Shown here: positions 1-57,253 of the stretch, one piece after another
Layout of the letters: each line of letters begins with the position of its first letter
Numbering within the stretch: the first letter of the stretch is position 1
NCBI GenBank assembly: GCA_030247515.1
Contig: JAOTSA010000003.1
Coordinates: 1 to 57,253 of the forward strand
Source of the DNA: Sulfurimonas sp.
GTDB lineage: Bacteria > Campylobacterota > Campylobacteria > Campylobacterales > Sulfurimonadaceae
Direction: 5' to 3'
DNA: 57,253 nt
Position numbers and translations under genes: made by a program
The notes under the pieces: model-generated
What the model was told of the DNA's origin: nothing
Databases searched by the model: none
Seen by the model: the letters and a program-made list of their open reading frames with translations, nothing else

Positions 1-94
1 CATTTATACTGTTATTATGTCTTAGTTGATTAGTTTAATAAATTTAAAAGATTTCATTAGACTTAATTGCTTTGAATCTTTAAGGAGGCTATAT

Positions 95-1588
95 ATGGAA
101 AATCGTCCATTGGAGTACGACTATACAATTGCTAAGATGTTTATGCTTACGACCATCGCTTTTGGAATTGTTGGTATGCTCATCGGTGTAATATTGGCAT
201 TTCAGCTTGCATTTCCAGGGTTAAATCTTATCTTGGGAGATGGTTTGGCTGAATATACAAACTTCAGTCGTCTTCGTCCGCTGCATACAGATGCAGTTAT
301 CTTTGGCTTTACGCTTAGTGGTGTTTTTGCTACTTGGTACTACGTTGGTCAACGTGTTTTAAAGGTATCGATGGCAGAGTCAAAACTGCTTATGATACTC
401 GGAAAACTTCACTTTTGGCTCTATCTTGCAGTTGTTGTGGCTGTAATCGTATCGCTTTTTGCAGGTGTAACAACTTCAAAAGAGTATGCAGAGTTTGAGT
501 GGCCAATCGACGTTGCTGTTGTTGTTGTTTGGGTTATCTTTGGTATGAGTATGTTTGGTCTTATCGGTATTCGCCGTGAAAAATCACTCTATATCTCTGT
601 TTGGTACTATATAGCAACTTTCTTAGGTATAGCGATGCTTTATCTCTTCAACAACATGGAGATACCTACATTTTTAGCTACATCTCCAGCGGGCGAGAGC
701 GGTATAGGTTCGTGGTATCACTCAGTTTCGATGTATGCAGGTACGAATGATGCGCTTGTTCAGTGGTGGTACGGACACAATGCGGTTGCATTTGGTTTTA
801 CAGTACCTATCGTTGCGATGATTTACTACTTTTTACCAAAAGAGTCTGGTCAGGCTATCTACTCTTATAAACTCTCGCTTCTCTCTTTCTGGGGATTGAT
901 GTTTGTTTATTTATGGGCAGGCGGACACCACCTTCTTTACTCGACTGTTCCAGACTGGATGCAGACGATGGGGTCTATCTTCTCTGTAATCTTGATTTTA
1001 CCGTCTTGGGGTTCTGCTATTAACATGCTTCTGACTATGAAGGGTGAGTGGCAACAGGTTGCGGCTTCTCCGCTTATCAAGTTTATGGTTTTAGGTTCGA
1101 CTTTTTATATGTTCTCAACACTAGAAGGTCCTATTCAGGCGATTAAATCAGTCAATGCGATAGCACACTTTACAGACTGGATCGTTGGACACGTACATGA
1201 CGGTGTTCTTGGATGGGTTGGCTTTATGATTATGGCGGCACTCTACCATATGGCTCCACGTGTATTTAAGCGTGAGATTTACTCTAAGTCTCTTATGGCG
1301 GCACAGTTCTGGATTCAAACACTTGGTGTTGTTCTCTACTTTACATCTATGTGGATTGCAGGTATCACTCAGGGTATGATGTGGCGTGCGCATGATGAGT
1401 TTGGTAACCTTGCGTACTCATTTATAGATACAGTTACGGTTCTTCATCCATACTACGCTATTCGTGGTGTAGGCGGACTTCTTTATCTAGTTGGTTTCTT
1501 GATGTTTGCTTATAACATCTACAAAACTATGTCTTCTCGCCCTGTTGAGGAGCGTGAACTTCAAAACGCATCGCCTATGGGCGCATAA
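95..1588 (+). CDS. ccoN: cbb3-type cytochrome c oxidase subunit I
   Basis: Catalytic subunit of the high-affinity cbb3 oxidase, which reduces O2 at a haem b3-CuB centre in the inner membrane and pumps protons. The 497-residue product has about twelve hydrophobic segments and the expected histidine motifs: RPLHTDAVIFGF near the N-terminus, HNAVAFGFTVP, AGGHHLLYSTVPDW and VGHVHDGVLGWVGFM. The ATG at 95 follows a strong AAGGAGG site (82-88) and gives the usual MENRPLEYDY start. The same frame is open from 26, but a longer start has no ribosome site and adds residues atypical of the family. It is the first gene of ccoNOQP. The 94 bases upstream are AT-rich and should hold the promoter, although no box stands out. 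Confidence 0.96.
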   Translation: MENRPLEYDYTIAKMFMLTTIAFGIVGMLIGVILAFQLAFPGLNLILGDGLAEYTNFSRLRPLHTDAVIFGFTLSGVFATWYYVGQRVLKVSMAESKLLMILGKLHFWLYLAVVVAVIVSLFAGVTTSKEYAEFEWPIDVAVVVVWVIFGMSMFGLIGIRREKSLYISVWYYIATFLGIAMLYLFNNMEIPTFLATSPAGESGIGSWYHSVSMYAGTNDALVQWWYGHNAVAFGFTVPIVAMIYYFLPKESGQAIYSYKLSLLSFWGLMFVYLWAGGHHLLYSTVPDWMQTMGSIFSVILILPSWGSAINMLLTMKGEWQQVAASPLIKFMVLGSTFYMFSTLEGPIQAIKSVNAIAHFTDWIVGHVHDGVLGWVGFMIMAALYHMAPRVFKREIYSKSLMAAQFWIQTLGVVLYFTSMWIAGITQGMMWRAHDEFGNLAYSFIDTVTVLHPYYAIRGVGGLLYLVGFLMFAYNIYKTMSSRPVEERELQNASPMGA

Positions 1589-1603
1589 CAGAAAGGATAA
1601 AAT

Positions 1604-2296
1604 ATGTTTCATTGGTTAGAAAAACATCCGTTCTTTTTTGCGGTAGGTGTATTTGTTGTTATTGCGTTTGCAGGGTTGATTGAGATTCTTCCAAACTTTG
1701 CTCAAGCTTCTCGTCCTGTTATCGGAACTGCTCCTTACTCTACTTTAGAGTTGGCAGGTCGTCATGTTTATATAAAAAATAGTTGTAATGCATGCCATTC
1801 ACAGCTTGTTCGTCCGTTTAAATCTGAAACAGACCGCTATGGTCACTATTCACTTAGCGGTGAGTATGCGTATGACAGACCGTTTTTATGGGGCTCGAAA
1901 AGAACTGGTCCAGATTTGATGCGTGTGGGTAACTACCGTACAACAGACTGGCACGAGAATCATATGAAAAACCCATCTTCGGTTGTTCCAGGTTCTATCA
2001 TGCCTGCTTACAAATGGATGTTTACAAACAGTGCTGATGTTGACACGGTTTATGCAGAACAGCTTACGATTGCAAAGCACTTTGCAGTTCCGTATAACCA
2101 AAATGTTCCTATGAAAGATGGTTCTGTAAAAAATGTAAAGATGGCTAACAGTGTTACAGAGGCACGAAATCTTGCACTTGAAGAGGCAAAAGTAGTGGCG
2201 GCTGACATGAAAGATCAAGACGTTAAAGATGCGGTTGCTCGTGGCGAAATCCCTGAGATAGTTGCGTTGATTGCATATATGAACAGCCTTAAATAG
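1604..2296 (+). CDS. ccoO: cbb3-type cytochrome c oxidase subunit II (monohaem)
   Basis: Membrane-anchored monohaem c-type cytochrome that passes electrons from CcoP to CcoN. It has one N-terminal transmembrane helix (about residues 9-30) and then a periplasmic domain with the haem site CNACHSQ (C61, C64, H65). A later methionine in PGSIMPAYKW is the probable axial ligand. The length of 230 residues is normal for Campylobacterota. An AGAAAGGA site precedes the ATG, and the gene starts 15 bases after the ccoN stop. Confidence 0.96.
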   Translation: MFHWLEKHPFFFAVGVFVVIAFAGLIEILPNFAQASRPVIGTAPYSTLELAGRHVYIKNSCNACHSQLVRPFKSETDRYGHYSLSGEYAYDRPFLWGSKRTGPDLMRVGNYRTTDWHENHMKNPSSVVPGSIMPAYKWMFTNSADVDTVYAEQLTIAKHFAVPYNQNVPMKDGSVKNVKMANSVTEARNLALEEAKVVAADMKDQDVKDAVARGEIPEIVALIAYMNSLK

Positions 2297-2305
2297 GGGT
2301 TTGAA

Positions 2306-2527
2306 GTGACTATTGCAGAGCTTCAGGCGTATGGATATTTTACACTGACATTTTTTCTTGTAGTGGCGTTGTATGGTTACATCTACCACCTCTACACAAA
2401 AAAGAGAGATGCGGACGGAGTTGACTACGAAAGCTATAGCAATATGGCGCTGAAAGATGATATAGATGATGCTCCGGTATCAGCTCTATCTGATGAGAAG
2501 GTACCCTTTGAGGGTGAAAAGAAATAG
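2306..2527 (+). CDS. ccoQ: cbb3 oxidase small subunit CcoQ
   Basis: A 73-residue protein with one transmembrane helix (about residues 9-29) ending in YHLYTKKR, then an acidic hydrophilic tail. This is the layout of CcoQ, the small subunit that stabilises the cbb3 complex. It lies between ccoO and ccoP, the normal place. The start is a GTG at 2306 after GGGGTTTGAA, nine bases downstream of ccoO. The family is poorly conserved, so the call leans on position and topology. Confidence 0.88.
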   Translation: MTIAELQAYGYFTLTFFLVVALYGYIYHLYTKKRDADGVDYESYSNMALKDDIDDAPVSALSDEKVPFEGEKK

Positions 2528-2536
2528 GAGGGATAT

Positions 2537-3460
2537 ATGAATAAGCTTTATCTGGGTGGAGTTGTTTTTACCGCTTTGATGTTACTGCTGACATTCTTGT
2601 CTGTAGGTACGACAAAGGGCGGTTTTAACGATGATATCGTTAATATGCTTGCAATTGCAGGAGCAGTTGCTCTAGTTATAATTACAGTTTTTGTTGTAAT
2701 TAAATATGTGCGTCAGATGCAGGTGGATAACGCATCTGGTGAACTTGCCGATGAAAATTGGGATGGAATCGGTGAGTATAAAAACGAATTGCCTATGGGT
2801 TGGGCGGTTATGTTTTTACTCACTATGATTTGGGGTATGTGGTACTTCACAATTGGTTATCCAGTGAACGCTTACTCTCAAATAGGTGAGTACAATGAAG
2901 ATTCAGCAGTACATAATGCCAAGTTTGAAACAAAGCATAAAAATTTAACCGGCGATAAGTTGGTTGAGATGGGTGAATCGGTCTTCTTGGCAGAGTGTAA
3001 AGTTTGTCACGGTATCAATGCTGATGGAATCGATGGAAAAGCAGCAAATCTTAACAAGAGAATTGATGTGGCTTCTGTAAAATATGTAATTGAAAAAGGC
3101 TCAAACAATAAGCTTTTAGGTACAGAGATGCCGATGCCTGATAGAAACGGTCTCTTCAATGCAAACACGGGTGCGCTTATAACAGATGCAGAGATAGCGA
3201 TAGTATCTGCTTATGTTGCAAACGGTATGAAGGGCGATGGTGCTGATATCTTTGTCGGTGCGTGTTCAAGCTGTCATGGTCCTGATGGAAAAGGTATGGA
3301 CTTTGTTGCTCCAAATCTTGCAGGATATACGCCGGCGTTGGTAACAAATGTTCTTAACAACGGTAAAAAAGGTTCTATCGGTGTTATGCCAAAGTTTGAG
3401 AGACTTAACGAGAAACAAAAAGAAGCTGTTGGTGCTTACATCACTAACATAAGCAAATAA
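2537..3460 (+). CDS. ccoP: cbb3-type cytochrome c oxidase subunit III (dihaem)
   Basis: Dihaem cytochrome c subunit that takes electrons from periplasmic cytochromes. Two haem sites are present: CKVCH (C154, C157, H158) and CSSCH (C243, C246, H247). Each is followed by a methionine-containing segment (EMPMPDR, GVMPKFE). The N-terminal 110 residues contain three hydrophobic stretches (about 4-23, 33-58 and 88-108), more than the one or two of textbook CcoP; the first could be an extra helix. An AGGAGG site precedes the ATG. Confidence 0.95.
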   Translation: MNKLYLGGVVFTALMLLLTFLSVGTTKGGFNDDIVNMLAIAGAVALVIITVFVVIKYVRQMQVDNASGELADENWDGIGEYKNELPMGWAVMFLLTMIWGMWYFTIGYPVNAYSQIGEYNEDSAVHNAKFETKHKNLTGDKLVEMGESVFLAECKVCHGINADGIDGKAANLNKRIDVASVKYVIEKGSNNKLLGTEMPMPDRNGLFNANTGALITDAEIAIVSAYVANGMKGDGADIFVGACSSCHGPDGKGMDFVAPNLAGYTPALVTNVLNNGKKGSIGVMPKFERLNEKQKEAVGAYITNISK

Positions 3461-3470
3461 GGAGTCCGCA

Positions 3471-3683
3471 ATGAATGAAAATAGAAGTATATTCTCTATC
3501 GACGGTATAACGGGCATGTTGATTGCTACTGTGTTGCTTCTGACTATTTTGGTTGGATTGGTAGCATGGAGCATGAACGTGCAGACAAGCAGTGCGGCAA
3601 ATTTTTATGATATCAAAGATGAAGCATCTATTAAGATGATTGGCTCAAAGCAAGCTGACCATGTTATAGATGTGAAAAAGTAG
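3471..3683 (+). CDS. DUF4006 family small membrane protein
   Basis: A 70-residue protein with one transmembrane helix (about residues 13-35) and a short polar tail. It resembles the DUF4006 family, which I know as a companion of cco genes in Campylobacterota. No biochemical function is established. A role in cbb3 assembly or stability is inferred only from its place ten bases after ccoP, with an AAGGAG site. Confidence 0.82.
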   Translation: MNENRSIFSIDGITGMLIATVLLLTILVGLVAWSMNVQTSSAANFYDIKDEASIKMIGSKQADHVIDVKK

Positions 3684-3693
3684 GGGGCAAAAT

Positions 3694-3783
3694 ATGGAAA
3701 AGATTATTTCATGGGGCTTAGTGCTTATGGCTCTTTATACACTTTATGCGGTTGTAACGCCAAATCATCTCTATATCGGCTAG
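3694..3783 (+). CDS. 29-aa single-helix membrane protein in the cco operon
   Basis: Short ORF of 30 codons in the gap between the DUF4006 gene and the TPM-like gene. The product begins MEKIISWGLVLMALY and ends PNHLYIG, so it is almost all one transmembrane helix. A TAGGGGGCAAAAT sequence places a GGGGG ribosome site about seven bases before the ATG. Gaps of 10 and 9 bases to its neighbours fit the operon spacing. I do not recognise the family. It could be another small cbb3 subunit, like CcoQ, CcoS or CcoM. Confidence 0.65.
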   Translation: MEKIISWGLVLMALYTLYAVVTPNHLYIG

Positions 3784-3792
3784 GAAAATTCA

Positions 3793-4494
3793 TTGAACTT
3801 TTCAAGAGGGCTCTTTGCCCTCATCCTCACACTCTTCCTCCACTCATCGCTTTTTGCGAACTATCTCTATAAAGATGAGCTTATATTTAACCCAGCATTT
3901 AGCGCAGAGGTTGAGAAGCTTGGTTCAGAACTTTACGAAAAAACCGGTATCTCACTAAGACTTCTTATGCTCAAAGAGCTTCCACATGGAAAAAATATGG
4001 TTGCTTATGAGCAAGAGATATTAAATGAATTTGGGCAACCTACGGTTTTGCTTACATTTTCTCAAAAAGATACAAAAGTTGACATTTTGGCAAATGAACC
4101 CTCTTTATATAGCTTGTTTGACAAAAAACAGATTTTAAGTCCAGTCGCTTCACCCGTTCAGTCATTTGTTATAGCACTTTTTTATAGTGACTCTTTTGAC
4201 TCTTTCAAAGAGTTAGCAAGTAGTTATGGCGGTACAATCATCCCTCTTTTGGCGCAAAAAGCTAAAGATAGTGAACTTTTGGGCAAATACTCCGGTTCGA
4301 TGTTTAACGGTTACGCTGATATAGCCGAACAAATTGCCGCAAACAAAGGCATTGTTTTAGAAAATGCGGTAGGAAATACAAACAAAGACAGTATATTTTT
4401 CGTAAAAGTACTTTTTTACGGTTTCATACTCTATGCTATATTTTTATATATCAAGAGAAAAATTTACATGAGAAAACAGAATGAATCTAAGTAA
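3793..4494 (+). CDS. TPM-like domain protein, exported and membrane-anchored
   Basis: A 233-residue protein with an N-terminal signal sequence (about residues 5-22), a periplasmic domain and a C-terminal transmembrane helix (about 203-222) followed by basic residues. The region VEKLGSELYEKTGISLRLLM resembles the start of TPM (YgcG-like) domains. The activity of this protein is not known. The start is TTG at 3793, nine bases after the 29-aa ORF stop, with a GGAAAA site. The end overlaps the FixH-like gene by 14 bases, so it is probably cotranslated with the cco genes. A role in oxidase maturation is inference. Confidence 0.7.
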   Translation: MNFSRGLFALILTLFLHSSLFANYLYKDELIFNPAFSAEVEKLGSELYEKTGISLRLLMLKELPHGKNMVAYEQEILNEFGQPTVLLTFSQKDTKVDILANEPSLYSLFDKKQILSPVASPVQSFVIALFYSDSFDSFKELASSYGGTIIPLLAQKAKDSELLGKYSGSMFNGYADIAEQIAANKGIVLENAVGNTNKDSIFFVKVLFYGFILYAIFLYIKRKIYMRKQNESK

Positions 4495-4987
4495 CGGAAA
4501 AATCTGGCCCTATGCCATAGGTGCTTCAATCATCGCGATTTTTGGTGCGTGCGTTGCAACGGTTTTTGTTGCCAACACTCTCCCCGTAGAAAAAAGCGAT
4601 ACCTATATGATGGGTTATCATGAAGCAGATGCAAAAGCGAATGAGCTGCTTCAAGCAAAGATACTCTTTGAAAAACACTATAAAGTTGAGTATGTTACTC
4701 AAGTGTTTGGTACTCAAAAAGCCATACTTAGCTACAAGATAAGCGACAAAGATGCAAATCCCATCGATAACGCAAATATCAAAGTAGTTGTAACACGACC
4801 AAATAACCACAAGCACGACCAAGAACTAAGCAACCCAAAAGTTCAAAACGGCATCTATACATTTGAGTCAATCACGCTACCACAAGAGGGAAGATGGGAT
4901 ATCATGGCAAAGGTGAGCGTGGGCGAACTTGAGCGGTTTTATAACATCAAAACAGACACAAGAGGAATGCAAGCAGTAGAGTACTAG
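4481..4987 (+). CDS. FixH/CcoH-like cbb3 oxidase assembly protein
   Basis: A 168-residue protein with one N-terminal transmembrane helix (about residues 9-31) and a periplasmic beta-sandwich-like domain containing ISDKDANPIDNANIKVVV and EGRWDIMAKV, typical of FixH/YtkA-type proteins. CcoH in other bacteria is needed for stable cbb3 assembly. It is the last gene of the cco operon and overlaps its upstream neighbour by 14 bases. Confidence 0.8.
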   Translation: MNLSNGKIWPYAIGASIIAIFGACVATVFVANTLPVEKSDTYMMGYHEADAKANELLQAKILFEKHYKVEYVTQVFGTQKAILSYKISDKDANPIDNANIKVVVTRPNNHKHDQELSNPKVQNGIYTFESITLPQEGRWDIMAKVSVGELERFYNIKTDTRGMQAVEY

Positions 4988-4989
4988 AG

Positions 4990-4998
4990 TGGTATAAT
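4990..4998 (+). promoter_or_regulatory. Extended -10 promoter for fliK-like/flhX
   Basis: TGGTATAAT is a perfect extended -10 element (TGnTATAAT), 31 bases before the fliK-like start codon. It lies directly after the cco operon stop codon (4985-4987). No good -35 is visible, as is usual for Campylobacterota sigma-70 promoters. It suggests that the flagellar pair is transcribed separately from cco. Confidence 0.6.
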
Positions 4999-5029
4999 CT
5001 CGAAATAAGAACGACTGGAGTATTTTGGT

Positions 5030-5965
5030 ATGATTAATTTATCACTCAACAAACAGTTTGATATCATTTTGCCAAACACTAACAAAGCCTTAGCATTAGT
5101 TATAGGCGGGGCATCTCCTGAGCAACTTGAGACGATTTCAAAAGACAAAGACCTCAAATCCATACTAAACTCTCTGTTTAAAGAGAGTGCCATTAGTCCA
5201 AACGGCGATAAAGCCATTTTGGAGCTTCTAAAGAACAACCCCACACTTAAAGAACTCGGCAATATCTCAACTACTATAAAAGAGTTGCTAAACACTCTAA
5301 AGGGCGAAAAAAATCCCCTTCCGATAGAGACAACACTAAAAGATTTTTTTCTTGATATAAAAGAGTTGAATGAACCTCTCTTGAAAGAGAAAATTCAAAA
5401 TTCCGGTGTTTTTTTAGAATCAAAACTCAAAAATGCAAATGAAAACGTTAGGGAGATTTTATCCGGAGATTTGAAAGCTATCTTGCTAAAAGCGGGTGAA
5501 GAGATAGCCAAATCATCACATCCAAATCAGGCTGAACTTTTAAAACATGTAGATAAATTGTCACTCCAGATAGATTACTATCAACTGCTTTCGCATCTCT
5601 CAAACTCATCAGCACTCTATCTTCCATTTTCTTGGGATAGCCTTGAAGAGGGAAATATCAATATTAAAAAGGAGAAAGAGGGTAGATTTTATTGCGATAT
5701 CGACCTAAAACTAAAAGAGTACGGAGAGTTAAAACTAAAATTGGCTCTTTATGAAGAAAATCAAATCAGCATTCATATTTTCTCAGATAACGCTGAATTT
5801 AAAGAGATTGTAAAAGAAAATCTCTCTCTTTTGCGCTCTGCACTTATAGAGTCGCAAATCATACCAAAAGAGATACGCATTTTTGATACGATTAAAAAAA
5901 ATCCAACTTCACCTTATGCGAGCAGTAATGACCATATCGATTTGGGATTTGAGGTAAAAGCATGA
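5030..5965 (+). CDS. FliK-like flagellar hook-length control family protein
   Basis: A 311-residue soluble protein. The C-terminal half has the alternating pattern of FliK C-terminal domains (KEYGELKLKLALYEENQISIH, then LSLLRSALIESQI). The N-terminal part is helical and low in conservation. FliK-type proteins work with FlhB to switch flagellar export specificity. The four-base overlap with the FlhB-like gene that follows supports this call. It may be a second FliK-like protein beside the principal one. Confidence 0.65.
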   Translation: MINLSLNKQFDIILPNTNKALALVIGGASPEQLETISKDKDLKSILNSLFKESAISPNGDKAILELLKNNPTLKELGNISTTIKELLNTLKGEKNPLPIETTLKDFFLDIKELNEPLLKEKIQNSGVFLESKLKNANENVREILSGDLKAILLKAGEEIAKSSHPNQAELLKHVDKLSLQIDYYQLLSHLSNSSALYLPFSWDSLEEGNINIKKEKEGRFYCDIDLKLKEYGELKLKLALYEENQISIHIFSDNAEFKEIVKENLSLLRSALIESQIIPKEIRIFDTIKKNPTSPYASSNDHIDLGFEVKA

Positions 5966-6213
5966 AAAAAGCCGTCGCTCTTAGGTATGATACAGATAAA
6001 GAAAATGCTCCCAGAGTTGTCGCAAAAGGGCAGGGAAACACGGCTCAAAACATCATAAAGATAGCCGAGCTTCACAATTTGCCCATAAAAAAAGATGAAG
6101 ACCTCGTCGAACTTCTCTCAAAAATAGAACTCGACAAACAAGTTCCGGAGGCTTTGTACAAAGCAGTTGCAGAGGTGTTTAGCTTTGTATATAAGATAAG
6201 CAAAAAGAGTTAA
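5962..6213 (+). CDS. flhX: FlhX: stand-alone FlhB C-terminal domain homologue
   Basis: An 83-residue protein matching only the C-terminal cytoplasmic part of FlhB/EscU. It opens with AVALRYDTDKENAPRVVAKG, the segment that follows the NPTH self-cleavage site in FlhB. The membrane domain and NPTH motif are absent. In Helicobacter and Campylobacter relatives FlhX can replace the cleaved FlhB fragment. It overlaps the FliK-like gene by four bases (ATGA). Its stop codon overlaps the stop of the convergent small gene. Confidence 0.85.
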   Translation: MKKAVALRYDTDKENAPRVVAKGQGNTAQNIIKIAELHNLPIKKDEDLVELLSKIELDKQVPEALYKAVAEVFSFVYKISKKS

Positions 6214-6434
6214 AGCCCCATTTGCGTTATGTCTAACCCCTTTTCTTTAAGTATTTTTCCAAGTTCTAAAACTCTTACATTGTGTTTTTCAGTTTCCATA
6301 AAACCTTCATATGCGCCAAGCTCGCCGTTATGTACCTTTGTCGCTATATCATCTATCTTTAAAAGGTTTTTTTTAACCTCTTCTATAAGAAACTCTATTG
6401 TGTCTTCCAAAACTTCTTTTATCTCCATATCCAT
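6210..6434 (-). CDS. Hypothetical 74-aa helical protein
   Basis: Small acidic/basic protein, predicted almost fully alpha-helical (for example EDTIEFLIEEVKKNLLKIDD). There is no signal peptide or membrane segment. A GGAGAAGCC ribosome-site-like sequence precedes the ATG. It converges on flhX and the two stop codons share the TTA/TAA palindrome at 6210-6213. I do not recognise the family. Size and position would suit a small flagellar chaperone, but that is a guess. Confidence 0.6.
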   Translation of the reverse strand: MDMEIKEVLEDTIEFLIEEVKKNLLKIDDIATKVHNGELGAYEGFMETEKHNVRVLELGKILKEKGLDITQMGL

Positions 6435-6496
6435 GGCTTCTCCTCTTTCTTTGTTGGCTTATTGTAGCAAAAACATACTATAATTTACTTTTTAAC

Positions 6497-6637
6497 CGAT
6501 GTTACGCACTAAAACGAACTCGTCCGTTTTAGTGGCAGGGACTAAAGTCCCTACAACCCCCTAAAGCTACGAAAAGTAAACTTTTCGAGAAAACTAGAGG
6601 CAATTACACTCTTTTTTACAAAAGTGCGTAACATCAG
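6497..6637 (+). repeat. Structured intergenic repeat, copy 1 (full length, with terminal inverted repeats)
   Basis: Most complete of four copies. The ends are a perfect 13-bp inverted repeat, GATGTTACGCACT (6499-6511) and AGTGCGTAACATC (6622-6634). Inside are three hairpins: stem 1 CACTAAAACG/CGTTTTAGTG, stem 2 GGGACTAAAGTCCC and stem 3 CGAAAAG/CTTTTCG. A conserved single-stranded linker ACCCCCTAAAGCTA separates stems 2 and 3. The 8-mer TTTTTAAC occurs on both sides (6489-6496, 6638-6645) and may be a target-site duplication. There is no ORF inside. It lies between divergent genes. Confidence 0.8.
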
Positions 6638-6668
6638 TTTTTAACTGATTAAAGCAAAGAGGTTATTT

Positions 6669-7919
6669 ATGGAAAATATCTATTTGGGACGTCAGCCGAT
6701 TTTGGGGCGATATGGAAATCTTTATGCCTATGAAGTTTTGTACTCTGAACATCAAAATGCACAGAGTTATGCACAAAACGATTTTCGTTCCGCCATGGTT
6801 ATTAGCACTATTTTAAACAAAGTTGGCACTAATGATATGTTGGGGCAGAGAAGGGCTTTTGTCAAAATTGGTGAAAAATTTCTTTTAAATGACATCGTTT
6901 TTACTATTCCTAACCAGTTTTTTATCTTCTCTTTGCTTGAAGATGTGCCTATGAGTGAGCGTGTGGTAGAGAGGGTGCAGCAGCTTAGGGCAAAAGGTTT
7001 CATTCTGGCACTTGATGAGATTGTGCTTGATGAAAATACTATGGAAAAATACAAGAATGTATGGAATGAACTCTCTTATGTCAAAGTAAATATGCACGCT
7101 CCATTTATAACCAACCATGAAACGAAAGAGATTATTGAGCAGATAAAAGCAAAAAAAATAGCTGTTGTTGGTACAAAAATCGAGGATGAGACAAAACATG
7201 AGTTAGCACGGAGTTTGGGTTGTGAGCTTTTTCAAGGTTACTTTTTTGCAAAACCAAAAATTTTTGAAAGTAAACAGTACGACCCTGCACAAGCAAATAT
7301 TTTAAGACTTTATAGCCTGATTATAGAAAACACAAATATTGACGAGATAGCCGCAGAGTTTGAAAAAAATCATGCCATCACGTTGCAACTGCTTCGCTAC
7401 ATAAACTCAGGATTTTTTAGTTTTCAAAAAAAGATATCATCTATACATCATGTTTTGGTGCTTATGGGAAGAACACCGCTCTCTCAATGGTTGTTGTTTA
7501 TGATTTATGCAAAAGCAGTTGCCAAAGGCAGTGAAATCTCTCCTCTTGTACTGATGGTGGAAAACCGCACAGAACTTATGCGCCTAATCTTGAAAAAACT
7601 CAAACCCAGTGTAACTGCCGAGATGCTTAGTCAAGCCTATTTTGTGGGTGTTTTATCACTCTTGGATACCATTTTTGGAAGAGAACTTGAAGATATTTTG
7701 CAGGAGTTGCAAGTTGATGATATCGTAAAAAATGCTTTGCTTTATGAAAAAGGTCTGCTTGGCGAGATATATGCACTTGTAAAAGATATAGAGCATTTTC
7801 ATACAGACAAAGTTGCTCTATTTGAGAAAAAATACAACCTGCATGAAGCAACATTTCATGATTTGATGCTTGAGAGCATGAAACGAGTGACGCTTTTTGA
7901 AGATGCAATGAAAATATGA
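6669..7919 (+). CDS. EAL-like plus HDOD signalling protein (YuxH/CdgJ type)
   Basis: A 416-residue cytoplasmic protein. The N-terminal part (about 1-200) is a divergent EAL-like domain: MENIYLGRQPILGRYGNLYAYEVLYS has the fold's opening, but the catalytic EAL motif is EVL and later acidic ligands are poorly conserved, so phosphodiesterase activity is doubtful. The C-terminal part (about 205-400) is an HDOD domain (ITLQLLRYINSGFFSF). Such proteins act as c-di-GMP-related signalling scaffolds, often for motility. The ATG follows an AAAGAGG site. The 3' end overlaps the helicase gene by four bases. Confidence 0.85.
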   Translation: MENIYLGRQPILGRYGNLYAYEVLYSEHQNAQSYAQNDFRSAMVISTILNKVGTNDMLGQRRAFVKIGEKFLLNDIVFTIPNQFFIFSLLEDVPMSERVVERVQQLRAKGFILALDEIVLDENTMEKYKNVWNELSYVKVNMHAPFITNHETKEIIEQIKAKKIAVVGTKIEDETKHELARSLGCELFQGYFFAKPKIFESKQYDPAQANILRLYSLIIENTNIDEIAAEFEKNHAITLQLLRYINSGFFSFQKKISSIHHVLVLMGRTPLSQWLLFMIYAKAVAKGSEISPLVLMVENRTELMRLILKKLKPSVTAEMLSQAYFVGVLSLLDTIFGRELEDILQELQVDDIVKNALLYEKGLLGEIYALVKDIEHFHTDKVALFEKKYNLHEATFHDLMLESMKRVTLFEDAMKI

Positions 7920-9304
7920 AAGAGATAAAAATAGTGAATAAAAGAGATTTTTCAAACCTTCCTCTTAGCAAAGAGATGCTTCATAACCTTAGTGAAATAG
8001 GTTATAAAGAGATGACGCCGATTCAGGCTGAGAGCTTGCCGTTTATACTTGAGGGCAGAGATGTAATCGCTCAGGCAAAAACAGGAAGCGGTAAAACAGC
8101 CGCATTTGGTATAGGTCTGCTTCATAAACTTCAGGTTAAAAAGTTCAGAGTTCAGTCTCTCATACTCTGCCCAACACGTGAACTTGCAGACCAAGTGGCA
8201 AAAGAACTCCGCATGCTTGCCAGATTTTCACACAACATAAAGATTTTAACTCTATGTGGTGGAACGGCGTTTGGACCGCAACTCGGCTCGCTTCGCCATG
8301 GCGCACACATCATCGTCGGAACTCCAGGGCGGATTTTAAAACACCTCAAAAAAGAGACACTCTCTCTTGAAGATGTCGATATGCTCGTGCTTGATGAAGC
8401 TGACAGAATGTTAGATATGGGTTTTAGTGAAGAGATAAACGAGGTTTTGGCGTTTGTTCCAAAAAGCGCACAAACGCTTCTCTTTTCCGCTACTTACACG
8501 GATGAGATTTTATCTATCAGTTCATCCATTCAAAAAGATGCGCTAAATATAAAAACAACTCAAACGGAAGTTGCCAACAAGATAACAGAGAGATTTTACG
8601 AGGGACAAAACTCAGGGAAGCTAAAAACTGTTATAAATATTTTGAGCAACTTCAAACCCGAAAATGTCATAATTTTTGCTAACACAAAAGCAGAAGTTCA
8701 AGAGATAGCGGATACTTTGCAAAAAAACAGGATTGACGCACTCGCTATTCACGGTGATTTAGAACAATACGAGAGAAACGATGTGTTAGTTCAGTTTGCT
8801 AACAAAAGCTGCCCCGTGTTAGTGGCAACCGATGTTGCGGCACGTGGGCTTGACATAAAAGAGCTATCCATGGTTATAAATTATGACCTCCCTCACTCCC
8901 AAGAGACATACACCCACCGCATAGGCAGAACGGCAAGAGCTGGAATGGAGGGTTTGGCATTTACTCTTATAAGCCCTTATGAAGCGGATAAAGCCGATGA
9001 GTACAAAAACGAGAGCCGCCTTTTTGAAGATGCAGATAGTCTAAAAGTACTAAACGGTTTTGAGATGAAACCGCAAAATATTACGCTGGTTATTGAGGGC
9101 GGTAAAAAAGACAAAGTCCGTGCAGGGGATATTTTGGGCGCATTAACGGGCGAGGCAGGATTAGATGGAAGTTCTATCGGCAAGATAGATATCTACGATA
9201 AACAGAGTTATGTGGCAATTGAGAGCAAAAAAGTAGATGAGGCTTACGAGAAGCTAAAAAATGGAAAAATCAAAGGGAAGAAGTTTTCGGTTTGGATTCT
9301 TTAA
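7916..9304 (+). CDS. DEAD-box ATP-dependent RNA helicase (DbpA/DeaD-like)
   Basis: RNA helicase for rRNA maturation or cold-stress RNA remodelling. All core motifs are visible in order: Q motif (YKEMTPIQAESLP), Walker A AKTGSGKT, PTRELADQ, GTPGRI, DEAD, SAT, ATDVAARGLD and HRIGRTARAG. The last ~75 residues (ITLVIEGGKKDKVRAGDILG onward) look like the DbpA RNA-binding domain, which in E. coli binds 23S rRNA hairpin 92. At 462 residues it matches DbpA. It is translationally coupled to the EAL/HDOD gene by ATGA and overlaps the next gene by 13 bases. Confidence 0.93.
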   Translation: MKEIKIVNKRDFSNLPLSKEMLHNLSEIGYKEMTPIQAESLPFILEGRDVIAQAKTGSGKTAAFGIGLLHKLQVKKFRVQSLILCPTRELADQVAKELRMLARFSHNIKILTLCGGTAFGPQLGSLRHGAHIIVGTPGRILKHLKKETLSLEDVDMLVLDEADRMLDMGFSEEINEVLAFVPKSAQTLLFSATYTDEILSISSSIQKDALNIKTTQTEVANKITERFYEGQNSGKLKTVINILSNFKPENVIIFANTKAEVQEIADTLQKNRIDALAIHGDLEQYERNDVLVQFANKSCPVLVATDVAARGLDIKELSMVINYDLPHSQETYTHRIGRTARAGMEGLAFTLISPYEADKADEYKNESRLFEDADSLKVLNGFEMKPQNITLVIEGGKKDKVRAGDILGALTGEAGLDGSSIGKIDIYDKQSYVAIESKKVDEAYEKLKNGKIKGKKFSVWIL

Positions 9305-9807
9305 AATATCTGCAACACTACTCGGAAGCGACAAAAAAACAGGTCTTAGAGCTGATAAAACAAGATAAATTAGCCCAGCACCTTAAAAACAGATACCCAA
9401 ATCCGCATACCGTAAAAACAGACAAAGCACTTTTTGCCTATGTGAATGAGCTTAAAAACTCTCACATGAAAAATGCGCCGACTTTAAGCAAAGCTCTTTA
9501 TGATGGCAAGATAAATATTATCCACAATGCTTTAGGTACGCACCATATCATCTCAAGAGTACAAGGCTCAAAGCTTAAGAGCAAAAATGAGATTCGCATA
9601 GCTTCAATGTTTAAAAGCGTGCCGCAAGAGTTTTTAGAGATGATAGTCGTGCATGAGTTGGCGCACTTTAGGGAGAGAGAGCATAACAAAGCATTTTACA
9701 ATCTCTGCTTGTATATGCAGCCCTCATACCATCAAGTGGAGTTTGATTTGAGGCTCTATTTGACGCAAATGGATGCTTTTGGTACAATCGCTTTATGGAA
9801 TGAATGA
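9292..9807 (+). CDS. YgjP/SprT-like zinc metallopeptidase domain protein
   Basis: A 171-residue protein with a zinc metalloprotease motif MIVVHELAHFREREHNKAFY, giving HELAH plus a downstream histidine, as in YgjP-like (M48-related) proteins. The start is TTG at 9292 inside the helicase gene, overlapping it by 13 bases. No ATG gives the complete N-terminal domain. The physiological substrate is unknown. The 3' end overlaps the next gene by four bases. Confidence 0.78.
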   Translation: MDSLKYLQHYSEATKKQVLELIKQDKLAQHLKNRYPNPHTVKTDKALFAYVNELKNSHMKNAPTLSKALYDGKINIIHNALGTHHIISRVQGSKLKSKNEIRIASMFKSVPQEFLEMIVVHELAHFREREHNKAFYNLCLYMQPSYHQVEFDLRLYLTQMDAFGTIALWNE

Positions 9808-10667
9808 AAAAGGAAGAGTTAATGAGAAAAGAGGTTAGTTTAAATATTATTCGTGCGATAGCGGATGCACAAAAAGATTTGATTGTGGTATTTCAAGAGA
9901 ATGAGCCTATTTTCATCAACAAAGCTTTTGAGAAATTTTTTGCGGTTTCATCTCTGGAGCAATACAAACAGGAGTTTGGTACTTTTGTGCGAAATTTTGT
10001 TCCTCATCCATCTTATTTTAATGCAGAGGGATTGGAAAAAGGGGCAAGCTGGATTGATGCTATTTTAGAGCTCGATGTGATGGAACGAGTAGTAAGTATG
10101 GTGACGCCAACCTATGAACCTCATGCTTTTTCTGTAGCAATTCAAAAGGTTGAAGAGTATGCAGTTGTTACGTTTAGTGATATCACTCAAATGCTAATCA
10201 AGCGTATTATGATTGAGAACAATGCAAGTCTTGATGCTAAAAGTGGGGCTTATGCAAAAAACTACTTTATGCAGATAGCACAAAGTTTCCAAGACGCTGC
10301 ACTCTTTAACAAAAAGCTCATGAGTGCCGTACGCATAGAAGCAAAAAAGAGGGATGATTCACAGGTAAGGGATGATGAGATGCTTTTAAAAGTACTTGTA
10401 CATAGTTTTAAAAGTGTTATTCGCCAAGATGATATGTTGATTCGATGGGAGGATAACGCTTTTGTGGTTTTCTATCTTGTTGATAATATCGCAAATGCAC
10501 AAGCAATGTTTGAAAAACTGCAACTGCTCTCACAAAAAATAGAGAGTGAAGAGGTAGAGTGCTTGCTGCAACGTTTCATGCAAAAAGATAACGAGAAAAT
10601 AAAGAGTTTTAGTACAAGAATTGATTTGCAAGAGGGTGCTTTTGGGATTTTTAAATTACCATCTTAA
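9804..10667 (+). CDS. PAS domain plus degenerate GGDEF protein
   Basis: A 287-residue cytoplasmic protein. Residues about 10-125 look like a PAS sensor domain (DLIVVFQENEPIFINKAFEK). The C-terminal part has the GGDEF fold pattern, but where active enzymes read RWGGDEF this one reads RWEDNAF, so it should not make c-di-GMP. It may bind nucleotide or act through partners. It closes the operon started by the EAL/HDOD gene, so two degenerate c-di-GMP domains flank a helicase and a peptidase. Confidence 0.72.
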   Translation: MKKEELMRKEVSLNIIRAIADAQKDLIVVFQENEPIFINKAFEKFFAVSSLEQYKQEFGTFVRNFVPHPSYFNAEGLEKGASWIDAILELDVMERVVSMVTPTYEPHAFSVAIQKVEEYAVVTFSDITQMLIKRIMIENNASLDAKSGAYAKNYFMQIAQSFQDAALFNKKLMSAVRIEAKKRDDSQVRDDEMLLKVLVHSFKSVIRQDDMLIRWEDNAFVVFYLVDNIANAQAMFEKLQLLSQKIESEEVECLLQRFMQKDNEKIKSFSTRIDLQEGAFGIFKLPS

Positions 10668-10692
10668 AAATCCAAAGTTTTGTAAGTAAGAG

Positions 10693-11223
10693 CTAGTTTT
10701 GTCTAACTTGGGAAGTTACTTCTCCCAAGGCAATACGTTTTGCATATAAGAAACGTTGTTTGTAGTATCGTTTGTCAAAAGCATCGTACTGTACCTGTTT
10801 TGCTCTGTAAGATGCGTGGATAATCTGCCCATTTCCTGCGTAAATAGCAACATGAGAAGGCTCTTTTTTGTAAGTACGGTAGAAGAGTAGATCACCAACT
10901 TGCAAATCTTTAAGATCTATCTTTTTACCATATCTTGATTGTTCTTTTGCAGATCTTGGAAGAATGATACCAAATTCGCTAAAAACCTGCTGTGTAAACC
11001 CAGAACAGTCCGTGCGTTGTGTGTCGTCATTTCCAAATTTGTATGCAGTTCCGAGATACTCTTCTGCTTTTGCTAGAACTTGTTCCATTGTAAGGTCAGA
11101 AGCGGCTGTCTCAGCAGTCATTATGTAAGGAGCTTTGAGGGTAGGAGGAGTTTTACTTTGAGCAAAGAGAGGTACGCATAACAAAAAAGACAAAACAATA
11201 AAAAAACTTTTAACCATTACCAA
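10693..11223 (-). CDS. NlpC/P60 family cell-wall peptidase (C40)
   Basis: A 176-residue secreted peptidoglycan peptidase of the Spr/MepS type. The signal peptide spans about residues 1-22 (ending LFAQS). The catalytic cysteine lies in RTDCSGFTQQVF and the histidine in SHVAIYAGNGQIIHAS. Such enzymes cut D-Glu-diaminopimelate or cross-link peptide bonds. The gene stands alone. Its stop is 25 bases from the convergent PAS/GGDEF gene and no terminator hairpin is obvious there. Confidence 0.9.
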   Translation of the reverse strand: MVMVKSFFIVLSFLLCVPLFAQSKTPPTLKAPYIMTAETAASDLTMEQVLAKAEEYLGTAYKFGNDDTQRTDCSGFTQQVFSEFGIILPRSAKEQSRYGKKIDLKDLQVGDLLFYRTYKKEPSHVAIYAGNGQIIHASYRAKQVQYDAFDKRYYKQRFLYAKRIALGEVTSQVRQN

Positions 11224-11299
11224 ACCCTCTCTTTACTTTTATTTTACGTCGCTTACAAAATCCTAATTTTATATAAGCTTATTATAAACTTATAAAACT

Positions 11300-14029
11300 T
11301 TAATCTTTATTAGACGAGGTGCTAATTTTGATAATTTTTGTAAAGTTTTGAAGCAAATAGACGATATAGCCCTCTGTTTTTTGATTTGTTATATCTTGCA
11401 CTGCTTTTACATAAGAGCTTACTTGTTGTAGATGTTCGTCCGCAAAAGAGAGTGAGCTTTTATAGTCGATGACTTTGTAACCGTCTTTGCTTTTTACCAA
11501 AAGGTCGATGTAGCGAAGCGTGTTTTTGTAACGAATGGCTTTTTCTCTGTAGCATTCACCTTGCACAAGCTCAAGAAATTCGCTGTTTTCAAGAAGAATC
11601 GCAACTCTTTTTTGAAGCTCCTCTAGCTCTTTTTCTTGCAAAAGAGCACCATATTTATTGTTTGTCATATCTTTTGCAAAGTCGATACTTTTTGTCTCAA
11701 ATGTTGGAATCATCTCAAGCATGTAGTGCATCGCTATGCCAAAGTTTATGGACTCAAAATCCTCTTCATGCGTCGTCTCAACTGCCAAAATATCGCCTTG
11801 CGTCCCATAGTAAAGCTCTTTATATGTAAGTGGATGGAAGAGTTTTGGCATCTTTATAGCTTGAGTTTCGCACACAAGCACACCACGTTTTTGCGCCTCC
11901 AACTCCAATATGCCAAACATCGAATCTTTTGTTTTAGTAACGATGATAAGATTTTCTCTTGCTCTTGTAAATGCCACATAGAGTGCGTTGAGGCTGTCTT
12001 CATGTGCAAGACGCTTCTCTTTTTGCAGTGCGGCGGCGTACTGGGCATCCACTGCGTCTCTGCCTTTGATGCGAAGATAGATGTTTTTGAGGGTGATGCC
12101 GTCATATTCATAGATAATCGCATCACGGGGGCTTGGAGCTTTTGTAAGCCTGTCCATAACTATAACATGCTCATACTCCAGCCCTTTGGATTTGTGGATA
12201 GTAAGCACACGTACGCCCTCTAGTTCCGAAGCCGCCGCACTTGTATCCATCCGCTCGTACTCAAAAAGAAGTGCCTCTATGTCGCCGTATCTTGCCGCCT
12301 CATTTAAAAATCTCATAAGATTGAAGTCGCCCTCAAAGAGCTTGAACTCATCTATCGCCCCCTTTATGATATCTAAGAGCGCATTTTTGTTTAAATCTAC
12401 TCTTTTGATGGAGCGTTTTTGCTGTGAGGTAAGTGCAAAAAAGTTCTCTTTGTATATCTCCTCGCCAAAATATTGGTACTTGAGATACTCCAAAATAGCT
12501 TTGATGCTCTTTTGGTTGATTAGTTTTGTTGTCGTCTCCGTGACAACCTCTATATTTTGGGCATGAAGTGCCTCTTGCAGGGCTATGCCATCGCCGTTTG
12601 TGGCGCATAAAACGGCTATTTCATTGACATCCGCACCGCTTTGAATCAGCCTTTGCACCTGTATAGCAACCTCTTGCAACACCTCATCATTTTGCAAAAC
12701 TTCAACAAAGCCTCCACTCACGCCCTCTTTTACAAGCTGTGGCGTGTAGTTTTTTATCTTGCGTTCAAAGACACTGTTTACAAAAGAGACAACCTCTTTT
12801 TGCGAACGGTAGTTGGTTAAAAGCTTCTTTACCTCAGTGCCATTTTCCTCTCTTACCGCATCAAAAAGCGCACTCACACCGCCTCGAAACCTATAGATAG
12901 ACTGCTTCACGTCCCCCACAAAAAAGAAACTGCCGTTATCAAAAATCCCCTTGCCAGAGGTTATCTCATTTATGAGCGGTTTGAGTATCTCGTACTGCAA
13001 GATGCTTGTGTCTTGAAACTCGTCAAGTAGCATATGTTCTATCTGCGCATCAAGCCTAAAATAGAGAAAATCTCTATCGTTAAGACGGTTTAAAATCTCA
13101 TAAACGAGGTAGGTAACGTCGCTAAACCCAAGCTCGCTGTCGTCTTTGTAGAGTGCTTTTTTGCTCTTGATGTAGATGGCAACAAGCTCCCTTAAGGCAT
13201 AAAAAAAGTTCTGCTCTTTGGCTCTGTTTTGCGCTCTGATGGCATCTTTTATCTTCAAAAGCAGTACATCCATCTCTGGCGTGTAGCATTTTGCAAATGT
13301 TCTATAGTCCAGACTCTCCCTCTCAAGCCAGTTTTTACTTATAATATCTTCAAAACTCTCTGCTTCAACTGCTTTGAGAGCCGTAGAAGAGGCTGCGCTG
13401 TTTGCAGAGACTATCTTTTTTAGCTCCGCCATCAAAAGCAATGCCTCTTGCTCAAATAGTTCGCTGTTTTGCTTTGTAAACTCAATCCCGCCAAGCTCCG
13501 CAAACTTAATATAAAGCTCATCTAAGAGTTCAAAAATATCTGTTATACGCTTCTGTGAGAAGAGCGAGAGGTTAAGCAGCGTATCTTTCTTTCGTGCGAC
13601 ACGCACCTCTTTTAAAAATCGAGAGAGAAGCTTGAGCTCGTGCTGAGAAGCAAATGTTGAGAAGTCGGGCATCAAAGAGGCATAGAGCGAAAATTTGCGT
13701 AAAATTTGCGTAAAAAAACTATCTATCGTCATGATTTTCGTATGAGCATTTAAAAACTCGCCTAAAACTCTTTGGCGATTTGCAAGCAAAAATTCACGGG
13801 AAAGTTCAGTGACCTTGACTATCTCATCCAGTTCACCTCTACTCTCCAGCTCCTCAAGAGTAGTAACAATCCTCTCCTGCATCTCATTTGCTGCTTTGTT
13901 GGTAAAGGTAAGCGCAAGTATTTTAGAGGGCGACGCACCCAAAAAAAGCAGACTAAGATAACGCACGACAAGCATAAAAGTCTTTCCGCTTCCCGCACTT
14001 GCCTCATAGGCTAGGTTATTTATGAACAC
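11300..14029 (-). CDS. AddA/RecB-like UvrD-family helicase-nuclease
   Basis: A 909-residue protein for double-strand-break resection. SF1 helicase motifs are complete: Walker A ASAGSGKT (residues 10-17), TFTNKAANEMQ, LLDEFQDTSILQYE, VGDVKQSIYRFRGG, VLTIHKSKGLEYEHV and YVAFTRARENLI. The C-terminus has a RecB-type PD-(D/E)xK nuclease core (RYIDLLVKSKDGYKVIDYKSS), with ligand-like Asp and the D-x-K pair. Length is shorter than E. coli RecB (about 1180) and nearer to Campylobacterota AddA-like proteins. No AddB partner is in the window. Confidence 0.88.
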   Translation of the reverse strand: MFINNLAYEASAGSGKTFMLVVRYLSLLFLGASPSKILALTFTNKAANEMQERIVTTLEELESRGELDEIVKVTELSREFLLANRQRVLGEFLNAHTKIMTIDSFFTQILRKFSLYASLMPDFSTFASQHELKLLSRFLKEVRVARKKDTLLNLSLFSQKRITDIFELLDELYIKFAELGGIEFTKQNSELFEQEALLLMAELKKIVSANSAASSTALKAVEAESFEDIISKNWLERESLDYRTFAKCYTPEMDVLLLKIKDAIRAQNRAKEQNFFYALRELVAIYIKSKKALYKDDSELGFSDVTYLVYEILNRLNDRDFLYFRLDAQIEHMLLDEFQDTSILQYEILKPLINEITSGKGIFDNGSFFFVGDVKQSIYRFRGGVSALFDAVREENGTEVKKLLTNYRSQKEVVSFVNSVFERKIKNYTPQLVKEGVSGGFVEVLQNDEVLQEVAIQVQRLIQSGADVNEIAVLCATNGDGIALQEALHAQNIEVVTETTTKLINQKSIKAILEYLKYQYFGEEIYKENFFALTSQQKRSIKRVDLNKNALLDIIKGAIDEFKLFEGDFNLMRFLNEAARYGDIEALLFEYERMDTSAAASELEGVRVLTIHKSKGLEYEHVIVMDRLTKAPSPRDAIIYEYDGITLKNIYLRIKGRDAVDAQYAAALQKEKRLAHEDSLNALYVAFTRARENLIIVTKTKDSMFGILELEAQKRGVLVCETQAIKMPKLFHPLTYKELYYGTQGDILAVETTHEEDFESINFGIAMHYMLEMIPTFETKSIDFAKDMTNNKYGALLQEKELEELQKRVAILLENSEFLELVQGECYREKAIRYKNTLRYIDLLVKSKDGYKVIDYKSSLSFADEHLQQVSSYVKAVQDITNQKTEGYIVYLLQNFTKIIKISTSSNKD

Positions 14030-14138
14030 TGTGTCTCCATCTATTTTAGTCTATTTGTTTTTACAATCAGTGTTTTGGAATTGGAAAATAGAATTTATTT
14101 GTTTGATTTTAGGGGTACATTATACTATTTTTTTAAAG

Positions 14139-14144
14139 TATAAT
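14139..14144 (+). promoter_or_regulatory. -10 box upstream of ppnP
   Basis: A consensus TATAAT lies 23 bases before the ppnP start, in the divergent region between the AddA-like gene and ppnP. No convincing -35 is visible. Confidence 0.5.
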
Positions 14145-14167
14145 TCTAAAAAACTAAGGAAAAAAAG

Positions 14168-14479
14168 ATGTCAAAATTTGAAAATGTTACGGTAGTAAAA
14201 AAAGCAAATATTTACTATGATGGAAAAGTTACAAGCAGAACGGTTGAGTTTGCGGATGGTTCTAAAAAGACGCTTGGGATTATGATGCCAGGGGATTACA
14301 CTTTTGGGACTGATGCTGCTGAAATCATGGAGATTATGAGTGGAGAGTTGGAGATAAGACTTCCAAACGAAGAGTGGAAAACTTTAAACACGCCTGAGAC
14401 TTTTAGCGTGCCTGCTAACTCTTCGTTTGATTTGAAAATCAAAACTGTTACAGATTACTGCTGTTCGTATATAAACTAA
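14168..14479 (+). CDS. ppnP: Pyrimidine/purine nucleoside phosphorylase (DUF1255/YaiE)
   Basis: A 103-residue single-domain cupin. It matches PpnP from the first residues ([20 protein letters not shown]) through the [20 protein letters not shown] core to the C-terminal [10 protein letters not shown]. PpnP cleaves many purine and pyrimidine nucleosides with phosphate, feeding base salvage. An AAGGA site precedes the ATG. The gene stands alone; its stop abuts the stop of convergent trxC with no gap. Confidence 0.93.
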
Positions 14480-14902
14480 CTACATAAACTGTGAAGCAAC
14501 TCTGTTAAGGGTTGCCTCATCCAATGCTCCTGAAACTCTGTGAACCTCTTTGCCGCCCTTAAATACTATAATCGTCGGAATACTTCTTATCCCAAACCTG
14601 CCGCCTAATTGCTGTTCATTTTCTGTATTTACTTTTGCAAAGAGGGCTTTTAGTGGAAAGTTTTTTGCACTTTTTTCAAAGTTTGGAGCCATCATGCGGC
14701 ATGGTCCGCACCATGACGCCCAAAAGTCAACCACGACGGGAATATCGCTGTTTACGATGATTTCGTCAAAGTTAACAGTTGTTAACTCGATGGGTTTGGT
14801 CTCTAAAAGTGAACTTTTACACTTGCCGCAGTTGGCTTTTGTGTAGGAGTCTCTTTGCGGAACATTATTGACGCTTTTGCAGTGTGGGCAAATTACTCTC
14901 AT
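14480..14902 (-). CDS. trxC: Thioredoxin 2 with N-terminal zinc site
   Basis: A 140-residue cytoplasmic thioredoxin. Two CxxC pairs (C5/C8 and C25/C28) form the zinc site that marks TrxC, and the redox motif WCGPC is at 64-68. It reduces protein disulfides and oxidative-stress targets. The gene lies 18 bases after degP on the same strand, so the two may be cotranscribed. Confidence 0.95.
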   Translation of the reverse strand: MRVICPHCKSVNNVPQRDSYTKANCGKCKSSLLETKPIELTTVNFDEIIVNSDIPVVVDFWASWCGPCRMMAPNFEKSAKNFPLKALFAKVNTENEQQLGGRFGIRSIPTIIVFKGGKEVHRVSGALDEATLNRVASQFM

Positions 14903-14920
14903 CTTCTCTCCTTTGTGATT

Positions 14921-16306
14921 TTACAAAACAACGGCATAGATAGAACCTCTTCTATAAACAAAGAGTCTCTTTTTCTCTTTAGAGGTACTTAAGCGTTTAA
15001 AATCTTCCAATGAAGTGATTTCACTGTTTTCCACTTGAATTATGATATCATTTTTTCTAATACCTGCTTTATAAGCTTCGCTCTTCTCATCGACTGTAGT
15101 TATGAGTACACCGTTTGTTTTGATACCGAGTTGTTGTCTCTCTGCCGTGCTTATATCTGAGAGTTTCATGCCTTTGTATTCGTATGAGCCATCGGCTGTT
15201 TTGTTTTCGGATGTTCCAAGCTTGATGCCAAGAGAGCTTATCTTTTTATCTCTCAAATATTTGAGATTGACGGTTTTTGACGGAGCGTACGAACCTATGG
15301 TGTTTTTGAGTTCGCTAGCACTTGAGATTTTTTTGCCCTCAACCTCGATGATTAAATCGCCTCTTTTAAGTCCTGCTTTTCCTGCTGGAGAGTTCTCTTC
15401 AACGCTTGTCACAAGTGCGCCGTAGTTGTTGTCATAAAAACTGCTCATGTCACTATCGACATCGGCTATGTTTACTCCAAGATAGGCACGGGTGTATTTG
15501 CCGCTGTCTATGAGGCTTGTTGCGACTGTTGTTACCATGTTTGCTGGGATGGCAAAACCTATGCCGACATTGCCGCCTGATTTGGAGATGATGGCAGAGT
15601 TGATTCCTATGAGGTGTCCTGCCGAGTTGATAAGCGCACCGCCTGAATTTCCAGGGTTTATGGAAGCGTCTGTTTGGATAAAGTCTTCATACTCCACGAT
15701 TCCAACGCTATTTCTGCCAGTTGCTGAGACGATTCCCTGTGTTATGGTCTCTCCAACCCCAAAAGGGTTGCCGAGTGCAAAAACTACATCGCCCACTTTT
15801 ACTTTATCGGAGTTGAAAAAAGTTACCGCATTGAGGTTTTTTGCTTCAATCTTGACGACTGCCAAATCGCTCTTCTCATCTTTACCGATAAGTTTTGCCT
15901 CGTACTCTTTTTTATCTCCCGCAATAGTTACGATAATCTCGTCCGCCCCATCTATAACATGGTTGTTTGTTATGATGTAGCCGTTTTGCGAAATGATAAC
16001 GCCTGAGCCAAGAGACTGCTCAATTCGCTCTTGCGGAACTTGTCCATAACCTTTAAAAAACTCCTTAAAAAAAGGGTCATTATAAAATGGATTTGCGTTT
16101 AGTCCTGCACTGTTTATCTTCTTTTTGATAGAAATATTGACTATACTCGTCCTAACATTTTCTAAAACATTGTTATAGGAGAGTATGCGATTTTGGTTTG
16201 TAGGATGTTCACGTTCTATGGATTGCGGTGCATATTTGAACTCGACACCCTCTTTTGCATAAACAAGTGTGAATGCCAGCAGTGAAAGCAGAATAACTTT
16301 TTTCAT
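14921..16306 (-). CDS. degP: Periplasmic serine protease DegP/HtrA family
   Basis: A 461-residue Do-family endopeptidase/chaperone for misfolded envelope proteins. A signal peptide occupies about residues 1-17. The triad is visible: H116 in TNNHVIDGA, D147 in KSDLAVVKI and S221 in NPGNSGGAL. Two PDZ domains follow (about 260-350 and 375-455). Length and layout match HtrA of Campylobacter and Helicobacter. It probably heads a degP-trxC unit. A repeat element lies about 60 bases upstream of its start. Confidence 0.94.
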   Translation of the reverse strand: MKKVILLSLLAFTLVYAKEGVEFKYAPQSIEREHPTNQNRILSYNNVLENVRTSIVNISIKKKINSAGLNANPFYNDPFFKEFFKGYGQVPQERIEQSLGSGVIISQNGYIITNNHVIDGADEIIVTIAGDKKEYEAKLIGKDEKSDLAVVKIEAKNLNAVTFFNSDKVKVGDVVFALGNPFGVGETITQGIVSATGRNSVGIVEYEDFIQTDASINPGNSGGALINSAGHLIGINSAIISKSGGNVGIGFAIPANMVTTVATSLIDSGKYTRAYLGVNIADVDSDMSSFYDNNYGALVTSVEENSPAGKAGLKRGDLIIEVEGKKISSASELKNTIGSYAPSKTVNLKYLRDKKISSLGIKLGTSENKTADGSYEYKGMKLSDISTAERQQLGIKTNGVLITTVDEKSEAYKAGIRKNDIIIQVENSEITSLEDFKRLSTSKEKKRLFVYRRGSIYAVVL

Positions 16307-16368
16307 GAAAACTCCTTTTTTTATTTCAAAATGGTATAACTAAAAGGTTAATGAACTATTTTCATGAT

Positions 16369-16464
16369 TCTCGAAAAACAGAAGTTTTTCGTAGCTTTAG
16401 GGGGTTGCAAGGGACATTTGTCCCTGCCACTAAAACGGACTTGTTCGTTTTAGTGTTTAACATC
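16369..16464 (-). repeat. Structured intergenic repeat, copy 2
   Basis: Same family as at 6497, in reverse orientation. Read on the minus strand it starts GATGTTAAACACTAAAACG, then stem 1 (CACTAAAACG/CGTTTTAGTG), stem 2 GGGACAAATGTCCC with both inner loop bases changed, the conserved CCCCCTAAAGCTA linker and stem 3 CGAAAAAC/GTTTTTCG, ending GAGA. The right terminal repeat is not recognisable. The terminal CATC overlaps the stop codon of the 122-aa gene (16463-16465). Confidence 0.8.
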
Positions 16465-16831
16465 AATAAAAGGAAGTTTCTTTGTATTTTAGAGATGAGG
16501 CTTTGATATAGCAAATGGAGTTTGTAGCGGCTAAGGGATTACTGTAAACTCCAAGAGCAAAAGTAAAAGTGTTCTCTGCAAAAAGAAGCGTTATGCCATC
16601 GCTCATGTCGATGTGTGGCAGTTTTGAGTTTTCCGGCACTTTGGCATCGCTTACACCGCTAAACTCCAAAACAAGAGTTACCCAGTCAAATGCTCTTGCG
16701 CTGTCCTGTGTACTTAAAGTAACTCTAAGTGCAGTAGGAGAGACAATCTCGATGGAGAGCAACTCTGCATCTGCAAAGTTGCCAAATCTCTTTAAAAAGG
16801 TGTTTAAATCATTTTTTAAGAGAGGTTTCAT
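16463..16831 (-). CDS. Hypothetical protein, 122 aa, downstream of nrdA
   Basis: I do not recognise the family. The sequence is predicted mostly beta-strand with no signal or membrane segment (for example LSIEIVSPTALRVTLSTQD). Its ATG immediately follows the nrdA stop (TAA then ATG with no gap), which indicates translational coupling in a purB-nrdA-hypothetical unit. The stop lies within the end of a repeat element. Confidence 0.7.
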   Translation of the reverse strand: MKPLLKNDLNTFLKRFGNFADAELLSIEIVSPTALRVTLSTQDSARAFDWVTLVLEFSGVSDAKVPENSKLPHIDMSDGITLLFAENTFTFALGVYSNPLAATNSICYIKASSLKYKETSFY

Positions 16832-19198
16832 TTACTGACAACCGACGCATTCCATACTTCTGTCTTCCACATCGCTTGCCATTTGCGGCGATTGTGAACG
16901 GAGGTAGTAGGTCGATTTGAGACCAAGTTTCCATGCGAGTGTATAAATCTCATTGAGATATTTACCGCTTGCTTTGTCTAGCGTGATAAAGATGTTGAGG
17001 CTTTGCCCTTGATCTATCCATTTTTGGCGAATCGCCGCCGCTTTTATGAGAACTGTTTGGTTCAAGTCATAAGCAGATGTGTAGTACGCCCAAGTCTCAG
17101 GAGAGAGTTCTGGAACAACCACGGGGATAAGCCCAGAGAGGTTCTCTTCAAACCACTTTCTCTTAAATACAGGTTCAATCGCTTGAGTAGTTCCCGTGAG
17201 GATAGAGATGGAACTTGTCGGTGCTATCGCCATAAGATAACCGTTTCTCATGCCCTGTTTTTTCACTTTTGCTCTTAGTGCTTCCCACTCATAGGCAGAA
17301 GCAAAAAGTCCGCCACGGTCGATGAGATTTTTAACCTCTGCATTGGCATAGTCCATAGGCATTATGCCTTTGCTCCACTTAGAGCCCTCAAACTCAGGAT
17401 AAAATCCTTTCTCAAGTGCTATGTCGGAAGATGAGGAGATAGCGTTAAAACTAACGGCTTCCATGATTTCATCTATCTTGTCAAAATGTTCTTGACTTCC
17501 CCAAGCGATGCTTTTTTGTGCCAGCATCTGCGCTTCGCCCATAACACCAAGACCGATTGCTCTTGTTTTCATGTTAGTGCGTTTTACTTTTTCTATCGGG
17601 TAAAAATTTAGGTCGATAACATTGTCCAAGGCACGGATGGCGATTGGGACGATTCTGTCGATATCCTCTTTTGTGTTGATGCGGGAGAGGTTGACTGAAG
17701 CGAGGTTACAAACAGCGGTGTCACCGTTTACTTTCTCTTTTTCAACCACATAAATCTCTCTGCCACCTAACGAATCCAAAGCCGTTACTTTTTTAGCAGG
17801 TTTTTCCAAGCCGCTATCTACTTTGATAATCTCATCCTCTTCATAACTAACACTCTCGCCGTTAGCAAAAATAAACTTGACTTTGTAGTGGTTAGGGTTT
17901 GTGTTTTGGAAGATTTCCGTACAAAGGTTAGAGCTTCTTATAACGCCTGTATGGTTGTTAGGGTTTGCACGGTTTGCATTGTCTTTAAAACATAAAAACG
18001 GACTGCCGCTCTCAAAGTATGATGTAAGTATCTTTTTCCAGAGATTTTTTGCTTTTAGTTTCTCTTTGATAATGCTTTCATTATTTTCAAGCTCTATGTA
18101 TCTTTTGTTGAACTCTTCGCCGTAAAGCGTTGTCAGCTCTTTTGCATCGTAAGGGTCAAAAAGCGTCCAGATACCATCCTCTTCAACTCTCTGCATAAAG
18201 AGGTCGTTTAGCCAAAGAGCTGGAAAGAGGTCATGCGCACGGCGGCGTTCTTCGCCTGAGTTTTTCTTCAAATCCAAAAAGTCGTTTATATCGATGTGCC
18301 ACGGCTCCATGTAAACAGCGATAGCACCTTTGCGTGTTCCAAGTTGGTCAACGGCAACTGCTATATCGTTAGTGATTTTTAGAAACGGGATAGTTCCGCC
18401 TGCTGCATTTTTGTGTCCGTCGATGTACGAACCCATGGAGCGAACATTTGTCCAATCCCAGCCTATGCCTCCGCCGAATTTTGAGAGCATCGCCATCTCT
18501 GCATAAGAGTCAAATATCCCCTCTATGTTGTCAGGGGTTGAACCTATGTAGCATGAGCTTAGTTGATGTCTTGTTGTTCTTGCATTGCTAAGAGTTGGAG
18601 TTGCTAACATAACTTCAAATGTTGAAATCATGTTATAAAACTTGATAGCCCACTCCTCTTTTTTCTCTTCTCTCTGTGCCAAGAACATGGCAATCGCCAT
18701 AAACATATGTTGTGGAAGTTCTATTGGATTGCCATTTCTATCTTTTATGAGGTATCTATCGTAAAGTGTTTTAACGCCAAGATAGTTAAAAAGCATATCT
18801 CGCTCTGGTTTTATATGCTTCTCAAGCTCATCGAGGTTATACATCTCTTTTAAGCCTAAAAGAAGTCTCCCCTCTTTTTCGCCTCTTTCAAAATAGCTCT
18901 TAAGAGATGAGTAGCCCGTAAAACCGTTTACTTCATGATAGAGGTTGAACAAAAAGAGTCGTGAAGCGACAAATGTCCAGTTTGGAGCATCTATGTCTAT
19001 CTTATCCACCGCTGTTTTGATGAGTGTCTGCTGAATCTCTCGTGAAGTAATACCATCACGAAAATGAATCTGCGCATCAACCTCAAGCTCACTTTGAGAG
19101 ACATTGCCCAAACCCTCAACTGCGGCAGATGTATATTTTTGAATTTTACTGATATCTAGCTTTTCGGTTCTGCCGTTTCTTTTTATAATTGTTATCAT
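16832..19198 (-). CDS. nrdA: Ribonucleoside-diphosphate reductase, class I alpha subunit
   Basis: Catalytic subunit making deoxyribonucleotides. The N-terminal ATP-cone (ITIIKRNGRTEKLDISKIQK) is followed by the catalytic barrel: SSCYIGSTPDN has the active-site Cys, NLCTEIF the N-x-C-x-E core, PTSSISILTGTTQAIEP and the paired tyrosines in KSTYYLRSQSPQ. The C-terminal ECVGCQ supplies the swinging-arm cysteine pair. At 788 residues it is of normal length. nrdB is not adjacent; it must lie outside the window. It is 67 bases downstream of purB. Confidence 0.95.
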   Translation of the reverse strand: MITIIKRNGRTEKLDISKIQKYTSAAVEGLGNVSQSELEVDAQIHFRDGITSREIQQTLIKTAVDKIDIDAPNWTFVASRLFLFNLYHEVNGFTGYSSLKSYFERGEKEGRLLLGLKEMYNLDELEKHIKPERDMLFNYLGVKTLYDRYLIKDRNGNPIELPQHMFMAIAMFLAQREEKKEEWAIKFYNMISTFEVMLATPTLSNARTTRHQLSSCYIGSTPDNIEGIFDSYAEMAMLSKFGGGIGWDWTNVRSMGSYIDGHKNAAGGTIPFLKITNDIAVAVDQLGTRKGAIAVYMEPWHIDINDFLDLKKNSGEERRRAHDLFPALWLNDLFMQRVEEDGIWTLFDPYDAKELTTLYGEEFNKRYIELENNESIIKEKLKAKNLWKKILTSYFESGSPFLCFKDNANRANPNNHTGVIRSSNLCTEIFQNTNPNHYKVKFIFANGESVSYEEDEIIKVDSGLEKPAKKVTALDSLGGREIYVVEKEKVNGDTAVCNLASVNLSRINTKEDIDRIVPIAIRALDNVIDLNFYPIEKVKRTNMKTRAIGLGVMGEAQMLAQKSIAWGSQEHFDKIDEIMEAVSFNAISSSSDIALEKGFYPEFEGSKWSKGIMPMDYANAEVKNLIDRGGLFASAYEWEALRAKVKKQGMRNGYLMAIAPTSSISILTGTTQAIEPVFKRKWFEENLSGLIPVVVPELSPETWAYYTSAYDLNQTVLIKAAAIRQKWIDQGQSLNIFITLDKASGKYLNEIYTLAWKLGLKSTYYLRSQSPQMASDVEDRSMECVGCQ

Positions 19199-19265
19199 AC
19201 TACTTCCTAAAAATCGGTTTTTTTACTATTTTTGCTAAAGAAATATTAGCACAATTATGTCATTT

Positions 19266-20594
19266 TTACTTGAAAACTCTTGCAAAAATTTTGTCCACAT
19301 TTTTAGTATAGTAATCATAATTGAAACATTCACGAATCGCTTCTTCGCTTAGACTTGCTCTTAACTCGTCATCTGCCAAAAGGTGGTTTAAGTATAAACT
19401 CTCGCCTTTTTCGTTTGTCGTCGGCTTGCCTTGTTGTATCTCTTCCCAAACTTTCATCGCATTTCTTTGAACTATTCGGTAAGCGTCTTCACGGCTCACA
19501 CCTTTGAGCGGAAGTTCCAAAAGAACTCTTTGAGAAAATACCAAGCCGCCCGTTAGGTTTAGATTTTTCATCATGTTTTCAGGATAGACCGTTAGATTTG
19601 CTATAACGCTATTCATACGGTGAAGCATAAAATCGCTTGTTATAAAACTATCTGGAAGCCAAAATCTCTCCGTTGAAGAGTGGCTGATATCTCTCTCGTG
19701 CCAGAGTGCGACATTTTCCATAGCAGGTATCGCATAGGCTCTTATCATTCTTGCCAAACCTGTTATGTTTTCAGTTAGTATAGGGTTGCGTTTATGCGGC
19801 ATTGCCGATGAGCCTTTTTGCCCTTTTGCAAAATACTCTTCGCACTCATAAACTTCGGTTCTTTGCCAATGGCGGATTTGAACAGCGAACTTCTCTATGG
19901 AGCTAGCCAAGAGTGCTAATGCAGTCGCAAGTCTTGCGTATCTGTCTCTCTGGATAACTTGATTAGATGCGGGTGCAGGTCTTAGACCGAGTTCTTTACA
20001 GGTATATTCTTCAAGCTCAAGCGGAGCGTGAGCGAAATTGCCCATCGCTCCACTTACTTGACCAACACAGATAACATTAAATGTCTGTTCTAAGTTCTCC
20101 AAATGTCTAGCCATCTCATCGTACCAAACAGCTAACACAAGACCAAATGTTATAGGCTCGCCATGGATACCGTGGCTTCTTCCCACCATCAAAGTCATCT
20201 TATGCTCAAACGCTCTTTTTTTGATGGACTCCATAACCATTTTCACATCTTTGATGATAAGTTCAAGTGAGCTTTTCATCTGAAGTGCCACAGCGGTGTC
20301 CACCGTGTCTGAACTTGTCATACCATAGTGAAACCATCTACTCTCTTCACCTAGCGTTTCAGAGACGCTTGTAGTAAATGCTATAAGGTCGTGACGAGTG
20401 ACAGCTTCTATCTCGTCTATCCTTTTTATGTCAAAACCTGCATTTTCAACTATCTTCTTAGCATCTTCATCAGGTATAAGCCCCAGTTTGTTCCAAGCTT
20501 TTACAACCGCTTTTTCTACATCAAGCCAAGCTTGATATTTTGCCTGCATCGTCCATTTTGAACTCATCTCTTCTCTTGCGTATCTCTCTACCAT
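19266..20594 (-). CDS. purB: Adenylosuccinate lyase
   Basis: Catalyses two steps of purine synthesis: SAICAR to AICAR and adenylosuccinate to AMP. The 442-residue protein shows the fumarase/aspartase superfamily signature GSSAMPHKRNP, plus TSSDTVDTAVALQ and GRSHGIHGEPITFG, typical of PurB. The start at 20594 gives MVERYAREEM, a standard PurB N-terminus. It is divergent from the pseudouridine synthase gene. Confidence 0.95.
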   Translation of the reverse strand: MVERYAREEMSSKWTMQAKYQAWLDVEKAVVKAWNKLGLIPDEDAKKIVENAGFDIKRIDEIEAVTRHDLIAFTTSVSETLGEESRWFHYGMTSSDTVDTAVALQMKSSLELIIKDVKMVMESIKKRAFEHKMTLMVGRSHGIHGEPITFGLVLAVWYDEMARHLENLEQTFNVICVGQVSGAMGNFAHAPLELEEYTCKELGLRPAPASNQVIQRDRYARLATALALLASSIEKFAVQIRHWQRTEVYECEEYFAKGQKGSSAMPHKRNPILTENITGLARMIRAYAIPAMENVALWHERDISHSSTERFWLPDSFITSDFMLHRMNSVIANLTVYPENMMKNLNLTGGLVFSQRVLLELPLKGVSREDAYRIVQRNAMKVWEEIQQGKPTTNEKGESLYLNHLLADDELRASLSEEAIRECFNYDYYTKNVDKIFARVFK

Positions 20595-20675
20595 TTCTTC
20601 AACCTGATTATTGTAAAATTTGTATTACTAAAGTTTTAGATTTTACATAAAAAACCATAACAGAAGGATTAAAAA

Positions 20676-21590
20676 TTGCCCTTTGTCATTAAAAAAATGT
20701 TTGCCAAAGAGAGGGAGAGTGCTTTTCTTTTTTTAAAGAGAGAGTTGGGATACTCTCAGCGAGATATTCAAAGATATATAGCCGTAGGAAGAGTTCTTGT
20801 AAATGGCGTTCCTATCACAAAGCCGTCGGACTTTCTTGAGGGCGAGGTAGAGTTTATCTGTTTTGAACCGATTTCAAAAGGTTTAGCTCCACATGTTATA
20901 GATGAGAGATTTGTAGTTTTTGACAAACCAAGCGGTATGCTTATCCATCCTCAAAACAGACATACAGAATACTCTCTCATAGATGAGCTAAAAGCTCAAT
21001 TTGGAATGGACGCAAATATCGCTCATAGAATAGACCAAGAGACAAGCGGTCTGGTTTTGTGCGCAAAAGACAAAAAGAGTGAAGTTGATATTAAGATGAT
21101 GTTTCAAGAGCGAGATATGAAAAAAAAGTATCTTGCGATGGTTCATGGAGAGTTAAAAGAGGAACTACGCATTGATGCTCCGCTACTTCGTTACGACGAT
21201 GAAAAGAGCGCACTTGTCAGAATGGTGGTAAAAGTGGATGCAAGCGGCAAAGAGTCTTTGACATTTGTAAAACCGCTAAAATATTTTCCTCATCTAAACA
21301 CGACACTCGTGGAGTGTTCTCCGCACACAGGAAGACAACATCAGATACGAGTACACATGTTTCACATGAAACATCCGATTGTCGGTGACCCAGTTTATGG
21401 GCAGGAGGAGAAGCAGATTGTGAGATATCTTGATAGAGAACTGACAAGAGATGAGAGAGTAAAACTAAGCGGTGCTAGAAGATTGTTGTTGCACGCAAAT
21501 GAGTTGGAGTTTGAGCTTTATGGCAAAAAGTACAATGTGAAAAGCAGTGTCGATTTTGAACAGATTTGTTTTGAAAGTATGAAAGTTTAG
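20676..21590 (+). CDS. RluA-family pseudouridine synthase
   Basis: Modifies uridines in rRNA or tRNA. An N-terminal S4-like RNA-binding segment (about residues 17-60, YSQRDIQRYIAVGRVLVNG) precedes the catalytic domain with the Asp motif AHRIDQETSGLVLCAKD. The C-terminal motif HTGRQHQIRVHM is also present. Which RluA/C/D position it modifies cannot be read from sequence. The start is TTG at 20676 after AGAAGGATT. Codons for HMFHMKHP create a parS-like palindrome inside the gene. Confidence 0.9.
   Translation: MPFVIKKMFAKERESAFLFLKRELGYSQRDIQRYIAVGRVLVNGVPITKPSDFLEGEVEFICFEPISKGLAPHVIDERFVVFDKPSGMLIHPQNRHTEYSLIDELKAQFGMDANIAHRIDQETSGLVLCAKDKKSEVDIKMMFQERDMKKKYLAMVHGELKEELRIDAPLLRYDDEKSALVRMVVKVDASGKESLTFVKPLKYFPHLNTTLVECSPHTGRQHQIRVHMFHMKHPIVGDPVYGQEEKQIVRYLDRELTRDERVKLSGARRLLLHANELEFELYGKKYNVKSSVDFEQICFESMKV
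21357..21374. promoter_or_regulatory. parS-like ParB-binding site candidate 1 (intragenic)
   Basis: ATGTTTCACATGAAACAT, identical over 18 bases to the site at 24614. The usual bacterial parS is TGTTTCACGTGAAACA, so this differs by one central base. It lies in the coding region of the RluA-type gene, where parS sites often occur. The central CA breaks exact symmetry. Binding is inference. Confidence 0.4.
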
Positions 21591-21881
21591 ATTTATTTAT
21601 GATGTATGTGAATAGCTTTTTATGTTTTTAAAATATTTTTTAATTATTTCCATAGCATCAATGCAAAAAGCCCTTTCATGTCCCTAAAATAGGCATTTCT
21701 CTCTTTATATAAAAAGATACGGTTCAGGATATTTTTATATAAATATTTTCTTAAATTTGAAAGAAATATTGAAATTTATATTCATAAAATCTACTTTCGT
21801 TCACATATTAGAACAATGTGTGAATTGTACACACTTGGAAGAAAAAAGAGATATTTCTTATAAAATAAATTCTTTTTAATT
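21591..21881. other. AT-rich intergenic stretch with no gene
   Basis: Very AT-rich sequence after the pseudouridine synthase gene. I see no ORF with a ribosome site, no tRNA and no clear terminator. An imperfect palindrome GTGTGAATTGTACACAC (21817-21833) might be an operator, but nothing else supports it. The repeat copy 3 begins at its right end. Confidence 0.4.
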
Positions 21882-22016
21882 GATGTTATGCACTAAAACG
21901 AACACGTCCGTTTTAGTGGCAAGGACTAAAGTCCTTTGCAATCCCCTAAAGCTACGAAAAACATGTTTTTCGAGATTTATGGAGTTTTTTAGTAGAAGTT
22001 TTTACAACGTTATTAG
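21882..22016 (+). repeat. Structured intergenic repeat, copy 3
   Basis: Starts GATGTTATGCACTAAAACG, then stem 1 (CACTAAAACG/CGTTTTAGTG), GTGGCA, stem 2 AAGGACTAAAGTCCTT, the linker ATCCCCTAAAGCTA, and stem 3 CGAAAAACATGTTTTTCG, ending GAGA at about 21974. Beyond this, TTTTTACAACGTTATTAG can be aligned with the right end of copy 1 after small deletions, so the element probably once reached 22016. The left flank TTTTTAA also resembles that of copy 1. Confidence 0.75.
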
Positions 22017-22069
22017 TTTTAGTAGGATAAAATCACACTCATAGACGACCTCCCTGGTGTGTTGGTCGT

Positions 22070-22174
22070 TTACTCTTTTTTATCATCTTTCGTAGCAGCT
22101 TTTATAAAACCTATTACTCCTACTCCAAAGACAATTACCAAAAATACAATCTGAAATATCTCTACATAGTTCAT
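22070..22174 (-). CDS. 34-aa single-helix membrane protein coupled to rlmN
   Basis: Small ORF whose ATG overlaps the rlmN stop as ATGA (22171-22174), so it should be translated by coupling. The product begins MNYVEIFQIVFLVIVFGVG and ends KAATKDDKKE: one transmembrane helix and a short charged cytoplasmic tail. I do not recognise a family. A stem ACGACC/GGTCGT (22045-22069) lies just after its stop and may be a weak terminator. Confidence 0.65.
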   Translation of the reverse strand: MNYVEIFQIVFLVIVFGVGVIGFIKAATKDDKKE

Positions 22175-23241
22175 TTGAGTTCACTCGCAGTTTTTTCTTT
22201 TAGCTGACCGCACGCCGCACTTATATCTATGCCTTTAGAATCACGGATAGTGCATAAAAGCCCATGGTTTATAAGATACTCTTGAAAAGCGACCATATCT
22301 TTCTTTTCTGGTCTCTCATAAGGGGTGTCTGGATATGGGTTAAAGTAGATGAGATTTACTTTTGCTTTGATGCCTGAGAGAAGTTTTACAAGCTTTTTCG
22401 CAGAGCCTAAATCATCATTTTTGTTTTTGATGACTAGATATTCAAACATCACTCTTTTTCTCGTGTCAATCGGGAAGCGTTTTACAGCGTCTATAATGGA
22501 TGCTATGTTGTGTGCTTTGTTCATGGGGATAAGTTCGGTTCTTAGCGCATCATCAACGGCATGAAGAGATATGGCGATATGAACGCCCAAATCCATCTCT
22601 CCAAGCCTGTCTATCTTTGTGCTTAGACCGCTTGTAGATACTGTTTGTCTTTTGCCAGAAATCGCCAAGCCCTCTTCTTCTTGAAATACCTCTATGGCTT
22701 TTGCAAGATTTGCGAGATTGTCAAGCGGTTCGCCCATGCCCATATAGACTATGTTTATCATCCTGTTATGTTTGTGGTTATTGTCTCGTTTGAGTGCAAC
22801 AACTTGAGCAACAATCTCCGCCGCACTCAAATCCCTCGTAAAACCGCCTTTTGCAGTAAGACAAAACGCACACCCTACTTTGCATCCGACTTGCGTTGAG
22901 ACGCAGATGGTGTATTTTGCTTCTTGAGTGACATTTCCCTCTTCGTCTGTTATCTCTTCTTTCATCTTCAGCCAGACAGTCTCTATGGTTTTGCCGTCTT
23001 GAAGTTCAAAAAGATACTTTATGGTTCCATCAGACGCAATCTCTTTTTTTACGATTTTCAGAGGGTCTATAACAAACCTCTCGCTTAGTTCATCACGCAA
23101 TGTTTTTGGCAGATTTTTCATCTCATCGTATGATGTTACATAGTTATGATAGAGCCAACCGTAAATCTGTTTTGCTCGAAATGAGGGTTTTACCTCTGTT
23201 AGTAACTCTTTGAGGGTAAATTGATAAAGGGATGGTTTCAT
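22171..23241 (-). CDS. rlmN: Dual-specificity 23S rRNA/tRNA m2A methyltransferase RlmN
   Basis: Radical SAM enzyme that makes 2-methyladenosine in 23S rRNA A2503 and tRNA A37. The cluster motif CKVGCAFC gives C120, C124 and C127. A C-terminal cysteine in SAACGQLK is the methyl-carrying or resolving residue. VYMGMGEPLDN and the N-terminal FRAKQIYGWLY are typical. The 356-residue length is normal. It overlaps the upstream nucleosidase-like gene by four bases. Confidence 0.95.
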   Translation of the reverse strand: MKPSLYQFTLKELLTEVKPSFRAKQIYGWLYHNYVTSYDEMKNLPKTLRDELSERFVIDPLKIVKKEIASDGTIKYLFELQDGKTIETVWLKMKEEITDEEGNVTQEAKYTICVSTQVGCKVGCAFCLTAKGGFTRDLSAAEIVAQVVALKRDNNHKHNRMINIVYMGMGEPLDNLANLAKAIEVFQEEEGLAISGKRQTVSTSGLSTKIDRLGEMDLGVHIAISLHAVDDALRTELIPMNKAHNIASIIDAVKRFPIDTRKRVMFEYLVIKNKNDDLGSAKKLVKLLSGIKAKVNLIYFNPYPDTPYERPEKKDMVAFQEYLINHGLLCTIRDSKGIDISAACGQLKEKTASELK

Positions 23242-23780
23242 TTGTTTGTTAGCTCTTTTATTCGTTTTTTTACATGTTCGCTCAAGGCTTTTTTTGCCTT
23301 ATCATGGTTTTTCACAAAATCTGCATGCGCATTTTTGTTAGTGTAGTTTGTTATGCAAAATACTCCGCCAGCAGGTATGTCAAACTCCTGTGCCACTTTT
23401 AAAACAGCGAAAAATTCCATATTTTCGATGCCAATCCCTAACTGTAAAAACTTTTTTGTTAGCTCCTCGTTAGTAGAGATATAGTTGGAAGAGTTGACGA
23501 TAACATCTTTTTTGTTAGTGGTGTTAGTTGAGATAACATTGTCTAGTGGCGTATAAGCGTCGCCTGACAAAAAGCCAAGTTCGATGTTTGAAGCAGTTTT
23601 TGATTCGACTATGTCAAAGATACCAAGCTCCCCATAGCTCCCAGCACTCCCCACAAAAAGCAAAAATTCTGGTTTGTCAAAAAGACAAGCTCTTGTGAGA
23701 TTTATGGTTGTCTCTATCAGCCCTACTCCCATCGGAGTGGCAAAACCAAAAGTTTCGTTGTTTCCAGCGCAGATAATCAT
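23238..23780 (-). CDS. PNP/UDP phosphorylase-superfamily protein (nucleosidase-like)
   Basis: A 180-residue protein of the nucleoside phosphorylase superfamily. [19 protein letters not shown] is the conserved phosphate/ribose-binding strand-loop, and [19 protein letters not shown] holds the Glu-Met-Glu-like ribose contact. At 180 residues it is much shorter than MTA/SAH nucleosidase (about 230), having lost N-terminal strands. Substrate cannot be told. It is coupled to both neighbours by four-base overlaps (hisF upstream, rlmN downstream). Confidence 0.75.
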
Positions 23781-24538
23781 AAACGAACCGCTATATTGTT
23801 TGCATAGAGATAGCGTTTAAGATCCATGATATCTATCTCTTTATAGTGAAAGATACTTGCCGCAAGAGCAGCATCTGCACCATGTTCAAATGCTTCTTTT
23901 ATATGCTCCATCGTCCCTGCTCCGCCGCTTGCTATGACGGGAACATTGACTGCACGGCTGATAAGTTCTGTGATGGTTAGCTCAAATCCAGCTTTTGTAC
24001 CGTCTGCATCCATGGAGGTCAAAAGTATCTCGCCGCTTCCTCTATCGACTGCCTCTTTTGCCCACTCTACTGCATCAAGCCCTGTGTCAACTCTTCCACC
24101 GTTAAGATAAACGTGGTATCTATCTCCCGTTTTTTTAACATCAATCGCTGTGACAATGCACTGTGAGCCAAATCTTTTCGCACCTTCATCTATAAGTTCA
24201 GGTCTTTTGATGGCAGCGGAATTTACGCTCACTTTGTCGCATCCGACATTTAAGAGTTTGTAAATATCTTCAAGTTTTCGTATGCCGCCGCCAACTGTTA
24301 GAGGTATAAAAACCTCCTTTGCGACTTGCGCAACGATGTCAACGATGGTGTCACGGTTATCACTTGATGCAGTGATATCGAGAAATGTAATCTCATCCGC
24401 ACCCTCTTGGTTGTATCTTTTTGCAACTTCTACTGGGTCGCCTGCATCTTTGAGTCCGACAAAATTTACACCCTTAACAACACGCCCATCTTTAACATCA
24501 AGACATGGGATAATTCTTTTTGCAAAGTAGTTATTCAA
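23777..24538 (-). CDS. hisF: Imidazole glycerol phosphate synthase subunit HisF
   Basis: Cyclase subunit that, with HisH, turns PRFAR plus ammonia into IGP and AICAR in histidine synthesis. A (beta/alpha)8 barrel of 253 residues opens with [19 protein letters not shown] (catalytic Asp near residue 12). The second catalytic Asp is in [10 protein letters not shown]. First gene of a four-gene coupled unit (hisF, nucleosidase-like, rlmN, 34-aa). It diverges from rsmA. Confidence 0.96.
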
Positions 24539-24613
24539 AATAAAAGCCTCTGATAGTATTGTAAAATTATACTTATTTATGGCTTATAGTTGTATTTGAC
24601 AGTGGTTTGCAAA

Positions 24614-24631
24614 ATGTTTCACATGAAACAT
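24614..24631. promoter_or_regulatory. parS-like ParB-binding site candidate 2 (intergenic)
   Basis: Second identical copy of ATGTTTCACATGAAACAT, here extended to 20 bases with flanking A and T (24613-24632). It is in the divergent hisF/rsmA region, where no coding constraint explains it. It is one base from the parS consensus TGTTTCACGTGAAACA. As an alternative it could be a repressor operator for the divergent promoters. Confidence 0.45.
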
Positions 24632-24707
24632 TGCGTGCTAAATCGCTACATTTGTGACATAAAAATAACTTTTTTTATAGATATTAACTAAGTATAAGTA
24701 AAGTTTG

Positions 24708-24713
24708 TATAAA
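24708..24713 (+). promoter_or_regulatory. Probable -10 box of rsmA with almost no leader
   Basis: TGTATAAA (box TATAAA at 24708-24713) lies only ten bases before the rsmA ATG at 24724. If used, transcription would start about 24719-24721, giving a leader of a few bases at most. No good ribosome site lies between. Confidence 0.4.
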
Positions 24714-24723
24714 ATGGGCGTTC

Positions 24724-25530
24724 ATGGAAAAAATTGTAGCTAAAAAGAAATTTGGTCAGAATTTCTTAAAAGACAGAACTGTTTTACAAAAAATCGTCGA
24801 AGCGATGCCCAACAACGACCATAAAGTCGTAGAGATTGGACCTGGCTTAGGTGATTTAACTAAATATTTAGTAGATGTCAAAAGTGTAGAAGCTTTTGAG
24901 GTCGATACCGATTTGTGTAAACTGTTACAAAATAAGTTTGAAAAAGAGATCGCAACCAACCAGCTCCGTATAAATTGCGGAGATGTTTTAACTGCTTGGA
25001 AGAGTGAACTTATAGAAGAGTCGTATGATTTGGTGGCAAACTTGCCATACTATATAGCGACAAATATCATTCTAAAAGCCCTCGCAGATCCAAAATGCAA
25101 AAATATACTTGTAATGGTGCAACTTGAAGTTGCAGAGAAGTTTTGTGCTAATGAAGGCGATAAAGTGTTTGGGTCTTTGAGTATCATAACTCAAAGTGTG
25201 GGAGAAGCACATATAGTAGTGCATGTTCCGCCAACAGCGTTTGAACCGCAGCCAAAGATAGACTCTGCAGTTTTTTTGATACAAAAAAAGCGTGATAGAT
25301 GTGATGAAGATTTTGAGGATATGCTGAGAGTTGCATTTACGCAGCCTCGAAAAACTCTTATGAAAAATCTATCGGCGGTGTATGAAAAAAACTTGCTTCA
25401 AGAAGCTTTTGAAAAGCTCTCGCTAACACAAACCATTCGCCCTCATCAAGTTTCTACACTAGACTATCACCAACTCTATAAACTAACAAGGAGTTTGGAT
25501 GGAACAACAAGAGAGTCAGGAAAGCGTTAA
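24724..25530 (+). CDS. rsmA: 16S rRNA dimethyladenosine transferase
   Basis: KsgA/RsmA dimethylates A1518 and A1519 near the 3' end of 16S rRNA during 30S maturation. The 268-residue protein begins KKKFGQNFLKD and contains VEIGPGLGDLTKYL (SAM-binding), the NLPYYIAT catalytic motif and FTQPRKTLMKNL. The ATG at 24724 has no strong ribosome site. The 3' end overlaps the RNase J gene by 32 bases, a conserved-looking pairing of two rRNA/RNA-processing genes. Confidence 0.95.
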   Translation: MEKIVAKKKFGQNFLKDRTVLQKIVEAMPNNDHKVVEIGPGLGDLTKYLVDVKSVEAFEVDTDLCKLLQNKFEKEIATNQLRINCGDVLTAWKSELIEESYDLVANLPYYIATNIILKALADPKCKNILVMVQLEVAEKFCANEGDKVFGSLSIITQSVGEAHIVVHVPPTAFEPQPKIDSAVFLIQKKRDRCDEDFEDMLRVAFTQPRKTLMKNLSAVYEKNLLQEAFEKLSLTQTIRPHQVSTLDYHQLYKLTRSLDGTTRESGKR

Positions 25531-27442
25531 AAGCATTTCTCAAGAAAATCGTAAACAGTATAATAATAACAAAAGACATAACAACAGTGGCAGACCAAAT
25601 AACCAAAATGCCGAAAAGCCTGCTGCACCAACTAACGCTAACCCAGCAAACAAAAATAAAAATGTTTCAAAAGGGCGTCGCCGTCAAGGTTTGCCTATGG
25701 ATGAAAACCTCAAGGCATTTGTTGAGCTCAACCAAGAATCACACAGACAGAGACTTAATCCTCACTACAAGCTAGATTTAAACTCAAGAGATAAAGTTCG
25801 TATCACACCACTTGGTGGATTGGGCGAAATCGGCGGAAATATTACAGTATTTGAAACGCAAAATGAAGCGATTCTTGTCGATGTCGGGATGAGTTTTCCT
25901 GATGAAGATATGCACGGTGTAGATATTTTAGTACCAGATTTTGCATATATTCGTGAGATAAAAGATAAGATAAAAGCAGTTGTAATTACTCACGCTCACG
26001 AAGATCACATCGGTGCGATGCCTTATCTTTACAAAGAGATGCAGTTTCCTATTTATGGTTCACCGCTTCCTCTTGCGATGATTGCAAGTAAGTTTGACGA
26101 GCATCATATCAAAGAATTTAAACAGTATTTTAATCCAATCGAGAAGAGAAAAATCTATAAAATCGGTGAAGATTTTGAGATAGAGTGGATGCACATGACG
26201 CACTCCATCGTCGATTCATCATCACTTGCCATCACGACTGCATGCGGAACTATCATCCATACTGGTGACTTCAAAATCGACCACACGCCAGTGGATGGTT
26301 ACACGGCAGACTTGCATAGACTGGCTCACTATGGAGACAGAGGAGTTCTTTGTCTCTTGAGTGACTCTACAAACTCTTACAATACTCTTTCAACGCCTTC
26401 AGAATTAAGCGTTGCACCCGCTCTTGATAGAGTGTTTGCAAAGGCTGAGGGTAGAGTTATACTTTCAACATTTAGTTCAAACATCCACCGTGTTTATCAG
26501 GCTATCCAGTATGGCGTGAAGTATGGACGTAAGGTTTGTGTAATCGGTCGTTCAATGGAGAGAAACATAGAAGTAGCAATGCAGTATGACTACATTAAAT
26601 TGCCAAAAAATATCTTTGTAGAGCCTGAACAAATCGCTTCAATGAACGATAAAGAAATTTTGATAGTAACGACTGGTTCACAGGGAGAGGCAAGTTCTGC
26701 ACTCTTTAGAATGTCTATCGGCGAACATAGACATGTAAAGATTAAACCTACGGATTTGATTGTTCTCTCATCTCGTCCTATTCCTGGAAATGAAGGCTCT
26801 ATCTCTGGGATGCTTAACCACCTACAGCGTGCTGGTGCAAAAGTATCCAACGATAGAGATATCCACGTCTCTGGTCACGCTTCCATAGAGGAGCAAAAAC
26901 TTATGCTTCGTCTTGTAAATCCTAAGTTCTTCCTGCCTATTCACGGAGAGTACAACCATGTCATGAAGCATAAAGAGACTGCTATGATGTGTGGCGTTCC
27001 TGAGCGCAATATCTATATCATGAACGATGGCGACACCATAGAAATCGCTCCAAAATACATGAGAAAAGTAAAAACAGTTAGAACTGGTAAGACATACATC
27101 GATAACCAAAATAACCATAAAATTGATGACGATATCATTATCGACCGTCAAAAACTTGCATCTGATGGTATCGTGGTTATTGTTGCTCAAATTGATGGAC
27201 AGCACTCCACAATGCTCTCAAAACCAAATGTTACCTCTTTTGGTTTGGTTGCTGACAAACAAGATAAATATTTTGCCAAAGAGATGGAAGATGTTTTAGA
27301 ACACTTCCTTGCAAACATCAAAGAGGGACTTCTTGAAAACCCAAGAGCGTTAGAGAACGACCTCCGCCAAGCGGTAAGAAAACATATCTACAGAAAAATG
27401 AAAAAATATCCGCTTATTGTTCCGCATATTTTTGTGATGTAA
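25499..27442 (+). CDS. rnj: Ribonuclease J
   Basis: Metallo-beta-lactamase/beta-CASP endo- and 5'-exoribonuclease, central to RNA decay in Campylobacterota. Residues 1-75 form an Asn/Lys/Gln-rich low-complexity extension, like that of Helicobacter RNase J. The catalytic core follows with VRITPLGGLGEIGGN, the zinc motif THAHEDHIGA, HTGDFKID and the beta-CASP segment SSRPIPGNEG and HVSGHASIEEQKL. 647 residues. The ATG at 25499 lies inside the rsmA end after an AAGGAG site. Confidence 0.94.
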   Translation: MEQQESQESVKSISQENRKQYNNNKRHNNSGRPNNQNAEKPAAPTNANPANKNKNVSKGRRRQGLPMDENLKAFVELNQESHRQRLNPHYKLDLNSRDKVRITPLGGLGEIGGNITVFETQNEAILVDVGMSFPDEDMHGVDILVPDFAYIREIKDKIKAVVITHAHEDHIGAMPYLYKEMQFPIYGSPLPLAMIASKFDEHHIKEFKQYFNPIEKRKIYKIGEDFEIEWMHMTHSIVDSSSLAITTACGTIIHTGDFKIDHTPVDGYTADLHRLAHYGDRGVLCLLSDSTNSYNTLSTPSELSVAPALDRVFAKAEGRVILSTFSSNIHRVYQAIQYGVKYGRKVCVIGRSMERNIEVAMQYDYIKLPKNIFVEPEQIASMNDKEILIVTTGSQGEASSALFRMSIGEHRHVKIKPTDLIVLSSRPIPGNEGSISGMLNHLQRAGAKVSNDRDIHVSGHASIEEQKLMLRLVNPKFFLPIHGEYNHVMKHKETAMMCGVPERNIYIMNDGDTIEIAPKYMRKVKTVRTGKTYIDNQNNHKIDDDIIIDRQKLASDGIVVIVAQIDGQHSTMLSKPNVTSFGLVADKQDKYFAKEMEDVLEHFLANIKEGLLENPRALENDLRQAVRKHIYRKMKKYPLIVPHIFVM

Positions 27443-27450
27443 CATTTATA

Positions 27451-27564
27451 TTACGCACTTTATGAGCAATGCCCAAAAGAAAGGGTACACGAGCCCATAA
27501 AGTGGCAAGGACTAAAGTCCTTTGCAATCCCCTAAAGCTACGAAAAACAAGTTTTTCGAGATTT
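27451..27564 (+). repeat. Structured intergenic repeat, copy 4 (covarying stem 1)
   Basis: Begins TTACGCAC just after the RNase J stop. Stem 1 differs from the other copies (CACTTTATG pairs with CATAAAGTG instead of CACTAAAACG with CGTTTTAGTG), yet pairing is kept. The apical part (GAGCAATGCCC to GAGCCC) is longer. Stem 2 AAGGACTAAAGTCCTT, the linker ATCCCCTAAAGCTA and stem 3 CGAAAAACAAGTTTTTCG follow as in copy 3, ending GAGA. It lies between convergent genes and could also act as a terminator. Confidence 0.8.
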
Positions 27565-27580
27565 ACAGATTTGCAGAGGT

Positions 27581-28990
27581 TTATCTCTGCAAATCTATAT
27601 CTCTATACCCATCCTCTTCACTCATCATAGTTCCGTAAACTCGCACCGTTTTTTTCTCACTAGGCTCAAACTCTTTTGTGTATCCAAGATAGTGATAGAT
27701 AAGTTCATAAATATCATGATGAGAGAGTATCTTTTTAAGGTGTATCTCAAGGTTTGAGTGTATCACAAGCGGTACGGAGTAAATCTCCTTTTCAAATCTG
27801 TTATGCCCTGTTTTGCCCTCTTCTCCAAGCATCTCTCCATGGTCTGAGACAAAGATAAAAAGATATGGTTTTGCGGAGTGACTGCTAACATAAGCCATAA
27901 TTTGGCGTAAAATGGCATCAGAGTAGAGCATAGAGAGATGGTATCTTTGCTCTACTGAGTCGCTTCTGTTTGCGTTTTCATAGTAGATATATGGGCTGTG
28001 TTCTCCTTGCATCTGCAAAACGATAAAGTTTTTCTCATCCAAAGAGAGAGTTTTTAAATGTGCAAGTAGCTCTTTATCGTCTCGTGAACCTGCCACTTTG
28101 AAAGTGTCGATATGCTCCGTGCAGAGATAAGGAGCGATGTACTGTAAGCTCTTTTGACTTTGCGTTGTGAAGAAAGCTGTTTTGTAGCCGTTTTGCTTTG
28201 CAAGCAAAAAGAGGTTGTTTTGCAAATCTAGCGTTTTTGGAGAGAGTGCGCCATTCAGAAGCAGAGGCACGGCAACATCGGTATTTGTCGCTCCGCTTAG
28301 GATGGTTTTGTAACTGTAGTTTTCAAACAGTTCATAGCGTTCTTTAAGATGCTCACGACTTCTCATACTCTCGCCTAACACTAAAATAATGTTGTTGTCA
28401 TGCTGATAAAGAGCTGTTTTTTGCCCTCCATCGCTTTTTTGGATAGCACCCTGCCCTTTTTGTAAAAAAAGAGCCTTGACGCTCTCTTTTGCAAGTAAAA
28501 GTGAAGCATCATGCAGTTTTTCTTGAAACCAAAATGAGAAAAGCAGAAAAAAAGAGAGTAAAAATGGTGACATGTTGCTCTTTTTATAACCCATAGACAT
28601 AACAACAAGAGAGGTCACCCCAACCACCAAAAATGGATAAAACCCCACTTCATAAAGAGTCCCAAGCGTCTCAAAAGTCTCTGTTATATGTGTAAAAAAG
28701 AGATAAATATCACTAGAGTGAACGTGAGTGCCAAAATAGACGATAAAAGTAAAATGGATAAGATATAAACCCTGCAAAACAAGAAGATAAGCTTTAAAAT
28801 AGCGAGATTTCGAAAAAAGAGAAATCAACGCATAGAGCATCAAAAACTCCAAAAGCGAAAACCCAAACCCACTCCCAAAAAAGAGTAAAAAAAGGTAGTT
28901 TTGAGAGTAGAGCAAAAGCGAGAAAAGTAGGAGTTTTATTTGAAAGCCTTTGTAAGAAAAATCTTTATTTGATATAGTATTTAAAAGCAA
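27581..28990 (-). CDS. Phosphoethanolamine transferase-like membrane sulfatase-fold enzyme
   Basis: A 469-residue protein with about five N-terminal transmembrane segments (to residue ~165) and a periplasmic alkaline-phosphatase/sulfatase fold: VLGESMRSREHLKERY (metal ligand), SGATNTDVAVP (Thr nucleophile region), and FVSDHGEMLGEEGKTGHNRF. This matches EptA/CptA-type enzymes that add phosphoethanolamine to lipid A or other surface glycans. The start is TTG at 28990; an in-frame stop lies six bases upstream, so it cannot extend. Its promoter must fall within the first CRISPR repeat region. Confidence 0.82.
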   Translation of the reverse strand: MLLNTISNKDFSYKGFQIKLLLFSLLLYSQNYLFLLFFGSGFGFSLLEFLMLYALISLFSKSRYFKAYLLVLQGLYLIHFTFIVYFGTHVHSSDIYLFFTHITETFETLGTLYEVGFYPFLVVGVTSLVVMSMGYKKSNMSPFLLSFFLLFSFWFQEKLHDASLLLAKESVKALFLQKGQGAIQKSDGGQKTALYQHDNNIILVLGESMRSREHLKERYELFENYSYKTILSGATNTDVAVPLLLNGALSPKTLDLQNNLFLLAKQNGYKTAFFTTQSQKSLQYIAPYLCTEHIDTFKVAGSRDDKELLAHLKTLSLDEKNFIVLQMQGEHSPYIYYENANRSDSVEQRYHLSMLYSDAILRQIMAYVSSHSAKPYLFIFVSDHGEMLGEEGKTGHNRFEKEIYSVPLVIHSNLEIHLKKILSHHDIYELIYHYLGYTKEFEPSEKKTVRVYGTMMSEEDGYRDIDLQR

Positions 28991-29005
28991 TTTTCAAGCC
29001 AGTTT

Positions 29006-29011
29006 TATAAT
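29006..29011 (+). promoter_or_regulatory. -10 box immediately upstream of the CRISPR array
   Basis: A perfect TATAAT 12 bases before the first repeat would start a transcript at about 29018, running rightwards into the array. On the minus strand the same bases read TATTAT (29007-29012), a possible -10 for the divergent phosphoethanolamine transferase gene. No clear -35 is seen for either. Confidence 0.5.
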
Positions 29012-29023
29012 AGGATACCGACC

Positions 29024-30049
29024 GTTATAGCCCCCTTTCTCACTCGGATGCGCTATAATTGTTAAGATAGCGCATAGCGTTAGGGCATGGTTATAGCCCC
29101 CTTTCTCACTCGGATGCGCTATAATTTGAGTGCCCAAAGCTCCTCGGTTCTGTTTGTTATAGCCCCCTTTCTCACTCGGATGCGCTATAATAAATGAAGT
29201 TAGCACGTCAAAAATAAAACAGTTATAGCCCCCTTTCTCACTCGGATGCGCTATAATATAGTTAATCAGCTTTTGCAGGCGAAATATGTTATAGCCCCCT
29301 TTCTCACTCGGATGCGCTATAATTCTCGAAAGGGAGAGTATTACCAGCAGGAAGTTATAGCCCCCTTTCTCACTCGGATGCGCTATAATGCTTCTTGCTC
29401 TCTTCATGTGGAGCGTATGGTTATAGCCCCCTTTCTCACTCGGATGCGCTATAATACTTTATTTTCTGTTACTTTAGCTTTTAGGGTTATAGCCCCCTTT
29501 CTCACTCGGATGCGCTATAATCAGAATTTAAACGAGAACTACAAAAAACACGTTATAGCCCCCTTTCTCACTCGGATGCGCTATAATCCATCTAAAGTCA
29601 TAGTCAAAAAATAACTCGTTATAGCCCCCTTTCTCACTCGGATGCGCTATAATAAAGGCTTTTAAAGTACCTGATATAGGTATGTTATAGCCCCCTTTCT
29701 CACTCGGATGCGCTATAATAAGTTTTTGTATAGCTTCTGTCTGTTTCCTGTTATAGCCCCCTTTCTCACTCGGATGCGCTATAATACGCTTTTTTTCTTT
29801 TGGAATTGCAGGACGGTTATAGCCCCCTTTCTCACTCGGATGCGCTATAATAAAAGTAGTTTTAAAAGAACCATTAGTAAGGTTATAGCCCCCTTTCTCA
29901 CTCGGATGCGCTATAATTTTGTCGTTTAAGTTGAGAAATATTAATTTGTTATAGCCCCCTTTCTCACTCGGATGCGCTATAATATATTTAGATTCTATAA
30001 GAGCGAGATTTTGGTTATAGCCCCCTTTCTCACTCGGATGCGCTATAAT
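29024..30049 (+). CRISPR. Type II-C CRISPR array, 16 repeats and 15 spacers
   Basis: Sixteen 36-bp repeats at a strict 66-bp period (starts 29024, 29090 ... 30014) with fifteen 30-bp spacers. All repeats look identical, beginning GTTATAGCCCCC and ending GATGCGCTATAAT. From memory this closely resembles the Neisseria meningitidis type II-C repeat, which sets the crRNA sense to the plus strand. The terminal TATAAT is a consensus -10, so each repeat may drive its own crRNA. The anti-repeat lies in the tracrRNA at 34434. The array converges on cas2 and has only 33 bases between it and the neighbouring gene. Confidence 0.98.
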
Positions 30050-30081
30050 CCTCTTCTCTAAAGCCCTGTGGTACGGGGTTC

Positions 30082-30114
30082 TTTACCAATTTTTTTACAA
30101 AAAAAATTGGTAAA
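30082..30114. terminator. Perfect hairpin between CRISPR array and cas2
   Basis: A 15-bp inverted repeat (30082-30096 with 30100-30114) around the three-base loop ACA: TTTACCAATTTTTTT with its complement. Both strands give a stem with A/T tracts, so it can serve as a bidirectional terminator for the array (rightward) and the cas operon (leftward). The rest of 30050-30217 is AT-rich with no gene visible. Confidence 0.75.
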
Positions 30115-30217
30115 ATTTTTGAAAAAAAGCCTATTTTTTACGATTTTTTTCTAAGCGTTTTGTGAAAAATATCTTATTTTTTTATAATTTAAGAGTGTGG
30201 TTGAGTTACAAATTTAC

Positions 30218-30541
30218 TCAAAATAGCAAAAGTTGTTTTTTTTCTAGTTTTTCTTCAGAACTTTTTATTCCCACTAAAGTTTCCATCTTTGAGTATTGCA
30301 AATCTGTTATAGATATCATCCTGATATGTCCTTTTGATGGGATATGCTCTTTTACTCTTTTTTTGTGAGTTTCTACACTGTCATCGCCTTTGCAAATCCT
30401 CGTATAGATTGAAAACTGCATCATGATAAAGCCGTCTTTTAGGAGATGGTTTCTAAACTGGGTATATTTTTTGCGCTCTTTTTTTGTTTTTGTCGGCAGG
30501 TCAAAAAATACAAACAGCCACATAAATTTTTGCTCTTTCAT
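30218..30541 (-). CDS. cas2: CRISPR-associated endoribonuclease/adaptation protein Cas2
   Basis: A 107-residue protein; with Cas1 it forms the spacer-integration complex. The first strand WLFVFFDLPTKTKKERK carries the conserved Asp and is typical of type II Cas2. RNHLLKDGFIMMQFSIYTRI follows. The ATG overlaps the cas1 stop by four bases. The C-terminus is Lys/Glu-rich. Confidence 0.95.
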   Translation of the reverse strand: MKEQKFMWLFVFFDLPTKTKKERKKYTQFRNHLLKDGFIMMQFSIYTRICKGDDSVETHKKRVKEHIPSKGHIRMISITDLQYSKMETLVGIKSSEEKLEKKQLLLF

Positions 30542-31431
30542 AGGAGTGATGGCAGGTTTAACTGATTTGCATCGTTCATTTTTAAGGACTTTACAAATGT
30601 TTGCGCCATCACATCACACAGGTGCAAAAGAGTTACGGTTTCATCATTTAACTTCATCTGCATATTTAAAACATTTATAAGTGCCGATTTTACGCTTATG
30701 CCGAGATGCACATCTAGCTCATCTTCGATTTCTAGTTTTTTTACAACCATGTCCACCATCGGTCTTAGCGGTTCTATCATGTCATCTGCTAGGTTATAGG
30801 CGTTTAGCTCTGAGTTGTGAAAAACCCCAAAAGTCGGCAATAAGCCGTGTGCGACCAGAGACCTTGCCACCGCTCCTCTGACTATGGCATAACCGTAATT
30901 GAGTGCTATGTTTCTTGGGTCAAGTGCTTTTTGGTCTCGCAAAAAGTTTTTGAAGAGCATCTGCCAATATTTTCTAGCGGCAAGTGCCTCTAGGTTCTCG
31001 CTGTCTCCTGATTTTACTTTGTCTTTTAAGAGTTCAAGTTGCAGGTTGTCTATGTCAAAATATTTTAAAAGTTTTGACTGATTTGAGATTTTTTGAGTGA
31101 TGATTTTTTGCCATATCTGTTTTTTAAGAGGCAGCTTCATATCTCTTTGGATATGCGCTATCTGAGAGAGGCGTGAGTGTTGATGAAACGGTGTAAAACA
31201 GCCGTTTGGCATGTGGTAACCGTCACATGTGAAGAGTGCTATATTTTTTTCGGCTATTTGGCTTAAAAGTGCCGTCGTTAGAGTTGCCTGATGTGTTTCA
31301 AGCACCATAACCGTTATGTCTTCAAGAGGCACTTTGATGCTCTCTTCTTCATGTGGTTCATAAATAAGCTGAAGGCTTTTCACGCTCAACTTGCAAGGTT
31401 TGGTAACAAGTACGCTTCTCCACGCAGCCAT
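30538..31431 (-). CDS. cas1: CRISPR-associated integrase Cas1 (type II)
   Basis: A 297-residue integrase that inserts new spacers. It shows an N-terminal beta domain (VLVTKPCKLSVKSLQLIYEP) and the helical catalytic domain with ALNYGYAIVRGAVARSLVAHGL, FGVFHNSELNAYNLADDMIEPLRPMVD (His and Asp ligands). An AAAGGAGG site precedes the ATG, 18 bases after cas9. Order cas9-cas1-cas2 with no csn2 or cas4 is subtype II-C. Confidence 0.96.
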   Translation of the reverse strand: MAAWRSVLVTKPCKLSVKSLQLIYEPHEEESIKVPLEDITVMVLETHQATLTTALLSQIAEKNIALFTCDGYHMPNGCFTPFHQHSRLSQIAHIQRDMKLPLKKQIWQKIITQKISNQSKLLKYFDIDNLQLELLKDKVKSGDSENLEALAARKYWQMLFKNFLRDQKALDPRNIALNYGYAIVRGAVARSLVAHGLLPTFGVFHNSELNAYNLADDMIEPLRPMVDMVVKKLEIEDELDVHLGISVKSALINVLNMQMKLNDETVTLLHLCDVMAQTFVKSLKMNDANQLNLPSLL

Positions 31432-31449
31432 AACTGCCTCCTTTAGAGT

Positions 31450-34386
31450 TTAGTTTTTCTCTTTTTTTGTGCCCTGTCTCTTCTCATTTTTTACTTCTAC
31501 ATAGCTTCCCAGAGCATCTACTTGATATTTTTTTATAAAGACTAGGTTTTGAGAACCATAATTATATTCTTCATCTCCCTTATGGCTATTAATAAGTATT
31601 TGGGCGGTTGAACTTACTGCTGTGTTAAAATATCCAAAAACCCTCACCGCCTCTTTAGTAGCCGTCTTTTTAGTCTGAACCTCTATCAAATCGCTCTTAT
31701 AAAAAGAGAACAAAAACTCATACTCTTCATCCATCTCTATCCATGGCTTATTTCCTGCCACTATCGCCTCATTTGGCAGTTTTGGTTTTACAAAGTCGCT
31801 TACATAGATGGGAACAAGGTAGTATTTTTTTGTTTTTTTGTTTTGAAACAAATCAACCCTTGGCATACCATCATTTAGCGCAATGCCGTGCTTGAGTTTG
31901 ACATTGTTTTTTACGCCGCCGCCTTTTAAGGAGTCTATTTTTCCATCTGCTTTTTTGACACTTAATGTTTTGTTGCTATAAACCGTATCTTTATGTGCCG
32001 CACCGCCTATCTTTCTTCTTGGCATATGTGAAACAAATATCTTCTCTACACTCTCTTTTACTTTTGCGCCGAACTCTTCCATAGGTGGCTCAAACTTTAG
32101 ATTTTTGGCTTTTTCCTCTTTTGTTTTAAAGCTAAATCCCTCTCTTGCTGCCGATACGGTAGAGAGCTTTTGCACCTCTGATTGTGTTGCAAAAGCTAAA
32201 ATAATCGCATCTTCTGCATGGTGGAGGTGGTTATCTCTATTTTTATCTCCAACTCCCCATTTATGGCGAAGTTGAGCCGTCAGCATACCGTTCATGGTAA
32301 AAACATGCCGCTTCATTTTTGACTCTTTAAACTGAGCGTGTGCTTCAATGTAGTTTTTTACAAACTTAGAGATGTAGGAAGTGTCATTTTTGTTTCTATC
32401 TTTAAAACTATTTTCACTGCTCTCATCAAAATTTGTCTTTAATAGCCTGCTTTTTTTTGCAGATTTTAGGTTTTTTAAACCCTCTGCTCTTATACAAAAC
32501 TCTTGCCACTCTTTTAGCTCTTTGTCTGCTCCAAAATACTCAAAGGGGGTTTTGTTTCCTTTATCTTGGTTCTGTTTCGTAAAACATAAAACTTTGTTGT
32601 TAAACGAATCATCAAGCGAGCGGCTATATGGCAAGATGTGGTCAACTTGTGTTGCAAGGTCGTCCATGAGATGCTCTGGGCGGATTTTAACACCGCTGTA
32701 AACGCACTCGCCGTTTTGCTCTTGCCAAAGTCTAAATTTTAGAAGCTCTTTTGCGCTCGGTTCTCTTCCTAATACCTCTGTTGCGGATATTTTGGCGGCT
32801 TCTTTGCGAACTTGAAACTCATTTTGCTCTTTTTTGATTTTTTGTCTGTCGTCATGTGATTTTTTGATATCCCTCGTAAACTCTACATGCACGGCATCAA
32901 CAGCTCCATATTTTCTGGCCATGGCATTGTAAACAAGCCTCATTTGAGCTACCGCACGCTTTACTACAGGATTTGTCATCTCCAGATTTTCTTGTTCGGT
33001 TAGCGGCGGCAAAAAGAGTGATTTGTCGCCTTTAAATATCGCTTTAAAGTCATACCCTGCCCTCTCGCATGCTTTATCATAGTCTAGCCCATCTTCAAGA
33101 AACGGATTTATTTTTTGCATAGCTTTTGTGCTGATATGTCCAAAACCTGAAAAAGAGAGACTAACAAGAGCATTTGATACCGCTTCATGGTCTATAATCT
33201 TTTGCAACTCTTCAAAAGATTTTTTATCATCTTTTTGTGTGCTAAGAACTTTCGCAATCTCATCTAAAAGCTCATCGTTGTTTTCTATCTTGCCCCAATA
33301 GAGACGGTCTGCACTCTCAACTGCCTTTTGTATCTTCTGATATGCGCTAAAGTCTAGCAGTTTTGCACTCTCAGGCTCTTTTATCTCTCCTGTTTTATGG
33401 TCAAAATATGTCAAACCTTTGAACTGTGCAGTTTTATCAAAACTAAAAAGAGTTTTAAGTGTTTTGTATGTAAATGTTTTTGTAGTTTTCGCTTTATGTA
33501 TAGCTTGGTTCATCTGCTCTTTTGTAAGAGCTAGTTCGCCCTCTTGTGTGATAATCCTAAGATTTTTTAGTTTTTGCAAGGCTCTGAATTTTTCAAATGT
33601 GTAAGCGGCTTTGGGGGCTCTTTTTTGGTCTGGCTCAAATGGGCAGTTTGCTACCATTCCCTCGACGGACTTCAGCGGTCTTTGGGTAAAGGCTATCTCT
33701 TTATAGCTCTCAAGCAATTCATCATTGACAAATCTACTTCCAAACTCTTTTTGTTTTTCAAAAACAGTCTCTATCTCTTTTATAAGCATGGCTCTTGAGA
33801 TAGAATTTTCATAGTTTAGCTTACCGTCCGAACCCTTGCCGTTTCGTTTTTTGACTTTAGTTGAGATGTATTCGCCTATGGTCAGGTACGCACTCTCTTG
33901 AACTATTTTTTCATTTTTTTCTATTCCACCAAGTACAGCTTTTCCTTCACTGTCTGTCGGTTCTTCGCTTTTACGGTTTGAAGCATAGCCACGATGTTTT
34001 ACGAGGTGTATCATGATGCGTGCCAACTCTTTGTTCTCAAGAGGTCTGTAAAGAGCATCTTTTCTTAGTTCCCAAACATCTTTTTGGTTTTTGTTGCCGA
34101 TAAAGAGATTGTCAAGCTCATCGGTTGTTATGATTTTTTCACTAACCAACAATCTTTTAACAGCCCTTAGTTTTTGAGCTTTTCTTTTGGTTGTACGCCT
34201 TGCACTTCTGGCTTCTCTGCGTGGAAGAGCCAAAGATTTCCCATCTTTTGGGTGTTCTGCTATTGTAAAAATTCTGACACCGCTCTCTATTATCCCATTG
34301 TTAGCAGGATTTGTATCATCAACATTTGCCAATGCCCAGCCGATTGATGTGATACCTAAGTCTAATCCCAAAATTGTATTTGCCAT
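31450..34386 (-). CDS. cas9: Type II-C CRISPR effector nuclease Cas9 (compact, 978 aa)
   Basis: RNA-guided DNA endonuclease. RuvC-I ILGLDLGITSIGWAL has catalytic D9; the Arg-rich bridge helix RREARSARRTTKRKAQKLR follows. RuvC-II VHVEFTRDI has E502. The HNH domain has VDHILPYSRSLDDSFNN with H583 and the downstream Asn. RuvC-III HLHHAEDAIILAFA gives H723 and D726. All catalytic residues are present, so the enzyme should be active. The size is close to C. jejuni Cas9 (984) and below N. meningitidis Cas9 (1082). The ATG at 34386 follows AGGGGTTGAA. Its PAM cannot be read from sequence. Confidence 0.97.
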   Translation of the reverse strand: MANTILGLDLGITSIGWALANVDDTNPANNGIIESGVRIFTIAEHPKDGKSLALPRREARSARRTTKRKAQKLRAVKRLLVSEKIITTDELDNLFIGNKNQKDVWELRKDALYRPLENKELARIMIHLVKHRGYASNRKSEEPTDSEGKAVLGGIEKNEKIVQESAYLTIGEYISTKVKKRNGKGSDGKLNYENSISRAMLIKEIETVFEKQKEFGSRFVNDELLESYKEIAFTQRPLKSVEGMVANCPFEPDQKRAPKAAYTFEKFRALQKLKNLRIITQEGELALTKEQMNQAIHKAKTTKTFTYKTLKTLFSFDKTAQFKGLTYFDHKTGEIKEPESAKLLDFSAYQKIQKAVESADRLYWGKIENNDELLDEIAKVLSTQKDDKKSFEELQKIIDHEAVSNALVSLSFSGFGHISTKAMQKINPFLEDGLDYDKACERAGYDFKAIFKGDKSLFLPPLTEQENLEMTNPVVKRAVAQMRLVYNAMARKYGAVDAVHVEFTRDIKKSHDDRQKIKKEQNEFQVRKEAAKISATEVLGREPSAKELLKFRLWQEQNGECVYSGVKIRPEHLMDDLATQVDHILPYSRSLDDSFNNKVLCFTKQNQDKGNKTPFEYFGADKELKEWQEFCIRAEGLKNLKSAKKSRLLKTNFDESSENSFKDRNKNDTSYISKFVKNYIEAHAQFKESKMKRHVFTMNGMLTAQLRHKWGVGDKNRDNHLHHAEDAIILAFATQSEVQKLSTVSAAREGFSFKTKEEKAKNLKFEPPMEEFGAKVKESVEKIFVSHMPRRKIGGAAHKDTVYSNKTLSVKKADGKIDSLKGGGVKNNVKLKHGIALNDGMPRVDLFQNKKTKKYYLVPIYVSDFVKPKLPNEAIVAGNKPWIEMDEEYEFLFSFYKSDLIEVQTKKTATKEAVRVFGYFNTAVSSTAQILINSHKGDEEYNYGSQNLVFIKKYQVDALGSYVEVKNEKRQGTKKEKN

Positions 34387-34433
34387 TTCAACCCCTTTTA
34401 ATGAAAGAGATTATATCATAACAGATGTAGTTT

Positions 34434-34512
34434 ATCCGAGTGAGAAACGAGTGGGCTATAATAAACAGGTTATTGGTTCCTGTGTAAGGCTCTGAACACT
34501 GTTCATCCTTTT
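34434..34512 (+). ncRNA. tracrRNA, divergent from cas9
   Basis: The anti-repeat (34434-34462) is complementary to the array repeat: ATCCGAGTGAGAAA matches exactly, then an extra CGA forms a bulge, then GTGGGCTATAAT pairs with the repeat 5' end with one mismatch and a G-U. Downstream hairpins are ACAGG/CCTGT (34465-34483) and AAGG/CCTT enclosing GAAC/GTTC (34486-34510), followed by a short T run. This layout matches Neisseria-type tracrRNA. A TATATCAT at 34412-34419 may be the -10; the exact 5' end is uncertain. Confidence 0.88.
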
Positions 34513-34623
34513 CAAAAACCATACTTCCTCATTAAAATTATTTTAACATCTCTTTAAATTACATAAACTTCTCAGCAACTTATCGGTACTCTGTCATTTA
34601 TAAAAACTCTAAAAGGCTTAATA

Positions 34624-35208
34624 TTGTCAGATAAACAAGATACACAGTTTGAAGATGCAGTAAAATATATGATGCTTCATGTTGGAGAAAATCCAAACCG
34701 AGAGGGGCTTTTAAAAACTCCACAGAGAGTTAAAAAGGCTTACGAATTTATCTTCGGCGGGTATAAGGAAGACCCCAGAGAGATACTAAAATCTGCTCTT
34801 TTTACAAGCTCTAACGATGAGATGGTTCTTCTAAAAGATATAGAATTTTACTCTACTTGTGAGCATCATCTTTTGCCGATTATTGGGCGTGTGCATGTTG
34901 CTTACATACCAGATGGCAAAGTGGTCGGTTTGTCAAAGATTCCTCGTGTTGTCAATGTTTTTGCACGCCGTATGCAGATTCAAGAGCAGCTGACAGAGCA
35001 GATTGCTGATGCGATTATGGATACGATTCAGCCAAAAGGGGTTGCAGTTGTGATTCAGGCGAGACATATGTGTATGGAGATGAGAGGGGTGGAAAAAATC
35101 AACTCCACGACAACATCATCGGCTCTTCGTGGGTTGTTTAAAAAAGATGAGAAGACAAGAAGCGAGTTTTTCTCTTTGATAAACTCTCCTACTGGCTCAC
35201 GTTATTAG
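34624..35208 (+). CDS. folE: GTP cyclohydrolase I
   Basis: Makes dihydroneopterin triphosphate from GTP, the first step to tetrahydrofolate. The 194-residue type IA enzyme has the zinc/catalytic segment [35 protein letters not shown] and [12 protein letters not shown]. The start is TTG at 34624. It lies just right of the CRISPR tracrRNA and marks the edge of conserved chromosomal DNA. Confidence 0.95.
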
Positions 35209-35235
35209 AGTTATGCCAAACAAGGGACGTATGAA

Positions 35236-36546
35236 GTGCCTTTAAAATCGCTCAGAGAGAAAATCTCAAACAAAAAGTACTCGGTTACATTTGGTGAAGT
35301 TGTAAAGATAAATGCGACTGTCATTACCGCCCGTGGTCTCAAAGTTAGTATCAGTGACATCGTAAAGATAATTTCCAACGAGACAAGCCAAGAGACGATA
35401 GGCATGGTTACAGAGATAGACGGCACAACTTTTTTTATCACTCCTTTTAGTTTTGTTGAGGGATTTTGCTCTGGCGATAGAGTGTTTTTAGACCAGACGG
35501 GGCTAAATATCCCAGTTGGTGCATCTCTCTTGGGGCGTGTTGTTGACCCTTTTATGCGCCCCATCGACGGCAAGGGAAGTATCGGCAGTTCAAAGCTCTC
35601 TCCCATCATTAAAGCACCTATTGCCGCTATGAAACGTGGTATGATAGATGAGGTTTTTCGTGTCGGAGTGAAGAGTATTGATGGGCTTTTGACATGCGGA
35701 AAAGGGCAAAAACTAGGCATCTTTGCAGGAAGCGGTGTCGGAAAATCAACACTTATGGGGATGATTGTGCGTGGTGCGGTTGCACCCATAAAAGTGGTTG
35801 CACTTATCGGCGAGCGTGGAAGAGAAGTTCCTGAGTTTATAGAAAAAAACTTAGGCGGCAATCTTGAAAATACCGTTATCGTCGTTGCAACGTCTGATGA
35901 TTCGCCGCTTATGAGAAAGTACGGTGCATTTGCGGCGATGAGTGTGGCGGAGTTTTTCAAAGATCAGGGGCTGGATGTTCTCTTTATCATGGACTCGGTT
36001 ACACGTTTTGCAATGGCGCAGCGAGAGATAGGACTAGCCCTTGGCGAACCGCCTACATCAAAAGGGTATCCGCCCTCCTCTTTGACACTTTTGCCACAAC
36101 TCATGGAGCGTGCAGGAAAAGAGGAAGGCAAAGGCTCTATTACGGCGTTTTTTACGGTTCTCATTGAGGGAGATGACATGAGCGACCCTATCGCTGATCA
36201 GTCACGCTCTATTTTGGACGGGCATATCGTTCTCTCTCGTGAAATGACCGATTTTGGTATCTACCCTCCAGTGCATATCCTCAACTCCGCTTCAAGGGTA
36301 ATGAGTGATATCATCTCTGCTGAACATCTTAAGGCTGTGATGAGGTTTAGAAGACTTTACACACTTCTAAAAGAGAATGAGGTACTTATCCGCATAGGAG
36401 CTTATCAAAAAGGGAGTGATGCCGAACTTGATGAAGCAATCAATAAAAAAAGTGACATGGAGAAATTTTTGATGCAAAACTCCTCAGCCCAGAGTAATTT
36501 TGACGAGACGGTAGCGACACTCCTAAAACTTATGGGTTCTTCATAA
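35236..36546 (+). CDS. fliI: Flagellum-specific ATPase FliI
   Basis: Hexameric ATPase of the flagellar type III export apparatus at the cytoplasmic face. The 436-residue protein has Walker A GSGVGKST (165-172), Walker B-like GLDVLFIMDSVTRFA and the family signature GEPPTSKGYPPSSL. The start is GTG at 35236; an ATG five bases upstream is out of frame. It overlaps the convergent propeller gene by 17 bases. Confidence 0.95.
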   Translation: MPLKSLREKISNKKYSVTFGEVVKINATVITARGLKVSISDIVKIISNETSQETIGMVTEIDGTTFFITPFSFVEGFCSGDRVFLDQTGLNIPVGASLLGRVVDPFMRPIDGKGSIGSSKLSPIIKAPIAAMKRGMIDEVFRVGVKSIDGLLTCGKGQKLGIFAGSGVGKSTLMGMIVRGAVAPIKVVALIGERGREVPEFIEKNLGGNLENTVIVVATSDDSPLMRKYGAFAAMSVAEFFKDQGLDVLFIMDSVTRFAMAQREIGLALGEPPTSKGYPPSSLTLLPQLMERAGKEEGKGSITAFFTVLIEGDDMSDPIADQSRSILDGHIVLSREMTDFGIYPPVHILNSASRVMSDIISAEHLKAVMRFRRLYTLLKENEVLIRIGAYQKGSDAELDEAINKKSDMEKFLMQNSSAQSNFDETVATLLKLMGSS

Positions 36547-38671
36547 TAATATCGAAATTTCTCCAGCTGTCTCTTCTTGGTCTTTGTGACTGCTCCTCTG
36601 TGATGGCAAGTTTTCGTGATGAGGATAGTTCAAAATATTTCATTATATGATTTATCTCACTGTCAATGCCAAAAATATCGACATAGGTGTAGATAATCGC
36701 TTCAGCACCTCTAAAGTCATGCGCATTTATAAGGGTTTGAATCCTCACGTGGAAGCTTACACGCAGCAAATCACCGATTTTATGTCGTCTGCTATGAAGC
36801 GCAAGAAGCTCTCCAAGTGTCTTTTTTACTCCTTTTATGTTTCCTGCAAGGGCATACTCTTCACATGTCTGCATCAGTTTTGACCAATGTTTCTCAAGCA
36901 ACACGCCAAGTTCTATAAATTTGAGATGTTGATGCACATCTAAAATTTCATAACACTCTATAAAATTATTTTCGCTATAGGCTTTTTGCAGTGCCAAAAC
37001 ATGTTTATATTTGCGGTGTAACTCTTCTGTTTTTTGTGCCACATCTGGAATCTCTTCAAGCATGGAGAGAAGTTTTTTTGCCTCCTCTGCATCGCCTTTT
37101 TGTATGGCAGCCTCGGCTTTTTGGAACGTCTCTTCTATCTGAGAATTTAAGGCGATATAGTTTGGAATCTGCTTGAAGAGTTCATTTCTGTCTATGAGCA
37201 GATTGATAGTTTGAAAATCCCTCTTTTGAATCGCTTTGAGCAGTGCCACGAACTCCCTATTTTGTGTAAGCAGAAGTTTGATAAGCGGTTTTTTAGAGAG
37301 TACTGTGTTGTACTGTGCCAAAAGTGCTTTGGCACTCTCAAGATTGTTTTGAAGGATATGTCTTTGTGCATTTGAAAAAGCCAGTTTAAAGACCTGCTCC
37401 ATCTTATGGTACTGAATAGTTAGCTTAAGCGGCTCATATTTTGAACACATGGCGTAGGCTAGAGCATATTTCTTCTCCAAAAAGAGTGCTTGAAACCTAA
37501 GATAGTGCCTGAATGCTTCAAAAAGCTCTTTTATTTTGGCAGCCTTTGAGGGTATCTCTTTGTATGGGCTTATGATTTGAAGTGCCAGTGCGCTGTTTTG
37601 GTTGATAAGAGCTTTTGTTGCACTCTCATAGCTCTTTTCAAACTTCTCTTCAAGCATCTTATACTCATACGAACCTTGAAGCATAGGCTCTTTAGCTATA
37701 AGTTTAAACGCTTCCGCAAGTGAGTTTTGCAGAATTAGAGAGCGAAGCTTTGCGATACCTGGGAGAGCGACATTGACTATCTTGTTATTTTCAAGAGCAG
37801 CGACTAAAGAGTCGCTTTTGCTTATAGCAACACTATGGATAGTTGTTTCAAACTCAATATATCTACTATGCGTTATTTTGTAGTTTTGAATATCAATAAT
37901 TGCCACGCTGTTTGATTTGCCAATAACCATAAGGTAGTTGGGATTTGGCATGATAAGAAGCTGTTTAATTCCAAGGATAGGTATTCTTACGCTTTTATAT
38001 GTATGCGGATTGTTGAGAAAGACAACATCAACGTTTCCATCACTGCTTCCAACTGCCAACCTGTTTTCATCCAAAAAACACAATGCGTCAACTCTGTTTT
38101 TACTATGTGTGAGGATATTTTTATTTGCTTGTGTGTAAAAGTCAATAACAAAAATTGCACCGCCATAACCACTGCAAGCAAATTGATTTTTATAAAATGT
38201 AAAAGCACTGACAAAGTTTTTGTCATCTTTTGTTTTTTGAGGGCTTTTTTCCCTCTCGTATGGAAAAGAGCAGAGCCTTGAGAGAAGATTTGATTGGTTT
38301 GTTTTGTACTGAAGCACTCTTCCGTTTTTTGTTCCAGCAACAATATAACTAGATGTCGCATCAAAACTCAAAAGCTGTATCTCCTCATCTTGAACCTCAA
38401 TCTTTTGAAGAAGCTCTTTTGTCTCAATGTCAATGATAAAGAGAAACGGAGCGTTAGCAAAAGCAAAATAGTGTCCGTTTGGACTAAAAGTTGAGACACT
38501 GACAGATGAGTTTAGGGAGATGTGAGCAATGCTTTTTTTAATTTCACATGTCTCAAGGTCAAAGATTTTTACACCATGAAATTTTGTACTGTAAGCCACC
38601 AATCTATCATTGAGAATTGTTAACCCAGTGATATCGGATTTTGCACTTTGACACTCGTATATTTTAAGCAT
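36530..38671 (-). CDS. WD40-like beta-propeller protein with helical C-terminal repeats
   Basis: A 713-residue cytoplasmic protein with no signal peptide. The N-terminal ~310 residues show repeating propeller strands (for example LLSFDATSSYIVAGTKNGRV). The C-terminal ~400 residues are helical with TPR-like periodicity (FQKAEAAIQKGDAEEAKKLL). This suggests a scaffold. I do not recognise a named family. It converges on fliI with a 17-base overlap at both 3' ends. Confidence 0.75.
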   Translation of the reverse strand: MLKIYECQSAKSDITGLTILNDRLVAYSTKFHGVKIFDLETCEIKKSIAHISLNSSVSVSTFSPNGHYFAFANAPFLFIIDIETKELLQKIEVQDEEIQLLSFDATSSYIVAGTKNGRVLQYKTNQSNLLSRLCSFPYEREKSPQKTKDDKNFVSAFTFYKNQFACSGYGGAIFVIDFYTQANKNILTHSKNRVDALCFLDENRLAVGSSDGNVDVVFLNNPHTYKSVRIPILGIKQLLIMPNPNYLMVIGKSNSVAIIDIQNYKITHSRYIEFETTIHSVAISKSDSLVAALENNKIVNVALPGIAKLRSLILQNSLAEAFKLIAKEPMLQGSYEYKMLEEKFEKSYESATKALINQNSALALQIISPYKEIPSKAAKIKELFEAFRHYLRFQALFLEKKYALAYAMCSKYEPLKLTIQYHKMEQVFKLAFSNAQRHILQNNLESAKALLAQYNTVLSKKPLIKLLLTQNREFVALLKAIQKRDFQTINLLIDRNELFKQIPNYIALNSQIEETFQKAEAAIQKGDAEEAKKLLSMLEEIPDVAQKTEELHRKYKHVLALQKAYSENNFIECYEILDVHQHLKFIELGVLLEKHWSKLMQTCEEYALAGNIKGVKKTLGELLALHSRRHKIGDLLRVSFHVRIQTLINAHDFRGAEAIIYTYVDIFGIDSEINHIMKYFELSSSRKLAITEEQSQRPRRDSWRNFDIIMKNP

Positions 38672-38720
38672 AAAATATTATAGAAAAAAAAAGTAGTATT
38701 TGAACTGAAAGTTGATGAAG

Positions 38721-38742
38721 TTGAGCCATAAAAATGGCTCAA
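38721..38742 (-). terminator. Hairpin downstream of the MBL hydrolase gene
   Basis: TTGAGCCAT and ATGGCTCAA form a 9-bp stem with an AAAA loop, just after the MBL gene stop. No T run follows on the minus strand, so it may be a weak terminator or a 3'-end stabiliser. Confidence 0.55.
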
Positions 38743-38747
38743 CTAGG

Positions 38748-39722
38748 TTAAAAATCTTTTGCTTCTATCTCAGAGTAGGCTTTCATAAGATGTTTTCCCA
38801 TCTGTCCCTCATAAGCATCCCATTTGTGGTAAGCTTTGAGTTGTTTGTGTACTTCTGGTTTGATTTCATAACTCTCTATGCCATCTTTATACGCTTTTTC
38901 GGCACCCGCCGCAACTATCTTAAGATATGTCAAGAATGGTTCAACTGTCTTTTTTGGGTCTTTTCCTGAAGGACCATGCCCTGGAACATAGAGTGCATAC
39001 TTTTTAAAGCCCTCTTCTTGTTTCATAATTTTTTCTAAAAGTTTGATGTTTTCAAGGATGCTTGACGATTCATCAAATGCTCCAAAACGATTTGTTATGA
39101 GATTGTCCCCGATAAAGAGTGTGTTAGAGTTGACATGTTCGATAAGTATATCAGTATCTGTATGTCCGCCGATAAAGTGACGCATGATAAATTTTTGTCC
39201 ATCTACTTCAACAATCTGCTTGTTTTCTATGCCTTGCGTTGGAAAGGTAAAAGGTTTTGTTCCATCTAGGTTTCCTGTAAGTCTGTCCAAAATGCCATAC
39301 CATGTCTCTGCAGAGTTGTCTTTTACCTGCTCTATCATATAAGTAAGTGCATAGATAGGCGCATCTGGGTACTTTTCTAAAATATTTTTATTTGCAAACC
39401 AGTGGTCACCATGCTTATGTGTGTTAAAAACTGCAATGATAGGCTTTTTACTTACTTTTTCTATTTCAGCAAGTATCTTCTTTCCAACATTGTAGTTACC
39501 GCCTGGGTCGATAACAATAAGCCCGTTTTTACTCTCAATGATGGCAGGATTGTTCATAAAGCCCTCATTTTCTTTACTCGGTTCTCTCTCTGGTCCATGC
39601 ATTATATAGACATTTTCATGAGCTTTTTTAAACTCAAAGTTACCTAGTTTTCCAAGTGTAAAAGCATTGAGCGTAAGCGAAAATGCCATAACAACAGAAG
39701 CCAAAAACACAATTTTTTTCAT
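38748..39722 (-). CDS. Periplasmic metallo-beta-lactamase-fold hydrolase
   Basis: A 324-residue secreted protein with a signal peptide (about residues 1-20, ending LNAFT). The zinc motif is FNTHKHGDHWFAN, followed by the ligands GGHTDTDI, FIGDNLITN and YVPGHGPSG, giving a complete two-metal site. It resembles SoxH/quinoprotein-relay-type MBL hydrolases of sulfur oxidisers. Substrate unknown; a thiol or persulfide ester is a guess from its place beside sqr. Confidence 0.82.
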   Translation of the reverse strand: MKKIVFLASVVMAFSLTLNAFTLGKLGNFEFKKAHENVYIMHGPEREPSKENEGFMNNPAIIESKNGLIVIDPGGNYNVGKKILAEIEKVSKKPIIAVFNTHKHGDHWFANKNILEKYPDAPIYALTYMIEQVKDNSAETWYGILDRLTGNLDGTKPFTFPTQGIENKQIVEVDGQKFIMRHFIGGHTDTDILIEHVNSNTLFIGDNLITNRFGAFDESSSILENIKLLEKIMKQEEGFKKYALYVPGHGPSGKDPKKTVEPFLTYLKIVAAGAEKAYKDGIESYEIKPEVHKQLKAYHKWDAYEGQMGKHLMKAYSEIEAKDF

Positions 39723-39842
39723 CGTATCTCCTACGTTTTATATTGATATTTATTATACTTGATGTAGGATTAATTGCATATGTAAAAAATGAAAAGTTCA
39801 AAAAAATGGAGTAAAAAAAAAGGAAATGAGTATAAAAATCTC

Positions 39843-39862
39843 ACTTCTGCAGTTGCAGAAGT
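39843..39862 (-). terminator. Terminator after the small three-cysteine protein gene
   Basis: ACTTCTGCA and TGCAGAAGT form a 9-bp stem 17 bases after the stop codon. On the minus strand GAGATTTTTAT follows, a T run that makes it a probable intrinsic terminator. Confidence 0.65.
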
Positions 39863-39878
39863 AAAGATTAGAAGCTTC

Positions 39879-40202
39879 TTAGCAAGATGGGACGTTTCCG
39901 CTGTCGCTTGCAAAGTTGAAGAAGAAGTCATAATAGTGAGGAAGAAGTTTGCTATCCAAATCTTCATCTTTTACTTTTGGGCAGATAGTTTTAATCTCTT
40001 TTGCAAAATTTCCTGCTTTGTTAATCTCTTCCCATTGACCCTGAGTATGTTTTCCAGCCATAGCTGCACCACTTATGCCACACGCATCTTTAAGTTTTTT
40101 AGAGTACAGTTTTAAACCCTTATCAGCATCTGCACTTGCAGTTACTGCACCAACACTTAACATTAAAGCTGCACTTAATGCAATTTTTACAATTTTTGTC
40201 AT
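39879..40202 (-). CDS. Small periplasmic three-cysteine protein (cytochrome c-like, no CxxCH)
   Basis: A 107-residue protein with a signal peptide cleaved near residue 24 (TASAD). The mature part has three cysteines (C41, C74 and the C-terminal C107). The pattern KLYSKKLKDACGISGAAMAG followed by KHTQGQWEEI resembles small c-type cytochromes, but the CxxCH haem site is absent. It could carry sulfur or redox-active cysteines for the sqr block. An AGGAGA site precedes the ATG. The family is uncertain. Confidence 0.7.
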   Translation of the reverse strand: MTKIVKIALSAALMLSVGAVTASADADKGLKLYSKKLKDACGISGAAMAGKHTQGQWEEINKAGNFAKEIKTICPKVKDEDLDSKLLPHYYDFFFNFASDSGNVPSC

Positions 40203-40366
40203 TGTATCTCCTTATAATTTGTAGCATTCTAGCTTATAAAATATAAAATGAATATTTATTATAAAGATTATATATATTTTTTATAGACAGATGTAACAAT
40301 TTGTACACATTTGAAGAGAGATAAAAATATTTATATGTAGGCAAGTAGTGAGAGAGTGAGAAAGAA

Positions 40367-40388
40367 CTGCAAGGAAAAATCCTTGCAG
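40367..40388 (-). terminator. Terminator after sqr
   Basis: CTGCAAGGA and TCCTTGCAG form a perfect 9-bp stem with a four-base loop, 22 bases after the sqr stop. On the minus strand TTCTTTCT follows. The gap 40203-40366 beside it is AT-rich with no gene. Confidence 0.7.
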
Positions 40389-40410
40389 CTAATTACTTTT
40401 AAAATAGAGA

Positions 40411-41886
40411 TTACGCTCTACCTGAAAGCATTCCGTACATTGTCATTGGCTTAAGTGCGTAAACTTTTAGTAACCACCAAATCCATCTCTCTTGTGTTGG
40501 GTCAAGTGGGAATGAAGGAGTTGGTTTTTTGCTCCAGTCAAATTCAGCAAGCATAACTGTTCCAAGACCTGTGATAAGTGGACAAACAGTGTAACCGCCA
40601 AACTTAGATGATAGAGCCTTGCCTTCAATAGCAGAAACAAGATTTTCTACAAGAACATGGTACTCTTTACGAGCAGAACCACCAGTTTTACCCATTGGAA
40701 GTGCAGCAACGTCACCTAAAGACCATACGTTTTTGTATTGGATATGTTGAAGAGTCTCTTTTTCAACTGGTACCCATCCTTGTGCTGAACCAACTGCAGA
40801 TTTTGCAACTACTTCAGGCGCACCCATTGGAGGTGTTACGTGGACGAAATCATACTTATATGGGAACGATTGACTTTTTGTTACCATTGTGTATTCTTCT
40901 AGGTCCTCATCATAAGCACCTTTTTCTTTCCAAGTTTTTGTAAATGTTGCAACTTTTTCAGTTGTATCTATGTCACTAAGGTTGTAACCAAAGTTCCACT
41001 TAAAGCCTCTTTTTTCAAACTGTTTTGTGATAGCATCAGCATACTCTTTGATACCAAAAAGTGCAGTACCTGCTGTGTTGAAAGTCAACTCAACTTTGTT
41101 TGCAACACCTGCTTTTTCTAGGTGAGCATGTGTTAGGTACATGATTTTCATCGGAGCACCACCACACTTAATAGCAGTTGCAGGCATACTAAATACTGCT
41201 TGAAGTTTTTCAGCACCTGTGTGTGCTTTTGCTTTTGCTACTAACTCTTGGATACCTTTCCAAGTGTCTTCTGCACCATCACGGAAATAGATAGAATAAG
41301 CTCCATTTTTACCGATTTTTTGTTTTACAACTGCATTGTCAGCACCTGAAGATGTGATAACACCCTCTAAACCTTTAATACCGCCATAGTTAAGAACAAG
41401 ACCTGTAGCAACAATCATGTGGTCATAAGAAACTTCTTCTTTACCATCTACAACTACTTTGTTGTTGTCTGGATCAAAAGCAGTTACGCTTCCTTTGATA
41501 AGTTTTACGCCACTTGGAACAAAATCATCTCTATTGTAGATGATATCTTTTTTGTCCCATACGCCTGCTGCAACAAGAGTTTGTCCTGGCTGATAAGAAA
41601 CAGATGTAGGATCTGGCTCGATAACTGTTACTTCAAGATTTGATGCAGTGTTTCTGATGAGTGCTGCTGTACTCATACCTGCTAAACCGCCACCAACGAT
41701 AACAATTTTACCTTTTGCACTGCTTGATGCTGCACTAGCAGTTGTAGCACCAACTGTTGCACCTGCAAGTACAGAAGCCGCCAACGGAGACATTGTTAAA
41801 TACTTAAGAGCATCACGACGAGACATAATCTCTGGATGCTTATCAACTTCGTTCAAAATCTCTTCTAGGATTTTATTCTTTTCCAT
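40411..41886 (-). CDS. sqr: Type II sulfide:quinone oxidoreductase, Tat-exported
   Basis: A 491-residue FAD enzyme oxidising sulfide and passing electrons to quinone. An N-terminal twin-arginine signal (SRRDALKYLTMSPLAASVL) sits after a 20-residue leader, so it is probably periplasmic. The FAD dinucleotide motif is IVIVGGGLAGMSTA. Two redox cysteines lie in AIKCGGAPMKIMYL and YTVCPLITG. This two-Cys pattern and the first motif match type II SQR (human SQOR-like). The last ~30 residues (ERWIWWLLKVYALKP) are an amphipathic membrane anchor. Confidence 0.85.
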   Translation of the reverse strand: MEKNKILEEILNEVDKHPEIMSRRDALKYLTMSPLAASVLAGATVGATTASAASSSAKGKIVIVGGGLAGMSTAALIRNTASNLEVTVIEPDPTSVSYQPGQTLVAAGVWDKKDIIYNRDDFVPSGVKLIKGSVTAFDPDNNKVVVDGKEEVSYDHMIVATGLVLNYGGIKGLEGVITSSGADNAVVKQKIGKNGAYSIYFRDGAEDTWKGIQELVAKAKAHTGAEKLQAVFSMPATAIKCGGAPMKIMYLTHAHLEKAGVANKVELTFNTAGTALFGIKEYADAITKQFEKRGFKWNFGYNLSDIDTTEKVATFTKTWKEKGAYDEDLEEYTMVTKSQSFPYKYDFVHVTPPMGAPEVVAKSAVGSAQGWVPVEKETLQHIQYKNVWSLGDVAALPMGKTGGSARKEYHVLVENLVSAIEGKALSSKFGGYTVCPLITGLGTVMLAEFDWSKKPTPSFPLDPTQERWIWWLLKVYALKPMTMYGMLSGRA

Positions 41887-42176
41887 CTATTTTCCTTGTT
41901 TTGTGATAAAGATGTCAATTCTACATGCTTCATGCTTAAGAGAGTTTTAAATACCTTAGATTTATCCCTAAAATTGCGCAATTTGGCGAATTTTTCCATT
42001 TTATTTTTTACGCATAAATATACATTTTATTTATAATAAGCAGGGTTAATAATACAAAATATGGCTTTTTTTAATATGGTTGTTACTAGTTGTTAACTTT
42101 TTCGTATTATGAATTGAAGAAAATGTGAGAATATTTATCCTATTTTATATAGAGAAAATGGAGAAGCGGTGTGAAC
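41887..42176. promoter_or_regulatory. Non-coding region upstream of sqr
   Basis: About 290 AT-rich bases with no ORF of value. On the minus strand a -10-like TGTAGAAT sits about 55 bases before the sqr ATG, with the direct repeat GCATGAAGCATG next to it. It should hold the sqr promoter and perhaps a regulator site. I see nothing else definable. Confidence 0.4.
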
Positions 42177-42200
42177 AAAAGAGTCAAAAATGACTCTTTT
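42177..42200. terminator. Terminator after the DUF3373 porin-like gene
   Basis: AAAAGAGTCA and TGACTCTTTT form a 10-bp stem with an AAAA loop and A/T tracts on both sides, nine bases after the stop codon. It reads as a good intrinsic terminator on the minus strand. Confidence 0.75.
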
Positions 42201-42208
42201 TGTTTTTT

Positions 42209-43711
42209 TTAGTATCTATATCTAAAGTAAACACGTATGTCTTGAGCAGTTTCTACAGGATCCATTCCCATTGCTTTTGCTTCAGACATGCTAAATGGTG
42301 TTCCACCGTCTCCAAAGAAACCGTTTGAACCTGTGTAGTCATACTCAAGATAAGTATATCTAAGTTGCATAGAGAAAACATCTTTGATAAGTGGTTGAGT
42401 CCAGTATGCTTCATACGCATCACCACGAACTGCCATTTTTGAACCAATCATAGTATCTTCACCGTAAGTAAACGGTCTCCAGTATTTTGAACCGTGGTTA
42501 TACTCAAGACCAAATTTTCCGCCTGTCAAGTTTGGCATTTGTGCGCCAAGCCAGATTGAAGTACCTGCTTCATCTTCGTCGCTTCCTAGCATACTGTTTG
42601 CATCCATGCCCATCATCCCGATTGCTGCCAAAGCATTTGCCGTTCTGTTTATGCTTACATCAGATGTGCGAGATTTTGACCAAGCAAATGAAGCAAAAAG
42701 AGTTGTCTCATCTAAGAAATCGTTGATTCCATCGCCGATACCGTCTGTTTTAAGAGAGATTGCCGCACCGTCCATATCTCCTGCGCTCTGCATAGTATAT
42801 GTTCTTGCGCCAGTAACAAAATCCATATCACTTAAATACATACCTGGAACATTAAATCCTCTATAGAATTTTGTGATTACAGAGTACTGACCGTTGTCAT
42901 AAGGCTGGAAGATTACACCTAGCATATCGACATTGTCAAGATTCTTACCATCTTCAACATAGTTAGGCAAACTTGAGCCGCCTACAGGTGCGCCAACAGC
43001 TTGTGTTGCTTCACTTGCCCAGCCAGTAGCATTTGTGAGACCTCTACCAAGGCAGAGTTTGAAGTACATTCCAGAGATATATTTGTCAAGTTTCATCGCT
43101 GCTGATGCACCGTCGAACTCCATGTTGATGATATGTCCCATTGGAGATTTTGCTTGATCATCATCTCTTAGGTTGATAAGATAACCATTTGTTGCAGGAC
43201 GACGACCCGCACTTACAGTCCAGCCCACTTTCCCAGTGTCAAAACTCCATAACCAGTATGCTTCTCTTAGTTTGATAGTGTCATCTGTAAGAGTTTCGTT
43301 GAGAATCCAGTCAAAAGTATCAAATCCAAAACCTGTACCTCTTTGTCCGTAACTTGCGCCGTATGCTTTATTTACTGCAAGTTGACCTTTAAACATCATG
43401 TTCTCTGATGGTGCATAGCCCATACCAAGCCATAAACGATTTGTGTAAAGCGCATCGTTTTCGTACTTGTTGCCGTTAACAGTTTCATACTGTAAGTTGT
43501 CATAAGAAGTTCTAAAGTCAACATCAAATTTGATGTTATTCATTGCAGACTGTGCATTTACTTTAGAGATTTTAGTGTCTTGTGCTTTGTTTGTTTTTTC
43601 TAGTTGCTCTATCTTTTGCTTGAGTTCATCAATCTGTTTTTGCGTTTCAGCGTCCGCAAAAGCCATTGTACTCAAAAAAGCAACAGCCGAAAGCGTTACG
43701 ATTTTTTTCAT
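42209..43711 (-). CDS. DUF3373-family outer-membrane porin-like protein
   Basis: A 500-residue outer-membrane protein. It has a signal peptide (about 1-19, ending MAFAD), a short coiled coil (about 25-50, TQKQIDELKQKIEQLEKTNK), and a long beta-rich, aromatic-rich body with even strand spacing ending in RVYFRYRY, the aromatic C-terminus of OMPs. This fits the DUF3373 family of Campylobacterota. It lies upstream of sqr on the same strand, so a role in substrate uptake is suggested but not shown. Confidence 0.8.
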   Translation of the reverse strand: MKKIVTLSAVAFLSTMAFADAETQKQIDELKQKIEQLEKTNKAQDTKISKVNAQSAMNNIKFDVDFRTSYDNLQYETVNGNKYENDALYTNRLWLGMGYAPSENMMFKGQLAVNKAYGASYGQRGTGFGFDTFDWILNETLTDDTIKLREAYWLWSFDTGKVGWTVSAGRRPATNGYLINLRDDDQAKSPMGHIINMEFDGASAAMKLDKYISGMYFKLCLGRGLTNATGWASEATQAVGAPVGGSSLPNYVEDGKNLDNVDMLGVIFQPYDNGQYSVITKFYRGFNVPGMYLSDMDFVTGARTYTMQSAGDMDGAAISLKTDGIGDGINDFLDETTLFASFAWSKSRTSDVSINRTANALAAIGMMGMDANSMLGSDEDEAGTSIWLGAQMPNLTGGKFGLEYNHGSKYWRPFTYGEDTMIGSKMAVRGDAYEAYWTQPLIKDVFSMQLRYTYLEYDYTGSNGFFGDGGTPFSMSEAKAMGMDPVETAQDIRVYFRYRY

Positions 43712-43846
43712 CTTTAGTTCCTTTTTCTATTTTGGTGTATAAGATATTATCATAAAAAAGCTGAAAATAGTTGAAAGATATAAGCCGTTTTTATGGACAC
43801 GTATGTTGTAAAGATAAAATGTAACAGATGGTACTTTTATAAAAAA

Positions 43847-45436
43847 TCAGTATATTTTATTGATGATAAGTTGTGCAGATATTTTTGAATTGAACTCATT
43901 TTTGACAACTCTGTAGCTACATGTCAGTTTTTTTTGCGGAGCAAATCTAAGTACTTTTTTAAATTGTAGCAGTTCAAGGGAGATGGCATCTTGGGATTGT
44001 ACTACTTTGACTTTTGAGTGCGACTCATCTTTGCCAAAAGTTTTTGTCTCTAAAATCTTCGCATCTTTGAGCAGAAAAAGTGGACGGGTGTTTGCTTCGC
44101 CGTATGGCTCAAAACTCTCAAGAAGGTCTAGGAGTTCATGGTCTATCTCACTGCTAGGAAGCATACCGACGACCTCCTCTAGCGGCAAAAAATCGTCTGG
44201 GTTTAGTTTTGCGGCACTTATGTTGAGTGCGTCTCTAAATGGAGCTAGGTTCTCTTCACAAAGTCCAAGTCCTGCTGCCATTTTATGTCCGCCAAATTTT
44301 GTTAGAAAATGACTGTTCTCTTTGATAAGGTTGTGGATATTGACATTGCCTATGCTTCTGGCACTTCCTTTTGCTACGCCATTCTCAATGCTTAGAGCGA
44401 TAACTGGTTTTGAGAAATGCTCTACCAGTCTTGCCGCAACGATGCCCACAACGCCCTCATGCCATCCCTCTTTGGCAACGACGATAACGGTGTCGTTGGC
44501 ATCGGCGAGAGCGAGTGCCTCTTGTGTTGCTTCTGCTTCTAGTTCACGTCTTTGTTCGTTGAGAGAGCTTAGAGTTTCAAAGGCTCTGTAGGCTTCATGG
44601 GTGCTTTTGGCTCTAAAAAATTCGAGTGCAATGCTCGCATCTTCAAGCCTTCCCGCTGAGTTGATGCGAGGGGCTATCTGAAAAGCTATATCCTCTGATG
44701 TAACCGCTTTTTTGCCTAAAAAATCTCTAATGATGATAGAAGAGGGACGCTGTGAAGTCATAAGCATCTTTAGCCCCTCTTTGACAAGCGGTCTGTTTAT
44801 GTTCGTAAGGGGCATGATATCGGCGATGATGGCGATACAGAGGATGTCCAAAAAAGAACGCATATCAATGGAGAGGTCAAGCTCTTTTTTGAGAAGTGCC
44901 AAAAGCAGCCAAGCCACTTGCGCACCGCATATCTCTGCAAATGGGTATGAGCATTTTGAGAGTTTTGGGTTTACTATGGCGTACGCCTCTGGAAGTATCT
45001 CAAGTGGCGTGTGGTGGTCTGTGATGATAAGCTCTATGCCTCGCTCTTGGCAGATACGTGCCGCTTCAATCGCTGTTATGCCGTTGTCAACTGTGATGAT
45101 GATATCTGCATCAATGCGCTCTAAAATGGTAGGGCTGACACCATAACCGTCATGAAAGCGGTTTGGTATAAATGTCTCAAGCGGGTAGGGGATTTGTCTA
45201 AAAAAATCAACCATGATAGCGGTTGCACTTACGCCATCGACATCATAATCGCCAACGAGGGCGATTTTTTTGCCCTCTCTTACCGCCTCTGCTATCTTTT
45301 TTGCGGCTTTTGGTGCATCATGTAAAAGTGCGGGATTTGGAATCTCGGAGAGCTTTTTTTCGTCAGTTACTCTTGAGCGAAGCATCGCTGCGAGTGAAGC
45401 TTTGCTAAGAGTGGGAATGTTCTCAAAGATATCCAT
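43847..45436 (-). CDS. recJ: Single-stranded-DNA-specific exonuclease RecJ
   Basis: 5'-3' ssDNA exonuclease for recombination and mismatch repair. The 529-residue protein has the DHH-superfamily motifs GDYDVDGVSATA, ITVDNGI, ITDHHTPLE and GGHKMAAGLGL in the DHHA1 domain, then an OB-like C-terminus. It begins ten bases after pyrG on the same strand, so the two form an operon. Confidence 0.95.
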   Translation of the reverse strand: MDIFENIPTLSKASLAAMLRSRVTDEKKLSEIPNPALLHDAPKAAKKIAEAVREGKKIALVGDYDVDGVSATAIMVDFFRQIPYPLETFIPNRFHDGYGVSPTILERIDADIIITVDNGITAIEAARICQERGIELIITDHHTPLEILPEAYAIVNPKLSKCSYPFAEICGAQVAWLLLALLKKELDLSIDMRSFLDILCIAIIADIMPLTNINRPLVKEGLKMLMTSQRPSSIIIRDFLGKKAVTSEDIAFQIAPRINSAGRLEDASIALEFFRAKSTHEAYRAFETLSSLNEQRRELEAEATQEALALADANDTVIVVAKEGWHEGVVGIVAARLVEHFSKPVIALSIENGVAKGSARSIGNVNIHNLIKENSHFLTKFGGHKMAAGLGLCEENLAPFRDALNISAAKLNPDDFLPLEEVVGMLPSSEIDHELLDLLESFEPYGEANTRPLFLLKDAKILETKTFGKDESHSKVKVVQSQDAISLELLQFKKVLRFAPQKKLTCSYRVVKNEFNSKISAQLIINKIY

Positions 45437-45446
45437 AAAAGAGCTG

Positions 45447-47075
45447 TTACTCCTGTTGCGCTATAGCGAGTGTTGCCGCAACAAATGCAAGGATAGATGG
45501 GTTTGGAGTTTGGAGTCTTGATGTAAACTCTGGGTGGAACTGAACGCCCAAGAACCATGGATGGTCTTTTATCTCCACTGCTTCAATCAGTCCGTTTGAT
45601 TCGCCCGTGACAATCATGCCAGCGTCTTCAAGTGCTTTGCGGTATGTTGGGTTTGCCTCGTATCGGTGACGGTGTCTCTCATGGATGGTTTTTTCTCCGC
45701 CGTAAGCTTTGCGGATAAGTGAGCCCTCTTTTGTGTCGCACGGGTACTCTCCAAGGCGGAGTGTTCCGCCCATTGGGGATTTGTGTGTGCGTAACTGCGT
45801 GTTGCCGCTTTGATCCATAAAGTTGTCGATAAGATAAATCATCGGGTAAGGTGTGTTTTCATCAAACTCAACGGAGTTTGCACCCTCAAAACCAAGTACA
45901 TTTCTCGCATACTCCACAAGTGTGAGCTGCATGCCAAGGCAGATACCAAGATATGGGATTTTGTTTACTCTTGCGTATTCGATAGCTTTGATTTTGCCCT
46001 CAACGCCACGGTTTCCAAAACCGCCTGCAACTAAAACAGAGTCACAGTCGCTAAGAAGTGCTTCTGCACCTCTCTCTTCTATCTTTTCGCTGTCCACCCA
46101 GTGAATCTCAACACGAGTATCGAGATGTGCACCTGCATGGATAAGAGATTCTGTGAGTGACTTGTAAGCCTCTTTTAGTTCGAGATATTTTCCGACAAAG
46201 CCAAGAACGATACGGTTTTTAGGCTGTACTATCTTTTTAACCAGAGAGTCCCAATTTTCCATATTTGGGATAAGTTCGCCAAGTTCCAACTCTTTTGAGA
46301 TAGGTTTTAAGATATTTTGTCTTAAAAATGACATCGGAACATCATAGATGGAAGCCGCATCAAGTGCCTCTATGACGCTGTCTGAAGAGACATCACAACT
46401 CATTGCAAGTTTTTTCTTGAAAGTCTTTGGAAGTGCATTTTCGCTTCTGGCAATTATCATCTGAGGTGTGATACCGATGCGGCGAAGCTCTTGAACGGAG
46501 TGTTGTGTAGGTTTGGATTTCAGTTCACCCGCCGCTTTGATGAAAGGGATAAGCGTCACATGTACAAAAAATGTCCCCTCAACCTCATCATCATGCTTCA
46601 TCTGGCGAATTGCCTCCATAAACGGAAGTCCCTCGATATCTCCGACTGTACCACCAAGTTCGACGATAAGTATCTCATGTCCCTCGCCTGCTTCTTTGAT
46701 GCGCTTGACGATTTCGCCTACAATGTGTGGGATAACTTGAATCGTCTGTCCAAGATAACCGCCTGCACGCTCACGCTCGATAACTGCAGAGTAAACCTGT
46801 CCTGTAGTGAAGTTGCTGGTTTTAAGGTAAGAGGTATCTAAAAATCTCTCATAGTTTCCAATATCAAGGTCGGTTTCTGCTCCATCTTTTGTGACAAAAA
46901 CTTCTCCATGTTCAAGCGGACTCATAGTCCCAGGATCGACATTTATATATGGGTCTATTTTTAGCATACCGACTTGTTTGCCTGCGTGCTTGAGCAGTGT
47001 ACCAATACTCGCTGCTGTGATCCCTTTTCCAAGAGAACTTAAAACACCGCCTGTAACAAAGATGTATTTTGTCAT
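45447..47075 (-). CDS. pyrG: CTP synthase
   Basis: Makes CTP from UTP, ATP and glutamine. An N-terminal synthetase domain ([19 protein letters not shown]-loop) and a C-terminal class I glutaminase domain ([16 protein letters not shown] nucleophile Cys; His-x-Glu in GVQFHPEF) are both complete. The reading frame is open from 47096, but the ATG at 47075 follows a GGAGC site and gives the standard N-terminus and 542 residues. Confidence 0.96.
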
Positions 47076-47216
47076 AAAATAGCTCCAAAATGTCAATTAA
47101 AGTCCTAATTATAGTGAAGCATCTCTTAAAATTGCATACATCAATACCCTTTAAAAATAGTAGGCTATAAGAATATTTTGCTAAAATAACAGATAATCTA
47201 GCGCAGAAAGATTCAG

Positions 47217-48845
47217 ATGGATTTTGTACTCTTATATATAGTAGCGGCTTTAGGTCTCTCAACTGTACTCAACTTACTTTTAAAACGGCTCGGTGTATCG
47301 CAAATCATAGGCTATATACTCACAGGCACTATCATCGTTTATGCTTTTAACTTGAAGCACATGAACGGTTCACTCACTTTGGAACATATTGCCGAATTTG
47401 GCATAGTTTTTTTAATGTTTACTATCGGGCTTGAAATCTCTTTGGCAAAAATGAACAGTATGCGGACAGAGATTTTTTTTAACGGTTCTTTACAAGTCAG
47501 CTTTACCGCACTCATCATTTATGTCATCAGCCACTATGTTTTTTCACTTGCATCCACCCCAGCTCTTATCCTCTCTTTGGCATTTGCACTCTCTTCAACG
47601 GCGGTGGTTCTTAGTTATCTAAAAAGCTCAAAAGAGATAAACAACCCTTACGGTCAGCGTGCAACTGGGATACTTATCTTTCAGGATATTGCGGTCATTC
47701 CTATCTTGATTCTTTTAGGATTTTTGACAAACTCAGGTACAGAATCCATCCCTGTGATACTTAGAGATACTTTTATAAGTGCGGTTTTGATTATCGGATT
47801 TATGTTTATCGTCGGAAAAAGAGTTATGACTTGGCTTTTGCACTTTTCTACTTCAAGCGAAGTTGATGAGCTTTTTATGGGTTCGGTTCTTTTTATAGTA
47901 GTAAGTGCCGCACTTTTAGCCTCGTTTGCAGGGTTTACCTACTCTCTTGGAGCTTTTATCGCTGGCATGATTATTGCAGAGACAAAGTACCATCACAAAG
48001 TAGAATCTGATATCGCACCTTTTAAAGACATACTTCTTGGAACATTTTTTATCGTTGTTGGCATGAAGATAGATGTCGCTTTTCTTCTTGAACATTTTGC
48101 CCAAATTATTGCTATTTTTGTGCTTGTTTTTCTTTTAAAAACGGCTATTACCTATACGATTATGCGTATTACCTCATCACACACACGCTCGCTAAAGACG
48201 GCACTTGCACTCTCTCAGGTCGGGGAATTTTCATTTGTTATCTTTGCCGTGGCGAGTGTCGGGGGGCTTTTAGACAAAGAGCTTGAGTCACTTTTGGTGC
48301 TGGTTGTTATTCTCTCGATGGTTATTACACCGTTTTTTATCTCTAAAATAAATAGATTTGTAAGCCATATCAGCAATTATCAATACTTAGGGCTAGACAC
48401 TTCTGCTTTTGTTTCACGTAAAGACCATGTCATCATATGCGGATACAGTGTTACGGGAAAGTTTGTTGCAAAGCATCTTGATATCATAGATGCGCACTAT
48501 GTCGTCATCGACAACAACCCAAAACATGTTCAAGAGGCATTGAAGGAAGGGAAAGAGGCGTATCTTGGGGATATGTCAAAACTCTCTTTGCTTGAGGCTA
48601 TTCATGCGGAGAGTTCGGCGGCGGTCATCGTTACGCTTGATAACATTGAGAAGAAAAGAGCTGTCTGTGAAGCGGTGTTAAAACATACAAAAGATGTAAA
48701 CCTTGTCGTCAAAGTATCTACTCTTGAGGATAAAGAGAACCTTCTGGATTTGCCAATCACGTCCGTGGTGGATGACAAAGTGGAAGTGGGGCGTATCTTG
48801 GTGGAGCGAATGATGACATGTCAAATTGGAGCAAAAAGACGATGA
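47217..48845 (+). CDS. CPA2 cation:proton antiporter with RCK/TrkA-N domain (KefB-like)
   Basis: A 542-residue membrane protein with about 12 transmembrane segments (to residue ~385), Na+/H+ exchanger fold (LSFALSSTAVVLSYL and YSLGAFIAGMIIAETKYHHKVESDI). The C-terminal TrkA-N domain binds nucleotide (VIICGYSVTGKFVAKHLD). Likely a regulated K+ or Na+/H+ antiporter. The glutathione-gating loop of KefB/C is not identifiable. It overlaps the HAD gene by four bases. Confidence 0.9.
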   Translation: MDFVLLYIVAALGLSTVLNLLLKRLGVSQIIGYILTGTIIVYAFNLKHMNGSLTLEHIAEFGIVFLMFTIGLEISLAKMNSMRTEIFFNGSLQVSFTALIIYVISHYVFSLASTPALILSLAFALSSTAVVLSYLKSSKEINNPYGQRATGILIFQDIAVIPILILLGFLTNSGTESIPVILRDTFISAVLIIGFMFIVGKRVMTWLLHFSTSSEVDELFMGSVLFIVVSAALLASFAGFTYSLGAFIAGMIIAETKYHHKVESDIAPFKDILLGTFFIVVGMKIDVAFLLEHFAQIIAIFVLVFLLKTAITYTIMRITSSHTRSLKTALALSQVGEFSFVIFAVASVGGLLDKELESLLVLVVILSMVITPFFISKINRFVSHISNYQYLGLDTSAFVSRKDHVIICGYSVTGKFVAKHLDIIDAHYVVIDNNPKHVQEALKEGKEAYLGDMSKLSLLEAIHAESSAAVIVTLDNIEKKRAVCEAVLKHTKDVNLVVKVSTLEDKENLLDLPITSVVDDKVEVGRILVERMMTCQIGAKRR

Positions 48846-49669
48846 AGAAGATTTTTATAACAGATTTGGATCACACATTTTTGCGAACTGACCTCTCGCT
48901 TAGTGAGTTTACAAAAGAGACTTGGAATGAGGCGGCAAAGCACTCCATCATGAGCGTGGCAACGGCTAGAACCTACAAAAAAACGCTTCAGTTTATCAAA
49001 GATATAGAGATAAATGCCCCCATGATTCTGCTTGATGGTGCGCTTATCGCCACGGTGGAGAAAAAAATCATCCAGACAAAGTTTATAGGTAAAGAGGTTG
49101 CGGATGTCATCATTGATGAGGGGGCAAAGTTTGGGATTTACCCGTTTATCCTCTCTTTGGCGGATGCCTCTTTGCGTGAAATATTCTCCTACTCTACCAC
49201 GCTAAATGCACATCAAAAAGAGGTTCTCAAAAATTACAAAAACGATGACCACCACCATCAGCAGACGAATCTGCGTGCCATGGATGACAACTTTAAGATA
49301 GTCTATTTTGGAGATGAGGAGCTGTTACGTCCTTTGGCTGCGCATCTGCAAGCTCTTTTTGGGGATACGCTCAAATACATCCTAGCCCCTGAAGCGTATG
49401 TGGGATGCTATTTTTTGACGGTTTTGCATAAAGATGCGGACAAGTCACACGGCATAAGAAGTGTGAGCGAGTATGTGGGATTTGACCTTGGCAAACTGAC
49501 TGTTTTTGGGGATAACTTTAACGATATAGGCATGTTTGAGTTGGCGGGAACTTCCGTTGCGGTTGCAAATGCACAACTAGGCGTGAAAAATGCTGCAAAC
49601 ATAGTTTTGCCTCACACAAACGACGAAGATGCGGTTGCACGCTACCTTGAGGCTCTTAAGCATGAGTAG
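48842..49669 (+). CDS. HAD-superfamily (Cof/IIB) phosphatase
   Basis: A 275-residue cytoplasmic phosphatase. Motif I FITDLDHTFL has the catalytic Asp pair (DLD), motif IV is FGDNFNDIGMF, and a large IIB cap lies between, as in Cof and sugar-phosphate phosphatases. The ATG at 48842 overlaps the antiporter stop as ATGA; an upstream in-frame ATG at 48818 is less likely. Together with the transporter and mutarotase downstream, a sugar-phosphate substrate is suggested. Confidence 0.85.
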   Translation: MKKIFITDLDHTFLRTDLSLSEFTKETWNEAAKHSIMSVATARTYKKTLQFIKDIEINAPMILLDGALIATVEKKIIQTKFIGKEVADVIIDEGAKFGIYPFILSLADASLREIFSYSTTLNAHQKEVLKNYKNDDHHHQQTNLRAMDDNFKIVYFGDEELLRPLAAHLQALFGDTLKYILAPEAYVGCYFLTVLHKDADKSHGIRSVSEYVGFDLGKLTVFGDNFNDIGMFELAGTSVAVANAQLGVKNAANIVLPHTNDEDAVARYLEALKHE

Positions 49670-50897
49670 CAAAAATTCTGTTTTGCCGATGGTTATCATA
49701 GGCGTTTTGTTTTTTATCTTTGGTTTTGTCACTTGGCTCAACGGCTCGCTTATCCCATTTTTAAAAATTATCTGTGAACTTAGCGAGTTTGAGGCACTTT
49801 TCGTCACTTTTGCGTTTTACATCGCCTACACCGTTATGGCGTTTCCTATGGCTTTTGTGCTTGAGAGGGTAGGGTACAAAAACGGTATGATGCTCGGACT
49901 TTTTGTAATGGCGGTGGGAGCTTTGATGTTTATACCATCAGCACAAAGTGCAAGTTTTATGCTCTTTTTGTCCTCTCTTTTTGTGCTTGGAAGCGGACTT
50001 ACTCTTTTGCAGACCGCATCAAACCCTTATGTTGTGCATCTGGGAGATATAAAAAGTGCGGCGATGCGCATCTCTATCATGGGCGTTATCAACAAAAGTG
50101 CAGGGGTTTTAGCACCGCTTCTCTTTACGCTAATCGTTTTTTCCGATATGCCCTCCATCACAACGCTAACACCGCAAGATAAGGAGCTTATGGCATCAAA
50201 ACTTATAGCCCCTTATCTTGGTATGGCACTCATACTTCTCTCTCTTGTGGCATTGGTTCGCTTTTCGCCTCTGCCTGAACTTGAGCTTGAACAAAAGAGC
50301 GACAAGGCAAAAAAGAGCATTTTTGCATTTCCTCGTGTGGTTTTGGGTGCGGTTGCACTCTTTTTTTATGTAGGCATTGAGGTTATCGCCGGAGATACTA
50401 TAGGGCTTTATGCGCAGAGCTTGGGGATGCAAAACGCCACCGCTCTCACATCTTACACTATGGTTTTTATGGTTCTTGGCTATATAGTCGGCATATTTTG
50501 CATACCCAAATACCTCTCACAGCCAAAAGCACTTTTTGCTTCCGCACTTCTTGGGATACTTTTTATACTAGGTATTGTTTTTAGCGGAACAAACCACACC
50601 TTTTTTGCACCGCTTCCGGACACGGTTCTTTTTGTTGCACTTCTTGGTTTTGCAAACGCCCTTGTCTGGCCCACCATCTGGCCGCTCGCACTTGAGGGCA
50701 TAGGAGCGTACAGCGCAAAAGCAAGCGCACTTCTCATCACATCCATAGCAGGAGGCGCACTTCTCCCGCTCCTCTTTGGTAAAATCGCCTCTTTTGGAAG
50801 TATGCAAGAGGCGTATCTTCTGGGCATAGGATGTTATATCTTTATCCTTTTTTATGCGATTAAGGGGCATAAAATCTCGTCGTGGAGGGGTGAATGA
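49662..50897 (+). CDS. MFS sugar transporter (FucP/GluP family)
   Basis: A 411-residue protein with about 12 membrane helices. The N-terminal FGFVTWLNGSLIPFLKIICEL is typical of glucose/galactose and fucose:proton symporters, and LGSGLTLLQTASNPYVVHLG is the family's conserved helix. The ATG at 49662 overlaps the HAD stop by eight bases; the frame is open further upstream, but that would add a poor start. It overlaps the mutarotase by four bases. Confidence 0.88.
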   Translation: MSSKNSVLPMVIIGVLFFIFGFVTWLNGSLIPFLKIICELSEFEALFVTFAFYIAYTVMAFPMAFVLERVGYKNGMMLGLFVMAVGALMFIPSAQSASFMLFLSSLFVLGSGLTLLQTASNPYVVHLGDIKSAAMRISIMGVINKSAGVLAPLLFTLIVFSDMPSITTLTPQDKELMASKLIAPYLGMALILLSLVALVRFSPLPELELEQKSDKAKKSIFAFPRVVLGAVALFFYVGIEVIAGDTIGLYAQSLGMQNATALTSYTMVFMVLGYIVGIFCIPKYLSQPKALFASALLGILFILGIVFSGTNHTFFAPLPDTVLFVALLGFANALVWPTIWPLALEGIGAYSAKASALLITSIAGGALLPLLFGKIASFGSMQEAYLLGIGCYIFILFYAIKGHKISSWRGE

Positions 50898-51730
50898 TTG
50901 TTCATAAGAAATTAACAAACGGATTTGAGTACATAGAAGTCAAAAATGAGGCGGCAGAGGCAAAAGTTGCTCTGCAAGGCGCACATCTTTTTCATTATGA
51001 AAGAGCGGGTGAAGAGCCGATTTTATGGCTTAGTGAAGCGAGTGATTTTGAACTTGGCAAGGCAATCCGTGGCGGTGTTCCCATCTGTTGGCCTTGGTTT
51101 GGGTTCAATGAAGACAAATCTCTGCCCCAACACGGTTTTGCAAGAACGTCGTTGTGGGAGTTTGTAGGCAGCGATGAGGTGGACGTAAAAACAACAGTTT
51201 TGACTCTTAGGCTCACTCATGATGAAAAAACATTTCAAATCTGGCACTACAAGTTTCTTTTGGAGCTGAAAATTACCATTTCAGACAAGTTGAGCATGGA
51301 GCTAAAAACTACAAATTTGGATGATAGTGCATTTAAAATCTCACAAGCACTTCATACTTACTTTAGCGTTTCGCATATCTCAGAGACAGCCATCAAAGGT
51401 TTAGACAAAAAGCCCTATCTCGATGCGCTGACATGGAAGAAAGAGCTACAAGAGGGCGATATAACCTTTAACCAAGAGGTTGATAGGGTTTATCAAGAAG
51501 TTGATGGCGAGATAGTTTTGGGCGATAAAAACCGAACTATTCACATCAAAAATGACGGTTCATCTTCTGTAGTTGTATGGAATCCATGGATTGAGAAAAC
51601 GTTAAGGATGAGTGCTATGAAAGAGGATGCTTACAAATATTTTGTTTGTATAGAGTCAGCAAACGCCTTTGATAATGCAAGAATTTTAGAGCCGCAAGAG
51701 TCACACACTCTTGTGGCTAGTTTTAGCTAA
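50894..51730 (+). CDS. D-hexose-6-phosphate mutarotase (YeaD family)
   Basis: A 278-residue aldose-epimerase-fold enzyme interconverting alpha and beta hexose-6-phosphates. It shows GGVPICWPWFGFN, LPQHGFARTSLWEF (catalytic His) and the C-terminal FVCIESANAF (catalytic Glu). ATGA overlap with the transporter. A second, diverged copy of its last 30 residues lies at 53112, on the far side of the DUF4143 ATPase gene. Confidence 0.9.
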   Translation: MIVHKKLTNGFEYIEVKNEAAEAKVALQGAHLFHYERAGEEPILWLSEASDFELGKAIRGGVPICWPWFGFNEDKSLPQHGFARTSLWEFVGSDEVDVKTTVLTLRLTHDEKTFQIWHYKFLLELKITISDKLSMELKTTNLDDSAFKISQALHTYFSVSHISETAIKGLDKKPYLDALTWKKELQEGDITFNQEVDRVYQEVDGEIVLGDKNRTIHIKNDGSSSVVVWNPWIEKTLRMSAMKEDAYKYFVCIESANAFDNARILEPQESHTLVASFS

Positions 51731-52970
51731 GCAAAACAGAGATAGGCAATGCTAAAAATTTATATCCCTCTTTTTGCATCGGTATGATATGTTCACCCAT
51801 ATAAAAAATAAACCCGCCTCTAAAATTATCGCCGCTATTTTGAGCAAGTTTTACAAGTCCTCTTAGTTCCGAACTTTTAATACTTGTAGATGCTTTTACC
51901 TCGATGCCAATGATGTTTGCATTACTTTGCTCCAAAACAAAATCGACTTCATAATCAGCGTCTCTATAGTGATATATCTTCGTCGTTTTTTGAGCATAGG
52001 TTGTATGTTTTAAAAGTTCCGTATAGATAAAGTTTTCAACAAGATTTCCTAAATGCTCTCGCTCTTTTAGTATAAGTGCTTCTTTATCTATGCCAAGCAA
52101 GTGAGAAGCTAAACCCGTGTCGATAAAGTGAATTTTAGGGGTTTTCACCTCTCTTTTGCCTCTATTGGTAAAATATGGATTTACTCTTTTGACGAGATAA
52201 AGAGCCTCAAGAATCTCTATATCTGACTTTACTGTCATATCTTTGATGGCAAGATGAGCCGCAAGAGAGTTGTATTTGAGAAGATTGGCATTGCTGTGAG
52301 CCAAGAGCAGAAGCAGTTTAAATATTTCAGATTTATTTTCCTGACTCACTCGCTTTATAAGGCTCAAATCTTTCTCAATACGAGCGGCGATATAGCTCTC
52401 AAACCAAGCATGAGATACTCTTTGTGGTTTATCGTACACGCCCGCAAAACCGCCTTTAGTTATGATGTCAACCTGTTCTTCTACGCTTAGGGCTTTAAAA
52501 CTTCTGTCTGCAACCGTGCCATTAAAGAGTATATCTATAAAGTTCTCACTTCTTTGGTGTATCTCATATTGAGAAAAAGGGTAGAGATCCACACTCACCA
52601 TTCTCCCCGCTAAAGATTCATTTATTGCACTCATCTTAAAAAGGTCTGCACTTCCCGTTAAAAGAAACATACCGTTTTTATTTTCTTCATCTACAACCAT
52701 TTTTAGAGCTTTTACAAGTTCGATTGCCATCTGCACTTCATCTATGACCGAAGGTGTTTTTGAGAGTTGCTTTGCAAATGTTAGCGGATCATCTTGTGCG
52801 GCTTTTAAAATTGTTTCATCATCCATCGTATAGTATCTAAGTCCTAGTTCTTTTGCTATCTCTTTACTGAGAGTTGTTTTACCAGATTGACGAGGTCCTG
52901 CGATGGTTACGATTTTAAAAGATTCCAATAGCTCCAAAATATAAGGTTTGATATTTCTCTTTATAAACAT
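51723..52970 (-). CDS. AAA-family ATPase with DUF4143 domain
   Basis: A 415-residue protein. Walker A is GPRQSGKTTLS near residue 30, Walker B VIDEVQMA, and sensor LLTGSADLF. The C-terminal DUF4143 domain holds EVDFVLEQSNANIIGIEVKAS, a nuclease-like D-x(n)-E-x-K pattern. Such genes are widespread accessory genes of unknown role. The ATG at 52970 follows GGAG; a TTG twelve bases upstream is not preferred. It converges on the mutarotase with an eight-base overlap, and the region is a likely insertion. Confidence 0.88.
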   Translation of the reverse strand: MFIKRNIKPYILELLESFKIVTIAGPRQSGKTTLSKEIAKELGLRYYTMDDETILKAAQDDPLTFAKQLSKTPSVIDEVQMAIELVKALKMVVDEENKNGMFLLTGSADLFKMSAINESLAGRMVSVDLYPFSQYEIHQRSENFIDILFNGTVADRSFKALSVEEQVDIITKGGFAGVYDKPQRVSHAWFESYIAARIEKDLSLIKRVSQENKSEIFKLLLLLAHSNANLLKYNSLAAHLAIKDMTVKSDIEILEALYLVKRVNPYFTNRGKREVKTPKIHFIDTGLASHLLGIDKEALILKEREHLGNLVENFIYTELLKHTTYAQKTTKIYHYRDADYEVDFVLEQSNANIIGIEVKASTSIKSSELRGLVKLAQNSGDNFRGGFIFYMGEHIIPMQKEGYKFLALPISVLLS

Positions 52971-53111
52971 AGTATTCTCCAAAATTATGAGTCATTATAA
53001 CATATATTATGAATTAACAGAATGATGATTATGGATAATCTGAGTGTAAAATATGATATTTGTAGTTTTTAATGCCCTTGAATGCGTCTATTTACCCATT
53101 TGGATTTTTGT

Positions 53112-53204
53112 TATTTTCTTTGCATCGAGTCCGCAAATGCGTTTGATGACACAAGAGTTTTAGAGCCGCAAGAGGTGCGTACTCTTGAAGCTACTGTTTT
53201 TTAA
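53112..53204 (+). pseudogene. Remnant of a second hexose-6-phosphate mutarotase 3' end
   Basis: Thirty codons plus TAA that encode YFLCIESANAF, then LEPQE and a different tail. By hand alignment they match the last 30 codons of the intact mutarotase at 20 of 30 residues and about 71 of 93 bases. No start or upstream domain is present. Its stop overlaps that of the autotransporter gene on the other strand. The sequence 52983-53111 holds nothing else I recognise. Confidence 0.8.
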
Positions 53205-56131
53205 AACCCTATCTTAACCCCGCCCATAGCACTATAAGACTCTTCATTTTCTCTAAAACTTGCATTGACAAGAGCAAAGAGGTGGCTGTTTTGCGTGAGA
53301 GATACATCCCCGCCAAGAGAAGTGGTTAGAACATCTCTTCCTCTATTTGCCGAAGCAATGCTAAAGCTTCCTGCATTTGGTGCCGCACTGAAACGACCCA
53401 CTAAAGGGGCATTTACATCTCCAAGCTCATGTGCATAACCTATAGACGCTTCAATAGTTTTTTTGCTGTTTTTATCATTGTCAAAGATGTTGAGGACTTT
53501 TAGCTCTGTAGTAAGAGCATGAGAGTTAAATGTTGCTTTATCGACACTAAGCGTTGAGCCTGCTGTGCCACTTTCTGTATAGGCATCTTGCGCATATCTT
53601 TGTGCCCATCCACCTATGCTTGGCTCAAGACGCAATGTTTTTGAGAAGTGGTATTTGTACGCTGCTTTGGCTTCTGCTAAAAGAGCAGTGCTGTCATAGC
53701 TTGCATTTGTGCTTCCGCTTAACATATTGCGAGTAGAGTCTGTATCGTAGATACCACCCATACCGCTAAAACTTAAGCGATAGTTTTTTGTCTCATTTGC
53801 AAGATAAGAACCTAGCTGGTAAGAGTCTGTATCTGCATCTGCATCGCTTTGTTTCATATCGCTGCTTAAGTAACCAAACGACGCCCCGACTATCCAGTCT
53901 CCTATGTGCTTGTCCAGACCCGTTTGAACTCCTGCCGAAGTTGTAGTTGTGTCATATATGTTGCTTGAAATATCTCCGTCTGTGTAGGTTTTTCCGCCTA
54001 CTGCACGAATCCATAGTTCATACTCTCCCAGTTTTTGCGGATCCGCAAAACCGTTTTCTCCTACCGCTCCAGCATCGCTTAGATGTTTAAATATGGATGT
54101 CCAGTCTCCATTGTCCGCAAATGCAAGAGATGCAAGACCTATACCCCCGCTGCCGCTGCCAGACATGCGGGCAAAGAGCGTTGAGCTAAAGTTGCGTATA
54201 AAAGTGGAGTTTTGAGATGAAATTGCTCCCAAAGATGAACCGTTTAGCTGTGATAGCATTGTTGCAGCCCCAGCGTCATTTGTGCCGTCAAGCACATCAA
54301 GGAGTGTTTGCATATCTGCATTTGGTGTTTGTATATTGTCCAATATCGCTCCCACCGAAGCTGAATAACTATTCGTCCCTTTAGAGGCATATGCTATTGC
54401 ACCATCACGGGCGAGGTTGAGGGTCACAGCATTAGCCCCATAGGTAAGTGTTGGGGTTAAAAATGCCAAATCATCAGTCACACTCGCAAATGTTCCCGAT
54501 ACCCCTCCCGTAGCCGAGAGGATATTATAGGTCGTATGGGTGTTCCATGTCCCCGCACTGTCGGAGTGGACGGCTACTGTTCCACCGTTAATCGTCGCTG
54601 TTCCTGTTGCGGCGACTTTGGAGTTTGTCCCATTCGCATAGGCATTGATACCGAGTGTTGAGCCTGCGTTCATCGTCAGATTACCCGCAACGGTGAGGGT
54701 TGATACATCGGTAGGGGCTAAAATCCCTCCGCTTGCCACGGTCGTACTTCCGACGGTTCCGCTCCCTGCCAACGTCCCGCCGTTGTTAACACTAAACGCC
54801 GAGGTCGAGGTGTCGCCCGTGACGGCGAGTGTACCACCGTTGATCGCTGTTGCTCCCGTGTAAGTATTCGTTCCGCTGAGGGTGAGGGTTCCCGCTCCCG
54901 TTTTGGTCAGTCCCCCTACCCCTGAGACTTCGCCGCTAAATTCGACGTTATAGCTGTTTGTATCGACCGTACCACCTGCAACAGTAGTAAAAGTAGAGCT
55001 GTCATCGTAGGTGAGGTTAAATGCGTCATGCAGATAGATAGGGTTGGAGAGGGTGAAGCTTCCTGTAGCGCGGAGTGTTCCGCCTGCGAAGTTGACATAG
55101 TTTGAGAACCCTTTTGCGGTCATGTCTGCGGCGCTTGAGACGCTAAGCGTGCCCGTTAGGAGGTTGGGGGAGATGAAGGGGGATGTGTTAGTTGATGTAC
55201 TTGTGGTTATGGAAGCATAATTTGTTATTGCATAGGTTGTTGTATCAATGACGCTTAAACTATTAGTATCACTAGTAACATATATTTTTGTACCATCAGG
55301 AGAAATAGAGATACCGATTGCGCCCGTAATACCATTGATGGTTTGAATAACCGTATTGGTTGCTGTATTGATGACTAAAATTCTATCTGAATATGGATCT
55401 GCCACATAAGCTTTTAAACCATCAGGGGAAATGGAAATACCCGTTGCACCACCTATGCCTGTTATAGTTTGCATAATCGTATCGGTTGTTGTATTGATAA
55501 TTGATATCGTATCTAAATATGGATCTGCAACGTACGCTTTTGAGCCATCAGGAGTGAGAACGATCCCCCAATTACTGACCCCTGTGTTTATCGTTGCCGT
55601 GACGGTGTTGGTCGCAGTATTGATGACGGATACTGTACCGCCATAATTTGCAACATATGCTTTTGTATCGTCAAGGCTAAGAGCAATTGCGACTGGGCTT
55701 GAGCTTCCTACATATATCGGCGCCGCGACAGTGTTGGTTGCAGTATCAATTACCAATACAGCGTCATTGTTTGTATCTGCCACATATGCTTTTGTGCCGT
55801 CAGAACTGATTACCAGCCCATAAGGATAGGGTGCCATGATTGCTACGGTTGCAACGCTCGCTCCTGCATAAGCGTTGTATCTTGTGACTGTTCCAATACC
55901 ATCATTAGCACCGTAAAACCATGCACCTGTCGGAGAGATACCGACCGATTGTCCAGTTACCCCTGCGATGGTTTTTGTTTTGGTCGGGTCGGAAGCATTG
56001 AATATGGTGAGATTTCCGCCGCCATTGACATACCCGAAATTCGTAATCGCAGGATCGAGTGCGAACGACGAGGTAGCGAGAACGGCAGATGCCGCGACGG
56101 ATAGGGTGAGTTTTGAGAGATTTTGGGTCAT
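53201..56131 (-). CDS. Autotransporter with YVTN beta-propeller passenger
   Basis: A 976-residue type V secretion protein. Signal peptide about 1-24. Residues ~40-310 are YVTN-type propeller blades (VLVIDTATNTVAAPIYVGSS and repeats of SPDGTKAYVADP). Residues ~400-470 carry autotransporter-associated beta-strand repeats (TKTGAGTLTLSGTNTYTGA, INGGTLAVTGDTSTSA). The C-terminal ~290 residues form the translocator barrel ending in GVKIGF with terminal Phe. The DNA of 54400-55150 is visibly GC-richer than its neighbours, so the gene is a mosaic. It follows the ATP-grasp gene with a four-base overlap. Confidence 0.9.
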   Translation of the reverse strand: MTQNLSKLTLSVAASAVLATSSFALDPAITNFGYVNGGGNLTIFNASDPTKTKTIAGVTGQSVGISPTGAWFYGANDGIGTVTRYNAYAGASVATVAIMAPYPYGLVISSDGTKAYVADTNNDAVLVIDTATNTVAAPIYVGSSSPVAIALSLDDTKAYVANYGGTVSVINTATNTVTATINTGVSNWGIVLTPDGSKAYVADPYLDTISIINTTTDTIMQTITGIGGATGISISPDGLKAYVADPYSDRILVINTATNTVIQTINGITGAIGISISPDGTKIYVTSDTNSLSVIDTTTYAITNYASITTSTSTNTSPFISPNLLTGTLSVSSAADMTAKGFSNYVNFAGGTLRATGSFTLSNPIYLHDAFNLTYDDSSTFTTVAGGTVDTNSYNVEFSGEVSGVGGLTKTGAGTLTLSGTNTYTGATAINGGTLAVTGDTSTSAFSVNNGGTLAGSGTVGSTTVASGGILAPTDVSTLTVAGNLTMNAGSTLGINAYANGTNSKVAATGTATINGGTVAVHSDSAGTWNTHTTYNILSATGGVSGTFASVTDDLAFLTPTLTYGANAVTLNLARDGAIAYASKGTNSYSASVGAILDNIQTPNADMQTLLDVLDGTNDAGAATMLSQLNGSSLGAISSQNSTFIRNFSSTLFARMSGSGSGGIGLASLAFADNGDWTSIFKHLSDAGAVGENGFADPQKLGEYELWIRAVGGKTYTDGDISSNIYDTTTTSAGVQTGLDKHIGDWIVGASFGYLSSDMKQSDADADTDSYQLGSYLANETKNYRLSFSGMGGIYDTDSTRNMLSGSTNASYDSTALLAEAKAAYKYHFSKTLRLEPSIGGWAQRYAQDAYTESGTAGSTLSVDKATFNSHALTTELKVLNIFDNDKNSKKTIEASIGYAHELGDVNAPLVGRFSAAPNAGSFSIASANRGRDVLTTSLGGDVSLTQNSHLFALVNASFRENEESYSAMGGVKIGF

Positions 56132-57117
56132 TTTGAGGTTCCTTCTTTTTTTAGATTTATGAGTTTGGCAAATGCCTTTTGGATGTCAATATGTGCTGAT
56201 TTGATATAAGGCTGTGAAGCTTCTGTAAATGGTCGCATACAGACATTGGCTTCAAAAAGGACAATTTTTCCATTTTCTAAAATGGCACAATCAATCCCAA
56301 AAAAATCAAGCTTTAGGTAAGTGTGTAAATAATGACAAAAATCATCAAATATTTTTGGTGGTGATAACATAAACTTTTCCTCTTCTTTGTTATGGTAATT
56401 ATCATCTATCGTATCGTGGCGAAGATTGATTTTCCACTCTTGCGAAATCAAGTAATGACGAGGATACGCTACGCCATCAATTACAAAAAATCGTGCTTTT
56501 CGATAAAGCCCGTCAGATGATTTAAAATCGATAAACTCACTGATAAAATATTCTCTTTCATCCAAAGAATACGCATCGAAATCGGCTAAATGATAATCAT
56601 CAATGCGAATTAAATCTGTTCCACCGTGTGAAGAGACAGGGCGAAATAAAAATGCTTTGCCCTCAAAATATTTTTGGGCTGAGTTGATGATGTCTGTTTT
56701 TAAATGCGGTTTTATACGATAAGTTTTTGGGATGATAAAATCTTTATGCGGTGGAAGATTTTGAGAGAGTTCATCTCGTTTTGTTTTACGGATATTTTGT
56801 GTTGTGTTGAGCATAGGTAAAATATCTTTAAACTTCATATCATCCAAAAGAGCCAACGAACGATTTTGAATTTCAGGGTCACAAATAGCATTAAAAACTA
56901 TATCTGGCTTAAATGGCAGCTTAATGTTTTGCAACTGCTCCACACCGCCTAAATGCAAAGTAGTCACTGTGGTATTTGGAATAATTGTATCTTCCAAAAA
57001 TGAGCTATTCCCCTCAAAAAAGAGGGCAAACTGTCGAAACAATCCATCATTTTGAATGACAACGGCTTTGTTGTCATCGGGGATACCGATGATTTTTAGG
57101 ATGTTTAGAGGAGTCAT
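56128..57117 (-). CDS. ATP-grasp-fold protein
   Basis: A 329-residue protein. The N-terminal half is an unrecognised alpha/beta domain (IIGIPDDNKAVVIQNDG, FKPDIVFNAICD). The C-terminal half shows ATP-grasp features: GKAFLFRPVSSHGGTDLIRI (ATP-binding lysine and Gly-rich loop), EYFISEFIDFKSS and FFGIDCAILENGKIVLFEAN (metal-binding Asp, Glu, Asn). ATP-grasp enzymes ligate a carboxylate to an amine or thiol. It overlaps the autotransporter and an upstream gene by four bases each. The substrate is unknown. Confidence 0.75.
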   Translation of the reverse strand: MTPLNILKIIGIPDDNKAVVIQNDGLFRQFALFFEGNSSFLEDTIIPNTTVTTLHLGGVEQLQNIKLPFKPDIVFNAICDPEIQNRSLALLDDMKFKDILPMLNTTQNIRKTKRDELSQNLPPHKDFIIPKTYRIKPHLKTDIINSAQKYFEGKAFLFRPVSSHGGTDLIRIDDYHLADFDAYSLDEREYFISEFIDFKSSDGLYRKARFFVIDGVAYPRHYLISQEWKINLRHDTIDDNYHNKEEEKFMLSPPKIFDDFCHYLHTYLKLDFFGIDCAILENGKIVLFEANVCMRPFTEASQPYIKSAHIDIQKAFAKLINLKKEGTSK

Positions 57118-57251
57118 TTTAAAGATTCTTTTGATTGGGCTATTTGACTAAATACAATTATTTTTGCATGAATATATTTTTCAGATATATTATGAACCAA
57201 TAAATCCATATCCCTTTGTGATTGAAAATGGCTCATATCAAGAATAAAAAG
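57114..57251 (-). CDS. Partial gene, C-terminal 45 residues only
   Basis: The window ends inside this ORF. It is open from the window edge to a TGA at 57114-57116 that overlaps the ATP-grasp ATG (ATGA). The visible tail begins LFILDMSHFQSQRDMDLLVH and ends QSKESLK. The overlap indicates one operon: this gene, ATP-grasp, autotransporter. I do not recognise it. Confidence 0.6.
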   Translation of the reverse strand, partial: LFILDMSHFQSQRDMDLLVHNISEKYIHAKIIVFSQIAQSKESLK

Positions 57252-57253
57252 GT

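What the first reader, a model, noticed from the sequence alone, without database searches (positions are those of the whole stretch)
34412..34513. tracrRNA encoded divergently from cas9, with a bulged anti-repeat
ATCCGAGTGAGAAA is exactly complementary to the internal part of the CRISPR repeat. A CGA bulge follows, then GTGGGCTATAAT pairs with the repeat 5' end. Two hairpins lie downstream. The element sits in the 237 bases between cas9 and folE and is transcribed away from cas9. The TATAAT inside the anti-repeat (34457-34462) could also drive a shortened RNA that lacks the pairing part.
Basis: partly seen in the sequence, partly recalled or inferred. Interest (0 to 1): 0.72.

Follow-up and report, generated by a model that had tools for sequence, protein, structure and literature searches.

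The report
tracrRNA gene of a Sulfurimonas Cas9
This is the ordinary helper RNA (tracrRNA) of a compact type II-C CRISPR-Cas9 immune system; comparison with relatives shows it extends further than first drawn, folds into a pseudoknot like that of Campylobacter jejuni, and probably shares one two-way promoter with cas9.

Summary
The finding holds. Window 34426 to about 34521 (+) encodes the tracrRNA of a type II-C cas9-cas1-cas2 locus in a Sulfurimonas-type genome. Its anti-repeat (34434-34462, extended 5' to about 34427) is the best partner of the CRISPR repeat in the window by duplex energy (-45.9 against -31.3 kcal/mol for the next unrelated site) and the only near-exact core match in the genome outside the array. 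The element is conserved divergently upstream of cas9 in all 27 same-genus loci where it could be read. Three corrections: (1) the bulge is a 5x2 internal loop (CGAGU/CC), and the duplex reaches almost the whole repeat. This pseudoknot covaries across the class and matches the arrangement in Campylobacter loci with the C. jejuni repeat. (3) 34410-34419 (ATTATATCAT) is promoter, not RNA: two interlocked -10 elements, probably one bidirectional promoter for cas9 and tracrRNA. The TATAAT in the anti-repeat is explained by pairing with the repeat; a short RNA from it is not excluded but unsupported. New member of a known kind.

The parts
34410..34419 (.). ATTATATCAT: proposed bidirectional promoter core; minus-strand extended -10 TGATATAAT for cas9 (TATAAT at 34415-34410) interlocked by 2 bp with plus-strand -10 TATCAT (34414-34419) for the tracrRNA; predicted starts about 34403 (cas9) and 34426 (tracrRNA)
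   Evidence: ATTATAnCAT in 27 of 27 same-genus loci, always 28 nt before GAGTGAGA, with 8 variable but length-fixed bases between; starts inferred, not measured
34426..34433 (+). 5' part of the tracrRNA, UGUAGUUU; 34427-34430 pairs with CUAU near the repeat 3' end
   Evidence: duplex fold; TAG invariant in 27 loci
34434..34447 (+). anti-repeat, exact complement of repeat positions 13-26
34448..34452 (+). CGAGU side of a 5x2 internal loop opposite CC of the repeat
34465..34483 (+). hairpin 1, stem ACAGG/CCUGU, loop UUAUUGGUU
   Evidence: compensatory stems AGAGG/CCUCU, GTGG/CCAC, TCGG/CCGA, GGGG/CCCC, ATGG/CCAT in relatives
34486..34510 (+). hairpin 2, AAGG/CCUU with UGAAC/GUUCA inside
   Evidence: fold
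34474..34521 (+). pseudoknot: UGGUU of loop 1 (34474-34478) pairs with AACCA of the tail (34517-34521)
   Evidence: covariation over 39 distinct loci, 0 of 1000 permutations reach the observed energy
31450..34386 (-). cas9, 978 aa, type II
   Evidence: TIGR01865 720 bits; solved Cas9 relatives
30538..31431 (-). cas1, type II
   Evidence: TIGR03639 284.5 bits
30218..30541 (-). cas2
   Evidence: TIGR01573 77.9 bits
29024..30049 (+). CRISPR array, 16 identical 36-nt repeats and 15 spacers of exactly 30 nt; plus strand is the crRNA sense
34624..35208 (+). folE, right-hand neighbour, not part of the system

Best explanation
The locus encodes the tracrRNA of a minimal type II-C CRISPR-Cas9 system. 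An RNA starting near 34426 pairs through its 5' part with almost the whole 36-nt repeat of each crRNA; its 3' part folds as hairpin 1, hairpin 2 and a pseudoknot between loop 1 and the tail, which Cas9 would bind as scaffold. Cas9 with tracrRNA and crRNA then cuts matching DNA. Transcription most likely starts from a bidirectional promoter at 34410-34419 whose interlocked -10 elements fire tracrRNA to the right and cas9 to the left. Shown by sequence: complementarity, uniqueness, synteny, conservation, covariation, fixed promoter spacing. Inferred: transcription, start sites, shared promoter use, processing (RNase III in C. jejuni), Cas9 binding and DNA cleavage. The stated confidence is for the tracrRNA identity; the pseudoknot I hold at about 0.9 and the shared promoter at about 0.5.
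For: Anti-repeat exact, only near-exact core match in the genome, best in the window by energy. Intact type II cas9, cas1, cas2 and array. tracrRNA upstream of and divergent from cas9 in 27 of 27 readable same-genus loci and in three other loci of the family. Own repeat preferred over swapped ones. Pseudoknot covariation: mean -6.56 against -4.74 (sd 0.24) with permuted tails, 0 of 1000. Loci with the C. jejuni-type repeat show the same loop-tail pairing. crRNA start sites with a -10 box in each repeat, a tracrRNA and RNase III dependence were measured in C. jejuni (PMC3656092). The predicted 23 bp between divergent starts is one of the common spacings at E. coli bidirectional promoters (PMC12825309).
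Against: No RNA data. No Rfam family matches. No clear intrinsic terminator follows the pseudoknot tail, so the 3' end is unknown. The plus-strand -10 (TATCAT, no TGN, no -35) is weaker than the cas9 -10, although tracrRNA is usually abundant; the invariant block could be kept for cas9 alone. RNase III was not found in this assembly.
Confidence: 0.95

Rival explanations
1. The TATAAT inside the anti-repeat (34457-34462) drives a shortened RNA, starting near 34469, that lacks the pairing part and acts as a decoy or regulator.
For: A perfect -10 hexamer, conserved in the genus; similar hexamers at the repeat 3' end are real promoters in C. jejuni (PMC3656092).
Against: The hexamer is dictated by pairing with the repeat 5' end GUUAUAGC, and the same site is TAAAAT or TAGAAT where the repeat differs. 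No TGN before it. A start near 34469 would also cut off the 5' arm of hairpin 1 and so break the scaffold.
Confidence: 0.05
2. The conserved block 34410-34419 is only the cas9 promoter; tracrRNA starts from another, unrecognised promoter.
For: On the minus strand the block is a perfect extended -10, TGNTATAAT, and its only variable base is the N.
Against: In 27 loci the block stays exactly 28 nt from the GAGTGAGA core while 8 bases between vary freely without an indel, which fits a -10-to-start spacing for the tracrRNA; three more distant loci of the family have TAGGAT, TAAAAT and TATCAT at nearly the same distance from the anti-repeat TAG.
Confidence: 0.35
3. The tail pairing is not a pseudoknot: loop 1 and tail instead form an outer helix that replaces hairpin 1.
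For: Both use neighbouring bases, and alignment alone does not prove both helices form at once.
Against: Hairpin 1 has its own compensatory changes independent of the loop-tail pair, and the tracrRNA scaffold of CjCas9 contains a triple helix in a crystal structure, as cited in PMC11222456.
Confidence: 0.08
4. The site is a decayed inverted CRISPR repeat with no function.
For: tracrRNA anti-repeats resemble inverted repeat copies, and in L098 and L101 the copy is nearly complete.
Against: Conservation with covariation downstream of the anti-repeat, and intact cas genes.
Confidence: 0.02

Closest known systems
Campylobacter jejuni type II-C tracrRNA / CjCas9
   Same: Repeat and anti-repeat logic; -10-like end of each repeat; hairpin 1 whose loop pairs with the tail after hairpin 2, seen in loci carrying the C. 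jejuni-type repeat (L109); triple-helix scaffold known for CjCas9 (PMC11222456).
   Different: In the Campylobacter/Helicobacter-type loci compared, the tracrRNA lies just past the array on the array strand; here it lies upstream of cas9 and divergent from it. The duplex spans nearly the whole repeat with a 5x2 internal loop, against roughly 25 nt there.
Neisseria meningitidis type II-C tracrRNA / NmeCas9
   Same: Type II-C gene set; Nme Cas9 structures are among the close solved relatives (entry names judged from own knowledge).
   Different: Its tracrRNA was not aligned here; from own knowledge it has a nexus and terminal hairpins rather than this pseudoknot.
Brevibacillus laterosporus Cas9 guide scaffold (triple helix)
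   Same: Type II-C Cas9 guide RNA with a tertiary fold not predicted from primary sequence (PMC11222456).
   Different: That paper states that its architecture differs substantially from CjCas9; no detailed match was tested here.
Bidirectional sigma-70 promoters with a shared -10 (Escherichia coli)
   Same: Opposed -10 elements sharing bases; predicted starts 23 bp apart, one of the common spacings (PMC12825309).
   Different: Here one product is a guide RNA and the other the mRNA of the protein that uses it; not shown experimentally.

Membership tests
tracrRNA (type II CRISPR) | anti-repeat complementary to the CRISPR repeat of the same locus | tested here: met
tracrRNA (type II CRISPR) | lies near cas9 and a CRISPR array | tested here: met
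tracrRNA (type II CRISPR) | structured 3' scaffold after the anti-repeat | tested here: met
   hairpins and pseudoknot
tracrRNA (type II CRISPR) | transcribed, processed and bound by Cas9 | not testable with these tools
   no RNA data held
tracrRNA (type II CRISPR) | terminator downstream | tested here: inconclusive
   no site found in 34300-34700
Type II-C CRISPR-Cas | only cas9, cas1 and cas2 (no csn2, no cas4) | tested here: met
   the three cas genes stand next to each other; the neighbours on each side are folE and a sulfatase-like hydrolase
Type II-C CRISPR-Cas | crRNA promoters within repeats | tested here: inconclusive
   each repeat ends in TATAAT, but no start-site data
Campylobacter-type pseudoknotted tracrRNA scaffold | hairpin 1 loop pairs with the tail after hairpin 2 | tested here: met
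Bidirectional promoter | opposed -10 elements sharing bases, starts about 10, 18 or 23 bp apart | tested here: inconclusive
   geometry met in sequence, start sites not measured

The most novel reading that the evidence does not exclude
In Sulfurimonas, cas9 and its tracrRNA are fired from a single bidirectional promoter with interlocked -10 elements, so the protein and its guide scaffold are made from one polymerase-binding site. In related genera (L098, L101) the cas9 promoter may descend from the promoter built into an inverted CRISPR repeat that became the anti-repeat.
Probability: 0.45. Interest if true: 0.5.

Novelty: new member of a known kind. Interest (0 to 1): 0.3.

Why it matters
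It gives a full guide-RNA definition (anti-repeat, two hairpins, pseudoknot tail) for a compact 978-aa Cas9 clade for which no paper turned up in the library searched. It extends the C. jejuni-type pseudoknot to many Campylobacterota-type loci by covariation. It also offers a simple testable idea on how Cas9 and tracrRNA dosage could be linked through one promoter.

Tried and rejected
Rfam scan at gathering and permissive thresholds: nothing. Generic promoter and terminator scan: no convincing tracrRNA promoter or terminator, as it demands a -35. A better anti-repeat elsewhere: none by near-exact core match in the genome or by duplex energy in the window; a low-similarity anti-repeat elsewhere in the genome was not searched for by energy. 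First automatic detection of hairpin 1 picked wrong stems in several loci; repeated with loop limits of 7-12 nt, where L098 and L101 are still not captured because their hairpin 1 is larger. RNase III seemed absent from the genome, but it is present in 126 of 135 genomes of the genus, and the genes aroC, rnc and rnhA, which are neighbours in a relative, are all missing from this 185-contig assembly, so an assembly gap is likelier than loss. Array against phage records: no match. Papers on Sulfurimonas Cas9 or on a cas9/tracrRNA bidirectional promoter: none in the library.

Full report
What is there. The window carries a compact type II CRISPR locus: cas9 (31450-34386, minus), cas1 and cas2 on the same strand, then an array of 16 identical 36-nt repeats with 15 spacers of exactly 30 nt (29024-30049). 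The three cas genes match TIGR01865, TIGR03639 and TIGR01573 above their curated cut-offs. The genome belongs to a genus whose named members in the collection are Sulfurimonas; this assignment is inferred from Cas9 identity and shared upstream sequence.

The anti-repeat. ATCCGAGTGAGAAA at 34434-34447 is exactly complementary to repeat positions 13-26, and GGGCTATAAT at 34453-34462 to positions 1-10 with a G.U at the end. Between them CGAGU faces CC. The duplex goes on upstream: GUAG (34427-34430) pairs with CUAU near the repeat 3' end, so almost all of the repeat is covered, at -45.2 kcal/mol. In a scan of 18,703 windows on both strands the five best sites all overlap this one and the next unrelated sites are at -31.3. 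In the genome the core sequence is found only here and in the array; one-mismatch copies are at background level.

Conservation. In 27 same-genus loci where the region could be read (23 distinct sequences) the element stands divergently upstream of cas9; some genomes were fetched twice, so the number of independent loci is nearer the 23. Three more distant loci of the family have it in the same place. In 14 loci with their own repeats, including Campylobacter and Helicobacter-like ones, the anti-repeat fits its own repeat best in 13 (mean -39.8 against -16.7 kcal/mol swapped). This is strong evidence for function as a tracrRNA.

The fold. Relatives show more: the loop of hairpin 1 is complementary to the tail that follows hairpin 2, and the two change together. 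Examples: UGGUU/AACCA here, UGCGGU/ACCGCA in L013, AACAGUU/AACUGUU in L062, GUAGUU/AACUAC in L064, AAGCUU/AAGCUU in L018, ACGCUUUU/AAAAGCGU in L020, AGGGUU/AACCCU in L104, GCACGG/CCGUGC in L107. Over 39 distinct loci the mean loop-tail energy is -6.56 kcal/mol against -4.74 (sd 0.24) when tails are permuted among loci, with none of 1000 permutations reaching it; shuffled tails give -4.19. Fits differ: L053 and L070 pair weakly at the expected place, and L098 and L101 need a larger hairpin 1 than the script allowed. The stem of hairpin 1 varies with compensation on its own. Loci with the C. jejuni-type repeat show the same arrangement (L109), and the CjCas9 guide scaffold is reported to hold a triple helix (PMC11222456); that the two are the same object is my inference, as the original structure paper was not available.

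The promoter. The stretch 34410-34419, ATTATATCAT, is invariant in the 27 loci except for one base. Read on the minus strand it is TGNTATAAT, a perfect extended -10 for cas9, and the variable base is the N. Read on the plus strand it holds TAnCAT, a plausible -10 for the tracrRNA, overlapping the first by two bases. With 7 bp from -10 to start, starts fall at about 34403 and 34426, 23 bp apart, one of the common spacings at bidirectional promoters in E. coli (PMC12825309). Between the block and the invariant TAG of the anti-repeat lie 8 variable bases that never change in number, which suggests that the distance matters for the tracrRNA as well. Against this, the tracrRNA side has the weaker element. 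I put the shared promoter at roughly even odds.

The TATAAT inside the anti-repeat. It is real (34457-34462), but base pairing with the repeat 5' end GUUAUAGC dictates it, and at the same place other loci have TAAAAT or TAGAAT, following their repeats. An RNA starting there would lack the anti-repeat and the 5' arm of hairpin 1. I regard it as a by-product.

Setting in the class. Two layouts appear: tracrRNA upstream of cas9 and divergent (all same-genus loci read, L018-L020, L097, L098, L101) and tracrRNA just past the array on the array strand (L102-L105, L107-L112). In L098 and L101 the anti-repeat is close to a full inverted repeat, and its complement ends in GCTATAAT about 36 bases before the cas9 start, so the cas9 promoter may stem from a repeat promoter there; L098 also has a second TATAAT nearer cas9, so this is only a lead.

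RNase III. It matures crRNA and tracrRNA in C. jejuni (PMC3656092). No RNase III was found in this assembly, but 126 of 135 genomes of the genus have it. In a relative it sits between aroC and rnhA, and neither of those was found here, so a gap in the 185-contig assembly is the likely reason.

Verdict. A correct reading of an ordinary element of a known kind, with corrected boundaries, a supported pseudoknot and a testable promoter idea.

Noticed in passing
L033, L017, L043 (G103): In this same-genus genome cas9 is split, with about 1.2 kb between the two parts in which a transposase-like reading frame begins, while the tracrRNA and a long array remain.
   Followed up: partly
L098 and L101, anti-repeat upstream of cas9: The anti-repeat is nearly a complete inverted CRISPR repeat, and its built-in TGCTATAAT lies where a cas9 promoter would be, suggesting the cas9 promoter may descend from a repeat promoter.
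   Followed up: partly
G000 (own genome): aroC, rnc (RNase III) and rnhA, neighbours in a relative (L117), are all undetected in this assembly; probably an assembly gap.
   Followed up: yes
L016, L025, L028, L033, L054, L060: These tracrRNAs carry a 13-14-nt insertion (such as GTCTTAGACTTAA) between hairpin 1 and the core of hairpin 2 that could form a small extra hairpin.
   Followed up: no
L037 and L057: The anti-repeat reads CGGGATCCTATAAT in place of CGAGTGGGCTATAAT, although the array in L037 still begins GTTATAGCCC, so pairing there is weaker.
   Followed up: partly
L102-L105, L107-L112 against L011-L020, L097, L098, L101: Two tracrRNA layouts exist in the class: just past the array on the array strand, or upstream of cas9 and divergent.
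   Followed up: partly
window 28994-29407 (-) and 29246-29614 (+): Open reading frames that lie wholly or mostly in the CRISPR array are repeat artefacts, not genes.
   Followed up: yes
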